The translations under genes were made by a program, and so were the position numbers. Shown one piece after another: positions 1-64,000 of a stretch of DNA of 64,000 bases. The notes beneath the pieces were generated by a model that did not search any database, had not been told where the DNA came from, and saw only the letters and a list, made by a program, of their open reading frames with translations. This stretch comes from Pseudomonas sp. DTU12.3 (lineage in GTDB: Bacteria > Pseudomonadota > Gammaproteobacteria > Pseudomonadales > Pseudomonadaceae). Each line of letters starts with the position of its first letter. Within the stretch, counting starts at the first letter, position 1. The stretch is taken from contig NZ_CP027218.1 in NCBI RefSeq assembly GCF_004124275.1, positions 2,297,501 through 2,361,500 of the forward strand, in the 5' to 3' direction.

Positions 1-737
1 AACCACGGATTTTCCGCCTGCCGGAAGCCGAGGCGATCATCAACCGCATGGGTTTCAACAACCTCGGGGTCGATAACTTGCTGGCCCGCGTGGCAGCGGC
101 TAAGTACAAAGGCGTGCTGGGCATCAACATCGGCAAGAACTTCGACACACCGGTTGAACGCGCGGTCGACGATTACCTGATCTGCCTGGACAAGGTTTAT
201 GCCCACGCCAGCTACGTGACGGTCAACGTCAGTTCGCCCAACACCCCGGGCCTGCGCAGCCTGCAGTTTGGCGATTCGCTCAAGCAGTTGTTGGCTGATC
301 TGGCCACGCGCCGCGCCGAACTGGCCTTGCGTCATGGCAAGCATGTACCGCTGGCAATCAAGATCGCGCCGGACATGACCGATGAAGAAACCGCGCAGGT
401 CGCGCAAGCGCTGATCGAAACCGGCATGGACGCGGTGATCGCGACCAACACCACCCTGAGCCGTGTCGGCGTTGAAGGCATGGAGCATGGCGACGAGGCG
501 GGCGGTTTGTCCGGCGCGCCGGTGCGTGAGAAGAGTACGAATACCGTGAAGGTGCTGGCGGGTGAGTTGGCTGGGCGTTTGCCGATCATTGCCGCTGGCG
601 GCATCACTGAAGGCAAGCATGCGGCCGAGAAGATCCTCGCGGGTGCGAGCCTGGTGCAGATCTACTCCGGCTTCATCTATAAAGGCCCTGCACTGATCCG
701 CGAGTCGGTAGACGCCATCGCCGCCCTACGCAAATAA
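1..737 (+). CDS. pyrD: Dihydroorotate dehydrogenase (quinone), 5' end outside the window
   Basis: Class 2 dihydroorotate dehydrogenase, the membrane-associated FMN enzyme that oxidises dihydroorotate to orotate with quinone in pyrimidine synthesis. The reading frame is open from base 3 with no start, so the gene begins before the window; about 244 C-terminal residues are present of the usual roughly 340. Visible family landmarks are GFNNLGVDN, the [12 protein letters not shown] segment, KIAPDM, ATNTT, the GGLSGAP turn and the C-terminal FMN phosphate-binding part ([23 protein letters not shown]). It ends with TAA and is followed by microsatellites and a REP pair. Confidence 0.95.
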
Positions 738-745
738 CCCAGGCT

Positions 746-775
746 GACCTGACCCGACCCGACCCGACCCGATCC
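746..775. repeat. Pentanucleotide microsatellite (GACCC-type)
   Basis: Six consecutive 5-bp units, GACCT then four GACCC then GATCC, start 9 bp after the pyrD stop. Non-coding. This is one of two simple repeats in this interval. Confidence 0.85.
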
Positions 776-787
776 AATCCGGTCAAT

Positions 788-924
788 GTAGGAGCTGCCG
801 AAGGCTGCGATCTTTTGATCCTGATCCTGATCCTGATCCTGATCCTGATCCTGATCCTGATCCTGATCCTGATCTTGATTTTAAAAAACAGGATCAAAAG
901 ATCGCAGCCTTCGGCAGCTCCTAC
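788..924. repeat. Paired REP palindrome with a hexanucleotide microsatellite in its loop
   Basis: The arm at 788-820 (GTAGGAGCTGCCGAAGGCTG onwards) returns inverted at 892-924. Between them, 817-870 is nine perfect GATCCT units followed by a degenerate GATCTT. The same REP family recurs after many genes in the window, but only here has the loop expanded. Confidence 0.9.
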
Positions 925-973
925 AGGGGTGGTTGCCAGCCAATCGAAGGTCGGACGTTGATTCGGCAGGCAT

Positions 974-998
974 AAAAAAGGGCTCCGCGAAGGAGCCC
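974..998 (-). terminator. Rho-independent terminator of rmf
   Basis: On the minus strand, GGGCTCC-TTCGC-GGAGCCC is followed by six T. It lies about 85 bp past the rmf stop. The rest of 925-1083 shows nothing recognisable. Confidence 0.8.
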
Positions 999-1083
999 CT
1001 GGGCCGCAGCCCGCCGTCCGGGAAGGACGTGCATGGTAAGTCGTTACAAATTCAGATTGTCGTGTCGGAATTAATGCCCTGTG

Positions 1084-1299
1084 TCAGCCGACGGCGTGAA
1101 GTTCGTTGAGTCTGTGGATTCCCGCAGTGCCGGTCATACCGTCCCAGTTGTCGCCGCGTCCTTCTCGCCAGCCGTTAATCCAGGCTTGACGTACCGACGG
1201 TAGAGTAAATGGGCAAAGCTCACGGGATTTGCCACCAACGCCATATTGATATCCGCGCAAAAATGCTCTTTCCAACGGATCACGCTTAAGTCTTCTCAT
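1084..1299 (-). CDS. rmf: Ribosome modulation factor
   Basis: A 71-residue basic protein that dimerises 70S ribosomes into inactive 100S particles in stationary phase. It starts MRRLKRDPLERAFLRGYQYG and has the RMF landmarks GxxGKSRELCPF and RQAWINGWREGR; length is usual for Pseudomonas RMF, with a short extra C-terminal tail. It sits between pyrD and rlmKL, transcribed opposite to both. Four hairpins lie in its 5' leader, and a strong terminator follows it. Confidence 0.95.
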   Translation of the reverse strand: MRRLKRDPLERAFLRGYQYGVGGKSRELCPFTLPSVRQAWINGWREGRGDNWDGMTGTAGIHRLNELHAVG

Positions 1300-1334
1300 A
1301 GGGTGTTTCCCTCACTTGTTGACTGTTTGTATCG

Positions 1335-1432
1335 CGTTGACCTCAATCGAGGTCTGGCAGAAAAAACCTGCCGTGGTGCGGCTCGCTGCCGGCGTGGCGA
1401 GCCAAGGTGTTGACGCCGTTGCGACGTCAACC
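1335..1432 (-). promoter_or_regulatory. Structured 5' leader of rmf (candidate 'rmf motif')
   Basis: Four hairpins follow each other in the leader. Plus-strand coordinates: GACCTC/GAGGTC (1339-1344/1349-1354), GGCAG/CTGCC (1356-1360/1368-1372), GGCTCG/CGAGCC (1380-1385/1398-1403) and TTGACG/CGTCAA (1410-1415/1425-1430). A conserved RNA called the rmf motif has been described upstream of rmf in Pseudomonas. Position and form fit, but I could not align to the published model. Confidence 0.6.
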
Positions 1433-1630
1433 TGTGATCAGTTCTAACCAATGAGTCACACCGATGGAATGACCGTTTTGTCATAAGGACGTAACGAAAA
1501 GGGTGCTATAGCGATAAGTAACCGCGTATTTATTGAACGTTTATTGAGCAAACCCCGGTATGATCGGCCCCGCGCTGGATTATGGGCTTAATTCTTTAGT
1601 GAGAATGACCCACGTTTGCGCTGGGGTACT

Positions 1631-1769
1631 AAGCGACGAAGGGTCGCTTTAAGACTTTTTGTTTCATCGACTTTTTTATCTGTCCCGGCATCTAAGCTCT
1701 TTTAACCCGAGCAGCGGGGATGGAACGGCACACTTTCGTGCCACGCGGGCGCTCTTTTAGAAAAGCGCC
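1631..1769 (+). promoter_or_regulatory. Hairpin-rich leader upstream of rlmKL
   Basis: Three hairpins precede rlmKL. AAGCGAC/GTCGCTT (1631-1637/1643-1649) has a T-rich stretch after it and looks like a terminator or attenuator. GGCAC/GTGCC lies at 1727-1731/1738-1742, and GGCGCT/AGCGCC at 1748-1753/1764-1769. No gene is seen in the rest of 1433-1830. Confidence 0.4.
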
Positions 1770-1830
1770 TGATTGAAAACCGGATCGGCAATGCGTTGCC
1801 GATTCACTAGCCAAAGGCTCTGGAAATACC

Positions 1831-4101
1831 ATGTCCGACCGTTTCGAACTCTTCCTCACTTGCCCTAAAGGCCTTGAAGGCCTGCTCATCGAGGAAGCCG
1901 TCGGGCTTGGCCTTGAAGAAGCGCGTGAGCACACTTCCGCCGTGCGTGGCATGGCGACCATGGAAACCGCTTATCGCCTGTGCCTCTGGTCGCGTCTGGC
2001 CAACCGTGTGCTGCTGGTGCTCAAGCGTTTTCCGATGAAAGACGCTGAAGACCTCTACCATGGTGTCCTCGACATCGAATGGCAGGATCACATGCTCAAC
2101 GACGGCACCCTCGCCGTTGAATTCAGCGGCCACGGCTCGGGCATCGACAACACTCACTTCGGCGCTTTGAAAGTCAAAGACGCCATCGTCGACAAATTGC
2201 GCACTCCTCAGGGCGACCGTCCGTCGATTGACAAGCTCAACCCTGACCTGCGCATCCACCTGCGTCTGGATCGCGGCGAAGCGATCCTCTCCCTCGACCT
2301 TTCCGGGCACAGCCTGCACCAGCGCGGCTATCGTTTGCAGCAGGGCGCGGCACCGCTGAAGGAAAACCTCGCGGCGGCGATCCTGATCCGTTCCGGCTGG
2401 CCGCGCATCGCTGCCGAAGGCGGCGCGCTGGCTGACCCGATGTGCGGTGTGGGTACGTTCCTCGTCGAAGCGGCAATGATCGCCGCCGATATGGCGCCGA
2501 ACCTGCGTCGCGAACAGTGGGGCTTCACTGCGTGGCTCGGTCACGTCCCGGCGCTGTGGAAAAAACTTCACGAAGAAGCCGTTGAACGCGCCGCTGCCGG
2601 TCTGGCCAAACCACCGCTGTGGATTCGTGGCTACGAAGCTGACCCACGCCTGATTCAGCCGGGCCGCAACAACGTTGAGCGCGCCGGCCTGAGCGAGTGG
2701 ATCAAGATCTACCAGGGCGAAGTCGCGACCTTCGAGCCGCGTCCGGATCAGAACCAGAAAGGCCTGGTGATCTGCAACCCGCCGTACGGCGAGCGTCTCG
2801 GCGACGAAGCCAGTCTGCTGTATCTCTACCAGAACCTTGGCGAGCGTCTGCGTCAGGCCTGCCTGAACTGGGAAGCGGCGGTGTTCACCGGCGCGCCGGA
2901 CCTGGGCAAGCGCATGGGCATTCGCAGCCACAAACAGTATTCGTTCTGGAACGGCGCGTTGCCGTGCAAGCTGCTGTTGATCAAAGTGCTGCCGGATCAG
3001 TTCGTCACTGGTGAGCGCCGTACCCCGGAACAGCGTCAGGCCGAGCGCGAGCAAGCAGCCTACGACCTGACCCCGGACGAACCGCAAGAGCGCAAGTTCA
3101 ACAAGAACGGTAACCCGATCAAACCGACGCCAGCCCCGGCACCGGTGATCGAGCAACCGCGCTTGAGCGAAGGCGGGCAGATGTTTGCCAACCGTCTGCA
3201 AAAGAACCTCAAGGCGATGGGCAAGTGGGTCAAGCGCGAAGGCATCGATTGCTACCGCGTCTACGATGCCGACATGCCTGAGTACGCGATGGCAATCGAT
3301 CTGTACCACGATTGGGTGCACGTTCAGGAATACGCCGCGCCGAAGTCGATCGACCCGGAAAAAGCTTCGGCTCGCATGTTCGATGCGCTGGCGGCGATTC
3401 CGCAGGCACTCAACGTCGACAAGAGCCGCGTCGTAGTCAAGCGCCGCGAGCGCCAGAGCGGCACCAAGCAGTACGAGCGTCAGGCTGCGCAGGGCAAGTT
3501 CAATGAAGTCAGCGAGGGCGGCGTGAAGTTGCTGGTCAACCTCACCGACTACCTTGATACCGGCCTGTTCCTCGATCACCGGCCAATGCGCATGCGCATC
3601 CAGAAAGAAGCGGCCGGCAAGCGCTTCCTCAATCTGTATTGCTACACCGCGACCGCCAGCGTGCACGCAGCCAAGGGCGGCGCGCGCAGCACCACCAGCG
3701 TCGACCTGTCGAAAACCTACCTCGACTGGGCGCGCCGCAACCTGTCGCTGAACGGCTTCTCGGACAAGAACCGTCTGGAGCAGGGCGATGTGATGGCGTG
3801 GCTGGAAAGCAGCCGTGACGAGTACGACCTGATCTTCATCGATCCGCCGACCTTCTCCAACTCCAAGCGCATGGAAGGCATCTTCGACGTGCAGCGTGAT
3901 CAGGTGCAGTTGATCGACCTGGCCATGGCGCGTTTGGCACCGGGCGGCGTGCTGTATTTCTCCAACAACTTCCGCAAGTTTCAGTTGGAGGAGAATCTCG
4001 CCGAGCGTTATGCGGTCGAGGAAATCAGCGCACAGACCATCGATCCGGATTTCGCCCGCAACACCAAGATCCATCGCGCCTGGAAAATCACGGCTCGTTG
4101 A
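1831..4101 (+). CDS. rlmL: Bifunctional 23S rRNA methyltransferase RlmKL (m2G2445 and m7G2069)
   Basis: A 756-residue fusion of two SAM-dependent methyltransferases acting on domain V of 23S rRNA. The N-terminal part has a ferredoxin-like/THUMP region (about 1-160), then the RlmL domain with the N6/N2-type motif NPPYGERLG at about 316. After a charged linker (about 395-440) comes the RlmK domain, with a nucleotide-binding region near FLNLYCYTATASVHAAKGGA and the DPPTFSNSKRM motif at about 671. Length equals the fused form usual in gammaproteobacteria. The start follows GGAAATACC. A hairpin just after the stop (4114-4154) may end transcription. Confidence 0.95.
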   Translation: MSDRFELFLTCPKGLEGLLIEEAVGLGLEEAREHTSAVRGMATMETAYRLCLWSRLANRVLLVLKRFPMKDAEDLYHGVLDIEWQDHMLNDGTLAVEFSGHGSGIDNTHFGALKVKDAIVDKLRTPQGDRPSIDKLNPDLRIHLRLDRGEAILSLDLSGHSLHQRGYRLQQGAAPLKENLAAAILIRSGWPRIAAEGGALADPMCGVGTFLVEAAMIAADMAPNLRREQWGFTAWLGHVPALWKKLHEEAVERAAAGLAKPPLWIRGYEADPRLIQPGRNNVERAGLSEWIKIYQGEVATFEPRPDQNQKGLVICNPPYGERLGDEASLLYLYQNLGERLRQACLNWEAAVFTGAPDLGKRMGIRSHKQYSFWNGALPCKLLLIKVLPDQFVTGERRTPEQRQAEREQAAYDLTPDEPQERKFNKNGNPIKPTPAPAPVIEQPRLSEGGQMFANRLQKNLKAMGKWVKREGIDCYRVYDADMPEYAMAIDLYHDWVHVQEYAAPKSIDPEKASARMFDALAAIPQALNVDKSRVVVKRRERQSGTKQYERQAAQGKFNEVSEGGVKLLVNLTDYLDTGLFLDHRPMRMRIQKEAAGKRFLNLYCYTATASVHAAKGGARSTTSVDLSKTYLDWARRNLSLNGFSDKNRLEQGDVMAWLESSRDEYDLIFIDPPTFSNSKRMEGIFDVQRDQVQLIDLAMARLAPGGVLYFSNNFRKFQLEENLAERYAVEEISAQTIDPDFARNTKIHRAWKITAR

Positions 4102-4113
4102 CGCTTGACACTA

Positions 4114-4154
4114 TTGGATCCACAGAGCCTTGATTCTTAAAGGCTCTTGGATCC
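4114..4154 (+). terminator. Hairpin after rlmKL
   Basis: Nested inverted repeat: GGATCC (4116-4121) and AGAGCCTT return as AAGGCTCT and GGATCC (4149-4154). There is no T tract, so it may be a Rho-dependent end or a 3' stabiliser. Confidence 0.45.
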
Positions 4155-4163
4155 GATCAGTGC

Positions 4164-4238
4164 TAGCCAAATTAATGGCTAATAGCTATAACTCACTCAT
4201 GGCCAATGGGGCTTCCCCCGGAACACTGGCGTAGTGAG
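4164..4238 (+). promoter_or_regulatory. Structured leader directly before the diguanylate cyclase
   Basis: A TAGCCA/TGGCTA hairpin (about 4164-4181) is followed by a nested structure. The outer stem is CTCACT/AGTGAG (4192-4197/4233-4238), the middle GCCA/TGGC (4202-4205/4227-4230) and the inner GGGG/CCCC (4208-4211/4216-4219). The start codon is 8 bp after the outer stem. A 'Pseudomon-GGDEF' RNA motif is described upstream of GGDEF genes; this could be one, unverified. Confidence 0.4.
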
Positions 4239-4246
4239 CTGCCCTT

Positions 4247-6628
4247 ATGTCGTTGCACCCCGTGCGCCCAAAGATCCTGGGTTTCATCAGCGAAGAAGTC
4301 TCGGCCTGGCTGGTCGCGCTGCTGGTATTGCTCGCCGGCGGGATTCTCACGGGGCTGCTCGCCTGGGGCACGCTCAATCAGTTTCAGCAACAATTGCGGC
4401 AGCGTTTCCAGCTGCTGGCCAACGAGCGTTACAGCCGCATCGAAGAACGTTTTCAGGATCAAGAGCAGCGACTCGACGGCCTGCGCCGCTTCTTCGCCAA
4501 CTCCGAATCGGTGTCCCGCGCCGAATTCGACGGCTATACCCAACCTTTATTACTGCGTACCCAGGCCTATTCGTTTGCGCTACGGGTCAGTGCTGCCGAG
4601 CGCCCGGCGTTTGAGCGGCGCGTACGCGATGAAGGCCTGAGCACCTTCACCATCCGCGAACTGAATGCCCAGGGTGAACTGCAACTGGCGGCGTTGCGTG
4701 ATGAATATGTGCCGGTGTTGTACAGCCAGACCCAAAGCCGCCTCGGCTCGCCGCTGGGATATGACTTGCTGGCGCAGCCGTTGCGCCGTGACACCCTACA
4801 ACGCGCCGACAAGCTCGGCGGTCTGGCGGTGTCGCAACCGATGCATCTGGTCAGTATCGAGCCGTCTTACGCGCGGGGTGTGCTGTTGGTAGCGCCGGTC
4901 ACTCGCGAGGCTCAGCAGCGCGCGTTCGGCTACGTGATGGCGGTGATCAGTATGCGTCAGCTGTTGGCCGACGGCTTGCCGGATGCCTTCCATGATTACC
5001 TGTCGGTGCGCATTCTCGACCTGTCGACCAATGATCAGCACGAGGTGTTGTTCGAATCGACCAATGAACCGGCGCCGAGCGATCTGTCCGCCACGCGGTT
5101 GCTGCGCATGGCCGATCACGACTATCAGGTCGATATCCTGCCGAGCGATGCGTTCATTCAGGCCAACCATTCGTCGGTCGGCAGCGTGATCATTCTCGGT
5201 GGTTTGCTCAGCTTGCTGCTCAGCGCGCTGCTGTATGTGCTGGTCAGTCAGCGTCAGCGCGCCTTGCACCTGGTCGAACAGCGCACGCAGGAATTGCACG
5301 AGCGGGAACAAGAGCTGCGCGGCACCCACGGGCAACTGCGCGGCGTGCTGAATGCGGCGACGCAGGTGGCAATCATCGCCACCGATCTGCGCGGGGTGAT
5401 CAACACTTTCAACCCCGGCGCCGAGCAGATGCTCGGCTACCGCAGCGTCGATGTGGTCGGGCACATGACCCTGGAAAACCTGCACCTGCCGCGCGAGTTG
5501 ACGGCGCGTGCTGCCGAGTTGAGTGCGCGTTACGGCAAAAGTATTCCGACCTGCCACGCGATGCTGGTCGAGGGCGGTGAAGTCGGCGGTCACGAGGCGC
5601 GTGAATGGACGCTGGTGCGCAGCGATGGCAGCCATCTGCCGGTGAACATGCTGGCCACGCCGGTGCTGGATGAACAAGGTTTGTGGGTCGGTCATCTGGC
5701 GATCTGCATCGATATCACTGAGCGCAAGCGCGTGCACGAAGTGCTGGCGGCGCGCGATGTGCTGCTGAAGAAACTCAGCGCACACGTTCCCGGCGGCATC
5801 TACCAGTTCAAGATGGAATTCGACGGGCGTTTCAGCGTGATCTACGCCAGTGATGGCATCCGCGAGATCTACGAACTGGAGCCGGACGTGTTGCTGTTCA
5901 ACGCCGAGGCGATCTTCACCCGCATCCATCCGCAGGACACCACGCGCGTACGCTCGTCGATTCGCGCGTCGGCAGACAATCTCAGCCCGTGGCGCGAGGA
6001 ATACCGTGTGCAATTGCCCGCGCGCGGCCTGCGCTGGGTGCGTGGCGAGGCGACGCCGGAAGAGCTGCCGGGTGGCGGCGTGTTGTGGCACGGTTATATC
6101 TCGGACATTTCCGATCTGAAACGCGTGGAAGAAGAACTGCGCGCACTGTCGGTAACCGACTCGTTGACCGGGATTCACAACCGGCGCTATTTCCAGGAAC
6201 GCCTGACCACCGAAATGGCCCGGGTCGAGCGCGGCGGTGGCGAGCTGTCGGTGATCATGCTCGACATCGACCACTTCAAGCGCATCAACGACCAGTACGG
6301 ACATGCCGTCGGCGATCGGGTGCTGCAAGCGGTGTGCGAGCGCATCGGTCATCGCCTGCGGCGTACCGATGTGTTCTGCCGGTTGGGCGGCGAGGAGTTC
6401 ATGGTGCTCTGCCCGGACATCGACGGTGAGCATGCGCACACGCTGGCGGTTGAGTTGTGGCAAGGCTTGCGCAGTGCGCCGGTGGATGTGGTCGGCGTGA
6501 TCACGGCGAGTTTCGGCATCGCCAGCTGGCGGCCGGGGGAGGGTGCGGATGCGCTGCTGTTGCGCGCGGATTCGGGCGTGTATATGGCAAAGCAGCGCGG
6601 CCGCGATCGGGTCGAACAGATGAGTTAG
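4247..6628 (+). CDS. Membrane diguanylate cyclase with CHASE, two PAS and GGDEF domains
   Basis: A 793-residue inner-membrane sensor predicted to make cyclic di-GMP. A first membrane segment (about 18-42) precedes a periplasmic CHASE-type domain (about 60-290), then a second segment (about 308-333), a short coiled coil, two PAS domains (about 365-490 and 510-625) and a GGDEF domain. The active-site motif is an intact GGEEF at 714-718. The inhibitory I-site RxxD (RRTD, 705-708) is present five residues before it, so product inhibition is expected. No EAL domain follows. The gene stands alone between rlmKL and a REP cluster, and a folded leader lies directly upstream. Confidence 0.9.
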   Translation: MSLHPVRPKILGFISEEVSAWLVALLVLLAGGILTGLLAWGTLNQFQQQLRQRFQLLANERYSRIEERFQDQEQRLDGLRRFFANSESVSRAEFDGYTQPLLLRTQAYSFALRVSAAERPAFERRVRDEGLSTFTIRELNAQGELQLAALRDEYVPVLYSQTQSRLGSPLGYDLLAQPLRRDTLQRADKLGGLAVSQPMHLVSIEPSYARGVLLVAPVTREAQQRAFGYVMAVISMRQLLADGLPDAFHDYLSVRILDLSTNDQHEVLFESTNEPAPSDLSATRLLRMADHDYQVDILPSDAFIQANHSSVGSVIILGGLLSLLLSALLYVLVSQRQRALHLVEQRTQELHEREQELRGTHGQLRGVLNAATQVAIIATDLRGVINTFNPGAEQMLGYRSVDVVGHMTLENLHLPRELTARAAELSARYGKSIPTCHAMLVEGGEVGGHEAREWTLVRSDGSHLPVNMLATPVLDEQGLWVGHLAICIDITERKRVHEVLAARDVLLKKLSAHVPGGIYQFKMEFDGRFSVIYASDGIREIYELEPDVLLFNAEAIFTRIHPQDTTRVRSSIRASADNLSPWREEYRVQLPARGLRWVRGEATPEELPGGGVLWHGYISDISDLKRVEEELRALSVTDSLTGIHNRRYFQERLTTEMARVERGGGELSVIMLDIDHFKRINDQYGHAVGDRVLQAVCERIGHRLRRTDVFCRLGGEEFMVLCPDIDGEHAHTLAVELWQGLRSAPVDVVGVITASFGIASWRPGEGADALLLRADSGVYMAKQRGRDRVEQMS

Positions 6629-6646
6629 ACCCTGCCACCAAATCAA

Positions 6647-6736
6647 TGTGGGAGCGAGCCTGCTCGCGAAGGCGGTGTATCAGTCAGCACATTTATTGAC
6701 TGACCTGACGCCTTCGCGAGCAGGCTCGCTCCCACA
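6647..6736. repeat. Paired REP palindrome (TGTGGGAGCGAGCCTGCTCG family)
   Basis: The arm at 6647-6673 returns inverted at about 6709-6736. It lies between convergent genes (diguanylate cyclase and dacB). Confidence 0.85.
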
Positions 6737-6739
6737 GAA

Positions 6740-6811
6740 GATCAAAGGATCGCAGCCTTCGGCAGCTCCTACTGGGTTATGTGTAGGAGCTGCCGAAGGC
6801 TGCGATCTTTT
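6740..6811. repeat. Paired REP palindrome (GTAGGAGCTGCCGAAGGCTG family)
   Basis: Inverted arms of about 30 bp flank a short loop. It directly follows the other REP pair and ends a few bases before the dacB stop. Confidence 0.85.
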
Positions 6812-6815
6812 GCTG

Positions 6816-8276
6816 TTAAAGGACCGAAGCGGTCTGCGGCAATCTCGGCTGCTTATAGAGGTCCAGCAGCACCTGATCCAGCACCGACGATGCCCCAAAC
6901 GGCGCCTTGTCGTTCAGAATCGCTACCACCGCCCAGGTATTGCCATTCACATCACGGCTGAAGCCGGCAATCGCCCGCACAGTGTTGAGGGTGCCGGTCT
7001 TGACGTGAGCTTCGCCGCGCATGGCAGTCGTCTTCAGGCGTTTACGCATGGTCCCGTCGGTGCCGGCGATCGGCAGCGAGCTGATGTATTCGGCGGCATA
7101 GGGGCTGTGCCACGCGGCTTGCAGCATGGCCGCCATCTCACGGGCGCTGACGCGTTCAGCGCGGGACAAACCGGAGCCGTTCTCCATTACCAGGTGCGGC
7201 GCGGTGATGCCTTTCTTCGCCAGCCATTGCCGAACCACACGTTGCCCGGCCTTGGCGTCGTCACCGTCGGCGTCGTTGCGGAATTTCTGCCCAAGGCTCA
7301 GGAACAGCTGCTGGGCCATGGTGTTGTTACTGTATTTGTTGATGTCGCGGATGATTTCCGCCAGGTCCGGCGAGTAGGCGCGCGCGAGCAGTTTGGCGTT
7401 GCCCGGGGTCGCTGCCAGACGATCCTTGCCCTGGATGCTGCCACCCAGTTCTTTCCAGATCGCGCGCACGGCGCCGGCGGTGTAGGTCGCGTGGTCAAGC
7501 AGCGACAGGTAAGTCTGCGAGCTGCAGCCCTCACCCAACTGGCCGGCAACGGTCACGGTGACGCTGCCGTCCGCTTGCGGCACCGGGTTGTAGCGCACGC
7601 CGCCGGTGCACTGCTTGGAGTTCAGTGCCTTGACGGTGTTCTCGATGCGTACGGTGGCAATCGGCGGTTCCACCGAGATCAGCACCCGGCCATTGTCGTT
7701 GCGGGCAACAAAGCGCAGGGCCTTGAGGTTGACCAGCAGCGAGTCGGGTTTGACCAGAAACGGCTTGTTCTCGTCGTTGCCGTCATCGTTGAATTCCGGC
7801 AACACCGGTTGCACGAAGAAATTGCGGTCGAGGATCAGGTCACCGGTGACCTGAGTCACGCCGTTGGCGCGCAGGTCGCGCATCAGTAGCCAGAGTTTTT
7901 CCATGTTCAGCTTAGGATCGCCGCCACCCTTGAGGTAGAGGTTGCCGTTGAGGATGCCGCCGTTGAGATCACCGTCGGTGTAGAACTCGGTCTTCCACTG
8001 ATGGTTGGGGCCGAGCATTTCCAGCGCCGCGTAGGTGGTAACCAGTTTCATCGTCGAGGCCGGGTTGACCGACACGTCGGCGTTGAACACGGTCGGCGTG
8101 CCCGGGCCGTCGAGCGGCACCATTACCAGCGACAGGGCGGTGGGCTGCAACTTGCTCGCCTTGAGGGCCTTTTCGACGTTGGGGGTCAGGGAAGTATTGA
8201 TGGTGGCAGCAGAAACAGGCAGGGCCAGAGGCAGAAGTAGGCCGGCGAGAAACAGTGGACGCAACGATTTGATCAT
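6816..8276 (-). CDS. dacB: D-alanyl-D-alanine carboxypeptidase/endopeptidase (PBP4)
   Basis: A 486-residue periplasmic class C penicillin-binding protein of the S13 family, which trims and cleaves peptidoglycan cross-links. A signal peptide is clear (basic start, hydrophobic stretch, cleavage near VSA at about 23). The catalytic SxxK motif is S74-T-M-K77, the SxN motif lies in KYSNNTMAQQ and the KTG motif in HVKTGTLN. The long insertion between SxxK and SxN is typical of PBP4. It is monocistronic, ending at REP elements and convergent with the diguanylate cyclase. Confidence 0.93.
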   Translation of the reverse strand: MIKSLRPLFLAGLLLPLALPVSAATINTSLTPNVEKALKASKLQPTALSLVMVPLDGPGTPTVFNADVSVNPASTMKLVTTYAALEMLGPNHQWKTEFYTDGDLNGGILNGNLYLKGGGDPKLNMEKLWLLMRDLRANGVTQVTGDLILDRNFFVQPVLPEFNDDGNDENKPFLVKPDSLLVNLKALRFVARNDNGRVLISVEPPIATVRIENTVKALNSKQCTGGVRYNPVPQADGSVTVTVAGQLGEGCSSQTYLSLLDHATYTAGAVRAIWKELGGSIQGKDRLAATPGNAKLLARAYSPDLAEIIRDINKYSNNTMAQQLFLSLGQKFRNDADGDDAKAGQRVVRQWLAKKGITAPHLVMENGSGLSRAERVSAREMAAMLQAAWHSPYAAEYISSLPIAGTDGTMRKRLKTTAMRGEAHVKTGTLNTVRAIAGFSRDVNGNTWAVVAILNDKAPFGASSVLDQVLLDLYKQPRLPQTASVL

Positions 8277-8509
8277 ATGAAATAAAACCCTACAGCCGAG
8301 GGGAAAAAAACGAGGACATGGATGAAAAGGTCCTCAGTGGTCACGAAAGTGTCGGCATTATGCCCCAAGGTGTAACCGATTGTGCCGTCCTCGGGGTGGC
8401 GATTCGCTGATTTTTTTACAGGCGGTCAGCCGCTGTGTCTACAGAGGCGGGCAATCGACGGCTTAAACTGGTAAAGTGCCCGCCGTATTTACTTAAGAGG
8501 ATTGTTCCA

Positions 8510-8854
8510 ATGGCGACTAACCGTTCCCAGCGTCTGCGCAAAAAACTGTGCGTTGATGAATTTCAAGAGCTGGGTTTCGAACTGAACCTGGACTTCAAAG
8601 AAGACTTGTCCGAAGAAGCCATTGACGCTTTCCTCGAAGCATTCATCAAAGAAGCCATGGAAGCCAACGGTCTGGGTTATGTTGGCGGCGACGACTTCGG
8701 TCTGGTTTGCCTGCAGAAGCGTGGCTCGGTCAACGAAGAGCAGCGTGCTGCCGTTGAAGCCTGGCTGAAAACCCGCTCCGAGCTGACCAAGTATGAAGTC
8801 AGCCCGTTGCTGGACGTTTGGTATCCGGAAAAGCCGATCAACGCGGCTAAGTGA
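8510..8854 (+). CDS. YggL family protein (DUF469)
   Basis: A 114-residue acidic protein starting MATNRSQRLRKKLCVDEFQE. I chose this ATG because TTAAGAGGA precedes it at good spacing and the family starts here, although the frame stays open further upstream. YggL-type proteins are conserved in gammaproteobacteria and E. coli YggL has been linked to 50S ribosome assembly, so a ribosome-related role is possible. A strong terminator follows directly. Confidence 0.85.
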   Translation: MATNRSQRLRKKLCVDEFQELGFELNLDFKEDLSEEAIDAFLEAFIKEAMEANGLGYVGGDDFGLVCLQKRGSVNEEQRAAVEAWLKTRSELTKYEVSPLLDVWYPEKPINAAK

Positions 8855-8860
8855 TACTGA

Positions 8861-8893
8861 AAAAACGGCGACCTGAGGGTCGCCGTTTTTTTT
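8861..8893 (+). terminator. Rho-independent terminator of the YggL gene
   Basis: ACGGCGACC/GGTCGCCGT (8865-8873/8878-8886) with a TGAG loop is followed by a run of T. The A-run on the left side suits minus-strand termination as well. Confidence 0.9.
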
Positions 8894-8897
8894 CGTC

Positions 8898-8985
8898 GAT
8901 CAAAAGATCGCAGCCTCGTTTCACTCGACAGCTCCTACAGGGGAGCGCGATCTCCTGTAGGAGCTGCCGAAGGCTGCGATCTTTT
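8898..8985. repeat. Paired REP palindrome
   Basis: GATCAAAAGATCGCAGCC-type arm and its inverse. The left arm carries the variant CTCGTTTCACTCGACAGCTC. It touches the benE stop codon. Confidence 0.85.
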
Positions 8986-10175
8986 CAGGCTTTGCGCCAG
9001 TTCAGGATCACCAACGTCAAAACCCCCGCAACAATCCCCCAAAACGCCGATCCGATAGAAAACAGCGTCAACCCCGACGCCGTGACCATAAAGGTAATCA
9101 GCGCCGCCTCACGCTCCTTCACCTCGCTCATGGCAATGCTCAAACCATTGATGATCGAGCCAAACAGCGCCAACGCCGCAATCGACAGCACCAGTTCCTT
9201 CGGCAACGCCGCGAACAACGCCGCCAATGTCGCGCCAAACACCCCGGCAATCCCGTAGAAAATCCCGCACCAGACTGCTGCGGTGTAGCGTTTGTTGCGA
9301 TCCTCATGGGCGTGCGGCCCGGTGCAGATCGCTGCGCTGATCGCCGCGAGGTTGATGCCGTGGGAGCCGAACGGCGCCAGCAAGAGCGAGGCGATGCCGG
9401 TAGTGGTGATCAAGGGCGAGGCCGGTACGGTGTAGCCATCGGCGCGCAAAACGGCGATGCCGGGCATGTTCTGCGAGGTCATCGCCACCACAAACAATGG
9501 AATGCCGATGCTGATGGTCGCGGCCAGCGAAAAGTGCGGCGTCGTCCACACCGGTGTTGCCAGTTCCAGATGAAAACCGCTGAAATCCAGCAACCCCATG
9601 AAGCCCGACAGCGCGGTGCCGATCAGCAGCGCGGCGAGCACCGCATAACGCGGCGATAGGCGCTTGACCACTAAGTAAGTGAAGAACATGCCCAGCACCA
9701 GCGCGGTACGGTGTTGCGCGGCGACGAAGATTTCGCTGCCGATCTTGAACAGAATCCCCGCCAGCAATGCCGCCGCCAAGGAGGCCGGGATCTTTTTCAC
9801 CAGCCGTTCGAAGCTGCCGGTCAGGCCGCAAATGGTCACTAACACGGCGCAGGTGATGTAGGCGCCAATCGCCTCGCCGTAACTGACGCCGCCGAGGCTG
9901 GTGATCAGCAATGCCGCACCCGGCGTCGACCAGGCGATGGTGATCGGCGTGCGGTAGCGCAGCGACAGGCCGATCGAACACACCGCCATGCCGATCGAAA
10001 TCGCCCAGATCCACGAGGAAATCTGCCCGCTGGTCAGGCCCGCCGCTTGCCCGGCCTGGAACATCAGCACCAGCGAGCTGGTGTAACCGGTCATCATCGC
10101 GATGAACCCGGCGACGATGGCCGACGGCGACGTGTCGGCCAGCGGGCGCAGTTGAGTGTGCGTGGCGTCGTTCAT
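8985..10175 (-). CDS. benE: BenE family benzoate/H+ symporter-like permease
   Basis: A 396-residue inner-membrane protein with about 11-12 hydrophobic segments. It matches the BenE family (TC 2.A.46) along its length, with landmarks such as TIAWSTPGAALL, FGSHGINLAAISAAICTGPHAHED and the ALPKELVLSIAALALFGSI stretch. Family members import benzoate with protons. No ben catabolic genes are nearby: the neighbours are a GntR regulator and purine catabolism genes. The true substrate here may therefore differ, and the symbol is by family only. Confidence 0.8.
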   Translation of the reverse strand: MNDATHTQLRPLADTSPSAIVAGFIAMMTGYTSSLVLMFQAGQAAGLTSGQISSWIWAISIGMAVCSIGLSLRYRTPITIAWSTPGAALLITSLGGVSYGEAIGAYITCAVLVTICGLTGSFERLVKKIPASLAAALLAGILFKIGSEIFVAAQHRTALVLGMFFTYLVVKRLSPRYAVLAALLIGTALSGFMGLLDFSGFHLELATPVWTTPHFSLAATISIGIPLFVVAMTSQNMPGIAVLRADGYTVPASPLITTTGIASLLLAPFGSHGINLAAISAAICTGPHAHEDRNKRYTAAVWCGIFYGIAGVFGATLAALFAALPKELVLSIAALALFGSIINGLSIAMSEVKEREAALITFMVTASGLTLFSIGSAFWGIVAGVLTLVILNWRKA

Positions 10176-10210
10176 GACAGCGGTGTTCCTTATACAGATG
10201 ATATTCCCCT

Positions 10211-10293
10211 GTAGGAGCTGCCGAAGGCTGCGATCTTTTGATGTTGCTTTTTAAAAACAAGATCAAAAGATCGCAGCCTGCGGCAGCTCCTAC
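10211..10293. repeat. Paired REP palindrome
   Basis: The GTAGGAGCTGCCGAAGGCTG arm and its inverse flank about 20 bp, in the divergent benE/GntR interval. Confidence 0.85.
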
Positions 10294-10399
10294 ATGACGC
10301 GGGCGGCGGATTCTGCGATCAAGCCTAAACTCAATCGTAACGGATCGTTGCAATACAGCCGAGGTCACAAACAGCCATACAGTCGTGTTGCCACCATCC

Positions 10400-10411
10400 A
10401 TTGTGTACAAT
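10400..10411. promoter_or_regulatory. Candidate GntR operator
   Basis: ATTGTGTACAAT has perfect ATTGT/ACAAT arms around a 2-bp centre, the shape of many FCD-type GntR operators. It lies 92 bp upstream of the regulator start, in the interval shared with benE. The rest of 10176-10503 holds only the REP pair. Confidence 0.5.
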
Positions 10412-10503
10412 CGCGGTGTTTTTTACGCGATACTTGCCAGCGACCTACTGTGCCGTATTACAGTCACGGTCTATTCGCCGCAGTTCTCCCGACTCGAGTG
10501 CCC

Positions 10504-11268
10504 ATGAACGAACAGTTGCAACCCCTCAAGAAACAACCGCGAGCAGGCAAAGCCGGCCGCAGCGGAACCCAGGACGATATTGTCTACGCGCATATCTTCG
10601 AGGCCATCCTCGAACAGCGTCTGGCGCCCGGCACAAAATTGAGCGAAGAAGCGCTGGGGGAAATCTTCGGGGTCAGCCGCACCATCATTCGCCGTGCGCT
10701 GTCGCGTCTGGCCCATGAAGGCGTGGTGCTGTTGCGGCCGAACCGTGGCGCCGTCGTTGCCAGCCCGAGCGTTGAAGAAGCGCGTCAGGTGTTCATGGCG
10801 CGCCGTCTGGTCGAACGCGCGATCACTGAATTGGCCGTGCTGCACGCCACCGCCGAACAGATCGCCGAACTGCGCCAGATGGTCAACGACGAACGCGACA
10901 GCTTCTCCCGTGGTGATCGCGGCGCCGGCATTCGCCTGTCGGGTGAATTTCACTTGAAACTCGCCGAAGCGGCGAAAAACGCACCGCTGGTGAGCTTCCA
11001 GCGCAGCCTGGTCTCGCAGACCTCGCTGATCATTGCCCAGTATGAAAGCGGCAACCGTTCGCACTGCTCGTATGACGAACACACGCAATTGATCGACGCG
11101 ATCGAAGCGCGCAACGGCGAGCTGGCAGTGGATTTGATGATGCACCACATGGATCACATCGACAGCAAGCTCAACCTCGACGAGGAAGGCGCGTCGGATG
11201 ACCTGCATGCGGTGTTCTCGCATTTGTTGCAGACCAAGAAGCCAGGGCGCCCTGCGGCCAAGCTCTGA
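10504..11268 (+). CDS. GntR family transcriptional regulator, FCD type
   Basis: A 254-residue DNA-binding regulator. The N-terminal winged helix-turn-helix (about 25-95) contains LSEEALGEIFGVSRTIIRRA, followed by the LLRPNRGAVVA wing. The C-terminal all-helical FCD effector domain has its metal-ligand-type histidines in SGEFHLKLAE and MMHHMDHID. I chose the ATG at 10504 because the upstream extension covers the interval with the REP pair and operator and does not look coding. It is divergent from benE and convergent with guaD; purines or the BenE substrate are plausible effectors. Confidence 0.85.
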   Translation: MNEQLQPLKKQPRAGKAGRSGTQDDIVYAHIFEAILEQRLAPGTKLSEEALGEIFGVSRTIIRRALSRLAHEGVVLLRPNRGAVVASPSVEEARQVFMARRLVERAITELAVLHATAEQIAELRQMVNDERDSFSRGDRGAGIRLSGEFHLKLAEAAKNAPLVSFQRSLVSQTSLIIAQYESGNRSHCSYDEHTQLIDAIEARNGELAVDLMMHHMDHIDSKLNLDEEGASDDLHAVFSHLLQTKKPGRPAAKL

Positions 11269-11286
11269 GCTGATACCGAGTCGCGC

Positions 11287-11355
11287 CCTTCGCGAGCAGG
11301 CTCGCTCCCACAGGGGCATGCATTTCAACTGTGGGAGCGAGCCTGCTCGCGAAGG
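11287..11355. repeat. Paired REP palindrome
   Basis: CTTCGCGAGCAGGCTCGCTC arm and its inverse around a 20-bp loop, between convergent genes. Confidence 0.85.
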
Positions 11356-11371
11356 CGATCTGACAGGCAAC

Positions 11372-11412
11372 AAAAAATCCCCCGGGGCTGAACACCTCCG
11401 GGGGATTTTTTT
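11372..11412. terminator. Bidirectional Rho-independent terminator
   Basis: ATCCCCCGG/CCGGGGGAT (11377-11385/11398-11406) is flanked by A-run and T-run, and serves both the GntR gene and guaD. Confidence 0.88.
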
Positions 11413-11426
11413 GTGCCTGTGAAAAC

Positions 11427-12731
11427 TCAGCGCTGATGCACCAACGCACCCGCCGCATACGTCTGCTGCACCGTGCGGTCATCCCCCAGCGTCATCAACA
11501 CAAACAACGTTTCGGCAATGTTATTGGTCTGCTTCAAGCGGTAGCTCAGCAGCGGCGTAGCGTTGTAGTCCAGCACCAGGAAGTCGGCGTCGGAATCGGG
11601 TTGCAGGTTGCCGATCTTGTCTTCCAGACGCAGCGCCCGCGCGCCACCGAGGGTCGCCAGGTACAGCGACTTGAACGGACTCAGTCGCGCACCTTGCAGT
11701 TGCATCACTTTGTACGCTTCGTTCAGCGTCTGCAGCAGCGAGAAGCTGGTGCCGCCGCCGACGTCAGTGCCGAGGCCGACATTGAGTTTGTGCTTCTCGG
11801 CCATCGGCAAGTTGAACAAGCCGCTACCGAGGAAGAAGTTCGAAGTCGGGCAGAACGAGATTGCCGAGCCGGTTTCCGCCAGTCGCGCGCATTCGTCGTC
11901 GCACAGGTGTACGCCGTGAGCGAACACCGAGCGTTCGCCGAGCAATTTGTAGTGGTCGTAAACGTCGAGGTAGCCCTTGCGCTCCGGGAACAGCTCCTTG
12001 ACCCATTCGATTTCCTTGAGGTTCTCGCTGATGTGGGTCTGCATGTACAGATCCGGATATTCGGTCAGCAACTGGCCGGCGAGGGTCAGTTGTTCCGGGG
12101 TGCTGGTCGGGGCGAAACGCGGGGTCACCGCGTAGTGCAGACGACCCTTGCCGTGCCAGCGCTCGATCAGCGCTTTGCTCTCGACGTAGCTCGATTCGGC
12201 GGTGTCAGTCAGGTAATCAGGCGCGTTGCGGTCCATCATCACCTTGCCGGCGATCATCCGCAGGTCGAGCTTCTCGGCCGCTTCGAAGAACGAGTTCACC
12301 GACTGCGGGTGCACGCTGCCGAACACCAGCGCGGTGGTGGTGCCGTTGCGCAGCAGTTCTTTGATGAATATGTCCGCAACGTCGTCAGCGTGGGCCTTGT
12401 CGCCGAACTGGCTTTCGCAAGGGAAGGTGTAGGTGTTCAACCAGTCGAGCAGTTGCTCACCGTAGGCACCGACCATGCCGGTTTGCGGCAAGTGAATATG
12501 GGTGTCGATGAAGCCCGGGGTGATCAGCGCGTCCTTGTAATGCTCGATTTCGATGTCCGCCGGCAACGTCGGCAGCAAATCACTGGCATGGCCAAGGGCG
12601 CTGATCTTGCCGCCATCGACCACCAGCAGGCCATCCTCGAAATATTCGTAGGAGGCTTCGATCCCGACTTCGGCGGGGTCGGCGATGCTGTGCAGGATGG
12701 CGGCGCGGTAGGCTTTACGAGTCAGAGGCAT
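11427..12731 (-). CDS. guaD: Guanine deaminase
   Basis: A 434-residue zinc amidohydrolase converting guanine to xanthine, feeding xanthine dehydrogenase encoded just upstream. The metal-binding HxH lies in GFIDTHIHLPQ (about 81), with further ligands in MQTHISE, FAHGVHL and LGTDVGGG. Length fits bacterial and human-type guanine deaminase. It is the last gene of the leftward xdhA-xdhB-xdhC-guaD cluster, 13 bp after xdhC, and ends at a bidirectional terminator. Confidence 0.93.
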   Translation of the reverse strand: MPLTRKAYRAAILHSIADPAEVGIEASYEYFEDGLLVVDGGKISALGHASDLLPTLPADIEIEHYKDALITPGFIDTHIHLPQTGMVGAYGEQLLDWLNTYTFPCESQFGDKAHADDVADIFIKELLRNGTTTALVFGSVHPQSVNSFFEAAEKLDLRMIAGKVMMDRNAPDYLTDTAESSYVESKALIERWHGKGRLHYAVTPRFAPTSTPEQLTLAGQLLTEYPDLYMQTHISENLKEIEWVKELFPERKGYLDVYDHYKLLGERSVFAHGVHLCDDECARLAETGSAISFCPTSNFFLGSGLFNLPMAEKHKLNVGLGTDVGGGTSFSLLQTLNEAYKVMQLQGARLSPFKSLYLATLGGARALRLEDKIGNLQPDSDADFLVLDYNATPLLSYRLKQTNNIAETLFVLMTLGDDRTVQQTYAAGALVHQR

Positions 12732-12744
12732 GAGGGTTCTCTAA

Positions 12745-13602
12745 TCAGTTTGAGGCTTTGAGTTTGGCGGCCTGACTGCGCCGCGAAACCGGCAGCAGTT
12801 TGGCAATCGGTTCGGCGCTGGCAGTCTGCTGGCCGAAGTTGGCGTTATAGGTGGCGATGATTTCGCCAGCGATGGAGATGGCGATTTCCACAGGCAGTTT
12901 GCCTTTGACTTCGCCGATGCCCATCGGGCAGCGCATGCGTTGCACGACGCCGCTGTCGATACCGCGATCACGCAGGCGGTGTTCGAACTTCGCGCGTTTG
13001 GTCTTCGAGCCAATCAGGCCGAAGTAGGCGAAGTCGTTGCGCTTGAGAATCGCGGCAGTGAGTTCAAGGTCGAGCTGATGGTTGTGGGTCATGACGATGC
13101 AATAACTGCCAGCGGGCAGGTCATCGATTTCATCCACAGGCTCTTCGGAAACGATTTTACGCACGCCGTGGGGGATCTGTTCGGGGAATTCGGCATCGCG
13201 CGAATCGATCCAGCGCACCCGGCAGGGCAGGCTGGCGAGCAGCGGCACCAAAGCGCGGCCGACGTGGCCGGCACCGAACACGGCGATTTGCGCCTGCACC
13301 TGGCCCATCGGTTCGAACAGCAACACGGTGGCGCCGCCGCAGCACTGGCCAAGGCTGGCGCCGAGGCTGAAACGCTCCAGATGGGTGTCCTGCTTACCGC
13401 TGGCGAGCATTTCGCGGGCGATCTGCATGGCTTTGTATTCCAGATGCCCGCCACCGATGGTGTCGAAACTCTGGTTGGCGCTGATGACCATTTTCGAGCC
13501 GGCGTTGCGTGGCGTCGAGCCGAGTTCTTCGATGATCGTCACCAGAACGCAGGGTTCGCCCTGGTTCTGCAGGTCGGCGAGGGCGTCGATCCAGTTGTAC
13601 AT
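12745..13602 (-). CDS. xdhC: Xanthine dehydrogenase accessory protein XdhC
   Basis: A 285-residue chaperone that binds molybdenum cofactor and promotes its sulfuration and insertion into XdhB. The N-terminal XdhC/CoxI part has STPRNAGSKM and GGHLEYKAM. The C-terminal Rossmann-like part has VFGAGHVGRAL and FGLIGSKTKRAKF. I placed the start at MYNWIDAL, preceded by GAGGTGAAC; the longer open frame runs back through a REP repeat and is not credible. The REP pair separates it from xdhB. Confidence 0.9.
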   Translation of the reverse strand: MYNWIDALADLQNQGEPCVLVTIIEELGSTPRNAGSKMVISANQSFDTIGGGHLEYKAMQIAREMLASGKQDTHLERFSLGASLGQCCGGATVLLFEPMGQVQAQIAVFGAGHVGRALVPLLASLPCRVRWIDSRDAEFPEQIPHGVRKIVSEEPVDEIDDLPAGSYCIVMTHNHQLDLELTAAILKRNDFAYFGLIGSKTKRAKFEHRLRDRGIDSGVVQRMRCPMGIGEVKGKLPVEIAISIAGEIIATYNANFGQQTASAEPIAKLLPVSRRSQAAKLKASN

Positions 13603-13637
13603 GTTCACCTCGACATCTTCGTTGTCTGTTCGGGCCT

Positions 13638-13703
13638 CTTCGCGAGCAAGCCCGCTCCCACATTTGGAATGCATTCCCCTGTGGGAGCGAGCCTGCTCGC
13701 GAA
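13638..13703. repeat. Paired REP palindrome inside the xdh operon
   Basis: CTTCGCGAGCAAGCCCGCTC and its inverse lie between xdhB and xdhC. Intra-operon REPs can end or stabilise transcripts. Confidence 0.85.
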
Positions 13704-13720
13704 TGGCCGCGCCTCGGTCT

Positions 13721-16120
13721 TTAGAGCGGAGCCAGCTCGGTTTCAGTCGCAACCGCTTTCACGGTCTTGAGCTGACGCATCTGCTCGCAACCCCACAACA
13801 CCCGCTCCGGCGTCGCCGGCGCATCGATCTGCGGCTGATGCTTGTAGTCACCGAGGCTCGCCACCGCATCCTTGATCGCACACCACGACGCAATCCCGAG
13901 CATGAACGGCGGCTCTCCGACAGCCTTGGAATGGAACACCGTGTCTTCCGGGTTCTTGCGGTTTTCCACCAGTTTCACCCGCAGGTCGAGCGGCATGTCC
14001 GCCACGGCCGGGATCTTGTAGCTGGCCGGGCCGTTGGTCATCAGCTTGCCTTTGTTATTCCAGACCAGCTCTTCCATGGTCAGCCAGCCCATGCCCTGGA
14101 TGAAGCCACCCTCGACCTGACCGATGTCGATGGACGGGTTCAGCGAGGCGCCGACGTCGTGCAGGATGTCGGTACGCAGCATCTTGTATTCGCCGGTCAG
14201 GGTGTCGACGATCACTTCGCAGCACGCCGCGCCAAAGGCGAAGTAGTAGAACGGACGGCCACGCGCCTGGCTGCGGTCGTAGTAGATTTTCGGGGTTTTG
14301 TAGAAGCCGGTGCTCGACAGCGACACCTGGTTGAAATACGCCTGCTGGATCAGCGCTTCAAAGGTCAGGATGTGATCGCGAACACGCACGTGGCCGTTGT
14401 GGAATTCAACATCTTCTTCAGTGACTTTGAAGTGCCGCGCAGCGAATTCGATCAAGCGTTTCTTGATGATTTCCGCCGCGTTCTGCGCCGCTTTACCGTT
14501 AAGGTCAGCACCGCTGGACGCCGCTGTCGGCGAGGTGTTTGGCACCTTGTCGGTGTTGGTCGCGGTGATCTGTACGCGATCCATTTCAACCTGGAACACC
14601 TCAGCCACGACCTGCGCGACTTTGGTGTTCAACCCCTGGCCCATTTCGGTGCCGCCGTGGTTCAGGTGGATGCTGCCGTCGGTGTAAATATGGATCAACG
14701 CGCCAGCCTGGTTCAAGAAGCTCGCGGTGAAGGAGATACCGAATTTCACCGGGGTCAGCGCCAGACCTTTTTTCAAAATCGGGCTGTTCGCGTTGTAGCG
14801 ACGGATCGCTTCGCGGCGTTCGTGATACTGGCTGCTTTCTTCCAGTTCAGCGGTCATTTCCTCGAGCATGTTGTGCTCGACGGTCTGGTAGTAATGGGTG
14901 ACGTTGCGCTCGGTCTTGCCGTAGTAGTTGGCCTTGCGCACCGCCAGCGGATCGAGTTGCAGGTGACGGGCAATTGCGTCCATCACTTCTTCGATCGCGA
15001 CCATGCCTTGCGGGCCACCGAAACCACGGTACGCGGTGTTCGATGCAGTGTTGGTTTTGCAGCGATGACCGTTGATGGTCGCGTCGCCGAGGTAATAAGA
15101 GTTGTCGGAGTGGAACATCGCCCGGTCAACGATGGAGGCGGACAAGTCCGGCGAGCAGCCGCAGTTGCCGGCCAGATCCATGTTGATCCCGTGCAGGCGC
15201 CCGGTGCTGTCGAAGCCGACGTCGTATTCGACGTAGAACGGGTGACGCTTGCCGGTCATCAGCATGTCTTCGACGCGCGGCAGGCGCATCTTGGTTGGCT
15301 GCCCGGTAAGGTGCGCAACCACCGCGCACAGGCACGCCGGGCTGGCGGCTTGAGTTTCCTTGCCACCGAAACCACCGCCCATGCGGCGCATGTCGACGAC
15401 GATTTTGTTCATCGACACGTCGAGCACTTCGGCGACCAGTTTCTGCACTTCGGTCGGGTTCTGTGTCGAGCAGTAGACGATCATGCCGCCGTCTTCGGTC
15501 GGCATTACCGAGGAGATTTGCGTCTCCAGGTAGAAGTGTTCCTGGCCGCCGATGTGCAGCGTGCCTTGAATGCGGTGTTCAGCCGTCGCCAGTGCGGAGA
15601 CCGAATCGCCGCGCTGGTGGGTGTGGCTGTCGAGCACGAAGTGGCGTTTGCGCAGGGCTTCGACCACGTCGAGCACCGGTTCGAGATCTTCGTATTCGAT
15701 GATCGCGGCCATCGCCGCTTTGCGCGCGGTTTCCAGATCTTTCGCCGCGACGGCGAGCACCGGTTGACCGACGAATTGCACGTCATCGATGGCCAGCAGC
15801 GGGTCGCCCGGCATCAACGGGCCGATGTCTTTCAAGCCCGGCACGTCTTCGTGGGTGATGGCGATGCGCACGCCTTCGAAGGCGTAGCACGGCGAGGTGT
15901 CGATGCTGATGATTTTCGCGTGGGCGCGGTCCGACATGCGTGCATACAGGTGCAGCTGGTTGGGAAATTCCAGGCGATCATCGATGTACTGCGCTTCGCC
16001 GGACACGTGCTTGGCGGCGCTGTCGTGCTTGACGCTGCGGCCGACACCGGAGGTCAGGTCCTGGGCGAACAGTTCAGCCAGTTCGGCTTGGGTTTTTTCT
16101 ACGCCGTGATGGTTAGACAT
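13721..16120 (-). CDS. xdhB: Xanthine dehydrogenase, molybdopterin-binding subunit
   Basis: A 799-residue large subunit carrying the molybdenum cofactor active site that hydroxylates hypoxanthine and xanthine to urate. The N-terminal hammerhead domain includes SVKHDSAAKHVSGEAQYIDD. The Moco-binding parts include RRMGGGFGGKE, TAYRGFGGPQG, NHGGTEMGQG and the C-terminal KAVGEPPFMLG, whose Glu matches the family's catalytic base. Its start overlaps the end of xdhA by 8 bp, indicating translational coupling. Confidence 0.95.
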   Translation of the reverse strand: MSNHHGVEKTQAELAELFAQDLTSGVGRSVKHDSAAKHVSGEAQYIDDRLEFPNQLHLYARMSDRAHAKIISIDTSPCYAFEGVRIAITHEDVPGLKDIGPLMPGDPLLAIDDVQFVGQPVLAVAAKDLETARKAAMAAIIEYEDLEPVLDVVEALRKRHFVLDSHTHQRGDSVSALATAEHRIQGTLHIGGQEHFYLETQISSVMPTEDGGMIVYCSTQNPTEVQKLVAEVLDVSMNKIVVDMRRMGGGFGGKETQAASPACLCAVVAHLTGQPTKMRLPRVEDMLMTGKRHPFYVEYDVGFDSTGRLHGINMDLAGNCGCSPDLSASIVDRAMFHSDNSYYLGDATINGHRCKTNTASNTAYRGFGGPQGMVAIEEVMDAIARHLQLDPLAVRKANYYGKTERNVTHYYQTVEHNMLEEMTAELEESSQYHERREAIRRYNANSPILKKGLALTPVKFGISFTASFLNQAGALIHIYTDGSIHLNHGGTEMGQGLNTKVAQVVAEVFQVEMDRVQITATNTDKVPNTSPTAASSGADLNGKAAQNAAEIIKKRLIEFAARHFKVTEEDVEFHNGHVRVRDHILTFEALIQQAYFNQVSLSSTGFYKTPKIYYDRSQARGRPFYYFAFGAACCEVIVDTLTGEYKMLRTDILHDVGASLNPSIDIGQVEGGFIQGMGWLTMEELVWNNKGKLMTNGPASYKIPAVADMPLDLRVKLVENRKNPEDTVFHSKAVGEPPFMLGIASWCAIKDAVASLGDYKHQPQIDAPATPERVLWGCEQMRQLKTVKAVATETELAPL

Positions 16121-17567
16121 AAGCGGTCACCCGAGTCTCGATGTGCGGTGTTTGCAGTTCGATGAAGTATTTGCGCAGCAGGTTCTGCGCGCTGAGCAGG
16201 CGATATTCCTTGCTGGCGCGGAAGTCCGAGAGCGGGGTGAAATCTTCCGCCAGTGCGGCGCAGGCGCGTTCGACCACGGCATTGTTGAACGGCGCACCGA
16301 TCAACACGGCTTCACAGTGGGCGGCGCGTTTCGGGATCGCGGCCATGCCACCGAAGGCCATGCGTGCATCGGTGATCACGCCGTTTTCGACGCGCAGGTT
16401 GAACGCGGCGCAGACGGCAGAGATGTCATCGTCCAGACGCTTGGAGACTTTGTAGGCGCGGAACAACTGTTCAGCCGTGGCGCGCGGCACGATGATCTTC
16501 TCGATGAACTCACTTTCCTGACGGGCAGTGACTTTGTAGTCGATGAAGTAATCGTCGAGGTTCAGGGTGCGACGGGTTTCGCCTTTGCACAGCACAACCT
16601 GTGCGCCGAGGGCGATCAGCAGCGGTGGCGAGTCACCGATCGGCGAGGCGTTGCCGATGTTGCCGCCGAGGGTACCCTGATTGCGGATTTGCAGCGAGGC
16701 GAAGCGGTGCAGCAGTTCGCCGAAGTCCGGGTACTCGGCGTTCAACGCTTCGTAGCAGTCGGAGAGGGCAGTGGCGGCGCCGATTTCGATGCGGTTTTCG
16801 AAGGTGTCGATGCGCTTCATTTCCGCGACGTTGCCGACGTAGATCATCACCGGCAGGGTGCGGTGGAACTGGGTGACTTCCAGCGCCAGATCGGTACCGC
16901 CAGCGAGCAGGCGTGCTTGTGGGTAAGCATCGTAAAGGTCAGCCAGATCGGCGACGGTCAGCGGCACCAGGCAGCGCTTGTCGCCGCTGTTGAGTTCGCC
17001 GATATCGGTCGGAGCGATGGCTTTCAGACGAGCAATGGTGTCTGCTTCGCGGGCATCGAACTGATCCGGTTGCTTGCCACAGCAGGATTGCTCGGCAGCC
17101 GCCAGAATCGGCCGGTAGCCGGTGCAGCGGCAGAGGTTGCCGGCCAGCGCTTCGTGGGCCTTGGCGTGATCCGGTGCATCGCTGTTCTTTTGCAGAGCGA
17201 ACAGCGACATGACGAAACCGGGGGTGCAGAAACCGCACTGCGAACCGTGGCACTCGACCATGGCTTTCTGCACGCTGTGCAGTTCGCCTTTGTGTTTGAG
17301 GTCTTCGACACTGATCAATTGCTTGCCGTGCAGCGACGACACAAAGGTCAGGCACGAGTTGAGGCTGCGATAGCGAATATGTTCGCGGCCATCGTCATCC
17401 GTCTGCAACTCGCCGACCACTACGGTGCAGGCGCCGCAGTCGCCGCTGGCGCAACCTTCTTTGGTGCCCGATTTACCGACGTGTTCACGCAGGTAATTGA
17501 GCACAGTCAGATTCGGGTCCAGGGCGTGCTCGCTACGGAGTTCCTGGTTAAGTAAAAACTGGATCAC
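16113..17567 (-). CDS. xdhA: Xanthine dehydrogenase, FeS/FAD small subunit
   Basis: A 484-residue electron-transfer subunit. The N-terminal plant-type [2Fe-2S] ferredoxin has its cysteines in CASGDCGAC. The second [2Fe-2S] domain has CGFCTPGFV and CRCTGYRPI. The FAD domain (about 180-360) has LLAGGTDLALEV and LGGNIGNASPIGDSPP, and a CO-dehydrogenase flavoprotein C-terminal domain follows. First gene of the operon. Two TGAC-N6-GTCA palindromes lie 59-95 bp upstream, and a divergent GntR regulator follows. Confidence 0.95.
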   Translation of the reverse strand: MIQFLLNQELRSEHALDPNLTVLNYLREHVGKSGTKEGCASGDCGACTVVVGELQTDDDGREHIRYRSLNSCLTFVSSLHGKQLISVEDLKHKGELHSVQKAMVECHGSQCGFCTPGFVMSLFALQKNSDAPDHAKAHEALAGNLCRCTGYRPILAAAEQSCCGKQPDQFDAREADTIARLKAIAPTDIGELNSGDKRCLVPLTVADLADLYDAYPQARLLAGGTDLALEVTQFHRTLPVMIYVGNVAEMKRIDTFENRIEIGAATALSDCYEALNAEYPDFGELLHRFASLQIRNQGTLGGNIGNASPIGDSPPLLIALGAQVVLCKGETRRTLNLDDYFIDYKVTARQESEFIEKIIVPRATAEQLFRAYKVSKRLDDDISAVCAAFNLRVENGVITDARMAFGGMAAIPKRAAHCEAVLIGAPFNNAVVERACAALAEDFTPLSDFRASKEYRLLSAQNLLRKYFIELQTPHIETRVTAYV

Positions 17568-17625
17568 GGAAGGCCTCGCAGACTCATTATTGTTGTTAAC
17601 CGACTTGAGCCGAATTTAGCAGGTC

Positions 17626-17662
17626 TGACTTTTCGGTCAATGGTTTTCTGACTTAAAGGTCA
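17626..17662. promoter_or_regulatory. Twin palindromes upstream of xdhA
   Basis: TGAC-TTTTCG-GTCA (17626-17639) and TGAC-TTAAAG-GTCA (17649-17662) start 23 bp apart, about two helical turns, in the interval between xdhA and the GntR gene. This is the layout of a dimeric repressor or activator site, plausibly for the adjacent GntR protein. Nothing else is seen in 17568-17857. Confidence 0.45.
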
Positions 17663-17857
17663 GGAAAATCCATTTCGTCGATCAACAACGTGTCTATTCA
17701 GTATTGACCCTCATCGGTCGCCCCGGTTTTTTGTTTGGTTTTCTAAAGAAAACTGCGGGAATCGTGCCAAAAACCGCTGCGTGGGCACTCCGCCATGAGC
17801 GTGCATTTGCGCTACACTGCGCCGCTTGTGCAGATCGATAGAGTTTGAAGGACAACC

Positions 17858-18517
17858 ATGACGTTCAAGGCGCCGGACAGCCTCGCCGAGCAAATTGCTC
17901 ACCACCTCGCCGAACGCATCATTCGTGGCGAAATGAAGCCGGGAGAGCGCATCCAGGAACAGAAGGTCACGCTGGCACTGAATGTCAGCCGCGGCTCGGT
18001 CCGCGAAGCCTTGCTGATCCTCGAACGCCGCCACCTGATCGCGATCCTGCCGCGGCGTGGCGCGCACGTCACCGAGCTGACGCCGCACAAGGTGCAGAGC
18101 CTGTGCACGCTGATGAGCGAGCTGTACATCCTGCTCGGCAACTCGGTCGCCAATGGCTGGCAAGTACAGTCGGACATGGCGCCGTTCGTGCAGATCCAGC
18201 AGCGCCTGACCGCCAGCTTCGAGCGTCAGGACATCCGCAGCTTCGTCGACGACAGCTTCAGCGTGATGCGCGCCGCCTATCCGTTCGCCAATAACCCGTA
18301 CCTGCAAGAAACGGTCGAGAACCTGCAACCGGCGATGAGCCGCGCGTACTTCCTCGCCCTTGAACAGCGCAAGGCTTCAATGAGCGAGTTCCTCGAACTG
18401 TTCGAACGCTTGCTGGCCGCCGTGCTTGCCCGTGATTTGCCGCAGATCCGCATCGTGCTGACGGCGTACGCCCAGCGCAGTTGCGATCTGGTGGTCTCCG
18501 CGCTGACGGTTGCCTGA
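17858..18517 (+). CDS. GntR family transcriptional regulator, FCD type
   Basis: A 219-residue regulator. The N-terminal winged helix has QKVTLALNVSRGSVREALLI and the wing ILPRRGAHV; the C-terminal part is a short helical FCD-like domain. The start follows GAAGGAC. It is divergent from xdhA, which suggests control of purine catabolism. Its stop is 2 bp before the smc GTG, so the two are probably co-transcribed and translationally linked. Confidence 0.85.
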   Translation: MTFKAPDSLAEQIAHHLAERIIRGEMKPGERIQEQKVTLALNVSRGSVREALLILERRHLIAILPRRGAHVTELTPHKVQSLCTLMSELYILLGNSVANGWQVQSDMAPFVQIQQRLTASFERQDIRSFVDDSFSVMRAAYPFANNPYLQETVENLQPAMSRAYFLALEQRKASMSEFLELFERLLAAVLARDLPQIRIVLTAYAQRSCDLVVSALTVA

Positions 18518-18519
18518 GC

Positions 18520-21500
18520 GTGCGGCTCAAGTGCATCAAACTGGCGGGATTCAAATCCTTCGTCGACCCGACCACGGTGAACTTCCCCAGTAACATGGCG
18601 GCGGTCGTCGGGCCGAACGGTTGCGGCAAGTCGAACATCATCGACGCCGTACGCTGGGTGATGGGCGAAAGTTCGGCGAAGAACCTCCGTGGCGAGTCGA
18701 TGACCGACGTCATCTTCAACGGTTCGACCAGCCGCAAACCGGTGAGTCAGGCCAGTATCGAACTGGTCTTCGACAACTCCGACGGCACGCTGCTGGGCGA
18801 GTACGCGGCGTACGCGGAGATTTCGATTCGCCGCAAAGTCACCCGCGACAGCCAGACCACGTATTACCTCAACGGCACCAAATGCCGGCGTCGCGACATC
18901 ACCGATATCTTCCTCGGCACCGGCCTCGGCCCGCGCAGCTATTCGATCATCGAGCAGGGGATGATCTCCAAGCTGATCGAATCCAAGCCGGAAGACCTGC
19001 GTAACTTCATCGAAGAAGCCGCCGGCATCTCCAAATACAAGGAGCGCCGGCGCGAGACTGAAAACCGTATCCGTCGCACCCACGAAAACCTCGCGCGTCT
19101 GACCGACCTGCGCGACGAGCTGGAACGTCAGCTCGAACGCCTGCACCGCCAGGCCGAAGCGGCGAAGAAGTATCAGGAATTCAAAGCCGAAGAACGCCAG
19201 CTCAAGGCGCAACTGTCGGCGCTGCGCTGGCAGGATCTCAACGATCAGGTCGGTCAGCGCGAGTCGATCATCGGCACACAGGAAATCAGTTTCGAAGCTT
19301 TGGTCGCCGAGCAGCGTAATGCTGACGCGGCCATTGAGCGTCTGCGCGACGGTCACCATGACCTGTCCGAGCGCTTCAATCTGGTGCAGGGGCGCTTCTA
19401 TTCGGTCGGCGGCGACATCGCCCGGGTCGAGCAGAGCATCCAGCACGGCCAGCAACGTCTGCGACAGTTGCAGGACGATCTGAAAGAAGCCGAGCGCGCC
19501 CGTCTGGAAACCGAGTCGCACTTGGGCCACGACCGCACATTGCTGCTGACTCTCGGTGAAGAGCTGGACATGCTCGTGCCCGAGCAGGAAGTCACCAGCG
19601 CCGCCGCCGAAGAGGCCGCTGCCGCGCTGGAAGATTCCGAATCGGTCATGCACGGCTGGCAGGAGCAGTGGGATGCGTTCAACCTGACCGCCGCCGAACC
19701 GCGTCGTCAGGCCGAAGTGCAGCAGTCGCGCATCCAGCAGCTGGAAACCAGCATGGAGCGTCTCGCTGATCGGCAAAAGCGTCTTGGCGAAGAGCGCGCG
19801 CTGCTCTCGGCCGACCCGGAAGACGCGGCGATCATGCAACTCAACGAACAGCTCGCCGAGTCCGAAGCGACTCTCGAAGATTTGCAGACCAGCGAAGAAG
19901 CGCAGGTCGAAAAGCTCGAACAACTGCGTCAGGAATTGCAGCAGGCGCTGACCGCGCAGCAACAGGCGCAGGGCGATTTGCAGCGTCTTAATGGTCGCCT
20001 GGCATCCCTTGAGGCCTTGCAGCAAGCGGCGCTCGATCCGGGCACCGGCACCGCCGAATGGCTGAAGGAACACAACCTCGCCGAGCGTCCGCGTCTGGCC
20101 GAAGGCTTGAAGGTTGAGGCCGGTTGGGAATTGGCGGTGGAAACCGTGCTTGGCGCCGATCTGCAAGCGGTGCTGGTCGACGATTTCAGCGGTTTCGATT
20201 TATCCGCTTTCACTCAGGGCGACCTGCGCCTGCTCAGCCCCGGCAATGATGGCGTGCGTGCGGCGGGCAGCTTGCTCGATAAAGTCGAGGCGCAGATCGA
20301 TCTGTCGCCGTGGCTGGGTCAGGTCAAACCGGTCGACAGTCTTGAGCAGGCATTAGCCTTGCGCGGGCAGTTGAGCGCCGGCGAGAGCCTGATCAGTCGC
20401 GACGGTTACTGGATCGGTCGACACTTTTTACGCGTACGACGGGCCAGCGAAGCGGAGAGCGGCATGCTCGCCCGTGGTCAGGAAATCGAAGCGCTGCACC
20501 TTGAGCGCGAAGAGAAAGAAGCCACGGTCGAGGCCATGGAGGCCCGTCTGCAAACCCTGCGCGCGCAACAGCGTCAGCAGGAAAACGGCCGCGAACATTT
20601 GCGTCGTTTGCTGCAAGACGAAGCGCGTCAGCAAGGCGAATTGAAAGCGCAGTTGTCCGCCGGTAAAGCCAAGGCCGAACAGCTGACCTTGCGTCGCACG
20701 CGTCTCGATGAAGAGCTGGTCGAGCTTGGTGAACAGCGCGAACTTGAGCACGAACAAGTCGGCGAAGCGCGCATGCACTTGCAGGAAGCGCTGGATGCCA
20801 TGGCGCTCGACACCGAGCAGCGCGAGTTGCTGCTGGCCCAGCGTGACAGCCTGCGCGAACGCCTTGATCGCGTGCGTCAGGAAGCGCGGCAGCACAAGGA
20901 TCACGCACATCAATTGGCCGTGCGTCTCGGCTCTCTGCGTGCGCAGCACGACTCCACGCGTCAGGCGTTGGAGCGTCTGGAAATGCAGTCCGAGCGCCTG
21001 ACTGAAAAACGCGAACAGTTGAGCCTGAATCTGGAAGAGGGCGAGGCGCCGCTGGAAGAGCTGCGCCTGAAACTCGAAGAGCTGCTCGACAAGCGCATGA
21101 CCGTCGACGAGGAACTCAAGACCGCACAGATCGCTCTCGAAGACGCTGATCGCGAGCTGCGTGATGCAGAAAAACGCCGGACCCAGGCCGAACAGCAATC
21201 GCAATTGATTCGCGGCCAGCTCGAACAGCAACGCATGGAATGGCAAGCCCTGACCGTGCGCCGCAAGGCCTTGCAGGATCAATTGCTGGAAGACGGCTAC
21301 GATCTCAACGGCGTGCTCGCGACATTAACTGCGCAAGCCAGTGAACGCGAAGCCGAAGAAGAACTCGAACGCATCAATGCGCGGATTCAGCGCTTGGGCG
21401 CGATCAACCTCGCGGCTATCGACGAATACACGCAACAGTCCGAGCGCAAGCGTTATCTGGATGCGCAGGATGCCGATCTGGTCGAAGCGCTGGAGACCCT

Positions 21501-22008
21501 TGAGAACGTCATTCGCAAGATCGACAAGGAAACCCGTAACCGCTTCAAAGATACCTTTGATCAGATCAATGGCGGTTTACAGGCACTTTTTCCAAAAGTT
21601 TTCGGTGGTGGACGGGCGTATTTGGAACTGACGGGCGAAGATCTACTCGATACAGGGGTAACGATCATGGCGCAGCCGCCAGGGAAGAAGAACAGCACCA
21701 TCCATTTGCTCTCCGGCGGGGAAAAAGCCCTGACCGCGCTGGCATTGGTTTTTGCCATCTTCAAGTTGAACCCGGCGCCGTTCTGCATGCTCGATGAAGT
21801 TGACGCGCCACTGGATGACGCTAACGTTGGACGCTACGCACGCTTGGTCAAAGAGATGTCGCAGACCGTGCAGTTCATCTATATCACCCACAACAAGATC
21901 GCCATGGAAATGGCCGAGCAGTTGATGGGGGTGACGATGCATGAACCGGGTTGTTCGCGACTGGTAGCCGTGGATGTCGAGGAGGCGATGGCGATGGTGG
22001 ACGCCTGA
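18520..22008 (+). CDS. smc: Chromosome segregation ATPase SMC
   Basis: An 1162-residue structural-maintenance-of-chromosomes protein that compacts and segregates the nucleoid. The N-terminal head has Walker A at G31-PNGCGKS. Two long coiled coils rich in E, Q, L and R (about 165-510 and 670-1000) surround the hinge (about 520-650). The C-terminal head has the LLSGGEKAL signature and Walker B FCMLDEVDAPLDD. I chose the GTG at 18520 (MRLKCIKLAGFKSF) because it matches the conserved SMC start. The gene directly follows the GntR regulator. Confidence 0.96.
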   Translation: MRLKCIKLAGFKSFVDPTTVNFPSNMAAVVGPNGCGKSNIIDAVRWVMGESSAKNLRGESMTDVIFNGSTSRKPVSQASIELVFDNSDGTLLGEYAAYAEISIRRKVTRDSQTTYYLNGTKCRRRDITDIFLGTGLGPRSYSIIEQGMISKLIESKPEDLRNFIEEAAGISKYKERRRETENRIRRTHENLARLTDLRDELERQLERLHRQAEAAKKYQEFKAEERQLKAQLSALRWQDLNDQVGQRESIIGTQEISFEALVAEQRNADAAIERLRDGHHDLSERFNLVQGRFYSVGGDIARVEQSIQHGQQRLRQLQDDLKEAERARLETESHLGHDRTLLLTLGEELDMLVPEQEVTSAAAEEAAAALEDSESVMHGWQEQWDAFNLTAAEPRRQAEVQQSRIQQLETSMERLADRQKRLGEERALLSADPEDAAIMQLNEQLAESEATLEDLQTSEEAQVEKLEQLRQELQQALTAQQQAQGDLQRLNGRLASLEALQQAALDPGTGTAEWLKEHNLAERPRLAEGLKVEAGWELAVETVLGADLQAVLVDDFSGFDLSAFTQGDLRLLSPGNDGVRAAGSLLDKVEAQIDLSPWLGQVKPVDSLEQALALRGQLSAGESLISRDGYWIGRHFLRVRRASEAESGMLARGQEIEALHLEREEKEATVEAMEARLQTLRAQQRQQENGREHLRRLLQDEARQQGELKAQLSAGKAKAEQLTLRRTRLDEELVELGEQRELEHEQVGEARMHLQEALDAMALDTEQRELLLAQRDSLRERLDRVRQEARQHKDHAHQLAVRLGSLRAQHDSTRQALERLEMQSERLTEKREQLSLNLEEGEAPLEELRLKLEELLDKRMTVDEELKTAQIALEDADRELRDAEKRRTQAEQQSQLIRGQLEQQRMEWQALTVRRKALQDQLLEDGYDLNGVLATLTAQASEREAEEELERINARIQRLGAINLAAIDEYTQQSERKRYLDAQDADLVEALETLENVIRKIDKETRNRFKDTFDQINGGLQALFPKVFGGGRAYLELTGEDLLDTGVTIMAQPPGKKNSTIHLLSGGEKALTALALVFAIFKLNPAPFCMLDEVDAPLDDANVGRYARLVKEMSQTVQFIYITHNKIAMEMAEQLMGVTMHEPGCSRLVAVDVEEAMAMVDA

Positions 22009-22267
22009 GCCAGCGTGGTGTCGGAAAGGTAATTTGGTGTTGTAGGACTTTTTTACCGCGTTCGACTTGCTGGCCAATCGACATATTCGCGCAAGCCAAT
22101 GAGACAGACGGTGTAAAGTTGTCTTTGGTCGTGCTAGTTTAATGTCAATTTTTCGTATACGTGGGCAAAACGCCTGTCAGAACATAGAGTTGGCGCCACG
22201 TTTTAAAGCGGTTTGCACAGTGTAAACCCCTTATTTTTCAGCATTTTTTATAGAGGCACGGGATTAC

Positions 22268-23131
22268 ATGGAAATCGGTCTGCGCGAGTGGCTGATCGTC
22301 ATCGGCATCATAGTGATAGCCGGTATTCTTTTCGATGGCTGGCGCCGTATGCGCGGCGGCAAGGGAAAACTGAAATTCCGTCTTGACCGAAGTCTGTCCA
22401 ACCTGCCGGACGAGGACACCAGCGCTGAGCTGTTGGGCCCGGCCCGCGTTCTGGACAACCATAAAGAACCACAGCTGGACGAACACGATCTGCCGTCGGT
22501 GAGCATGCCGGCCCGCGAAGCTCGCGAGCCTCGCGAATCCGCTTCGAAACGTGGCAAGCGTGGCAGCAATGGCCCGGCTCAGGGTGACCTGAACCTCGAC
22601 CTGGATCTGGACGGCGGCCCGAGCTTCAGCAGCCGTGACGACGATTTTGTTGAAAACACCAAGCCTGCTCCGGCGCTGGTCGAGAAAGATCAGCCGCAAG
22701 CCGAGGAAGTTCTGGTGATCAGCGTGATCTGCCGTGACGCTGCGGGCTTCAAAGGCCCGGCGCTGTTGCAGAACATTCTCGAAAGCGGTCTGCGTTTCGG
22801 CGAGATGGATATTTTCCATCGCCACGAAAGCATGGCCGGCAACGGTGAAGTGCTGTTCTCCATGGCCAATGCGGTCAAGCCGGGCATCTTCGATCTGGAC
22901 GACATCGACCATTTCAGCACCCCGGCGGTGAGCTTCTTCCTCGGCCTGCCAGGCCCGCGTCATCCGAAGCAAGCCTTCGACGTGATGGTGGCTGCAGCCC
23001 GCAAGCTGTCGCAGGAACTCAATGGCGAACTGAAAGATGACCAGCGCAGTGTTTTGACCGCGCAGACGATTGAGCACTACCGTCAGCGCATCGTCGAATT
23101 CGAACGCCGCGCCCTGACCCAGAAGCGCTAA
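22268..23131 (+). CDS. zipA: Cell division protein ZipA
   Basis: A 287-residue inner-membrane protein that tethers FtsZ at the division site. An N-terminal membrane anchor (about 5-22, [16 protein letters not shown]) is followed by a short basic stretch, a charged variable linker (about 35-145) and the C-terminal FtsZ-binding ZipA domain (about 150-280: [43 protein letters not shown]). The smc-zipA-ligA order is conserved in Pseudomonas. The 259-bp interval before it shows no gene. Confidence 0.95.
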
Positions 23132-23136
23132 GGCCA

Positions 23137-25745
<2,609 letters not shown>

Positions 25746-25752
25746 AAAACCC

Positions 25753-25885
25753 TGTGGCGAGGGGATTTATCCCCGTTCGGCGACGCAGTCGTCGCAAAAC
25801 CGTACAGCGCGGTACATCTGACTAACCGCGATGTATGGATTTGGGGTCGCTTCGCAACCCAGCGGGGATAAATCCCCTCGCCACA
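25753..25885. repeat. Inverted repeat pair, TGTGGCGAGGGGATTTATCC family
   Basis: Perfect 22-bp arms at 25753-25774 and 25864-25885 enclose about 90 bp. It is a different REP family from the others in the window. With the 27-bp repeat it fills 25635-25976. Confidence 0.88.
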
Positions 25886-25976
25886 ATGGTGCAATCACCT
25901 GGTTGCACTGTTATGGGTGGGAACGATGTTGTCATGGGAATGATCTAGTCTTGGCAAGCCCCAGGGAGAGATCGCC

Positions 25977-27140
25977 ATGCACCGCTTTTTCGAGCAGCTC
26001 AGTTCCCGCATCATCGCGCCGTTCATGGCCGAATCCTCACGCAACAGCAAAGTCTGGCCGTGCCGTTGCGGCCAGTCGCTGTTCTTTCGCAACAGCCAGT
26101 GCCTGGCCTGCAATGCCTTGCTCGGTTACCAGCCGGAAGAAAGCCGCATCACGTCGCTGTCGCCCGGCGCACAGAACGGCACCTGGACACTGGATGCTGA
26201 TCCCGACGCAGGCCTGTTTCGCCGCTGCGCCAATCTCGACACCCCGGCCGCGTGCAACTGGTTGCTGCCGGCCAACGTTGACGATGCCTTGTGCGTCGCC
26301 TGCAGCCTCAATCGCACCATTCCCGACCTGTCCGACCCGGATAACCCCGAGCGCTGGCGCAAGGTTGAAATCGCCAAGCGCCGTCTTGTCGCGCAGTTGA
26401 TCACCCTCGGCTTGCAAGTCATTCCGAAAACCGTGGATGAAGACACCGGCCTGGCCTTCGATTTCATCGGCGTCGACCTCGAAGGCAATGCGCCGATGAC
26501 CGGCCACGCCAACGGTTTGATCACCCTCGACATCAAGGAAGCCGACGACGCCCACCGCGAGCAGGTGAGGGCGCAGATGCACGAGCCGTATCGCACGCTG
26601 CTCGGACATTTTCGCCATGAGGTCGGCCACTATTACTGGGATCGACTGATCGCCAACGGCCCATGGCTCGACTCGTTTCGCCAGCTGTTCGGCGACGAGC
26701 GCGCCAGTTACGCCGAGGCGCTCGATCGTCACTACCAGCAAGGCGCACCACTCGACTGGCCACAGCACTACGTCAGCGCCTACGCAACCATGCACCCGTG
26801 GGAAGACTGGGCGGAAACCTGGGCGCATTACCTGCACATGATGGACGCTGTGGACACCGCGCTGGGTTTTGGCATGAGCGCGAGGGAAATGGATTTCGAC
26901 TACCAGCCGTTTCCGCCTAGCACGCTGTACGACCCGGAGCATCCCGGTGGCGAGGCGTTCCTGTCGTTCGTCAACGCGTGGATCGAACTGGCCGGGATGC
27001 TCAACGAATTGTCCCGCAGCATGGGCCAACCGGATTTCTACCCGTTCGTGCTGCCGGCGCCGGCGATCGCCAAACTGCACTTCATTCATCTGGTGATCCA
27101 GCAGGCGGGCGGCAAGGCGGATGAGGTATTGGCCCTGTAG
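25977..27140 (+). CDS. Zinc-ribbon putative metallopeptidase
   Basis: A 387-residue protein of the putative zinc-binding peptidase family. Two N-terminal cysteine pairs (CRCG and CLAC, about 24-43) form a zinc ribbon. The metallopeptidase-type motif HEVGHYYWD begins at H214, and a conserved DWAETWAHYLH follows at about 278, which could give a third ligand. No signal peptide, so cytoplasmic. The substrate is unknown. It stands alone between the ligA repeats and the 4.5S RNA gene. Confidence 0.8.
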   Translation: MHRFFEQLSSRIIAPFMAESSRNSKVWPCRCGQSLFFRNSQCLACNALLGYQPEESRITSLSPGAQNGTWTLDADPDAGLFRRCANLDTPAACNWLLPANVDDALCVACSLNRTIPDLSDPDNPERWRKVEIAKRRLVAQLITLGLQVIPKTVDEDTGLAFDFIGVDLEGNAPMTGHANGLITLDIKEADDAHREQVRAQMHEPYRTLLGHFRHEVGHYYWDRLIANGPWLDSFRQLFGDERASYAEALDRHYQQGAPLDWPQHYVSAYATMHPWEDWAETWAHYLHMMDAVDTALGFGMSAREMDFDYQPFPPSTLYDPEHPGGEAFLSFVNAWIELAGMLNELSRSMGQPDFYPFVLPAPAIAKLHFIHLVIQQAGGKADEVLAL

Positions 27141-27220
27141 GAGCTGCCGCAGGCTCGGGCCGCGATCGGACGATCTTTATGTCCTTGAAGCGATTCATAT
27201 TTTTAATCTGCAACCAACGG

Positions 27221-27248
27221 TTGTAACTTCACCTCAGATAGGTACAAT
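27221..27248 (+). promoter_or_regulatory. Promoter of the 4.5S RNA gene
   Basis: A -35 TTGTAA (27221-27226), 16-bp spacer and -10 TACAAT (27243-27248) put the start near 27255, leaving a 5' leader of about 25 nt to be removed. Confidence 0.7.
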
Positions 27249-27280
27249 GGCGCGGCTCGCCGACAGGCAAGCGTCGTTAT

Positions 27281-27390
27281 GGTGACCCCATCGGTCCCCC
27301 CGCAACGATTACCCGTGAACCTGGTCAGAGCCGGAAGGCAGCAGCCACAGCGGGAACATTGTGTGCCGGGGTGTGGCTGGTGGGGTTACC
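27281..27390 (+). ncRNA. ffs: Signal recognition particle RNA (4.5S RNA)
   Basis: The RNA of the bacterial signal recognition particle, which binds Ffh and targets membrane proteins. The hallmark apical domain is present (GGTCAG, then GCCGGAAGGCAGCAGCC with its GGAA tetraloop). The ends pair over 10 bp: GGTGACCCCA at 27281-27290 with TGGGGTTACC at 27381-27390. About 110 nt, close to E. coli 4.5S RNA. It usually lies just before dnaX in Pseudomonas; here one minus-strand gene intervenes. Confidence 0.95.
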
Positions 27391-27421
27391 ACCTTAACGA
27401 ACAATCGAACGCTTCAACCAG

Positions 27422-27454
27422 AACTGCATGGGTTTCGCCCACTGCGGTTTTTTT
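27422..27454 (+). terminator. Rho-independent terminator of the 4.5S RNA gene
   Basis: AACTGCATGGG and CCCACTGCGGTT form an imperfect stem with a TTTCG loop, followed by seven T. Confidence 0.75.
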
Positions 27455-27487
27455 GTGTCTGCGATTTGGCCAGCGCCCTGGATCAAC

Positions 27488-27576
27488 TGTGGGAGCGGGC
27501 TTGCTCGCGAAGGCGTCAGACCTGCCAGTGATGAGTTGACTGAGACACCGTATTCGCGAGCAAGCCCGCTCCCACA
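27488..27576. repeat. Paired REP palindrome
   Basis: TGTGGGAGCGGGCTTGCTCG and its inverse, around 35 bp, between the 4.5S RNA gene and the solute-binding-like gene. Confidence 0.85.
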
Positions 27577-27580
27577 GGGG

Positions 27581-28330
27581 TTATGGGGTGGCTTCAGAGG
27601 ACCCGGTATACAGCCGGATAATCTCATCAATCTCCCCCGACATCTTCATCCGCAACAACGTGCGCAAGATCCGCTGCACCGGCACCTTCGGGTCATTCCT
27701 CACGTAGCAACCGACCTTCTGCTCTTGCAACACCGCCACCGCTTGCAATTGCTTCTCCGACGTCAGTCGCTGATTAAACCAGTCCAGCGTCCACTGATTG
27801 CTCACCGCATAGCGATAACGCCCGGCCAGCAACTTCTCCAATACCTGCTCCTGATTGCGCGCATCTTCGCGGTGCAAGCGATCGGCATCGAACAACGGCT
27901 GCAGGGTAGGGTAGATGTAGCCAAGCACGGTGCCGATGGATTGGCGGGGCAAGCTGGAAGGATCGACGTTGGCAGGTTGATCCTTGCGACTGATCAGCAG
28001 ATCGCGTTGAAACAACAACGGCAGACTCCAGATGTAATCCCCCGACTGATTCGGCAGCCAAGACTGCGCGGCATAGCAGCGCACGTCGATCTCGCCGTGC
28101 TCCATGGCACTTTGTACCCGTGCACGCGGCAGGACGTGAAACTCGGCCGGCACGCCAACCTGGGTGGCCAGGCTGAGCATGATGTCGTAGAGGATGCCCT
28201 GGGTCGGGCGGCCGCGCTCGAACTGCACCATCGGCATCGCCCAGCTGTCGGGCATGGCGAAGCGCAACGGCGGTTCCGCTGCCGTCACGCTCAGGCTGAT
28301 TCCCAGCAGTGCCCCCAAGGCCCAACGCAT
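27581..28330 (-). CDS. Periplasmic solute-binding-like protein (family 3)
   Basis: A 249-residue protein with a signal peptide (MRWALGALLGISLSVTAAE, cleavage near residue 18) and the two-lobed family 3 solute-binding fold (about 20-240). TQGILYDIMLSLATQVG, GEIDVRCYAA and the DLLISRKD beta-strand are visible. No ABC permease or ATPase is adjacent, so it may be an orphan sensor-type binding protein, as many short Pseudomonas members are. The ligand cannot be inferred. Confidence 0.75.
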   Translation of the reverse strand: MRWALGALLGISLSVTAAEPPLRFAMPDSWAMPMVQFERGRPTQGILYDIMLSLATQVGVPAEFHVLPRARVQSAMEHGEIDVRCYAAQSWLPNQSGDYIWSLPLLFQRDLLISRKDQPANVDPSSLPRQSIGTVLGYIYPTLQPLFDADRLHREDARNQEQVLEKLLAGRYRYAVSNQWTLDWFNQRLTSEKQLQAVAVLQEQKVGCYVRNDPKVPVQRILRTLLRMKMSGEIDEIIRLYTGSSEATP

Positions 28331-28475
28331 AAACGCTCCGGTAATTCCCGATCCTGAGCCGATAAAAGCCTCTGCTCATGCAGCTTAGCCATATTAGACG
28401 AGGACACCGGATGCAATTTTGCCCCTGCTCCGCTAGCATTAGCCGCTTCAGCTTCCTTCGTTGCGACGGTTTTCG

Positions 28476-30626
28476 ATGAGTTATCAGGTTCTTGCACGTA
28501 AATGGCGTCCGCGCTCGTTCCGCGAAATGGTCGGCCAGACCCATGTGCTCAAGGCTCTGATCAATGCCTTGGACAGCCAGCGGCTGCACCATGCGTACCT
28601 GTTCACCGGTACGCGCGGGGTGGGTAAAACCACGATTGCGCGGATCATTGCCAAATGCCTGAACTGTGAGACAGGTATCACTTCCAGCCCGTGCGGCGAG
28701 TGCTCGGTGTGCCGTGAAATCGACGAGGGCCGTTTCGTCGACCTGATCGAGATCGACGCCGCGAGCCGGACCAAGGTTGAAGACACCCGCGAACTGCTCG
28801 ACAACGTGCAGTACGCCCCGAGCCGTGGGCGCTTCAAGGTCTACCTGATCGATGAAGTGCACATGCTTTCCAGCCATTCCTTCAATGCGCTGCTGAAAAC
28901 CCTCGAAGAGCCGCCGCCGTACGTCAAGTTCATCCTGGCGACCACTGACCCGCAGAAACTTCCGGCAACGATTTTGTCGCGCTGCCTGCAGTTCTCGCTG
29001 AAGAACATGACGCCGGAACGTGTGGTCGAGCATCTGACCCACGTACTGACCGCCGAAAACGTGCCGTTCGAAGACGATGCGCTGTGGCTGCTCGGTCGCG
29101 CCGCTGACGGTTCGATGCGAGACGCCATGAGCCTGACCGATCAGGCGATCGCCTTCGGTGAAGGCAAGGTGCTGGCCACCGACGTGCGGGCAATGCTCGG
29201 CACGCTCGATCACGGTCAGGTCTATGACGTCCTGCATTCGTTGATCGAAGGCGACGCCAAGGCGTTGCTCGAAGGCGTGCGTCACTTGGCCGAGCAAGGC
29301 CCGGACTGGAACGGCGTGCTGTCGGAAATTCTCAACGTGCTGCACCGCGTGGCCATCGCTCAGGCGCTGCCGGAAGGCGTCGATAACGGCCATGGCGACC
29401 GCGATCGCGTGCTGGCCTTGGCGCAGGCCTTGCCGGCCGAAGACGTGCAGTTCTATTACCAGATGGGCCTGATCGGTCGCCGCGATTTGCCGCTGGCGCC
29501 GGATCCGCGTGGCGGTTTCGAAATGGTCCTGCTGCGAATGCTGGCCTTCCGGCCCGCCGACACTGCGGACGCGCCGAGGCAACCGCTAAAGCCAGTGGGG
29601 ATCAGCCAGGCCACAGTTGATTCCGCAAACTCAGTGGCTGCCGCGCCTAAACCTGCGCCGGTAGTTGCTGCGGCTGTTGCGCCAACGCCTGCGCTAGCAC
29701 CTGCAACAGTGGCAGCTCCTGCCCCGGTGCCTGAGCCAGCTCCGGTTGCTCCGGTTGCTCCGGTTGCTTCGGTTGCTCCGGTTGCTCCGGTTGCCCAGCC
29801 AGAACCGGAACCTGCGCCCGTCGTCGCCGAAGCAGTCGTCGACCTGCCATGGAATGACCCGGTTGAGCCTGAGCCTGAGCCTGAGCCAGAAGCCGAGCCC
29901 GAGCCTGCCCAGCAGCCTGCCGTCGAGCCAATGCTGGAAACCGCCGCTGAGCAACCCGAGTTGCCGCCGATGCCGTTGCCGACCCCGGACAGCGTCGTCC
30001 CGGACGCCCCCGAGTGGGCTGCCGCGCCGATTCCCGAGCCGTCGGTCGCCGAAGTCGATGCCGCCACACCGGGCATGGACATGGACGACGAGCCGCCGCT
30101 GGACGAGGATTACATCGAGCCGGACATCGACTCGGCCTACAGCTACCTCGACGAACTGGCCAGCGAACACGCCGCCGAGCCTGCGCCGGAACCTGAGCCG
30201 GAACCGGCTGCCGCACCGGCCACCGGCCTCGCATTGCAATGGCTGGAGTTGTTCCCGAAACTGCCGATTTCCGGCATGACCGGCAGCATCGCCGCCAACT
30301 GCACGTTGATCGGTGTCGATGGCGACCATTGGCTGATGCACCTCGACCCGGCGCACAGCGCACTGTTCAATGCCACGCAACAGCGTCGTCTCAACGATGC
30401 GTTGAACCAGTTCCATGGCCGCCCGTTGACGCTGACCATCGAGCTGATCAAGCCCGAGCAGGAAACCCCGGCTCAGGCTGCGTCCCGTCGTCGGGCCAAC
30501 CGTCAGCGCGAGGCGGAGGAGTCGATCCACGGCGATCCGTTCATCCAGCAGATGGTCCAGCAGTTCGGTGCCGTCGTGCGACACGATACTATTGAACCTG
30601 TCGACGCCTTGGTCGCACAGGGCTAA
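28476..30626 (+). CDS. dnaX: DNA polymerase III subunits tau/gamma
   Basis: A 716-residue clamp-loader subunit. The AAA+ domain has Walker A GTRGVGKTT (about 45), a four-cysteine zinc module (CLNC...CGECSVC), Walker B LIDEVHML and sensor 1 LATTDPQKLPATILSRC. Domain III follows to about 365. A long Pro/Ala/Glu linker (about 365-590) is full of VAP and PE dipeptide repeats, then the tau C-terminal polymerase-binding domain (about 595-716). I chose MSYQVLARKWRP as start. No obvious A-rich slippery heptamer for a gamma frameshift was seen. Confidence 0.95.
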   Translation: MSYQVLARKWRPRSFREMVGQTHVLKALINALDSQRLHHAYLFTGTRGVGKTTIARIIAKCLNCETGITSSPCGECSVCREIDEGRFVDLIEIDAASRTKVEDTRELLDNVQYAPSRGRFKVYLIDEVHMLSSHSFNALLKTLEEPPPYVKFILATTDPQKLPATILSRCLQFSLKNMTPERVVEHLTHVLTAENVPFEDDALWLLGRAADGSMRDAMSLTDQAIAFGEGKVLATDVRAMLGTLDHGQVYDVLHSLIEGDAKALLEGVRHLAEQGPDWNGVLSEILNVLHRVAIAQALPEGVDNGHGDRDRVLALAQALPAEDVQFYYQMGLIGRRDLPLAPDPRGGFEMVLLRMLAFRPADTADAPRQPLKPVGISQATVDSANSVAAAPKPAPVVAAAVAPTPALAPATVAAPAPVPEPAPVAPVAPVASVAPVAPVAQPEPEPAPVVAEAVVDLPWNDPVEPEPEPEPEAEPEPAQQPAVEPMLETAAEQPELPPMPLPTPDSVVPDAPEWAAAPIPEPSVAEVDAATPGMDMDDEPPLDEDYIEPDIDSAYSYLDELASEHAAEPAPEPEPEPAAAPATGLALQWLELFPKLPISGMTGSIAANCTLIGVDGDHWLMHLDPAHSALFNATQQRRLNDALNQFHGRPLTLTIELIKPEQETPAQAASRRRANRQREAEESIHGDPFIQQMVQQFGAVVRHDTIEPVDALVAQG

Positions 30627-30693
30627 TAACTGAAGGTGCCTTGCCTCGCTGGCCGGGCGCTGTTTTGATCCAAGTACTTTTGAGGTGATTCCC

Positions 30694-31032
30694 ATGATGA
30701 AAGGTGGCATGGCCGGCCTGATGAAGCAGGCGCAGCAAATGCAGGAAAAAATGGCCAAGATGCAGGAAGAACTGGCCAACGCTGAAGTCACCGGCAAGGC
30801 CGGCGGCGACATGGTCACTGTGGTGATGACCGGTCGTCACGACGTTAAAAGCGTGAGCATCGACCCAAGCCTGGTTGAAGGCCTGAGCGAAGACGACAAA
30901 GAAATGCTCGAAGCCGTCGTAGCCGCCGCCGTCAACGACGCTGTGCGCAAGATCGAAGCCAACAGCCAGGAAAAAATGGGCGGCATGACCGCCGGCATGA
31001 ACCTGCCAGCCGGTATGAAACTGCCATTCTGA
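30694..31032 (+). CDS. ybaB: YbaB/EbfC family nucleoid-associated protein
   Basis: A 112-residue DNA-binding protein. The Met/Gln/Lys-rich helix at the start ([18 protein letters not shown]) and the central [21 protein letters not shown] are typical of the family, which forms tweezer-like dimers. The start follows a strong GAGGTGA. It directly follows dnaX and has its own terminator. recR, usually next, is separated by an oxidoreductase gene. Confidence 0.93.
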
Positions 31033-31061
31033 TTCGCCATTCAGCGGCAGATGAGCTACAC

Positions 31062-31092
31062 AAAATGCCAGGCATCGCGCCTGGCATTTTTG
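31062..31092 (+). terminator. Rho-independent terminator of dnaX-ybaB
   Basis: AAATGCCAGGC/GCCTGGCATTT around a 5-nt loop, followed by T-rich sequence. Confidence 0.88.
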
Positions 31093-31118
31093 TTTCTGCC
31101 CCATTAACACCGCACCCT

Positions 31119-31215
31119 GTAGGAGCTGTCGAGTGAAACGAGGCTGCGATCTTTTGATCCTGTTCTTTCAAACAAAAATCAAGATCAAAAGATCGCAGCG
31201 TGCCGCAGCTCCTAC
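31119..31215. repeat. Paired REP palindrome
   Basis: The left arm is the GTCGAGTGAAACGAGGC variant; the right arm is GATCAAAAGATCGCAGCGTG. It lies between ybaB and the oxidoreductase. Confidence 0.82.
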
Positions 31216-31307
31216 AGGTCGTGCAGTGTTAAAACATCGAACGTGCAAAAGCCGCAACGGTCTGCTCCCTATACCCGCTGAATTCATCATTCACAGGAGA
31301 CGCTGAC

Positions 31308-32342
31308 ATGTCCGACCCTCTTACCCTCAATCAACGCTTCGTCCTGGCCTCGCGCCCGGTTGGCGCGCCGACCCCGGAAAACTTCCGCCTCGAACGCGAA
31401 GCCCTGCCGGATCTGCAGGATGGCGAGGTACTGCTGAAAACCCTTTACCTCTCCCTTGACCCCTACATGCGCGGACGCATGAGCGACGCACCGTCCTACG
31501 CCGCCCCGGTGCAAATCGGCGAGGTGATGACCGGCGGCGCTGTCAGCCGTGTCGAAAATTCGCGTCATCCGAAATTTCATAAAGGTGATCTGGTGGTTGG
31601 TGCCACGGGCTGGCAAAGCCACAGCATCAGCGATGGCCGCAACATCATTCCGATTCCATCGGGGTTGCCGAGCCCGTCGATGGCCCTCGGCGTGCTGGGC
31701 ATGCCGGGGATGACCGCGTACATGGGGCTGATGGACATCGGCCAGCCGAAGGAAGGTGAAACGCTGGTAGTTGCCGCAGCGTCCGGTGCCGTGGGTTCGG
31801 TGGTTGGCCAAGTGGCGAAAATCAAAGGCCTGCGCACCGTGGGGGTGGCTGGCGGTGCCGAGAAGTGCAAATACGTGGTCGAGGAACTGGGTTTTGACGC
31901 CTGCATCGATCACAAGGCCGCAGACTTCGCCGAACAACTGGCCAAGGCCTGCCCCAAGGGCATCGACATCTATTACGAGAACGTCGGTGGCCACGTGTTC
32001 GACGCGGTCGTGCCGTTGCTCAACGCCAAGGCGCGCATCCCTCTGTGCGGTCTGATTGCCGGTTATAACGCCTCTGAGGCACCGCAAGGCCCGGATCGCC
32101 TACCGATGCTGCAACGCACGCTGCTGACCAAACGCGTGCGTATTCAGGGCTTCATCGTCTTTGACGACTACGGCGATCGTCAGCCGGAATTCATCAGCCA
32201 CATGGTGCCGTGGGTGCGCGATGGCAAGGTGAAATTCCGCGAAGACGTGGTCGAAGGCCTGGAGCAGGCGCCCGAGGCGTTTATCGGCCTGCTGGAAGGG
32301 CGCAACTTCGGCAAACTGGTGGTTCGGGTTGCCCCGGACTGA
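31308..32342 (+). CDS. NADP-dependent MDR oxidoreductase (leukotriene/curcumin reductase-like)
   Basis: A 344-residue medium-chain reductase without the zinc ligands of alcohol dehydrogenases. The N-terminal domain has LYLSLDPYMRGRMSD, typical of the prostaglandin reductase/CurA branch that reduces alkenal or enone double bonds with NADPH. The Rossmann domain (about 130-290) has AASGAVGSVVGQVAK and YYENVGGHVFDAV. Preceded by an AGGAGA ribosome site. It lies between ybaB and recR, flanked by a terminator and REP on the left, and looks like an insertion into a conserved operon. Confidence 0.88.
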   Translation: MSDPLTLNQRFVLASRPVGAPTPENFRLEREALPDLQDGEVLLKTLYLSLDPYMRGRMSDAPSYAAPVQIGEVMTGGAVSRVENSRHPKFHKGDLVVGATGWQSHSISDGRNIIPIPSGLPSPSMALGVLGMPGMTAYMGLMDIGQPKEGETLVVAAASGAVGSVVGQVAKIKGLRTVGVAGGAEKCKYVVEELGFDACIDHKAADFAEQLAKACPKGIDIYYENVGGHVFDAVVPLLNAKARIPLCGLIAGYNASEAPQGPDRLPMLQRTLLTKRVRIQGFIVFDDYGDRQPEFISHMVPWVRDGKVKFREDVVEGLEQAPEAFIGLLEGRNFGKLVVRVAPD

Positions 32343-32408
32343 GTATTTGACGCTGGCCGGAGGCGCGGGTATAAACCGCGTCTCGTTGTTTTGTCGGACT
32401 TTTTACCC

Positions 32409-33011
32409 ATGAGCTTCAGCCCTTTGATTCGCCAACTGATCGACGCTCTGCGCACCTTGCCGGGCGTGGGTCAGAAAACCGCCCAGCGCATGGCGTTGCA
32501 GATGCTCGAGCGTGACCGCAGCGGCGGCTTGCGTCTCGCCCAGGCCTTGAGCCAGGCCATGGAAGGCGTCGGCCACTGCCGGCAATGCCGCACGCTGACC
32601 GAAGACGATCTGTGCCCGCAATGCGCCGATACTCGCCGCGACGATACGTTGCTGTGCGTGGTGGAAGGGCCGATGGACGTTTACGCGGTCGAGCAGACCG
32701 GTTTCCGGGGGCGCTACTTTGTGCTCAAGGGGCATTTGTCGCCGCTCGATGGCTTGGGGCCTGAGGCGATCGGTATTCCACAATTGATGGCGCGGATCGA
32801 AGCGGCGGGGACGTTTGCTGAAGTCATCCTCGCGACCAATCCGACGGTGGAAGGCGAGGCCACGGCGCATTACATCGCGCAGTTGTTGCAGCACAAAGGC
32901 CTGATCGCCTCGCGGATTGCCCATGGTGTGCCGTTGGGCGGCGAGCTGGAGCTGGTTGACGGCGGCACGCTGGCGCATTCGTTTGCCGGGCGTAAACCGA
33001 TTTCCCTCTGA
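32409..33011 (+). CDS. recR: Recombination protein RecR
   Basis: A 200-residue protein of the RecFOR pathway, loading RecA at gaps. The N-terminal helix-hairpin-helix ([17 protein letters not shown]), the C4 zinc finger (C-RQC and C-PQC, about 57-72), the Toprim domain with [12 protein letters not shown] and the C-terminal Walker-like [16 protein letters not shown] are all present. Start at [10 protein letters not shown]. Usual length. Confidence 0.95.
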
Positions 33012-33016
33012 TAAAA

Positions 33017-33100
33017 ATCAAAAGATCGCAGCCTGCGGCAGCTCCTACAGGGAAACGCATTCCGAGGTAGGAGCTGCCGCAGGCTGCGATCTTTTGATCT
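33017..33100. repeat. Paired REP palindrome
   Basis: ATCAAAAGATCGCAGCCTGC and its inverse, between recR and the acyl-CoA dehydrogenase gene. Confidence 0.85.
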
Positions 33101-33165
33101 TCTGTATCTTGTAAACCAAGCAAGCGCTCGGTTAACGTCGGCGAACCCTTCCGTGGAGCTCGCCC

Positions 33166-34314
33166 ATGCCTGCCTTTCAGGAATACTTCGACCCCAGCCA
33201 TCAAATGGTCCGCGACAGCGTCAGGCGTTTCGTCGAGCGCGAAATCCTGCCGGGCATTGAAGAGTGGGAAGAAGCCGAAAGCTTTCCGCGTGAGCTCTAC
33301 CTGAAGGCCGGCGCCGCCGGGATCCTCGGCATCGGTTACCCCGAAGCGCTGGGCGGCAGTCATGCAGGTGATCTGTTCGCCAAGGTCGCCGCCAGTGAAG
33401 AACTGATGCGCTGCGGCTCAGGCGGACTCGTCGCGGGGCTGGGCTCGCTGGATATCGGTCTGCCACCGATCGTCAAATGGGCGCTCCCCGACGTGCGTGA
33501 TCGCGTCGTCCCGCAAGTGCTCAGCGGCGAAAAAATCAGCGCCTTGGCCGTGACCGAGCCGGGCGGTGGTTCCGACGTCGCCAACCTGCAAACCCGTGCC
33601 GTGCGCGACGGCGATTATTACCGGGTCAGCGGCAGCAAAACCTTTATCACCAGTGGCGTACGCGCCGATTACTACACCGTTGCGGTGCGCACCGGCGCGG
33701 CGGGTTTCGGCGGCATCAGCCTGCTGCTGATCGAGAAAGGCACCGCCGGTTTCACCGTCGGCCGGCAGTTGAAGAAAATGGGTTGGTGGGCGTCGGACAC
33801 CGCTGAATTGTTCTTCGACGACTGCCGAGTGCCGGTAGGAAATCTGATCGGCGCCGAGAATATGGGCTTCGCCTGCATCATGGGCAATTTCCAGAGTGAA
33901 CGCCTGGCACTGGCACTGATGGCCAACATGACTTCACAGCTCGCACTGGAGGAAAGCCTGAAATGGGCGCGCGAGCGTGAAGCGTTCGGCAAGCCGATCG
34001 GCAAGTTCCAGGTGATCAAGCATCGCCTCGCCGAGATGGCCACGGCGCTGGAGGTGTCGCGCGAGTTCACTTATCGGCAAGCGGCGAAGATGGCGGCGGG
34101 GCAGAGTGTGATCAAGGAGATTTCCATGGCGAAGAACTTTGCCACGGACACCTCGGACCGGATCACCACGGAGGCGGTACAGATTCTTGGTGGGTTGGGT
34201 TACATGCGCGAGAGCCTGGTGGAACGGCTGTATCGGGATAACCGCATTCTGTCGATTGGCGGCGGGACGCGTGAAGTGATGAACGAGATCATCAGCAAGC
34301 AGATGGGGCTTTAG
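33166..34314 (+). CDS. Acyl-CoA dehydrogenase family protein
   Basis: A 382-residue FAD enzyme catalysing alpha,beta-dehydrogenation of an acyl-CoA. The three ACAD domains are visible: an N-terminal helical part, a middle beta domain with ALAVTEPGGGSDVANL and the FITSG segment, and a C-terminal helical part with REAFGKPIGKFQ, QILGGLGYMRE and YRDNRILSIGGGTREV. The Glu in YMRES is at or near the usual catalytic position. No other beta-oxidation genes are adjacent, so the substrate is not known. Transcribed alone. Confidence 0.9.
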   Translation: MPAFQEYFDPSHQMVRDSVRRFVEREILPGIEEWEEAESFPRELYLKAGAAGILGIGYPEALGGSHAGDLFAKVAASEELMRCGSGGLVAGLGSLDIGLPPIVKWALPDVRDRVVPQVLSGEKISALAVTEPGGGSDVANLQTRAVRDGDYYRVSGSKTFITSGVRADYYTVAVRTGAAGFGGISLLLIEKGTAGFTVGRQLKKMGWWASDTAELFFDDCRVPVGNLIGAENMGFACIMGNFQSERLALALMANMTSQLALEESLKWAREREAFGKPIGKFQVIKHRLAEMATALEVSREFTYRQAAKMAAGQSVIKEISMAKNFATDTSDRITTEAVQILGGLGYMRESLVERLYRDNRILSIGGGTREVMNEIISKQMGL

Positions 34315-34337
34315 GTTTTGCAGTGAGGCTGCCGGCC

Positions 34338-34406
34338 CCTTCGCGAGCAGGCTCGCTCCCACAGTTGGAGTGCGTTCCCCTGTGGGAGCGAGCCTGCTCG
34401 CGAAAG
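34338..34406. repeat. Paired REP palindrome
   Basis: CCTTCGCGAGCAGGCTCGCT and its inverse, between convergent genes. Confidence 0.85.
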
Positions 34407-34424
34407 CGGTCTAAGAAGCGCTGC

Positions 34425-34973
34425 TTACTTATCGGTCAGCGCAAACTGCGTCAGGCAGAAGGTAGGAATGCCCATGTCTTCCAGACGCTGCGACCCACCC
34501 AGCTCCGGCAGGTCAATAATCGCCGCCGCCTCATGCACCCGCGCGCCCATCCGGCGAATCAGGTTGGCCGCCGCGATCAGCGTTCCGCCGGTGGCGATCA
34601 AGTCATCGAACATCACCACCGAATCGCCTTCGCACAGACTGTCGGCGTGCACTTCGAGGAACGCTTCGCCGTACTCGGTCGCGTAACCTTCGGCCAACAC
34701 GTCCGCCGGCAGTTTGCCTTGCTTGCGGAACAGCACCAGCGGTTTGTTCAACTGATAAGCCAATACCGAACCGATCAGGAAGCCGCGCGCATCCATCGCG
34801 CCAATGTGGGTGAAGTCGGCTTCGACGTAGCGGTGGGCGAAGCTGTCCATCACCAGGCGCAGGGCGGTTGGCGACTGGAACAGCGGGGTGATGTCGCGAA
34901 AGATCACGCCCGGTTTCGGGAAGTCGATCACGGGGCGGATCAGGGATTTGATGTCGAAGGAGTCGAAGACCAT
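34425..34973 (-). CDS. apt: Adenine phosphoribosyltransferase
   Basis: A 182-residue purine salvage enzyme making AMP from adenine and PRPP. The PRPP-binding motif [13 protein letters not shown] is clear, with [14 protein letters not shown] at the N-terminus and [11 protein letters not shown] placed the start at [12 protein letters not shown], which gives the usual length. It lies downstream of anr in the same direction, 78 bp away. Confidence 0.95.
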
Positions 34974-35051
34974 CGTCGAGGTGTCCTGGCAGGGCTGCAA
35001 ACGGCGCAGTATACCCGCGGCTGAAACGGTTCGCTCAACCGCGGATCGGCA

Positions 35052-35786
35052 TTAGCCTTCGATCGAGCCACCGGCCAGTGCGCAGAGCTGGATCGGGTCG
35101 AGGATGTGGATCTCCTTGCCCTCGGCGGCAATCAGTTCGTTCTGCTGGAAGCGCGTGAACACTCGGGACACGGTTTCCACCGCCAGACCGAGGTAGTTAC
35201 CAATTTCGTTACGGGACATTGCCAGACGGAACTGGTTGGCCGAAAAACCGCGTGCGCGGAAGCGTGCGGACAGGTTGACCAGGAACGTGGCGATGCGCTC
35301 GTCGGCGGTTTTCTTCGACAGCAGCAACATCATTTGCTGGTCATCGCGGATTTCGCGGCTCATCACGCGCATCAACTGACGGCGCAATTGCGGCAATTGC
35401 AGGGCCAGTTCGTCAAGGCGTTCGAAAGGGATTTCGCAGACCGAGGTGGTTTCCAGCGCCTGAGCGGACACCGGGTGCTTCTCGGTGTCCATGCCGGACA
35501 GGCCGACCAGTTCGCTCGGCAGGTGGAAACCGGTCAGTTGTTCTTCGCCGCTGTCGCTCAGGCTGAAGGTTTTCAGGGCGCCGGAGCGTACTGCATAAAC
35601 GGAATCGAACGTGTCGCCCTGACGGAACAGGAACTCACCCTTTTTCAGCGGGCGGCCGCGTTTAACGATTTCGTCCAGCGCATCCATGTCTTCCAGATTC
35701 AGAGAAAGTGGCAGGCAGAGAGGGGCCAGGCTGCAATCCTTGCAATGAGCCTGGTTATGAGCGCGCAGTTTGACTGGCTCGGACAT
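35052..35786 (-). CDS. anr: Oxygen-responsive FNR-type regulator Anr
   Basis: A 244-residue CRP/FNR activator of low-oxygen genes. The four [4Fe-4S] ligands of FNR are conserved at C15, C18, C24 and C117, so it should sense oxygen directly. The cyclic-nucleotide-type beta-roll (about 30-150) is followed by a dimer helix and a helix-turn-helix whose recognition helix reads [10 protein letters not shown], with the E-SR pattern that reads TTGAT half-sites. It sits next to hemN and the cco genes, which carry Anr-like boxes in this window. Confidence 0.96.
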
Positions 35787-35940
35787 TTCTTAAATCCTTG
35801 TGGGAAAACACACATAAGCCGTAAGGGTAACCCACGGGAGGACATTCAGGCCAGTCTGTGGCGACTTTGTCCCACAGCCATAAAGCCGCAGAGCAAGCAG
35901 CCGATAAACAGGTATCAGAACGCAAACAAGGAATGAATCG

Positions 35941-36423
35941 ATGGCCGCCATTGGCACGCTCAGCCCCGCTGGCAGCGACGTTGCGGCTTTGCCGGAGACG
36001 TTTAAAGCGTCTTCGGGCAACGCCCGCGACGCCAGCTCGACCGAAGACGCAACCCCGACCTTGGTCGAGGGCGTCAAAGTGTCGCTGTCCGGAGCCTCCA
36101 TCGAAAAATCCGCCGGCGCTGGCGGCGATAATCGCGATATCGAAGAAAGCGGTTTGCCTGAGAACATCCAGCAATTGCTGAAGATGATCCGCAAATTGCA
36201 AAAAGAGATTGCCGAGAAAAAGGCGCTCATCGAAGCGGTTATGGCTGACAAGCGCCTGACCAACGAAGAAAAGATCATCAAGGCTGCCAGCTTGCGCGGT
36301 GCCATCGCCGCGCTGAATACTGGCTTGATCACGGCCAATCTGGCCTTGTCGAAAGTGGTCGGGCAATCGGGCCTGAGCGCAGACCAGAACCTGAAAGTCG
36401 GTTCGCTGCTGATGAAAAACTAG
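35941..36423 (+). CDS. Hypothetical protein, helical
   Basis: A 160-residue protein I do not recognise. The N-terminal half (1-70) is Ser/Ala/Gly-rich and probably disordered. The C-terminal half is a predicted helical pair, ENIQQLLKMIRKLQKEIAEK then LTNEEKIIKAASLRGAIAAL, coiled-coil-like. No signal peptide. It is divergent from anr and convergent with hemN, and the two stop codons share the palindrome CTAG. A gene at the matching place exists in P. aeruginosa between anr and hemN. Confidence 0.7.
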   Translation: MAAIGTLSPAGSDVAALPETFKASSGNARDASSTEDATPTLVEGVKVSLSGASIEKSAGAGGDNRDIEESGLPENIQQLLKMIRKLQKEIAEKKALIEAVMADKRLTNEEKIIKAASLRGAIAALNTGLITANLALSKVVGQSGLSADQNLKVGSLLMKN

Positions 36424-37802
36424 ATCACCCGCGAGAAACGCTGGCGGTTCTGTTGTTCCAGGTAGGCGTCGAACACCATGCACACCGAGCGCACCAACAG
36501 GCGCCCGGCCGGCAATACTTCAATCCCTTCGCGACTCAGTTCAATCAGGCCATCGTTGGCCATGCCTAGCAGTTGCGGCCACAGCGCGCCGAAATAGCCC
36601 TGAAAATCGACGTTGAATTGCTGTTCGATCTCGGCGAAGTCGAGGCTGAAGTTGCAGATCAGTTGCTGGATCACCGCACGCCGCAGCCGATCGTCGGCAT
36701 TGCACACCAAACCCCGACTGGTCGCCAGTTGTGCAGAGGCGAGGGTGTGCTGGTATTCGTTGAGGTCGCTGCTGTTCTGGCAATACAGGTCGCCGATCTG
36801 GCTGATCGCTGAAACGCCGAGGCCAATCAGGTCGCAATGACCGTGAGTGGTGTAGCCCTGGAAGTTGCGTTGCAGGGTTTCCTCTTCTTGGGCGATCGCC
36901 AATTCATCGTCGGGCAGGGCGAAATGATCCATGCCGATGTAGCGATAACCGGCAGCGGTCAGTTGCTCGATGGTGCGCTGGAGCATTTCCAGTTTGTGCG
37001 CCGGGCTCGGCAGTTCATTGGCGTTGATCCGCCGTTGCGGCATGAAGCGCTCCGGCAGGTGCGCGTAGTTGAACACCGAGAGTCGGTCCGGTTGCAGGCT
37101 GATGACTTCCTCGACGGTACGGGCGAAATTGTCCGGGGTCTGCTTGGGCAAGCCATAGATCAGGTCGATGTTGATCGAGCGAAATTGCAGGGTACGCGCG
37201 GCGTCGATCACGGCGCGGGTTTCCTCCAGGCTTTGCAGGCGATTGACCGCGCGTTGCACCACCGGATCAAGGTCCTGCAGGCCGATGCTGACCCGGTTGA
37301 AACCCAGTTCGCGCAGCAGACCCATGGTTGACCAGTCGGCTTCGCGCGGATCGATCTCGATGCCGTAATCGCCGGAGTCGTCATCCAGCAGATTGAAATG
37401 CTTGCGCAGGTGCGCCATCAGCTGACGCAGTTCGTCGTGGCTGAGAAAGGTCGGGGTGCCGCCGCCGAAATGCAGTTGCTCGACTTTCTGCGCCGGGTCG
37501 AGATGGCAGGCGATCAGCTGGATCTCCTGCTCGAGCCGTTGCAGATACGGCAGGGCGCGCCCGCGATCCTTGGTGATGACCTTGTTGCAGGCGCAGTAGT
37601 AGCAAATGTTCGCGCAGAACGGTACGTGCACGTACAGCGACAACGGGCGCAAGGCTTTGCGGCTGTCGCGCAGGGCGTGAAACAGGTCAAAGGTGCCGAC
37701 CTGACTGTTGAATTGCACGGCCGTTGGATAAGAGGTGTAGCGCGGCCCCGCCAGGTCGTAGCGGCGGATCAGATCAGTGTCCCAACGAATGGCGTCGAGC
37801 AT
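36420..37802 (-). CDS. hemN: Oxygen-independent coproporphyrinogen III oxidase
   Basis: A 460-residue radical-SAM enzyme that decarboxylates coproporphyrinogen III without oxygen in haem synthesis. The cluster-binding cysteines are C63, C67 and C70 with C72 (CANICYYCACNK). HFGGGTPTFL and the C-terminal HemN domain (LDFAEIEQQFNVDF) are present. A perfect Anr-type box lies 64 bp upstream of the start, so low-oxygen induction by the neighbouring Anr is expected. Confidence 0.96.
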   Translation of the reverse strand: MLDAIRWDTDLIRRYDLAGPRYTSYPTAVQFNSQVGTFDLFHALRDSRKALRPLSLYVHVPFCANICYYCACNKVITKDRGRALPYLQRLEQEIQLIACHLDPAQKVEQLHFGGGTPTFLSHDELRQLMAHLRKHFNLLDDDSGDYGIEIDPREADWSTMGLLRELGFNRVSIGLQDLDPVVQRAVNRLQSLEETRAVIDAARTLQFRSINIDLIYGLPKQTPDNFARTVEEVISLQPDRLSVFNYAHLPERFMPQRRINANELPSPAHKLEMLQRTIEQLTAAGYRYIGMDHFALPDDELAIAQEEETLQRNFQGYTTHGHCDLIGLGVSAISQIGDLYCQNSSDLNEYQHTLASAQLATSRGLVCNADDRLRRAVIQQLICNFSLDFAEIEQQFNVDFQGYFGALWPQLLGMANDGLIELSREGIEVLPAGRLLVRSVCMVFDAYLEQQNRQRFSRVI

Positions 37803-37865
37803 GCGGGCATTCCCCCGGATAGGCTGGCAGTGTGGCGAGTCTAGGGGAGGGCGCGCAGGGGCATC

Positions 37866-37879
37866 TTGATTTGCATCAA
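37866..37879 (-). promoter_or_regulatory. Anr box of hemN
   Basis: TTGATTTGCATCAA matches the FNR/Anr consensus TTGAT-N4-ATCAA at all ten positions, 64 bp upstream of the hemN start. Confidence 0.85.
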
Positions 37880-37887
37880 CAGCATAA

Positions 37888-37971
37888 GATCAAAAGATCG
37901 CAGCCTTCGCCAGCTCCTACAGGGAAGCGCATTCCAAAGGTAGGAGCTGCCGAAGGCTGCGATCTTTTGAT
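37888..37971. repeat. Paired REP palindrome
   Basis: GATCAAAAGATCGCAGCCTT and its inverse, between the TauE-type gene and hemN, 8 bp from the Anr box. Confidence 0.85.
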
Positions 37972-37972
37972 C

Positions 37973-38656
37973 TTAATGCCCCATCATCCAATGCTGATGC
38001 GGGCCGGGCAGGGTCCAGATGCCAAACAGCATCACCAGCAATCCTCCGGCCATGCGCACGCTGCGCTTGCGCAGCAATGCGGTGACGCGCTCGGCGGCAA
38101 GGCCCGTCGCGAGCAACACCGGCCAGGTGCCAAGCCCGAACGCAAGCATCAACAACGCACTGTCCAGCGCATTGCCCTGACTCGCGCTCCACAGCAACGT
38201 GCTGTAAACCAATCCACACGGCAACCAGCCCCACAACGCACCCAGCAATAACGCGCGGGGCAGGCTCGACACCGGCAGCAAGCGATTGGCCACGGGCTGG
38301 ATATACCGCCACAAACCGCGTCCAAGGCTTTCGATGCGCGTCAGCCCGCTCCACCAGCCGGCCAGATACAAACCCATGGCGATCAGCAATAGCCCGGCCA
38401 GTACGCGCATGAACAGCGCCGCCGGACTGTTGGCCACCGCCCAGCCCGCCAGGCCGATCAGCAGTCCCGCCGTGGCATAACTTAGAATTCGCCCGAGGTT
38501 GTACGCCAGCAACAAACGGAAGCGCCGACTGCGCTGCTCCTTGGGAATCGCCAGGGTCAGTGCGCCCATCAAGCCGCCGCACATGCCCAGGCAATGGCCG
38601 CCACCGAGCAGGCCAAGGATCAGCGCCGACACCAGCAGGGGTGCCAATTCAAGCAT
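37973..38656 (-). CDS. Sulfite exporter TauE/SafE family membrane protein
   Basis: A 227-residue membrane protein with about six hydrophobic segments. It has the GGGHCLGMCGG motif at the start, the second-half motif LPCGLVYS and a His-rich C-terminus (PGPHQHWMMGH). The paired Cys motifs in membrane segments recall CcdA/DsbD-type transporters and suggest a role in copper or thiol handling during cbb3 oxidase maturation. It overlaps ccoS by 8 bp and ends the ccoGHIS cluster, as in P. aeruginosa. Confidence 0.85.
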   Translation of the reverse strand: MLELAPLLVSALILGLLGGGHCLGMCGGLMGALTLAIPKEQRSRRFRLLLAYNLGRILSYATAGLLIGLAGWAVANSPAALFMRVLAGLLLIAMGLYLAGWWSGLTRIESLGRGLWRYIQPVANRLLPVSSLPRALLLGALWGWLPCGLVYSTLLWSASQGNALDSALLMLAFGLGTWPVLLATGLAAERVTALLRKRSVRMAGGLLVMLFGIWTLPGPHQHWMMGH

Positions 38657-38861
38657 GGGGTGGCGCCTTGTCGTCCGGTTTGCTGGCATTGGCTTCGTCG
38701 ACGGCCGCCGTGTGATTCGGATCCTGATCGTCGAAGAGGATGCTGTGGGCCGGACCGTCGAGGTCGTCGTACTGACCGCTGTCCACCGCCCAGAAAAAGA
38801 TATACACGGCGATGGCCACGATCAGCAGTGCGGCCGGGATCATCACGTAGAGAGCTGGCAT
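38649..38861 (-). CDS. ccoS: cbb3-type cytochrome oxidase assembly protein CcoS
   Basis: A 70-residue single-pass protein. The N-terminal membrane helix (about 4-25, IPAALLIVAIAVYIFFWAV) is followed by the conserved QYDDLDGPAHSILFDD. It is required in other species for cofactor insertion into CcoN. It lies 22 bp after ccoI. Confidence 0.93.
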   Translation of the reverse strand: MPALYVMIPAALLIVAIAVYIFFWAVDSGQYDDLDGPAHSILFDDQDPNHTAAVDEANASKPDDKAPPHA

Positions 38862-38883
38862 TTGTACTCCATGCCCGCGCGGC

Positions 38884-41334
38884 TCAGGCCGGCAGCGGGC
38901 GGGTTTCTGACGGGGTGCGCAGGGCCGGCGCGCTCGGCAACCGAGTCAGGCGCAGGGCGTTAAGCACCACGGTCAACGAACTGATCGACATGCCGACGGC
39001 GGCCCATATCGGGGTGATCCAGCCGAGGGCGGCGAACGGCAACATGAGGCCATTGTACAGCGCCGCCCACAGCAGGTTCTCGATGATTACCCGGCGAGTG
39101 CGCCGCGCCAGCGTGAAGGCTTGGACCAAAGCGTCGAGACGATTGGACAGGAGCACGGCATCGGCACTGGTTTTCGCCAGATCGGTGGCCGAGCCCATGG
39201 CCACGCTGATATCTGCGGCAGCCAGCACCGGCACATCGTTGACGCCATCGCCGAGCATCAGCACTTTGCGACCTTCCTTGTGCAGCTGTTGCAGCACCTG
39301 CAATTTGTCGTCCGGGCGCAGGCCGCCATGGGCTTCATCAATGCCCAGTTCGGCGGCAACACTGGCGACCATCGGCGAGCTATCGCCCGACAACAACAAT
39401 GTGCGCCAACCGCGCGCCTTGCACGCGGCAAGTAGCGCCGGAGCATCGTCGCGCAGGCGGTCGTCGAGAGCGAACCAGGCCAGCGGGCCGTGAGCGTCAC
39501 CGAGCAGCAACCACTGGCCTGCATCATTCGGCATTGACGGCACGGCGGCGCCGCTGAGAGCACAGACAAACCCGGCCTGACCAATGCGCAAGCGCTGCTC
39601 GCCGACCAGTCCTTCGAGACCAAGCCCGGGGGAACTGTGGACGTCTTCAGCTGCCAGCGGAGCGCGGCCAAAGGCGCGGGCAATCGGGTGTTCCGAACGG
39701 TTTTCCAGGGCGGCGGCAAGGCTCAGGCACTGATCGCTGTCGAGCGCGCCGAGCGGGCGGATCGAGCGCAGTACCAGGCGGCCTTCGGTGAGCGTGCCGG
39801 TCTTGTCGAAAATCACTGTGTCGATCTGATTCAGGCCTTCCAGCACATGCCCGCGCGTCAGCAACAGGCCGAGTTTGTGCAAGGTGCCGGTGGCGGCAGT
39901 CAGCGCCGTCGGCGTGGCCAGCGACAGCGCGCACGGGCAGGTCGCGACCAGCATGGCGAGGACAATCCAGAAGGCGCGAGAGGAATCCAGCTCCCACCAC
40001 AGCAGGCCAATGGCGGCCGCAGCGATCAAAGACAACAGCAGGAACCATTGCGCGGCCCGGTCGGCGATTTCTGCCAGACGCGGTTTTTCCGCCTGGGCGC
40101 GGTCGAGCAGGCGGACGATGGCCGACAACCGCGTGTCCTGGCCCAGCGCCTGCACTTCAACCGTCAGCGCGCCTTCGACGTTCAGCGTGCCGGCGGTCAC
40201 CGCGTCGCCGGTCATGCGCGCCTGCGGTAGGTATTCGCCGGTCAGCAGCGATTCGTCGATACTCGACTGGCCATCGATGATCTTGCCGTCTGCCGGCAGA
40301 ATCGAGCCGGGCTGGACGAGAATATGATCACCCAGGCGCAATTCGCTGAGCAGGATGCGTTCGCTCTGGCCGTGGTTGTCCAGGCGCAGACATGAAGCGG
40401 GCAGCAGATTGACCAACTGCGCCGTGGCGGCCGCGGTGCGTTCCCGGGCGCGGCGTTCCAGATAGCGTCCGGCGAGCAAAAACAGCGCGAACATGCCCAC
40501 CGCGTCGAAATACAACTCGCCGACACCGGTGATCGAGGTCCAGATGCCGGCGATGTAAGCACTGCCGATGGCCAGCGACACCGAGACATCCATGGTCAGG
40601 TGCCGGGTGCGCAAATCGCGCATCGCCCCTTTGAAGAACGGCGCGCAACTGTAGAACACGATTGGCGTGGTCAGGAACAACGCCACCCAGCGCAGAATCG
40701 TGTGCAGCTCGGGACTGAGGTCGATGTTGAATTCCGGCCAGGTCGCCATCGTCGCCATCATCGCCTGGAACCACAGCAGCCCGGCCACACCGAGCTGGCG
40801 CAGGGCCAGACGGTTTTCGCTGGCCAGTTGTTCGCTGGCGCGGTCGGCCTGATACGGATGCGCGGCGTAACCGATGTGGCGCAGCTCGGCGAGGATCTGG
40901 CTCAGCGGCAATTGCGCATCGGCCCAGCTTACGTGCAGGCGATGGTTGGACAGGTTCAGGCGCGCCTCGGCCACGGCCGGCAGCGTGCGCAGGTGTTTCT
41001 CGATCAGCCAGCCACAGGCGGCGCAACTGATGCCTTCCATCAGCAAGGTGGTTTCGGCCAGATCGCCTTCATGACGAACGAACGGTTTTTGCACGTCGGC
41101 GCGGTCGTACAGCGCCAACTCATCGACCAGTTGCACCGGTAGCGCCTGGGGGTTGGCCGAGGCTTCGCTGCGATGCTGGTAATAACTTTGCAGACCGCCA
41201 GCGACGATGGCTTCGGCCACGGCCTGGCAGCCCGGGCAGCAGAATTCGCGGGATTCCCCGAGTACGACAGCCGTGAAGCGACTGCCGGACGGAACGGGCA
41301 GGGCGCAGTGGTAGCAGGGGAGTGGGGTGGTCAT
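38884..41334 (-). CDS. ccoI: Copper-translocating P-type ATPase CcoI (FixI)
   Basis: An 816-residue P1B ATPase involved in supplying copper to the cbb3 oxidase. The N-terminal cysteine motifs CYHCALP and CCPGCQ are followed by an HMA-type metal-binding domain with GISCAACGWLIE. The membrane metal site is CPC in ATCPCALSLATP, the phosphorylation site DKTGTLTEG and the hinge GDGVNDVPVL. I chose MTTPLPCYHC as start. Third gene of ccoG-H-I-S, separated from ccoH by a REP pair. Confidence 0.94.
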   Translation of the reverse strand: MTTPLPCYHCALPVPSGSRFTAVVLGESREFCCPGCQAVAEAIVAGGLQSYYQHRSEASANPQALPVQLVDELALYDRADVQKPFVRHEGDLAETTLLMEGISCAACGWLIEKHLRTLPAVAEARLNLSNHRLHVSWADAQLPLSQILAELRHIGYAAHPYQADRASEQLASENRLALRQLGVAGLLWFQAMMATMATWPEFNIDLSPELHTILRWVALFLTTPIVFYSCAPFFKGAMRDLRTRHLTMDVSVSLAIGSAYIAGIWTSITGVGELYFDAVGMFALFLLAGRYLERRARERTAAATAQLVNLLPASCLRLDNHGQSERILLSELRLGDHILVQPGSILPADGKIIDGQSSIDESLLTGEYLPQARMTGDAVTAGTLNVEGALTVEVQALGQDTRLSAIVRLLDRAQAEKPRLAEIADRAAQWFLLLSLIAAAAIGLLWWELDSSRAFWIVLAMLVATCPCALSLATPTALTAATGTLHKLGLLLTRGHVLEGLNQIDTVIFDKTGTLTEGRLVLRSIRPLGALDSDQCLSLAAALENRSEHPIARAFGRAPLAAEDVHSSPGLGLEGLVGEQRLRIGQAGFVCALSGAAVPSMPNDAGQWLLLGDAHGPLAWFALDDRLRDDAPALLAACKARGWRTLLLSGDSSPMVASVAAELGIDEAHGGLRPDDKLQVLQQLHKEGRKVLMLGDGVNDVPVLAAADISVAMGSATDLAKTSADAVLLSNRLDALVQAFTLARRTRRVIIENLLWAALYNGLMLPFAALGWITPIWAAVGMSISSLTVVLNALRLTRLPSAPALRTPSETRPLPA

Positions 41335-41378
41335 GGCATCGTTGGGGGGTAAGCCCTTGCATTGGGGTTGTTCGCTTG

Positions 41379-41529
41379 CCCTCACCCCAGCCCTCTCCCG
41401 GAGGGAGAGGGAGCCGATCGGTGTGAGCCGGAAAAACAGGTTCAGTCGAAATCCTCACAGCCATACACAACACGTGCAAACGCTCGAGATCAGTTCCCTC
41501 TCCTGGGGGAGAGGGCTAGGGTGAGGGGG
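41379..41529. repeat. Inverted repeat pair, CCTCACCCCAGCCCTCTCCC family
   Basis: The arm at about 41379-41412 returns inverted at about 41498-41529 inside the ccoH-ccoI interval. Single or paired copies of this family are common in Pseudomonas; another is at 53381-53423. Confidence 0.85.
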
Positions 41530-41542
41530 CTTTTGAAGTTGT

Positions 41543-42082
41543 TTACTTCTTGAGGTCTTCGGCGCCTTGCAGGGGTTCGTCGCCGAGCAGCAGGTCCTTG
41601 TCGTGGCTGACCAGTTCTTCTTCGAACATACGCCAGACGTGGTCATCCTGACTGCCGAGCAATTCGACAAACCGGCGACCTTCGACCTTGTCACCCAATT
41701 GACCGATGTAGCGGCCCGCTTCGCTTTCGCTGCGAGTCAGGATGATCTTGCGATCCTTCTCCGGCTGGGTCGGCGAAATCAGATTCAACTCCAGGGTCTT
41801 CGGCTGGCTGTCGCCGCTCAGGCGCAGATCGACTTCGCCAGTGACATCATCCAGGTGCACATTGGCGCGCATCTTCAGGTTTTGCGCCAATAACTCACGA
41901 TCCAGCGAACGGTTGATGCCCTTGCCGGCCTCGTAGTAGTTGTCGTTGACCAGGTTGTCCGGGTTGTTCACCGCGATGGTCACCATGGACAGGGTCAGCG
42001 TCACCGAACAGGCCAGAATCCCGATGATGATCCATGGCCAAAGGTGCTTGTACCAGGGACTTGCGGCGTTTGCTGCGGGCAT
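41543..42082 (-). CDS. ccoH: FixH family protein CcoH
   Basis: A 179-residue membrane-anchored assembly protein for the cbb3 oxidase. One N-terminal membrane helix (about 15-37, LWPWIIIGILACSVTLTLSM) precedes the conserved NPDNLVNDNYYEAGKGINR and a periplasmic beta domain. I placed the start at MPAANAASPWYK. The gene lies 11 bp after ccoG. Confidence 0.9.
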   Translation of the reverse strand: MPAANAASPWYKHLWPWIIIGILACSVTLTLSMVTIAVNNPDNLVNDNYYEAGKGINRSLDRELLAQNLKMRANVHLDDVTGEVDLRLSGDSQPKTLELNLISPTQPEKDRKIILTRSESEAGRYIGQLGDKVEGRRFVELLGSQDDHVWRMFEEELVSHDKDLLLGDEPLQGAEDLKK

Positions 42083-42093
42083 GTTCAGTTCTC

Positions 42094-43509
42094 TCAACGG
42101 ATTTGTGGGCCGATGAATCGGCTCTTGGCTTCAACGTGGACGCTGTCGTCATCGGCATCCTTGAGGATGAATTTCACCTCGTTGGTGCTCGATGGCAGTT
42201 GTTCCGGTGCGCTCGACAACTCGACCGGCATGCTGAAAATATCACCGGCCGCGACCTTGATCTCGCGCTTGCCCTGCAGGCGCAGATCCGGCAAACCGCT
42301 GGCTTCGAGCACGTAGGTGTGGTCGCGCTGATCCTTGTTCATGATCTTCAGGCTGTAGACGTTTTCGATCCTGCCTTCAGCGTTTTCGCGGTACAGCACG
42401 CGGTCCTTGCTGACGTCGAAACCGACCAGCGAGCGCATCACGAATGCAGTGACCAACAGGCTGATCATTGCCAGCAGCACGATGGCATAACCGATCAGGC
42501 GAGGCCGCAGTTTATGGGTTTTCTGCCCCGACAGGTTGTGCTCGGTGGTGTAGCTGATCAGGCCGCGCGGGTAATCCATCTTGTCCATGATGCTGTCACA
42601 GGCGTCGATGCAGGCCGCGCAGCCGATGCACTCGATCTGCAGGCCATCGCGGATGTCGATACCGGTCGGGCAGACCTGCACGCACATCGTGCAATCGATA
42701 CAGTCACCAAGGCCCTGAGCCTTGTAGTCGATACCTTTCTTGCGCGGCCCACGGCTTTCGCCACGGCGCGGATCGTAGGAAACGATCAGTGTGTCCTTGT
42801 CGAACATCACGCTCTGGAAGCGCGCATACGGACACATGTAAATGCACACCTGCTCGCGCAACCAGCCGGCGTTGCCGTAAGTGGCGAGAGTGAAGAAGCC
42901 GACCCAGAAATACGACCAGCCATCGGCCTGGCCGGTGAAGAATTCGAAGACCAGTTCGCGGATCGGCGAGAAGTAACCGACGAAGGTCATGCCGGTGACG
43001 AAACCGATCAGCAGCCACATCACGTGTTTGGCGGCTTTGCGCAGAAATTTGTTGGCGCTCATCGGCGCCTTGTCGAGCTTGATGCGCTGGTTGCGGTCGC
43101 CTTCGGTGACCTTCTCGCACCACATGAAAATCCACGTCCAGACACTTTGCGGACAGGTGTAGCCGCACCAGACGCGGCCGGCATACACGGTAATGAAGAA
43201 CAGACCGAACGCCGCGATGATCAACAGGCCCGAGAGCAGGATGAAATCCTGTGGCCAGAACGTTGCGCCGAAGATGAAGAACTTGCGCTCTGGCAGGTTC
43301 CACCACACGGCCTGATGGCCGCCCCAGTTCAGCCACACCGTACCGAAATACAACAGGAACAATGCCGCGCCGCCCATCATCCGCAAGTTGCGGAACAGGC
43401 CGGTGAAAGCGCGGGTGTAGATTTTTTCTCTTGAGGCGTAAAGGTCGACGCTGTTGTTCGCGTTTTTGCTCGGTGGCGTGACGTCGTGTACTGGAATCTG
43501 GTTGCTCAT
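42094..43509 (-). CDS. ccoG: cbb3 oxidase accessory ferredoxin-type protein CcoG (RdxA/FixG)
   Basis: A 471-residue membrane protein with several transmembrane helices, two clusters of [4Fe-4S] cysteines (CIDCTMCVQVCPTG and CIGCAACIDACD, about 260-305), and a C-terminal periplasmic Ig-like domain. It is thought to reduce copper for delivery to CcoN. Two adjacent ATGs are possible; I chose the second (MSNQIPVHDV), which follows GGGA. A near-consensus Anr box lies 168 bp upstream. Confidence 0.94.
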   Translation of the reverse strand: MSNQIPVHDVTPPSKNANNSVDLYASREKIYTRAFTGLFRNLRMMGGAALFLLYFGTVWLNWGGHQAVWWNLPERKFFIFGATFWPQDFILLSGLLIIAAFGLFFITVYAGRVWCGYTCPQSVWTWIFMWCEKVTEGDRNQRIKLDKAPMSANKFLRKAAKHVMWLLIGFVTGMTFVGYFSPIRELVFEFFTGQADGWSYFWVGFFTLATYGNAGWLREQVCIYMCPYARFQSVMFDKDTLIVSYDPRRGESRGPRKKGIDYKAQGLGDCIDCTMCVQVCPTGIDIRDGLQIECIGCAACIDACDSIMDKMDYPRGLISYTTEHNLSGQKTHKLRPRLIGYAIVLLAMISLLVTAFVMRSLVGFDVSKDRVLYRENAEGRIENVYSLKIMNKDQRDHTYVLEASGLPDLRLQGKREIKVAAGDIFSMPVELSSAPEQLPSSTNEVKFILKDADDDSVHVEAKSRFIGPQIR

Positions 43510-43676
43510 CATTGCATCCCACGGCAGTGGAAAAATGCCTCGGTCGATACGTGCCAACCGCGGTCAAAAAGGGGTGTTGCAGTGGCGCAATGATACGCCT
43601 GTCGCTCTAGCTCAAGGGTGCGACCTTTGGTCGCGTTGGGGGCGAAGCCTGAATGGTGTAGCGAATGTAGCAAAGC

Positions 43677-43690
43677 CTGATGCAGGTCAA
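43677..43690 (-). promoter_or_regulatory. Candidate Anr box upstream of ccoG
   Basis: The minus strand reads TTGACCTGCATCAG, differing from TTGAY-N4-ATCAA only at the last base. It lies between ccoG and the antitoxin-like gene, with no other candidate target. The rest of 43510-43747 shows no gene. Confidence 0.6.
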
Positions 43691-43747
43691 TTGACTTGTT
43701 GAGTATGGACAGTTTTGACGCGGTCGCTAATTCATTGTTCTGATGAC

Positions 43748-43951
43748 TTACCTTTCGACGGCCTTGGGCATCTGTAGCAAGTTCACAATGTTTGCCCTGG
43801 TGCTGATGAGTTTTTGGTATTCCTCAAAACACAAAAGGACGTGAGACGCCTTGCCATGGTCGGTGATCATTACAGGGCCATGGTGCGCAGCCACCTGAGC
43901 ACCGCTGGTGTCCTGTTCGAATTCTCGGCTGGATAGGGTGGTGATGGGCAT
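43748..43951 (-). CDS. Phd/YefM-type antitoxin, without a toxin partner
   Basis: A 67-residue protein of the prevent-host-death family. The N-terminal MPITTLSSREFEQDTSGA and the following GPVMITDHGKASHVLLCFEEY match the DNA-binding part; the C-terminal toxin-neutralising tail is short. The region after its stop is closed by stop codons within a few residues in each frame and shows no PIN or RelE-type toxin, so it looks like an orphan. Lies at the edge of the cco cluster. Confidence 0.8.
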   Translation of the reverse strand: MPITTLSSREFEQDTSGAQVAAHHGPVMITDHGKASHVLLCFEEYQKLISTRANIVNLLQMPKAVER

Positions 43952-44051
43952 CTTGGTCGACCTTTGAGAGTTGGAATGCGAAAAATTTACTGTTTGCCGT
44001 CAGCGATCACTAGTGACTCTGCCCGTCGCTCGGTTGTTTCCTGATGTGAGT

Positions 44052-44085
44052 TGAGACGGTCCTGCATGCTGCAGCGACCGTCTCA
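44052..44085. other. Long hairpin after the small minus-strand gene
   Basis: TGAGACGGTC (44052-44061) pairs with GACCGTCTCA (44076-44085), and the loop itself holds CTGCA/TGCAG, giving a nearly perfect 15-bp stem. No T tract. It may end the transcript of the 66-residue gene. Confidence 0.6.
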
Positions 44086-44099
44086 GGCCGATTCAAAAC

Positions 44100-44300
44100 T
44101 CAGGGAAGCCGACCACCGCCCAGGCTGTCGAGACTGCCAGTATTCCTGTGCGGTTTTGTGGTGCTGTTGGCGTCGGGTTGCAGCGGCGTTCCAAGGGTCA
44201 GCACGGCGGGATTCAGGGCGTGATCCGTTGAGTCGCAAGACTGCTCGGTTTCAGCGAGGTCCTGCTCATCGGGCAGTTGCGTGTTGTCATCATTCGACAT
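44100..44300 (-). CDS. Small hypothetical protein
   Basis: A 66-residue hydrophilic, acidic protein (starts MSNDDNTQLPDEQD) with no recognisable domain, membrane segment or signal peptide. The start has a credible ribosome site (AAGGATGAAG), and a strong hairpin follows the stop. These two points are the reasons to call it a gene. Function unknown. Confidence 0.45.
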   Translation of the reverse strand: MSNDDNTQLPDEQDLAETEQSCDSTDHALNPAVLTLGTPLQPDANSTTKPHRNTGSLDSLGGGRLP

Positions 44301-44415
44301 GGCGGCTTCATCCTTGAAGTTGCTCCGATGCGGATCATCGGGCTGCTGAAAACCCTATCGCCGATGGTCAGTCGAGTCCATCAGACAAGTGTCTCAAGGT
44401 GTGAAGCGCAAACAG

Positions 44416-44455
44416 AACGGCCCCGCCAGTACACATTGGCAGGGCCGTTTTTGTG
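44416..44455 (+). terminator. Rho-independent terminator without an evident upstream gene
   Basis: AACGGCCCCGCCA (44416-44428) pairs with TGGCAGGGCCGTT (44437-44449), with one mismatch, followed by T-rich sequence. No plus-strand gene precedes it, so it may end a small RNA from about 44300 or be a remnant. The rest of 44301-44595 is AT-richer and shows nothing else. Confidence 0.65.
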
Positions 44456-44595
44456 CGCGAGATCAATGTGCTGGAAATATAATTAGTTAATTGTCAGGTT
44501 TTAAAGTTGCGGTCTTCTCGAATAGCTTAGTTGCTTGCGCCGTTATTCGGAAGTTGCGTATTGGTGTTTATGGATCAGGTTAAAAATGGAGTTGT

Positions 44596-45600
44596 ATGAA
44601 TATAAAGGATGTTAAAAAAATGCTCGCCGGACTGTGCCTGTCATCGTTGGCTTCTTTTGCCCATGCAGATGAGGGCGTTCCGCAGCACATGGTATTTGCT
44701 TCGGACCCTCAATACCCGTGGACGGAAAAATCGGACAGTGGTGAAGAGGAGTCGAGCGCGGACTTTGAAAAGCGCTCGAAATGGCTGGTTGAAAGCCAAT
44801 TCGCGAGTATTGCGCAGTTCCGCAACGAAATGGGCGGGCAGCGCGCAGTGCCGCTGATGATCAACGGCGACATGACCGCCTTCGGCCACGGCTGGCAACG
44901 TTCGTTTGTAGGGTCGATGCTGAAGAAATACTTTGCTGATGACTATCTTTACGGCCTGGGTAATCACGACTATCAGAACAATGTCGGCGACTGTTTTAGC
45001 GAGAGTTGTGCAGCGGGCAGTATCGTCGATTATCGCGATCATCATGTCGATAAGGTCGATCAGTTTGATCTTGCAGTCACCGGAGGTCTTCTCAATAAAC
45101 AATATTTGGGTAGCCTGGCTTATTCAAAGAACATCGGTGAAGTGCATCTGGTGCAACTTAACAATGAGCCGACTTACCAGGTGAAAATTTCCCATGCCTT
45201 GAATCCGACCACGTTCGACATCAAGCAGTCGCTGGACTGGCTGGAGAATGATTTGCGGATAGCGCGGATGCAGGGATCGGTGATCATTATCAATATGCAC
45301 AAACCCTATGATTGGGCGGGCAGTTGGGATGAGCAAAAACGCTTTCGTGCAATGATCGAAAAATATCAGGTGACGGCGATGTTCGCCGGCCATTTCCATG
45401 CCGATGGCGGCATGATGAGTTACATAGGCAGCGTGCCGATGTTCCTCAGTGGGGCGGCTTCTCGGCAGACGTACCTGACGGCCAGTTTTTCCAAGGATCG
45501 CAAGCAACTGGAGGTGAGTCTGGTGGAGGGCAACCAGTGGCGTGAACGTATGCCAGTGGCGACGGTGCCGGTAAAGTCGATCTTTGCCAGCCGACCATAA
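44596..45600 (+). CDS. Secreted metallophosphoesterase
   Basis: A 334-residue calcineurin-type phosphoesterase exported by a signal peptide (hydrophobic 8-23, cleavage near AHA-DE). The metal-binding motifs are in order: ASDPQY (D at about 37, replacing the usual D-x-H pattern), INGDMTAFGHG, YGLGNHDYQ, NMHKP and AGHFHADG. It lies opposite to and between the cco gene sets, its upstream region is AT-richer than its neighbours, and it has no partner genes. Acquisition by transfer is plausible. Its stop is followed by the ccoP1 terminator. Confidence 0.82.
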   Translation: MNIKDVKKMLAGLCLSSLASFAHADEGVPQHMVFASDPQYPWTEKSDSGEEESSADFEKRSKWLVESQFASIAQFRNEMGGQRAVPLMINGDMTAFGHGWQRSFVGSMLKKYFADDYLYGLGNHDYQNNVGDCFSESCAAGSIVDYRDHHVDKVDQFDLAVTGGLLNKQYLGSLAYSKNIGEVHLVQLNNEPTYQVKISHALNPTTFDIKQSLDWLENDLRIARMQGSVIIINMHKPYDWAGSWDEQKRFRAMIEKYQVTAMFAGHFHADGGMMSYIGSVPMFLSGAASRQTYLTASFSKDRKQLEVSLVEGNQWRERMPVATVPVKSIFASRP

Positions 45601-45630
45601 AAAAAACCCCCGCCAGATCAGTGGTGGGGG
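45599..45630 (-). terminator. Rho-independent terminator of the ccoNOQP-1 operon
   Basis: On the minus strand, CCCCCACCA/TGGCGGGGG with a 6-nt loop is followed by eight T, which run into the stop codon of the convergent phosphoesterase gene. Confidence 0.88.
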
Positions 45631-45653
45631 CTTCGTTGCAGCGCAAGCCGGGC

Positions 45654-46637
45654 TTATTGGGCGTCGGCTTCCGGTGCTTTTTCACCGTGTGACAGGCTGT
45701 AAACATACGCCGCCAGCAGGTGTACTTTGTCGTTGCCTTGCAGTTGTTCCTGCGCAGGCATCTGGCCCTGACGGCCGTAACGGATGGTCTGCTGCAACTG
45801 CGCGAAGCTCGAACCGTAAATGAACGCACCCGGGTGGGTCAGGTTAGGCGCGCCCATCGCTGGGGTGCCTTTGCCTTCCGGTCCGTGGCAGGCCACGCAG
45901 TTGGCGGCGAACAGTTTGCCGCCGTTGGCCGGGTCAGCCTTGGCGTCTTCCGGCAGTTTGCGGCCATCGAGCTGGGTCACGACGAATGCAGCCACGTCTG
46001 CCACGCCTTGCTCGCCAATCACTTCAGCCCAGGCCGGCATCACCGCGTGACGACCGCCCATGATGGTGGTCTTGATGGTTTCCGGCTCGCCGCCCCAGCG
46101 CCAGTCGGCGTCGGTCAGGTTAGGGAAACCGTAAGCACCCTTGGCGTCGGAACCGTGGCACACCGAGCAGTTGGAGGCGAACAGACGGCCACCCATTTTC
46201 AGTGCTTGCGGATCCTTGGCGACTTCTTCGATTGGCATGGCAGCGAACTTGGCGAAGATCGGACCGAACCTGGCGTCCGAGCGGGCCATTTCCTTTTCCC
46301 ACTCGTGCACGCCGGTCCAGCCGGTCTGGCCGTTGGCGAACGCGATCTGCTTGTCGTTATCGAGGTAGTTGTAGCCCGGCAGCAGGCCTTTCCAGTTGCC
46401 CAGACCCGGGTACAGCACCAGGTAACCCAGAGCAAAAATGATCGTGCCAACGAACAGCATGAACCACCATTTCGGCAGTGGGTTGTCGTACTCCTCGATC
46501 CCGTCGAAGGAGTGCCCGACCGTCTCGTCCGTCTGTTCGCTGCGCTGGCCCTTGCGGGTCGACAGCAGCAGCCAGGTCAGGGCGAAGATCGTACCGAGAC
46601 TGAGGACTGTGACGTACAGACTCCAGAATGTAGTCAT
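45654..46637 (-). CDS. ccoP1: cbb3 cytochrome c oxidase subunit III CcoP, copy 1
   Basis: A 327-residue dihaem cytochrome c that passes electrons to CcoO and CcoN. Two N-terminal membrane helices (about 5-25 and 57-77) precede two haem domains with CSVCH and CVACH. Compared with the second copy it carries about 12 extra residues ([16 protein letters not shown] region) between the membrane and haem parts. It overlaps ccoQ1 by 4 bp and ends the operon. Confidence 0.95.
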
Positions 46638-46819
46638 TCTTTGTTACTCCTAGAAGCTTGCTCGACGTGCTTGATGGCTTCGGGATCATCCGCAAAAGGC
46701 AACAAGGTCGCGTCTTCAAACTCCGACTTGCGCTTGGGGCTGAACACCCACAACGCCAGACCGATGAAGGCCACCATCACAACAACGGTGCCCAGGCCAC
46801 GAATCATCCCGATATCCAT
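46634..46819 (-). CDS. ccoQ1: cbb3 oxidase subunit CcoQ, copy 1
   Basis: A 61-residue single-pass subunit (helix about 8-26, [20 protein letters not shown]) with a charged tail, known to stabilise the complex. It sits 5 bp after ccoO1 and overlaps ccoP1. Confidence 0.92.
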
Positions 46820-46824
46820 CTAAT

Positions 46825-47433
46825 TCACCGTTTGCTTTTGATGATGGTGCCCAGGCCTTGCAGATAGGCCACCAGCGCGTCCATTTCGGTTTTGCCCTTC
46901 ACGGCATCCTTGGCCCCGGCGATGTCTTCGTCGGTGTAAGGGACGCCGAGCGTGCGCAACACTTCCATTTTCTTGGCGGTGTCTTTGCCGTCGAGCTTGT
47001 TTTCCACGAGGAACGGGTACGCCGGCATTTTCGACTCGGGCACGACGTTGCGCGGGTTGTACAAGTGCGCACGGTGCCAGTCATCGGAATAACGACCGCC
47101 GACACGGGCCAGATCCGGGCCGGTCCGCTTGGAACCCCACAGGAACGGGTGGTCCCAGACGCTTTCACCGGCAACCGAGTAGTGGCCGTAGCGTTCGGTT
47201 TCAGCGCGGAACGGACGGATCATCTGCGAGTGGCAGCCGACACAGCCGTTGGCGATGTAGATGTCGCGGCCTTCCAGTTCAAGGGCGGTGCGTGGCTTCA
47301 TGCCTTCGACCGGCTTGTTGGTGACGTCCTGGAAAAACAGCGGAACGATTTGGGTCAGGCCGCCAACACTGACGGCGATGACCATGAAGAAAGCCAGCAG
47401 GCCAATATTCTTCTCGACAGCTTCATGCTTCAT
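46825..47433 (-). CDS. ccoO1: cbb3 oxidase monohaem subunit CcoO, copy 1
   Basis: A 202-residue membrane-anchored cytochrome c with one helix (about 10-30) and one haem site, CVGCHSQM, followed by the conserved [14 protein letters not shown]. Its start overlaps the ccoN1 stop by one base. Confidence 0.95.
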
Positions 47434-48875
47434 CAGTGAGCTCCAACGACAGCGATCTGGGCAGCGGCTTCGGCTTCGGCCGGGTTCGAGGCGCGCACGG
47501 TGCGCCAGACGTTGTAAGCCATCAGGAACATGCCGCTGGCGAAGAAAGCCCCGCCCAGTGCACGGACGATGTAGCCCGGGTGGCTGGCCTGCAGCGCTTC
47601 AACGAACGAGTAGGTGAGGGTGCCGTCGTCGTTGATTGCACGCCACATCAGGCCCTGAGTGATGCCGTTGACCCACATCGAAGCGATGTACAGCACGGTG
47701 CCGATCGTCGCCAGCCAGAAGTGCGCGTTGATCAGGCCGACGCTGTGCATCTGCGCACGACCGAACAGTTTCGGGATCATGTGGTAGATCGCGCCGATCG
47801 AAATCATCGCCACCCAGCCGAGCGCGCCGGCGTGTACGTGGCCGATGGTCCAGTCGGTGTAGTGCGAAAGCGAGTTGACGGTCTTGATCGCCATCATCGG
47901 CCCTTCGAAGGTCGACATGCCGTAGAACGCCAGCGATACCACGAGGAAGCGCAGGATCGGGTCGGTGCGCAGCTTATGCCAGGCGCCCGACAGGGTCATC
48001 ATGCCGTTGATCATGCCGCCCCAGCTTGGCGCCAGCAGGATGATCGACATCGCCATGCCCAGCGATTGTGCCCAATCCGGCAGTGCGGTGTAGTGCAGGT
48101 GGTGCGGGCCGGCCCAGATGTACAGGGTGATCAGTGCCCAGAAGTGCACGATCGACAGGCGATAGGAGTAGATCGGACGTTCGGCCTGTTTCGGCACGAA
48201 GTAATACATCATCCCGAGGAAACCGGTGGTCAGGAAGAAGCCCACCGCGTTGTGGCCGTACCACCACTGGATCATCGCGTCGGTCGCACCGGCATAGGCC
48301 GAGTAGGACTTGAAGAAGCTGACTGGCAGGGAAGCGTGGTTGACGATGTGCAGCATCGCCGTGACGACGATGAATGCGCCGTAGAACCAGTTACCGACAT
48401 AGATGTGCTTGGTTTTGCGCTTGGTGATGGTGCCGAAGAACACCAGACCGTAGGTGACCCAGACAATCGCCAGCAAAATAGCCAGTGGCCATTCCAGTTC
48501 CGCGTATTCCTTGGTAGTGGTGTAACCCAGCGGCAAGGTAATGATTGCGCCGACGATCACCGCTTGCCAGCCCCAGAAGGTGAAGGCGGCGAGGCTGTCG
48601 GAAATCAGTCGCGTCTGGCAGGTTCGCTGCACGACATAGTAGGAAGTGGCAAACAGTGCACAACCACCGAAGGCGAAAATCACCAGGTTTGTGTGCAACG
48701 GGCGCAGGCGTCCAAAGCTCGTCCACGGCAGACCGAAGTTCAACTCCGGCCAGACCAGTTGCGAGGCGATGAAGACACCGAGCCCCATGCCAAGGATCCC
48801 CCAGACCACCGTCATGATGGCGAACTGGCGGACTACCTTATAGTTATAAGCAGTCGGACTGATTGCTGTGCTCAT
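47433..48875 (-). CDS. ccoN1: cbb3 oxidase catalytic subunit CcoN, copy 1
   Basis: A 480-residue haem-copper oxidase subunit with 12 membrane helices, reducing oxygen at low concentration. Conserved segments with the haem and CuB histidines are visible: [40 protein letters not shown] and [14 protein letters not shown]. Start [15 protein letters not shown]. First gene of the ccoNOQP-1 operon. Confidence 0.96.
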
Positions 48876-49356
48876 TCTAAGGTTCCACGGTTTGGGTGTT
48901 TTATTAGGATTAAAATCGGCCGCAAGTATGCAGAGAGCAGGGGGTCATTGCAACGCGCCATGACCTGGGTCAATGCTTTCCAACGCTGATTCTGCGGCCT
49001 TTCCATGCGCCGCGTAAGGACAAAATCAGCCTCGGACAAAATGTCGCAGCGGACGAAAAAAGCGAGGGGTTCAGGTGACTTGTAACGAGGTGTGTTCGAA
49101 CGGCCAGTTCGGCTGATGAATGGCAATCGGCGCGACAGCCGGTATCTACCGGCCTTTGCGGCGAGTCTGTCAGCCAATTCATCGAACACATCGCTCGGGG
49201 TCGACCTGGAACCGGCACGGGCCAGTCCGCATCGAGCAAGCGTAGACCCGAATCCGGGGAACCGAAAGGTGAGGGTGTTAAGGGGTGCGACAATGCGTCG
49301 CAAAGGGGCGGGATGCTGCCGCACCGAGAACGGTGCGGCAGATGTGTACGCAACGC
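48876..49356. other. Interval between the two cco operons, no gene seen
   Basis: About 480 bp holds the promoter region of ccoN1 and the tail of the ccoP2 transcript. An inverted repeat TGCCGCACCG/CGGTGCGGCA (49317-49326/49331-49340) lies 17 bp after the ccoP2 stop and may be its terminator, though without a T tract. The open frames here have no family features or ribosome sites. Confidence 0.6.
48960..48973 (-). promoter_or_regulatory. Weak Anr-like palindrome upstream of ccoN1
   Basis: The minus strand reads TTGACCCAGGTCAT, with a perfect TGACC/GGTCA core but a poor match to the right half of TTGAT-N4-ATCAA. It lies 85 bp upstream of ccoN1. In P. aeruginosa the first cco operon is expressed largely without Anr, which fits a weak site. 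Confidence 0.3.
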
Positions 49357-50310
49357 TTACTGCTTGTTGTCTTCAGTAATCAGTTTTTCTGTATTCAATC
49401 CATGTGACAAGCTGTACACATAGGCTGCTAGCAATTGCACTTTGTCATTGCCCAACAGCTCATTCTGCGCCGGCATGTGACCCTGACGACCATGGCGAAT
49501 GGTCTGCTCAAGTTGAGTCAGGCTGGTGCCATAGATAAATCCGGCCGGGTGCGTCAGATTCGGCGCACCCATGGCTTCAGTGCCGTGGCCGGTTGCCCCA
49601 TGACAGGCTACGCAAGTGGTGCTGAACGCTTGCTGTCCCGCTTGCAGGTCAGCCTTGCTGTCGGCCGGCAATGGCAGGCCGGCCAGTTCGTGACGCACAT
49701 ACGCGGCAACGTTTTTTACCCCGGCCTCACCCAATACTTCGCCCCAGGCCGGCATCGCCGCCATCCGGCCACCCATGATGGTGGTCTTGATGGTCTCGGC
49801 GTCGCCGCCCCAACGCCAGTCGCTGTCGGCGAGGTTAGGGAAACCGAATGCGCCCTTGGCGTCGGAGCCGTGGCACACCGAGCAGTTGGAGGCGAACAAG
49901 CGACCACCCATTTTCAACGCCTGCGGATCCTTCGCCACTTCCTCCAGCGGCATGGCGGCGAACTTGGCGAAGATCGGCCCGAACTTGGCGTCAGCCTTGC
50001 TCATTTCCTTTTCCCACTCGTGGACGCCGGTCCAGCCATCCTCGTAACCCGGCAGGATGCCTTTCCAGTTGCCCAGGCCCGGATAGAGGATCAGATAGCC
50101 CACAGAGAACACCAACGTGCCGGCGAACAGCATGAACCACCACTGCGGCAGCGGGTTGTCGTACTCCTCGATGCCATCGAAGCTGTGGCCCATGGTCTGG
50201 TCGACGCTGCCCTTGGTCTCGCCCCGGCGGGTGCCGATCAGCAGCCACGTCAGGCCGATCAGGCTGCCGATGGTCAGTACGCAGATCCACGTACTCCAGA
50301 AGGTGGTCAT
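49357..50310 (-). CDS. ccoP2: cbb3 cytochrome c oxidase subunit III CcoP, copy 2
   Basis: A 317-residue dihaem cytochrome c with two membrane helices and two haem sites (CSVCH and CVACH). It is close to copy 1 but lacks about 12 residues after [10 protein letters not shown] and differs in its second haem domain and tail. Overlaps ccoQ2 by 4 bp. Confidence 0.95.
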
Positions 50311-50522
50311 GGCCGGGTACTCCTTGGTTCAGGTGCTTGGGTTGTTTCAAATGCTGGGGTAGTTTCGGGCTGTGGCTCGTCGGCGAACGGCAACAAACGT
50401 GCTTCGGCGAATTCCGGCGTGCGCTTGCGGTTGAACACCCACAAGGTCAAACCAACGAAGGCGACGAACACCACGACCGTGCCGAGGCCGCGAATCAGGC
50501 CTGCACTCATTTCAAAGACCAT
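50307..50522 (-). CDS. ccoQ2: cbb3 oxidase subunit CcoQ, copy 2
   Basis: A 71-residue single-pass subunit ([20 protein letters not shown]). I chose the ATG at 50522, which follows AGAGGTGAGCACG, over the one four codons later. The longer open frame overlaps ccoO2 and is not real. The tail is longer and richer in Pro, Glu and Thr than in copy 1. Confidence 0.88.
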
Positions 50523-50527
50523 CGTGC

Positions 50528-51136
50528 TCACCTCTTGCTCTTGATCGCAGTGCCGAGCACTTGCAGGTAGGAGACGAGCGCGTCCATTTCGGTCTTGCCC
50601 TTTAGGCTGGCCACCGCGCCGCTGATGTCGTCGTCGGTGTACGGCACGCCGAGGGTGCGCATGACTTTGAGCTTGGTTTCGGTGTGGCTGCTGTCGACCG
50701 CTTGCGTGACCAGCCATGGATAGGCCGGCATTTTCGATTCCGGTACGACGTTGCGCGGGTTGTACAGGTGCGCGCGGTGCCAGTCATCCGAGTAGCGCGC
50801 GCCGACCCGGGCCAGATCCGGTCCGGTACGTTTCGAACCCCAGAGAAACGGGTGATCCCAAACGCTTTCACCGGCCACCGAGTAGTGCCCGTAGCGTTCG
50901 GTTTCGGCGCGAAACGGCCGGATCATCTGCGAGTGGCAACCGACGCAGCCTTCGCGGATATAGATGTCACGGCCTTCCAGTTGCAGCGCGGTGTAGGGCT
51001 TCATGCCTTCGACCGGTTTGTTGGTGACGTCCTGGAAGAACAGCGGGACGATCTGGGTCAGGCCGCCGATGCTCACGGCAAACACCATGAGCAACATCAA
51101 CAGGCCGACGTTCTTTTCAATCGTTTCGTGTTTCAT
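50528..51136 (-). CDS. ccoO2: cbb3 oxidase monohaem subunit CcoO, copy 2
   Basis: A 202-residue membrane-anchored cytochrome c with the single haem site CVGCHSQM. It closely resembles copy 1, with differences mainly in the first helix and around residues 140-180. Ten bp after ccoN2. Confidence 0.95.
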
Positions 51137-51146
51137 GGCGGACTCC

Positions 51147-52571
51147 TCAGGCCATCTGCGCGGCAGCGACGACGTCAGCAGGCTGCGAGGCCCGCACGGT
51201 GCGCCAGGTGTTGTAAGCCATCAGGAACATGCCGCTGAGGAAGATCGCCCCACCAATCAGCCGCACGACGAAGCCTGGGTGGCTGGCCACCAGGGTTTCG
51301 ACGAAGGAGTAGGTCAGCGTGCCGTCCTCGTTCACCGCGCGCCACATCAGGCCCTGAGCGATGCCGTTGACCCACATCGAAGCGATGTAGAGCACGGTGC
51401 CGATGGTCGCGAGCCAGAAGTGCGCATTGATCAAACCGACGCTGTGCATCTGCGCTTTGCCGAAGATTTTCGGGATCATGTGGTACAGCGCGCCGATCGA
51501 GATCATCGCCACCCAACCGAGGGCGCCAGCGTGTACGTGGCCGATGGTCCAGTCGGTGTAGTGGGAGAGGGCGTTGACCGTTTTGATGGCCATCATCGGA
51601 CCTTCGAAGGTCGACATGCCGTAAAACGCCAGCGACACCACGAGGAAGCGCAGGATCGGGTCGCTGCGCAACTTATGCCACGCGCCCGAAAGAGTCATCA
51701 TGCCGTTGATCATGCCGCCCCAGCTCGGTGCCAGCAGAATCAGCGACATCACCATGCCCAGCGACTGCGCCCAATCCGGCAGCGCGGTGTAGTGCAAGTG
51801 GTGCGGGCCGGCCCAGATGTACAGGGTGATCAACGCCCAGAAGTGCACGATCGACAGACGATACGAATACACCGGACGTTCGGCCTGTTTCGGCACGAAG
51901 TAGTACATCATCCCGAGGAAACCGGCGGTGAGGAAAAAGCCTACGGCGTTGTGGCCGTACCACCATTGCACCATCGCGTCGGTTGCACCGGCGTACACCG
52001 AGTAGGACTTGGTGAAACTCACCGGCAACTCAAGGTTGTTGACGATGTGCAGAATCGCCACGGTGATGATGAACGCGCCGAAGAACCAGTTGCCCACATA
52101 GATGTGCTTGGTCTTGCGCTGCATGATCGTGCCGAAGAACACGATCGCGTAGGCGACCCAGACGATGGTGATCAGAATGTCGATCGGCCATTCCAGCTCG
52201 GCGTATTCCTTGGAGCTGGTGTAACCCAGTGGCAGGCTGATGGCTGCCAGCAGGATCACCAGTTGCCAGCCCCAGAAACAGAACGCGGCGATTTTTGGCG
52301 CAAACAATCGGGTCTGGCAGGTGCGTTGCACCGAGTAGAACGAACTGGCGAACAGCGCACAGCCGCCGAACGCGAAGATCACCGCGTTGGTGTGCAGCGG
52401 GCGCAGACGGCCGAAACTGGTCCAGGGCAAATTGAAGTTGAGTTCGGGCCAGACCAATTGGGCCGCGAGAAAAACCCCGAGCCCCATGCCGACGATGCCC
52501 CACACCACCGTCATAATGGCGAATTGGCGGACCACCTTGTAGTTGTAGGCGGTACTGATAGAAGTGTTCAT
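51147..52571 (-). CDS. ccoN2: cbb3 oxidase catalytic subunit CcoN, copy 2
   Basis: A 474-residue catalytic subunit with the same histidine-bearing segments as copy 1. I placed the start at [14 protein letters not shown]; the longer frame extends into the intergenic region. A perfect Anr box lies 121 bp upstream, inside the divergent hydrolase gene, so this is the expected low-oxygen-induced operon. Confidence 0.95.
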
Positions 52572-52666
52572 GGTTCCCCATCCACGGTTCAGCCGAAGTG
52601 AGCGCGCGCAAAACACGCGGCGAATCCTTCGTCTGGAGTTATAGGCAGACTAAAAGCGAGGCAAGC

Positions 52667-53347
52667 ATGGACAAACAGCACAAGGCCAGTATTGACGGGG
52701 ATCAATGGGCGCAGTGCGTGCGTGATCATGGGTGGCTTTGGGATGCCGCATCGGGCGAGGCTTCGGCGACGTTGATCCTTGCTCATGGTGCTGGTGCGCC
52801 CATGGACAGTGACTGGATGAACGACATGGCTGGGCGCCTTGCCGGGCTGGGTATCAACGTGTTGCGGTTTGAGTTTCCTTATATGGCGCAGCGGCGGGTT
52901 GATGGGGTGAAGCGGCCGCCGAATCCTGCTGCGAAACTGCAGGAATGTTGGCGTGAGGTGTTTGCTGAAGTGCGACGTCATGTCACTGGGGTTTTGGCCA
53001 TTGGCGGGAAGTCGATGGGGGGGCGGATGGCGAGTCTTTTGGCTGACGAATTGGGCGTTGATGCGTTGGTGTGTCTGGGGTATCCGTTTTATGCGGTGGG
53101 GAAGCCGGAGAAGCCTCGGGTTGAGCATTTGGCTGGGTTGAAGACGCGGACGTTGATTGTGCAGGGGGAGCGGGATGCGCTGGGTAATCGTGAGGCTGTC
53201 GGGGCTTACATCTTGTCACCGAGTATTGAGGTGGTTTGGCTGGTAGCGGGGGATCATGATTTGAAGCCGTTGAAGGTTTCGGGGTTTACGCATGAGCAGC
53301 ATTTGGCCAGCGCTGCGCAGAAAGTAGCCGAGTTTCTCAAGGGTTAA
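52667..53347 (+). CDS. Alpha/beta hydrolase family protein
   Basis: A 226-residue cytoplasmic hydrolase of the small alpha/beta type (KANL3/Tex30-like). LILAHGAGAPMDSDWM is the oxyanion loop region, the nucleophile elbow is GGKSMGG (Ser at about 125), and the later Asp and His lie in VQGERDALG and AGDHDLKP. Start chosen at MDKQHKAS after GAGGCAAGC. The substrate is unknown. Codons 9-14 contain the Anr box of the divergent ccoN2. Codon use is less GC-biased (many GTT, TTG and GGG) than in the neighbours. Confidence 0.85.
   Translation: MDKQHKASIDGDQWAQCVRDHGWLWDAASGEASATLILAHGAGAPMDSDWMNDMAGRLAGLGINVLRFEFPYMAQRRVDGVKRPPNPAAKLQECWREVFAEVRRHVTGVLAIGGKSMGGRMASLLADELGVDALVCLGYPFYAVGKPEKPRVEHLAGLKTRTLIVQGERDALGNREAVGAYILSPSIEVVWLVAGDHDLKPLKVSGFTHEQHLASAAQKVAEFLKG
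52692..52705 (-). promoter_or_regulatory. Anr box of ccoN2, inside the hydrolase coding sequence
   Basis: TTGACGGGGATCAA fits TTGAY-N4-ATCAA fully. It is 121 bp upstream of ccoN2 and 25 bp inside the divergent hydrolase gene. Confidence 0.8.
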
Positions 53348-53380
53348 CCGAGATTCTGATCTCCATGGAGATCGGCTCCC

Positions 53381-53423
53381 TTTCCCCCTCGCCCCCTTGG
53401 GGGAGAGGGCTGGGGTGAGGGGG
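53381..53423. repeat. Repeat of the CTCACCCCAGCCCTCTCCC family
   Basis: A compact palindrome of the same family as at 41379-41529, directly after the hydrolase gene. Confidence 0.75.
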
Positions 53424-53475
53424 ATCGATTTCAGCTGCGACATATATTTTGAGTACATATCCATTGCTGCGGTAA

Positions 53476-53740
53476 CGGCTTCTTAGGGTTTCGCCCTTAC
53501 GGCGACTCACTTTTTTACAAGCGCCTAAAAAAGTAAGCAAAAAACGCTTGCTCCTACGTACGGCCCGCTCGCTAAGGCTCGGGGTTCCTTCGCTCCGGGA
53601 TCGATCCGAGCGCAGCGCCTACGGTTTGCTTCGCTGCACCTCCTCTCGCTGTGTTTGGCTGCGCCAAACGGTCGCTGCGCTCCCACGCCCGGATCAATCC
53701 CTCCACTCAGCCTTCCGACGTCGCCCGTGGATCAAGATCA
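53476..53740. repeat. Probable dispersed non-coding repeat
   Basis: The GGTAACGGCTTCTTAGGGTT onset, the AAAAAAGTAAGCAAAAAACG segment and the GC-rich remainder resemble an intergenic repeat I recall from many Pseudomonas genomes. Frames through it have no gene-like features. With the REP fragments after it, it fills 53348-54068. Confidence 0.45.
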
Positions 53741-53799
53741 AAAGCGGTACTCGAGCTAGCGCTCATTGTTGAGTGGTGCGGCTGCGCCGCGAGTTTCAT

Positions 53800-54010
53800 G
53801 TAGGAGCTGCCGCAGGCTGCGATCTTTTGATCTCGCTTTTCGTAGGAGCAGAGCTTGCTCGCGAAGGCGGCCTGCCAGCCGACCAATCTCTCGCTGATGC
53901 ACCCGGCCCTACTGTAGGAGTGAGCCTGCTCGCGATAGCGACCTACCAGCCGACCAATTTCTTACAGACTGCATGCAATCCCTGTGGGAGCTGGCTTGCC
54001 AGCGATGGCG
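53800..54010. repeat. Cluster of degenerate REP units
   Basis: A single GTAGGAGCTGCCGCAGGCTG unit (53800-53833) is followed by three diverged GTAGGAG...CTTGCTCGCGA-type units (about 53842-54010). Some have CAGCCGACCAAT between them. Marks the left edge of the accessory island. Confidence 0.7.
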
Positions 54011-54068
54011 GCCTGACGAACAACACCAAAACATCAGAGCAACTTCCCGCTTTTTCTTTGAGTACAAC

Positions 54069-54488
54069 TCACCGCTCATCAATGTCCGGAAAGAAGATCC
54101 TGCCAACGACCCAAGGCTCAACGATCTCGCAATGTACGGTGCGCAAAAAAGATCCCCACTCGCTTCGGTTATGAGCATCCGGGCCGGTGATTGTCAGTAG
54201 CAGGTACTCATCCCGAAAGGCGTCATAGGCGTAGATCAGCCAAAAGTCATTGTCAGCATCATCAACCAATGCTGTGCGGTAATACTGACGATTGATTTTT
54301 TCCCATCGAGCCTGCAGTGCCTGACTACTGGCCAGGTGAATATGATGCATATCGTTCAGATCGAGTCGTTCGTCTCGCCCAAAAATTGCGGGTAATTCAT
54401 CGCAGATTTTGTAGTTGTAGAAGTGTGCCGCGAAGTTTTTCCAGTTATTGATTTGTTCAAAAAGTGTGGAAATTTTGATGGCTGGCAT
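54069..54488 (-). CDS. YafO-like toxin (probable ribosome-dependent mRNA interferase)
   Basis: A 139-residue protein whose middle part matches YafO as I recall it: a Y-K...LP-IFGRD segment at 26-39 and HIHLA at 48-52, then an aromatic-rich second half (NDFWLIYAYDAF, EYLLLTITGPDAHNR). YafO cleaves mRNA on translating ribosomes. It lies 6 bp after a 48-residue gene that is probably its antitoxin. That partner does not look like the usual YafN (Phd fold). Family assignment rests on motif pattern and length (E. coli YafO has 132). Confidence 0.7.
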   Translation of the reverse strand: MPAIKISTLFEQINNWKNFAAHFYNYKICDELPAIFGRDERLDLNDMHHIHLASSQALQARWEKINRQYYRTALVDDADNDFWLIYAYDAFRDEYLLLTITGPDAHNRSEWGSFLRTVHCEIVEPWVVGRIFFPDIDER

Positions 54489-54494
54489 CCAGGC

Positions 54495-54641
54495 CTACTT
54501 TGTAAAAGGTAGCCTGCCAGTGATCACAAATTTATCGAACACTTTCTGCCCATCACGCGCGGCTTGCCGAACATCAAGGAATGTCAGTTCATCACGGACA
54601 TCTTTTTTGTCGGGTTTGTCGGTTTTTCGGGTGGTGGCCAT
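54495..54641 (-). CDS. Small antitoxin-like protein, partner of the YafO-like toxin
   Basis: A 48-residue protein: a charged N-terminal part (RKTDKPDKKD) followed by LTFLDVRQAARDGQKVFDKF. The ATG at 54641 is preceded by GGAGG at good spacing; longer starts lack a ribosome site. The order small gene-toxin with a 6-bp gap suits an antitoxin. A second, diverged copy lies at 56187-56321 without a toxin. I recognise no known antitoxin family. Confidence 0.55.
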   Translation of the reverse strand: MATTRKTDKPDKKDVRDELTFLDVRQAARDGQKVFDKFVITGRLPFTK

Positions 54642-54915
54642 CGGAGCCTCCGAAGGATGTGTATTCATGCTGACCAGCTTATGTGAATTAATTTTGAGCG
54701 GCAAACAGTAGAACCCTGCTCAGAGATGGGCAAGTCGGCGGATTCTGATCGAGTTGTAGGACATGGAACGCAGATGTGTAGGCACTGAAATATCGTCATT
54801 TGATGGATGCGATGGCGCGGGATGCATTTTCAGGTTGAGCGATTTGGTCTAATCGTTTCAGAAAACGGGTTGAACATTTTCGGCATTTCGCGTTGTTAAA
54901 CATGATTGCTGATAG

Positions 54916-55041
54916 ATGTTTAAATTACACAAACCGTTACGCCACAAGCCCTACAATGCCTTGCGCCGTTACCTACGCGTACGCCAGAATCCGCCGGCAT
55001 ACACGACCATGGCTCGGGCTATATCGTTTCCCTGTCACTGA
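54916..55041 (+). CDS. Possible 41-residue leader ORF
   Basis: A basic ORF (MFKLHKPLRHKPYNALRRYL onwards) ending in the RNA target hairpin. It is kept in copy 2, where it stays open to 84 residues because the stop is lost. The nearly identical DNA between copies also fits conservation of an RNA, and there is no clear ribosome site, so coding is uncertain. Confidence 0.3.
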   Translation: MFKLHKPLRHKPYNALRRYLRVRQNPPAYTTMARAISFPCH

Positions 55042-55078
55042 AAATCAGTGATCGGGTTTGGTAGCCCGTCTGTAATAG
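55015..55078 (+). promoter_or_regulatory. Upstream target region a1-b1 of the C4-type RNA, copy 1
   Basis: Outer stem CGGGCTA/TAGCCCG (55015-55021/55062-55068) and inner hairpin TCACTG/CAGTGA (55035-55040/55046-55051). Site a1 (TTGGTAG, 55058-55064) is complementary to a' of the RNA. Site b1 (CTGTAATAG, 55070-55078) pairs with b' over 9 bp with one G-U. Confidence 0.75.
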
Positions 55079-55127
55079 TTGTATGGCGACACCTTCTGCA
55101 GCCTCTTTTTTGCGGCTTGCTTTATAT

Positions 55128-55207
55128 GGTGGTCATGCGGGGGGCTCTTTCGAGAGCGCCGGGTTTCCTATTGCAGCCGGTCTACCAACCCGCGTATGGC
55201 CGCCACC
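55128..55207 (+). ncRNA. C4-type antisense RNA, copy 1
   Basis: An 80-nt element. The base stem is GGTGG/CCACC (55128-55132/55203-55207), then a CCG bulge on the 3' side, then seven more pairs (55133-55139 with 55193-55199). Inside are a UUCG-capped hairpin GCTCT/AGAGC (55144-55157), b' (TCCTATTGCAG, 55166-55176) and a' (CTACCAA, 55182-55188). Size and the a'/b' layout match phage P1 C4 RNA (about 77 nt), which is cut from the 5' part of the mRNA it represses. Here b' pairs with the ribosome-binding site of gene A1. Confidence 0.78.
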
Positions 55208-55253
55208 CTCGTTTGGTAGCGAGAAGTGACGGCTCCTGAAACTGCGATAGGAG
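55208..55253 (+). promoter_or_regulatory. Downstream target region a2-b2 at the gene A1 start, copy 1
   Basis: Site a2 (TTGGTAG, 55213-55219) lies in the loop of a CTCG/CGAG hairpin. Site b2 (CTGCGATAGGA, 55242-55252) pairs with b' over 11 bp with one G-U and covers the AGGAG Shine-Dalgarno (55249-55253) of gene A1. Binding would block translation. Confidence 0.75.
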
Positions 55254-55261
55254 CTTCACTC

Positions 55262-55627
55262 ATGTTCAAAGCCACGCCAAATCCCCCGGATACCGATCCG
55301 ATCCCGTACGACCCAACCCTCGAACCTCAAAAGTTAAGAGAAGCGACCGACCGCGCCATCAACTTCTATCTCAACCCTGGTTCACTCAAGCTTTCAATCC
55401 CTTCCCGCAAGACCAGCAAGATTTTCCTCGTCGGCCCCACCGTGGACGAAGAAACACTGCTCGTAGAAGCCTGCGAATCGTTAGCCGCTGCCAGCGACAT
55501 GGCCCGCGATATCGGCGACGTCATCGACAACACACAACGCCGGACCATGTTGATGCTGCATCAGGTGATCATGCTGAGTGAGCTGATGGTCAATCGAGTC
55601 CTGGATAGCCGCCGCTTGCCGCACTAG
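55262..55627 (+). CDS. DUF6124-type small protein A1
   Basis: A 121-residue cytoplasmic protein of a family I recall only from Pseudomonas as DUF6124. The core has KLREATDRAINFYLNP, then VDEETLLVEACESLAAA and a helical QVIMLSELMVNRVLD. Function unknown. Paralogous to B1. Start at MFKATPNPPDTD, 8 bp after AGGAG, which is the b2 target of the C4-type RNA. A REP pair separates it from B1. Confidence 0.75.
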   Translation: MFKATPNPPDTDPIPYDPTLEPQKLREATDRAINFYLNPGSLKLSIPSRKTSKIFLVGPTVDEETLLVEACESLAAASDMARDIGDVIDNTQRRTMLMLHQVIMLSELMVNRVLDSRRLPH

Positions 55628-55647
55628 CAAACTCGCCGCGGTCCCCT

Positions 55648-55735
55648 GTAGGAGCTGCCGCAGGCTGCGATCTTTTGATCTGTTTTTTTCAATCAAAGAC
55701 AAGATCAAAAGATCGCAGCCTGCGGCAGCTCCTAC
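55648..55735. repeat. Paired REP palindrome between genes A1 and B1
   Basis: GTAGGAGCTGCCGCAGGCTG arm and its inverse around a 20-bp loop. The matching pair in copy 2 is at 58471-58558. Confidence 0.88.
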
Positions 55736-55776
55736 AGGGTGTCATTCTTTCGCAGTGTCTTGAGGAGTTTCAGTTG

Positions 55777-56133
55777 ATGTCCGAAACCAACAAACCGTTG
55801 GTCACAGACCCGGTATCGCCCTACGAATCATTCAATTCCAGAAAACTCCACGAAGCCGCCGAACGCGCCCTTGATCATTACCTCGCGCCCGCGCAGATCA
55901 TGGCCACGCCTTACAGTCCAAGCAGCATGTTTAGGGTCAACCCACAAACCGATACTGAATCGTTGCTGGCAAATGCTTGCGAATCTCTGGCCTCGGCGAC
56001 GGTCATGCTCGGTGATTTCGCCGGGGCGCTGGAGGGGCCTAACCGCAATACTTTGCTAGGGATTGCGCAAGTGGTGATGTTGGGGGAGTTGGCGGTGAAT
56101 CAGGCGTTGGATAATGTCGTGCCTAAGGAGTAG
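55777..56133 (+). CDS. DUF6124-type small protein B1
   Basis: A 118-residue paralog of A1: KLHEAAERALDHYLAP, then DTESLLANACESLASATVML, and a helical end with QVVMLGELAVNQALD. I chose the ATG after GAGGAG; the frame upstream runs through the REP pair. Nearly identical to B2 (58600-58956). No C4-type element precedes it, so any RNA control would act through the A transcript. Confidence 0.75.
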   Translation: MSETNKPLVTDPVSPYESFNSRKLHEAAERALDHYLAPAQIMATPYSPSSMFRVNPQTDTESLLANACESLASATVMLGDFAGALEGPNRNTLLGIAQVVMLGELAVNQALDNVVPKE

Positions 56134-56152
56134 GCGCCATCAGTTCTGGCCT

Positions 56153-56188
56153 CATCGTCGGATCGCCGCCCGGAGCAGGCTCACTCCT
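56153..56188. repeat. Single arm of the long inverted repeat
   Basis: The 36 bp starting CATCGTCGGATCGCCGCCCG equal the left arm of the pair at 58976-59096. It follows gene B1 as that arm follows B2, and marks the junction of the two duplicated copies. Confidence 0.85.
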
Positions 56189-56321
56189 ACATTGGATCTG
56201 CGATTACAAACTTATCGAATACTTTCTGATCATCACGCCCGGCTTGCCGAACATCAAGAAATGTCAGATCAGGAGGGGGGTTCTGTTTTTCGGCATTCTC
56301 GGTGTTTTTGGTGAGAGTCAT
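56187..56321 (-). CDS. Second antitoxin-like small protein, without toxin
   Basis: A 44-residue protein sharing LTFLDVRQAxRDxQKVFDKF with the 48-residue antitoxin-like protein at 54495-54641. The N-terminus (MTLTKNTENAEKQ) differs. The start follows AAGGCTGCG. No YafO-like gene follows it; the next sequence is the REP-like arm and gene B1. It may be a solitary antitoxin or a decaying copy. Confidence 0.5.
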   Translation of the reverse strand: MTLTKNTENAEKQNPPPDLTFLDVRQAGRDDQKVFDKFVIADPM

Positions 56322-56504
56322 CGCAGCCTTAAATATCGACCGTTTATCTAGAGGCAAACGGTAAGGCTCGGCTATGAAACGAGCAAGTCGGTGGATTCTG
56401 GTGGAGCTGAAGGACATTGAGCACAGATGCGTAAGCAGTGGATTACCAGAGTTTAACGACGGAGCAGTTACATCAGTCCCCTGCGTAAACATACTTGCTG
56501 GTGA

Positions 56505-56759
56505 ATGTTTAAATTACACAAACCGTTACGCCACAAGCCCTACAACGCCTTGCGCCGTTACCTACGCGTACGCCAGAATCCGCCGGCATACACGACCATG
56601 GCTCGGGCTATATCGTTTCCCTGCCACTGCCCATCAGTGGTCGGGTTTAGTAGCCCGCATGGTTTTAGTAGGTGCATGAGTCCCATTAAGTCAGGCGTAT
56701 TTGTCTGCACTCGATGGTGGCTGTGCTCAGGGCGCTTTCGAGCGCGCCGGTCTTGCTAA
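56505..56759 (+). CDS. Possible leader ORF, copy 2
   Basis: Begins with the same 41 residues as the ORF at 54916 but reads through to 84 residues, across the target hairpin into the C4-type RNA. The extension has no homologue in copy 1, which argues that only the first part, or only the RNA, matters. Confidence 0.22.
   Translation: MFKLHKPLRHKPYNALRRYLRVRQNPPAYTTMARAISFPCHCPSVVGFSSPHGFSRCMSPIKSGVFVCTRWWLCSGRFRARRSC
56604..56671 (+). promoter_or_regulatory. Upstream target region of the C4-type RNA, copy 2
   Basis: Outer stem CGGGCTA/TAGCCCG (56604-56610/56651-56657) and inner hairpin CCACTG/CAGTGG (56624-56629/56635-56640). Compared with copy 1, a U-A pair is replaced by C-G at the base of the inner stem. 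Site a1 is TTAGTAG (56647-56653); a second TTAGTAG is at 56665-56671. A good b1 match is not evident. Confidence 0.7.
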
Positions 56760-56795
56760 TTCCTCCGGTCTACTAACCTGCGCACAGCCGCCACC
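56716..56795 (+). ncRNA. C4-type antisense RNA, copy 2
   Basis: Exactly 80 nt, as in copy 1. The base stem is GGTGG/CCACC (56716-56720/56791-56795) with the same CCG bulge. Six further Watson-Crick pairs (56721-56726 with 56782-56787) differ from copy 1 by paired changes. The UUCG hairpin is GCGCT/AGCGC (56732-56745). b' is CTAATTCCT (56756-56764) and a' is CTACTAA (56770-56776). Both differ from copy 1, and both match this copy's own targets. Confidence 0.78.
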
Positions 56796-56796
56796 C

Positions 56797-56839
56797 TTCT
56801 TTTAGTAGAGAACGGTCGCGGCCCTTGTTCAGGAATTAG
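56797..56839 (+). promoter_or_regulatory. Downstream target region a2-b2 at the gene A2 start, copy 2
   Basis: Site a2 (TTAGTAGA, 56802-56809) lies in a TTCT/AGAA hairpin and pairs with a' over 8 bp. Site b2 (AGGAATTAG, 56831-56839) pairs with b' over 9 Watson-Crick pairs and includes the AGGA ribosome site of gene A2. Confidence 0.75.
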
Positions 56840-56963
56840 ATATTTATGTTCAAAGCCACGCCAAATCCCCCGGATACCGATCCGATCCCGTACGACCCAT
56901 GTAGTGGTCTAATGAAACCGGACACCCATTTAGGCGAGAATGCTCGCCAGATCGAGGTGTCAG

Positions 56964-58126
<1,163 letters not shown>

Positions 58127-58470
58127 CCACTACACCAACCCTCGAACCTCAAAAGTTAAGAGAAGCGACCGACCGCGCCATCAACTTCTACCTCAACCCC
58201 GGCTCACTGAAGCTTTCAATCCCTTCCCGCAAGACCAGCAAGATCTTCCTCGTCGACCCCGCCGTGGACGAAGAAACACTGCTCGTAGAAGCCTGCGAAT
58301 CGTTAGCCGCTGCCAGCGACATGGCCCGCGATATCGGCGACGTCATCGACAACACACAACGCCGGACCATGCTGATGCTGCATCAGGTGATCATGCTGAG
58401 TGAGCTGATGGTCAACCGAGTCCTGGATAGCCGCCGCTTGCCGCACTAGCAAACCCGCCGCGGTCCCCTT

Positions 58471-58558
58471 GTAGGAGCTGCCGCAGGCTGCGATCTTTTG
58501 ATCTGTTTTTTACAATCAAAGGCAAGATCAAAAGATCGCAGCCTGCGGCAGCTCCTAC
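58471..58558. repeat. Paired REP palindrome between genes A2 and B2
   Basis: Same pair as at 55648-55735, with one extra T before it. Confidence 0.88.
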
Positions 58559-58599
58559 AGGGTGTCATTCTTTCGCAGTGCCTCGAGGAGTTTCAGTTG

Positions 58600-58956
58600 A
58601 TGTCCGAAACCAACAAACCGTTGGTCACAGACCCGGTATCGCCCTACGAATCATTCAATTCCAGAAAACTCCACGAAGCCGCTGAACGCGCCCTTGATCA
58701 TTACCTCGCGCCCGCGCAGATCATGGCCACGCCTTACAGTCCAAGCAGCATGTTTAGGGTCAACCCACAAACCGATACTGAATCGTTGCTGGCAAATGCT
58801 TGCGAATCTCTGGCCTCGGCGACGGTCATGCTCGGTGATTTCGCCGGGGCGCTGGAAGGCCCCAGCCGCAATACTTTGCTGGGGATTGCGCAAGTGGTGA
58901 TGTTGGGCGAGTTGGCGGTGAATCAGGCGTTGGATAACGTTATGCCCAAGGAATAG
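58600..58956 (+). CDS. DUF6124-type small protein B2
   Basis: 118 residues, differing from B1 at only two positions near the end (S for N in the EGPxRNT segment, M for V in the final VxPKE). Intact, with GAGGAG before its ATG. With gene A2 split by the IS upstream, its expression may now depend on readthrough from the IS. Confidence 0.75.
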   Translation: MSETNKPLVTDPVSPYESFNSRKLHEAAERALDHYLAPAQIMATPYSPSSMFRVNPQTDTESLLANACESLASATVMLGDFAGALEGPSRNTLLGIAQVVMLGELAVNQALDNVMPKE

Positions 58957-58975
58957 ACGCCAACCGTTCTGGCCT

Positions 58976-59096
58976 CATCGTCGGATCGCCGCCCGGAGCA
59001 GGCTCACTCCTGCAGGGGATCGTCGTCGGGCACATAATCTGTGACCAGCACAAAACTTGTAGGAGTGAGCCTGCTCCGGGCGGCGATCCGACGATG
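58976..59096. repeat. Long inverted repeat with perfect 36-bp arms
   Basis: Arms at 58976-59011 and 59061-59096 (CATCGTCGGATCGCCGCCCG onwards) are exact reverse complements around a 49-bp loop. A third copy of the arm stands at 56153-56188. Confidence 0.92.
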
Positions 59097-59130
59097 GTGG
59101 TCTGCAGGACACCATCTATTCCAGGCAACA

Positions 59131-59164
59131 AAAAAGCCCGGACAGCTTTCGCCGTCCGGGCTTT
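59131..59164 (-). terminator. Rho-independent terminator of aer
   Basis: AAAGCCCGGAC/GTCCGGGCTTT (59133-59143/59154-59164); on the minus strand six T follow. It also could stop readthrough from gene B2. Confidence 0.75.
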
Positions 59165-59167
59165 GAA

Positions 59168-59239
59168 GATCAAAAGATCGCAGCCTGCGGCAGCTCCTAC
59201 ATCGATCCGAGTAGGAGCTGCCGCAACCTGCGATCTTTT
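59168..59239. repeat. Paired REP palindrome
   Basis: GATCAAAAGATCGCAGCCTG and its inverse, between the terminator and the aer stop. Confidence 0.85.
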
Positions 59240-59243
59240 GCTT

Positions 59244-60809
59244 TTAGCGGTTAAACCGCTCCACCAACGAATACTGCGTATTCGCCGTCTTGGTCAGCTC
59301 TTCACTCAACAACGCCGAGTTATGCGCCTGTTCCGACGTCTGATCCGCCAACTCCGAAATATTGCTGATGTTGCGGCTGATCTCTTCAGCCACCGCACTT
59401 TGCTCTTCCGTCGCCGCAGCAATCTGCGTGGTCATGTCGGTGATGTTGGCCACCGCTTCGCTGATCCCGACCAAGGCCTGATCCGCTTCCAGCACCCGCG
59501 CCACACCTTCTTCGGCCTGACGATGCCCGGCTTCCATGGTTTGCACAGCGCTGGACGCAGTCTGCTGCAACTTGGCGATCAAGGCGTGAATCTGCCCGGT
59601 CGATTCGCTGGTGCGTTGCGCCAGTTGGCGAACTTCGTCAGCGACCACGGCAAAACCACGGCCCATCTCGCCGGCACGCGCGGCTTCAATCGCGGCGTTG
59701 AGGGCGAGCAGGTTGGTCTGGTCGGCGATGCCTTTGATCACGTCGACCACGCCGCCGATTTCGTCGCTGTCCTTGGCCAGTTGGGTGACGGTCAGGCCGG
59801 TTTCGCCGACGACGACGGACAGACGCTGAATGGCTTCGCGGGTTTCCCCGGCGATGTCACGACCACGACCGGTCAGGCGATTGGCTTCCTGAGTCGCGTC
59901 AGCCGTGCGCTGTACGTGGCTCGCCACTTCTTGCGTGGTGGCGGCCATCTGGTTGACGGCGGTGGCGACCTGTTCGGTTTCCACGCGCTGGCGTTCCAGG
60001 CCGTTGGAGCTGTTGTGCGCCAGAGCGTCGGACTGCTTGGCCTGATCGGTCAAGTGTTCGGCGGTGTCCTGCAGACGGGTCAGGCAGGTTTTCAGGCGGG
60101 CTTCCTGGCTGAGGATCGACATTTCCAGACGCGCCTGCGCGCCACGGCTGTCGGTGTACATCTGCGCGATCAGCGGGTCGGAGGTGGTCTGCTCGGCCAG
60201 ACGCAGCAGGCGCTTGAGCCCGCGTTGCTGCCATTGCAGGCCCATCAGGCCCAGCGGCACCGACAGACCCGCCGCGAGGGCGAAGCCCCACTGCGAGTTG
60301 AGGGTCGCGCCGATCACGAAGCCCAGTTGGCTGACCAGAATGAACGGCAGCCAGTCCTGTAGCACTGGCAGCCATTTGTCGCTGGAAGGGATCGCCGACT
60401 TGCCTTGGTTGATGCGTTGGTAGAGCGCTTCGGCACGGCGGATCTGTTCGGCGGTGGGTTTGATCCGCACCGACTCGTAACCGACCACCTGATTGCCGTC
60501 GAACACCGGTGTTACATAGGCGTTAACCCAGTAATGGTCACCGGTCTTGCAGCGATTCTTGACAATGCCCATCCATGGCAAGCCTTGTTTCAATGTGCCC
60601 CACATGTGCGAAAACACCGCAGCCGGGACGTCGGGGTGACGGACCAGGTTGTGCGGCGCACGGATCAGTTCCTCACGCGAAAACCCGCTGATTTCGACGA
60701 AAGCGTCGTTGCAGTAGGTGATCACGCCCTTGGCGTCGGTTGTGGAAATCAACCGCTGCTGAGCCGGGAAAGTCCGTTCGCGTTGTGTAATGGGCTGGTT
60801 ATTACGCAT
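59244..60809 (-). CDS. aer: Aer-type aerotaxis receptor (PAS-containing methyl-accepting chemotaxis protein)
   Basis: A 521-residue receptor steering swimming by redox or oxygen. The N-terminal PAS domain (about 10-120) has [19 protein letters not shown] and NLVRHPDVP, typical of the FAD-binding Aer PAS. A hydrophobic hairpin (about 150-190) anchors it in the membrane. The C-terminal signalling domain has the conserved tip [20 protein letters not shown]. Position close to the cco genes matches aer of P. aeruginosa. An AT-rich palindrome lies 50 bp upstream. Confidence 0.92.
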
Positions 60810-60858
60810 GGTTTTTCAATCCGCAAGGCTTTGAAAGGTTGTCGGCGGTGACAGCTTT

Positions 60859-60881
60859 TTATTGAAATTTTTTTTCAATAA
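60859..60881. promoter_or_regulatory. AT-rich palindrome upstream of aer
   Basis: TTATTGAAA and TTTCAATAA are perfect 9-bp arms around five T. It lies 50 bp before aer and 31 bp after the CPBP gene. It could be an operator or a weak terminator; it is not an Anr box. Confidence 0.35.
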
Positions 60882-60911
60882 TCAGCACGGCGTCGCAAAA
60901 CGGCGCTTGCT

Positions 60912-61703
60912 TCAGCCCGCGAGCATCGGATAAGTGAACAAGCCGAAATGCAGCAGATTCAGGCCGAAATGCGTGGCGATGGCCGCGCCCAGTCCGCCAA
61001 AACGATAGGCCAGACCATAGCCGACCCCCGCCAGCCCGGCCAGCAACACCCAGGTCCAGCCAGCGCCGGCATGCGCCAGCGCAAACAGCAGCGACGCCAG
61101 CAGCAGGGCAAGGTTTTCACCGTAAGGCAGATGCTTGAAGCCTCGGCTGAGACCGCCCTGTATATAGCCGCGAAACAGCGCTTCTTCGACCAGCGTCACC
61201 AACAGCAGATTTTTCAGCAGCCACAGCCAGGATGGCTCTGGCCACTTCGGCGCCCAAGCGATCACGCCGAGCAACACGGCGCCGCCCAGCGCGAGGATCA
61301 CGCTCAAGGTCAGGGCGAGGGCGCTGGCGTAGACCGTCAGGCGCAACGAACGCCGCGCGACAATCCACGGGCACACCAGCAACAGCCAGAAGCCAATCAG
61401 CGGTTTATCGAGATTCATGTACATCGAAAACGCCACGGCGTCGTCGCTGAACCGTTGCGGGTCGATGGCGCGACCGTTATAGAAACCCGGTAGCCAGTGC
61501 AACGCCAGCGCCACAGCCAGAACGATGAACAGCCCATGACCGAGAAACCGCGCGACCGGCACCTGTTGCAGGCGCACGGCATAGCCTGCGAACACCAGCA
61601 GCCCGACGGAAATCAGCGCAAGCCAACCGAGTTGGCCGTAGCTCAGCGCCAAGCCGTAGCCGAGGCTGAGAAGCGCCAGATAAAGCCATGGCAACGCCTT
61701 CAT
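60912..61703 (-). CDS. CPBP family intramembrane glutamic protease
   Basis: A 263-residue membrane protein with about seven helices. The CPBP (Abi) motifs are visible: LVEEALFRGY with EExxxR (about 173), LLFALAHAG and FGLNLLHFG. The family cleaves substrates in the membrane, the prototype being CAAX prenyl endopeptidase. The start at MKALPWLYL was chosen because the upstream extension runs into a REP pair. Its substrate is unknown. Confidence 0.82.
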   Translation of the reverse strand: MKALPWLYLALLSLGYGLALSYGQLGWLALISVGLLVFAGYAVRLQQVPVARFLGHGLFIVLAVALALHWLPGFYNGRAIDPQRFSDDAVAFSMYMNLDKPLIGFWLLLVCPWIVARRSLRLTVYASALALTLSVILALGGAVLLGVIAWAPKWPEPSWLWLLKNLLLVTLVEEALFRGYIQGGLSRGFKHLPYGENLALLLASLLFALAHAGAGWTWVLLAGLAGVGYGLAYRFGGLGAAIATHFGLNLLHFGLFTYPMLAG

Positions 61704-61811
61704 CGAAAGTCCCTGAGCAAATTTGTGGAAGGGCTTTCTACACGGGCGAGGGCTTGGGGACAAGTAAAGGTGCAGCGGGAAACCGGGACAGATACCTATG
61801 ACACACCCACT

Positions 61812-61889
61812 GTAGGAGCTGCCGAAGGCTGCGATCTTTTGACTTTGGTTTTTCAAGATCAAAAGATCGCAGCCTTCGGCAGCTCCTAC
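61812..61889. repeat. Paired REP palindrome
   Basis: GTAGGAGCTGCCGAAGGCTG and its inverse, between inhA and the CPBP gene. Confidence 0.85.
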
Positions 61890-61912
61890 AGGGTTTTGTG
61901 TGGGGTTTAAGA

Positions 61913-62599
61913 TCAGTGCAGGTTGAGTCTGGCGGCGGCGCGTTCGGTGATCTCTGTACGCAGTTTCAGTGACGGTGCCGCGCGCAGGCGGGCTTCATCG
62001 ACAATCGCGCTCGGTGCGCTATCCGGGCTGCCCGAATTGAACGGCGGCGCCGGCGCGTATTCCAGTTGCAGTTGGATCAGTTGCGCGGTGTCGGCATCCA
62101 CCAGCTCAGCCGCCAGCACCAAGGCAAAATCGATCCCCGCCGTGATCCCGCCACCGGTAAACAGATTACCGTCCCGCACCACTCGATCCTTCACCGCAAT
62201 CGCGCCGAGCGTCGGCAGCAAGTCGTGATACGCCCAATGCGTGGTCGCGCGTTTGCCTCGCAGTAAGCCCGCCGCGCCGAGCACCAGCGAACCGGTGCAC
62301 ACCGATGTCACGTACTTCGCCTGAGCAGCCTGACGCTTGATGAAGTTCAGCGTCGCCTCGTCTTCCATCAACGCGCCGACGCCACCGCCACCGGGGATGC
62401 AGATCACATCCAGATCCGGGCAATCTTCAAACGTGGTGGTTGGTTTCAGCAGCAGACCGGTGCTGGCGGTGACCGGCATCAGATCCTTCCAGATCAGATG
62501 CACCTGTACGCCCGGCAGCGACGCCAGTACGTCGTAAGGCCCGGTCAGGTCGAGTTGCTGAACCTGCGGAAACAACAGAAAACCGATCTGCAACGTCAT
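61913..62599 (-). CDS. inhA: Isonitrile hydratase (DJ-1/PfpI family)
   Basis: A 228-residue enzyme hydrating isonitriles to N-formamides, as known for InhA of P. putida, which has the same length. The nucleophile elbow is SVCTGSL with Cys at 101, the catalytic position in InhA. Other family segments are VICIPGGGG and NLFTGGGITAGIDFAL. Start at MTLQIGFLLFP. Divergent from a GlxA-type regulator, 89 bp apart. Confidence 0.85.
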   Translation of the reverse strand: MTLQIGFLLFPQVQQLDLTGPYDVLASLPGVQVHLIWKDLMPVTASTGLLLKPTTTFEDCPDLDVICIPGGGGVGALMEDEATLNFIKRQAAQAKYVTSVCTGSLVLGAAGLLRGKRATTHWAYHDLLPTLGAIAVKDRVVRDGNLFTGGGITAGIDFALVLAAELVDADTAQLIQLQLEYAPAPPFNSGSPDSAPSAIVDEARLRAAPSLKLRTEITERAAARLNLH

Positions 62600-62688
62600 C
62601 GTTCTTGCTCCATGAAAAGGGGTGGACGGCTTCACTGTAGGCGCGTAGGTTCTGGCGCATACGCCAATAACCCCACGAATTACGCCAA

Positions 62689-63672
62689 ATGCCCAAAGCC
62701 ATCCACGTACTCGCGTTCGCCAACATGCAGATCCTCGACGTCACCGGGCCATTGCAGGTATTCGCCTCGGCCAATGACCTCGCCCGTCAGCGCGGCTTGC
62801 CGATGCCTTATGCGCCGAGCGTGATCGCCAGCGGCGGCGGGGCGGTGATGTCGTCGGCGGGTTTGGCGGTGTTGGCCGAGCCGTTGCCAGAAGAACCCAG
62901 TGACACATTGATCATCGCTGGCGGCTGGGGCATTTATCCGGCGGCTGAAGATGTGCTTTTGGTGGATTGGGTGCGCGAACACGCCGCCAAATGTCGACGA
63001 GTGGCCTCGGTCTGCACCGGCGCGTTTCTGCTGGCGGCCAGCGGCTGGCTCGATGGCCGGCGCGTGGTCACCCACTGGACCCGCTGCGAACAACTGGCGC
63101 AGCAACACCCGAAACTGCAAGTCGAAGCCAATCCGATTTTCATCAATGACGGCCCGGTGTGGACGTCGGCAGGTGTCACGGCCGGTATCGATCTGGCCTT
63201 GGCGATGGTTGAAGAAGACCTCGGCAGCGACATCGCTCTGGACGTCGCCCGCCATCTGGTGGTGTTCCTCAAGCGCCCGGGTGGGCAATCGCAATTCAGC
63301 GTGACGCTGTCACTGCAGAATCAGGGCAATCGGTTTGACGAGTTGCACGCATGGATCGCCGAAAACCTGACCTGCGATCTTGGCGTGCCGACCCTCGCCG
63401 AGCAGGCGGGGATGAGCGAACGCAGTTTCGTCCGCCACTATCGTGCCGACACCGGCCAGACCCCGGCGCGGGCGATCGAATTGATTCGCGTCGAGACCGC
63501 GCGGCGCCTGCTCAGCGACACTGGATTGCCGGTCAAACGCATCGCCGCCAATTGCGGGTTTGGCAGCGAAGAGACACTGCGGCGCAGTTTTCTGCGGGCG
63601 ATTGGCGTGACACCGCAGGCTTATCGCGAGCGGTTTTCGGTCAGCGTTGGAGTAGAAAAATTGTCTTCTTGA
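62689..63672 (+). CDS. GlxA family regulator (DJ-1-like domain plus AraC helix-turn-helix)
   Basis: A 327-residue regulator. The N-terminal DJ-1/PfpI-like domain (about 1-185) keeps the elbow SVCTGAFLLAA, and the C-terminal AraC domain (about 215-320) has two helix-turn-helix units (LAEQAGMSERSFVRHYRADT and VKRIAANCGFGSEETLRRSF). Divergent from inhA, the product of which shares the same fold. It probably regulates inhA in response to a ligand of the DJ-1 domain. Confidence 0.88.
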   Translation: MPKAIHVLAFANMQILDVTGPLQVFASANDLARQRGLPMPYAPSVIASGGGAVMSSAGLAVLAEPLPEEPSDTLIIAGGWGIYPAAEDVLLVDWVREHAAKCRRVASVCTGAFLLAASGWLDGRRVVTHWTRCEQLAQQHPKLQVEANPIFINDGPVWTSAGVTAGIDLALAMVEEDLGSDIALDVARHLVVFLKRPGGQSQFSVTLSLQNQGNRFDELHAWIAENLTCDLGVPTLAEQAGMSERSFVRHYRADTGQTPARAIELIRVETARRLLSDTGLPVKRIAANCGFGSEETLRRSFLRAIGVTPQAYRERFSVSVGVEKLSS

Positions 63673-63682
63673 GCCACATTAC

Positions 63683-64000
63683 CTATGCCGTTTCTATCTT
63701 GGGGGGCGGCAATGACGCAGCCTTATTCCCTAGTTGTTGTTCTATTTTTTCCTGAAATTGCTGAATGCTCTTTGCTAATAAGTCGTAAAACAAGTTAGCG
63801 TTTTCAAGTGCCTCTTTACTTGGGATAGGTTCGAGGGTGCTGCTTTCCACTTCAAACTGGAAACGTATTTCCATGAGCGCGTGGCGCGCATCTTCTAGCT
63901 GGCTGCGCACGTCACTAGGTAGCACTGCGTCATACGAGCAAAGATACTCATTAAGGCTTTGCAGATGTTTTCTGTAATTGTCAGATATGTGTTCGAGTGC
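63683..64000 (-). CDS. Hypothetical protein, 5' end outside the window
   Basis: The frame is open to the window edge (105 residues seen, no credible start inside). It is a hydrophilic, helical protein with heptad-like regions (ANLFYDLLAKSIQQFQEKIEQQL). The base composition is more AT-rich than its neighbours, which suggests an accessory gene. No family recognised. Convergent with the GlxA-type regulator. Confidence 0.6.
   Translation of the reverse strand, partial: ALEHISDNYRKHLQSLNEYLCSYDAVLPSDVRSQLEDARHALMEIRFQFEVESSTLEPIPSKEALENANLFYDLLAKSIQQFQEKIEQQLGNKAASLPPPKIETA

Follow-up and report, generated by a model that had tools for sequence, protein, structure and literature searches.

Why should an antisense RNA of a kind known from phage immunity stand shortly upstream of a chromosomal gene that belongs to a family of unknown function? 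The question is raised by the window analyzed here, a 64 kb stretch of a Pseudomonas chromosome (G000:C1:2297501-2361500), which contains two tandem C4 cassettes, each with a c4-a1b1 element (RF03163), a C4 RNA (RF01695) and two DUF6124 genes (Table 1). Our answer, to which we give high confidence, is that the locus is a chromosomal C4 cassette of the P1 type, amplified to mostly self-specific copies that probably silence the translation of DUF6124 and DUF3077 genes, the repression itself being inferred.

Table 1. Features of the two C4 cassettes and of the neighboring toxin gene, with their positions in the 64 kb window
Feature	Position	Strand	Evidence or remark
YafO-family toxin gene	54069-54488	-	PF13957, 38.3 bits; upstream of cassette 1
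Putative promoter	54999-55027	+	inferred; ATACAC 54999-55004, 17 nt, TATCGT 55022-55027
c4-a1b1 element, cassette 1	55021-55072	+	RF03163, 51.3 bits, E 4.8e-10 (window search)
a1, TTGGTAG, hairpin loop of the a1b1 model	55058-55064	+	exact complement of a'
b1, CTGTAATAG	55070-55078	+	9 bp with b', one G-U
C4 antisense RNA, cassette 1	55122-55210	+	RF01695, 73.3 bits, E 2.1e-12 (window search)
b' segment, loop of the third stem	55166-55176	+	11 bp with b2, one G-U
a' segment, CTACCAA	55182-55188	+	pairs with a1 and a2
a2, TTGGTAG	55213-55219	+	exact complement of a'
b2, overlapping the ribosome site AGGAG	55242-55252	+	11 bp with b', AGGA covered; ends 9 nt before the start codon
Gene A1, DUF6124 protein of 121 aa, presumed C4 target	55262-55627	+	PF19619, E 3.1e-17
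Gene A2, DUF6124 protein of 118 aa, second gene of cassette 1	55777-56133	+	PF19619, E 1.4e-22
c4-a1b1 element, cassette 2	56610-56661	+	RF03163, 49.1 bits; a1 56647-56653
C4 RNA, cassette 2	56710-56798	+	RF01695, 74.4 bits; b' 56756-56764, a' 56770-56776
a2 of cassette 2, TTAGTAG	56802-56808	+	perfectly complementary to its own a', CTACTAA
b2, cassette 2, AGGAATTAG, covering the ribosome site	56831-56839	+	perfectly complementary to its own b', CTAATTCCT
Gene A1', cassette 2	56846-58449	+	interrupted by an IS after 54 nt; resumes at 58138
IS inside A1'	56900-58137		two ORFs for transposase (56940-57272; 57317-58126), one carrying an rve domain
Gene A2', cassette 2, DUF6124	58600-58956	+	PF19619, E 1.1e-22

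The C4-type identity of the RNA, proposed in a sequence-only reading of this DNA, is borne out by covariance models: both C4 RNAs of the window (73.3 and 74.4 bits) and both a1b1 elements (51.3 and 49.1 bits) score above the Rfam gathering values of 45 bits for RF01695 and 46.7 bits for RF03163. The DUF6124 genes reach 62.7 and 79.7 bits with PF19619, against a gathering score of 27, and the observation of a C4 antisense RNA before a DUF6124 gene is confirmed. The fold of the RNA, the flanking segments and their geometry are shown by the sequence. Re-read in the sequence, a', b', a1, a2, b1 and b2 lie exactly where that reading had placed them, and the pairings it gave (11 bp with one G-U between b' and b2, 9 bp between b' and b1, and exact matches of a' to a1 and a2) are reproduced. 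It had also described an 80-nt RNA bounded by a stem, which stands (55128-55207), with a CCG bulge, which does not: these letters belong to the third stem, the loop of which carries b'. The extent given for the locus, 55015-55262, holds as well, with the loose detail that 55262 is already the ATG start of A1. The gap between the C4 RNA and A1 is 51 nt; on the plus strand of the entire window, TTGGTAG occurs five times, two of them flanking this C4, and CTACCAA once.

The order of the elements is that of phage P1 (record AF234172, in which a1, b1, C4, a2 and b2 are annotated), and the spacing can be compared step by step: 5 nt from C4 to a2 in cassette 1 vs 3 nt in P1, 22 nt from a2 to b2 in both, and 9 vs 10 nt from b2 to the start codon, whereas the gap between a1 and C4 differs, at 63 vs 81 nt. 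The P1 C4 adopts the same fold, starting with GGTGG and ending with GCCACC as the cassette 1 RNA does, and a model built solely from the 26 C4 RNAs of the source genome matches it at 51.9 bits.

Cassette 2 (56610-58956) lies 3' of cassette 1, and, by visual inspection, the ends of the insertion sequence in its first gene read TGTAGTGGTC/GACCACTACA and CCA appears to be duplicated. Between A1 and A2, at 55646-55738, there is a long inverted repeat (TGTAGGAGCTGCCGCAGGCTGCGATC...), which we take to be of the kind of the Pseudomonas REP elements. Beside the YafO-family gene, a 69-aa minus-strand ORF that matches nothing in Pfam (region 54069-54704) probably encodes the partner of the toxin, and a remnant of this ORF is found between the cassettes, at 56202-56270. 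The sequence-only reading had envisaged a tie of the RNA to the DUF6124 family, which is general in the genus, and to a neighboring toxin, which is not: within flanks of at most 1.5 kb of 80 named DUF6124 loci, a YafO gene (tblastn) is found, apart from the window, in only two, L196 and L200, where relatives of both the YafO gene and the 69-aa ORF adjoin the DUF6124 genes. Even when antitoxin-like ORFs are included, only L196, L198, L199 and L200 among the loci collected qualify beyond the window, and a general toxin link was rejected.

How would such a cassette work? In the scheme that we favor, a single transcript, probably starting just 5' of the a1 hairpin, would carry a1/b1, C4, a2/b2 and the DUF6124 gene or genes; C4, 80 nt long, would probably be excised from it by RNase P, as happens in P1; pairing of a' with a2 and of b' with b2 would cover the DUF6124 ribosome site and leave the gene silent; and a1/b1, with the same target letters upstream, would probably tune C4 as a decoy or an alternative partner. 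Two of the outcomes that the sequence-only reading had named as refuting, the lack of a C4 model hit and the lack of covariation at other loci, did not occur. A chromosomal C4 switch acting on a DUF6124-type protein, as originally proposed, is supported, with repression and cleavage by RNase P remaining inferences, as are transcription and the role of a1/b1, in the absence of expression or processing data for the genus. According to the available part of one report, P1 C4 is cut by RNase P and subsequently binds its target mRNAs, and C4-like RNAs of A. baumannii are expressed, with read coverage that suggests processing (PMC5320573). Upstream of a1, the TA...T of the second putative promoter hexamer is invariant in all 26 leaders of the source genome (T30, A31 and T35 of the first row of the alignment), which suggests a promoter there; a consensus scan of the window listed no sigma-70-like promoter, 54999-55027 included. 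A hairpin masking the ribosome site was also considered and is only weakly supported, with a stem of at least 5 bp in 52 of 138 loci for own sequences vs 23% for crossed ones (loci without a first ORF were excluded from this set, and two more by hand).

The position of b2 bears on whether C4 acts on ribosome access at all. Phage P4 CI RNA, which like C4 is an antisense RNA derived from the same transcript as its target segments, located on both sides of it, differs in acting on transcription termination of phage genes, and its a1 lies in an untranslated leader, as a1 does here. Conceivably, then, C4 could control elongation by premature termination, all the more as a terminator-like site, 55096-55115, is found 5' of C4. 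However, such sites amount to 2 vs 1.9 expected, and the stretch from -13 to -6, where the ribosome site lies, is overlapped by b2 in 117 of the 139 loci that have a first ORF and, with G-U pairs counted, a b' run of 6 or more. Control of elongation seems to us quite unlikely.

Whether the RNA and its targets change together was a check proposed in the sequence-only reading. We collected 149 C4 loci, 143 after dropping six with an identical C4. Two genomes, the source genome and G049, were covered over all listed C4 matches, and the others through high-scoring C4s; these others, 29+39 loci, are the best matches listed and are therefore biased toward high-scoring C4s. In the C4 stems, 17 of the 26 pairs have changed on both sides and 96.7% of the cells are paired, a value reached in none of 500 shuffles, with slid controls at 45.6% at most (the structure was taken from the same alignment). 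Between a' and a2, a Watson-Crick run of at least 6 is present in 139 of 143 loci vs 9.5% of crossed combinations, and between a' and a1 in 140 (crossed, 12.4%). For b' and b2, the run is present in 123 loci (crossed, 13.2%), with 20 of 143 lacking it and an AUC of 0.91 for b' vs 0.95 for a'; b1 covaries less strictly (97 of 143 own, 12.7% crossed). The expected concerted change of a', a1 and a2, and of b' and b2, is in this way observed across 143 distinct loci.

Within a single genome, the letters of a' and b' vary among loci yet fit their own leader. Runs of 6 or more in both segments are found in 22 of the 26 own pairs of the source genome, as against 3 among 650 crossed pairs; in G049, the figures are 42 of 55 and 18 of 2970. 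The mean energy of the combined a' and b' duplexes is -22.8 kcal/mol for own pairs vs -13.8 kcal/mol for crossed pairs (26 source-genome loci), and none of 10000 permutations was as good in either genome. When a' and b' were folded against every leader, own and other leaders separated with an AUC of 0.97 (26 loci) and 0.95 (55 loci, G049). Nevertheless, the own leader ranks first for only 19 of 26 RNAs in the source genome and 34 of 55 in G049, and 9 and 45 crossed pairs, respectively, attain the median own energy, so that some cross-talk is possible: self-specificity is strong, not complete. A reversed a' control retained a small own-pair advantage (-5.4 vs -4.7 in the source genome, -5.3 vs -5.0 in G049). 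The leader windows had been narrowed after a first, wider try that gave the same permutation result and poorer ranks (the own leader came first for 5 of 26 RNAs with a' and for 8 of 26 with b'); by energy, a' places its own a1 first in only 4 of 26 cases. It would seem that the cassette multiplied in the genus, with up to 54 matches per genome in our sample, that the target letters diverged, and that, after divergence, each C4 came to recognize mostly its own gene only.

Covariation alone does not establish an antisense RNA that acts in trans. In a folding attenuator, a' and b' would pair with a2 and b2 within the nascent transcript, alternating with a1/b1; three complementary segments on one transcript could produce mutually exclusive folds, joint change is indeed seen for a1, a' and a2 and, more loosely, for b1 and b2, a hairpin contains a1 and, with weak support, a2 (4 bp or more in 71 of 140 loci vs 29% crossed), and pairing in cis would leave identical covariation, such that sequence cannot separate the two modes. 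What such a switch leaves unaccounted for is the conservation of the whole C4 fold with compensatory changes, along with terminal letters and geometry like those of P1 C4, which, in the accessible part of the account, is cut by RNase P and binds mRNA (PMC5320573). We consider an action purely in cis unlikely and retain the trans-acting antisense RNA as the preferred reading.

The association with DUF6124 and DUF3077 is likewise an observation, and, for DUF6124, it extends over the genus. In the source genome, there are 26 C4, 27 DUF6124 and 26 a1b1 matches (E up to 0.001). The 26 C4s precede DUF6124 in 22 cases (one across an IS), DUF3077 in one (at 586899, where the DUF3077 ORF is coupled via a 24-aa ORF) and small proteins without a Pfam match in three; for 21 of them, the DUF6124 domain follows within 400 nt on the same strand, and in cassette 2 it follows at 1445 nt, across the IS. 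Conversely, 25 of the 27 DUF6124 matches lie behind a C4: 21 at 174-228 nt, second genes at 713 and 717 nt, and two past the IS; those at 2613668 and 1386981 have no preceding C4, the latter with an a1b1 match nearby.

Among 59 genomes of the genus, we found 1012 C4 matches, 0-54 per genome, with C4 present in 54 genomes, DUF6124 in 47 and DUF3077 in 45 (stricter filters, E up to 0.001; some matches fall below gathering, and in G049, 52 of 55 C4s are above it). The copy number of C4 follows that of DUF6124 and DUF3077 combined (rho 0.93), and all five genomes without a C4 match also have no match to either family. Some genomes, such as G009 with 38 C4, 2 DUF6124 and 8 DUF3077, are rich in C4 and poor in these families, which indicates that C4 serves other genes too. 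Two G049 matches near or below the cut-off (C1:187623-187709 and 2688820-2688905), with neither a good a2 nor a first ORF in range, are possibly decayed copies or chance matches. In a draw of 232 genomes across the class, C4 was detected in 16, with no more than 6 copies outside the source genome, and DUF6124 in one, the source genome. Relatives of A2 are encoded at 340 places in named genomes, of which the best 80 are all in Pseudomonas, and 75 of these 80 have a C4 (at least 66.7 bits) upstream, at up to 150 nt in 30, at 450-760 nt in 44, which would fit a second gene, and at 1370 nt in one (L238). Among the five without C4, L180 and L208 have little upstream sequence, and L194, L203 and L225 have 1500 nt in view.

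Which proteins, then, stand behind the C4 RNAs? Of 149 first ORFs, the 113 of at least 60 aa were scanned: 78 match DUF6124, 8 DUF3077 and 7 Bro-N, and seven match phage anti-repressor families; at least one first ORF (L028) was read in the wrong frame, and DUF6124 is therefore undercounted. Where the first ORF is shorter than 60 aa (33 loci), the second overlaps it by ATGA in 24, the same overlap as that of icd and ant1 in P1; of 35 second ORFs, 18, chosen by eye, were scanned. An hhalign comparison shows DUF6124 to be related to DUF3077 (probability 97.5, E 6.7e-12). A further group, A7, of small C4-linked proteins was delineated by a shared LFIDT-like motif and includes the proteins behind three source-genome C4s; none of its 14 members matches Pfam, and it has no detectable relation to DUF6124 or DUF3077 (E 0.13 and 0.18). 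At five loci on Pseudomonas chromosomes (L123, L038, L041, L043 and L093), Bro-N antirepressor-type ORFs lie behind C4, an arrangement nearest in kind to P1 c4-ant. The amino-terminal motif M-x-K-x-x-P-[ND]-P-P is common to DUF6124 and some other downstream proteins (first-ORF alignment A1), as if the leader and the first codons were shuffled as a cassette; the L151 ORF, which resembles the Bro-N antirepressor type, has the DUF6124-like start MIKVTPNPP. Outside the genus, 18 C4 loci were viewed and the downstream proteins of 10 scanned, with AntA, pRha, Bro-N and SymE matched once each above the cut-off and weak or no matches for the other six. At one of these loci (L119:1501-1832), a SymE-type toxin gene (PF08845) stands behind a C4 whose a2 and b2 match.

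What the DUF6124 proteins do is less tractable. A1 and A2 match no toxin or defence family and no antirepressor family, and in the latter respect the locus falls short of a P1 immI-type operon. No solved relative of DUF6124 emerged from the PDB sequence set up to E 1, and A2 as modeled by AlphaFold2 (mean pLDDT 81.9, pTM 0.52) is for the most part a helical hairpin, from which no function is drawn, given that a Foldseek search against the PDB returned nothing better than E 1.7. By analogy with P1 Icd/Ant, these proteins are probably helical effectors of small size, silent by default, although this is a guess.

The breakage of some loci could be taken to mean that the cassettes are decayed prophage remnants without a present function: A1' is disrupted by an IS, the first ORF of locus 1950877 in the source genome ends after 56 aa with the DUF6124 domain beyond, and at 3 of the 149 loci, the allowed range contains no first ORF. 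Mere relics would not be expected, however, to maintain the covariation of a1, a' and a2 and of b' and b2 after divergence, which points to selection, or to encode a protein family matched by so many of the scanned first ORFs (78 of 113). Moreover, a DUF6124 query recovered none of 72,556 plasmid records and only one of 50,697 phage records. We regard decay without function as very improbable and, instead, the cassettes as probably working chromosomal C4 switches.

C4 is known from many bacteria, as far as the available portion of PMC2864571 goes. Compared with the c4-icd-ant arrangement of P1 and P7, the C4s of Pseudomonas are chromosomal, numerous and mostly self-specific, and their targets are DUF6124, DUF3077 and other small proteins rather than icd-ant, with only a few of the Bro-N type. 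The Group 1 C4-like sRNAs of A. baumannii likewise occur in many chromosomal copies per genome with a varying a', but, in the accessible part of that study, the targets are left open and there is neither a paired downstream gene family nor a comparison of self with crossed pairs (PMC5320573). In the open-access literature, where subscription journals are largely missing, we found no paper on DUF6124, one on DUF3077, concerned, in the portion available, with furfural tolerance of P. putida, and, in titles and the starts of abstracts, none that links C4 to either family.

Taken together, these findings suggest that bacteria have built a large, private collection of gene locks out of a single immunity switch of phages. 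They open a way into two families whose function is unknown, DUF6124, present at tens of copies in many sampled genomes of the genus, and DUF3077, the genes of which look silenced by default. More speculatively, and with considerable doubt, C4 in this genus might be a general lock-and-key silencing system, in which tens of small-protein genes per genome each have their own RNA and the key letters drift apart as incompatibility or immunity groups do, such that a cell would tolerate copies whose key it holds, whereas a gene with a foreign or newly diverged key would be expressed: a chromosomal repertoire derived from phage heteroimmunity. If this is true, the genes under lock would include DUF6124, its relative DUF3077, other families and antirepressor-like genes. 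Whatever the fate of this conjecture, the 26 and 55 pairs in two genomes constitute a large natural set of paralogous antisense RNAs and targets within single cells, and such pairs are a test bed for the divergence of antisense specificity and for the domestication of phage immunity RNAs as host regulators.
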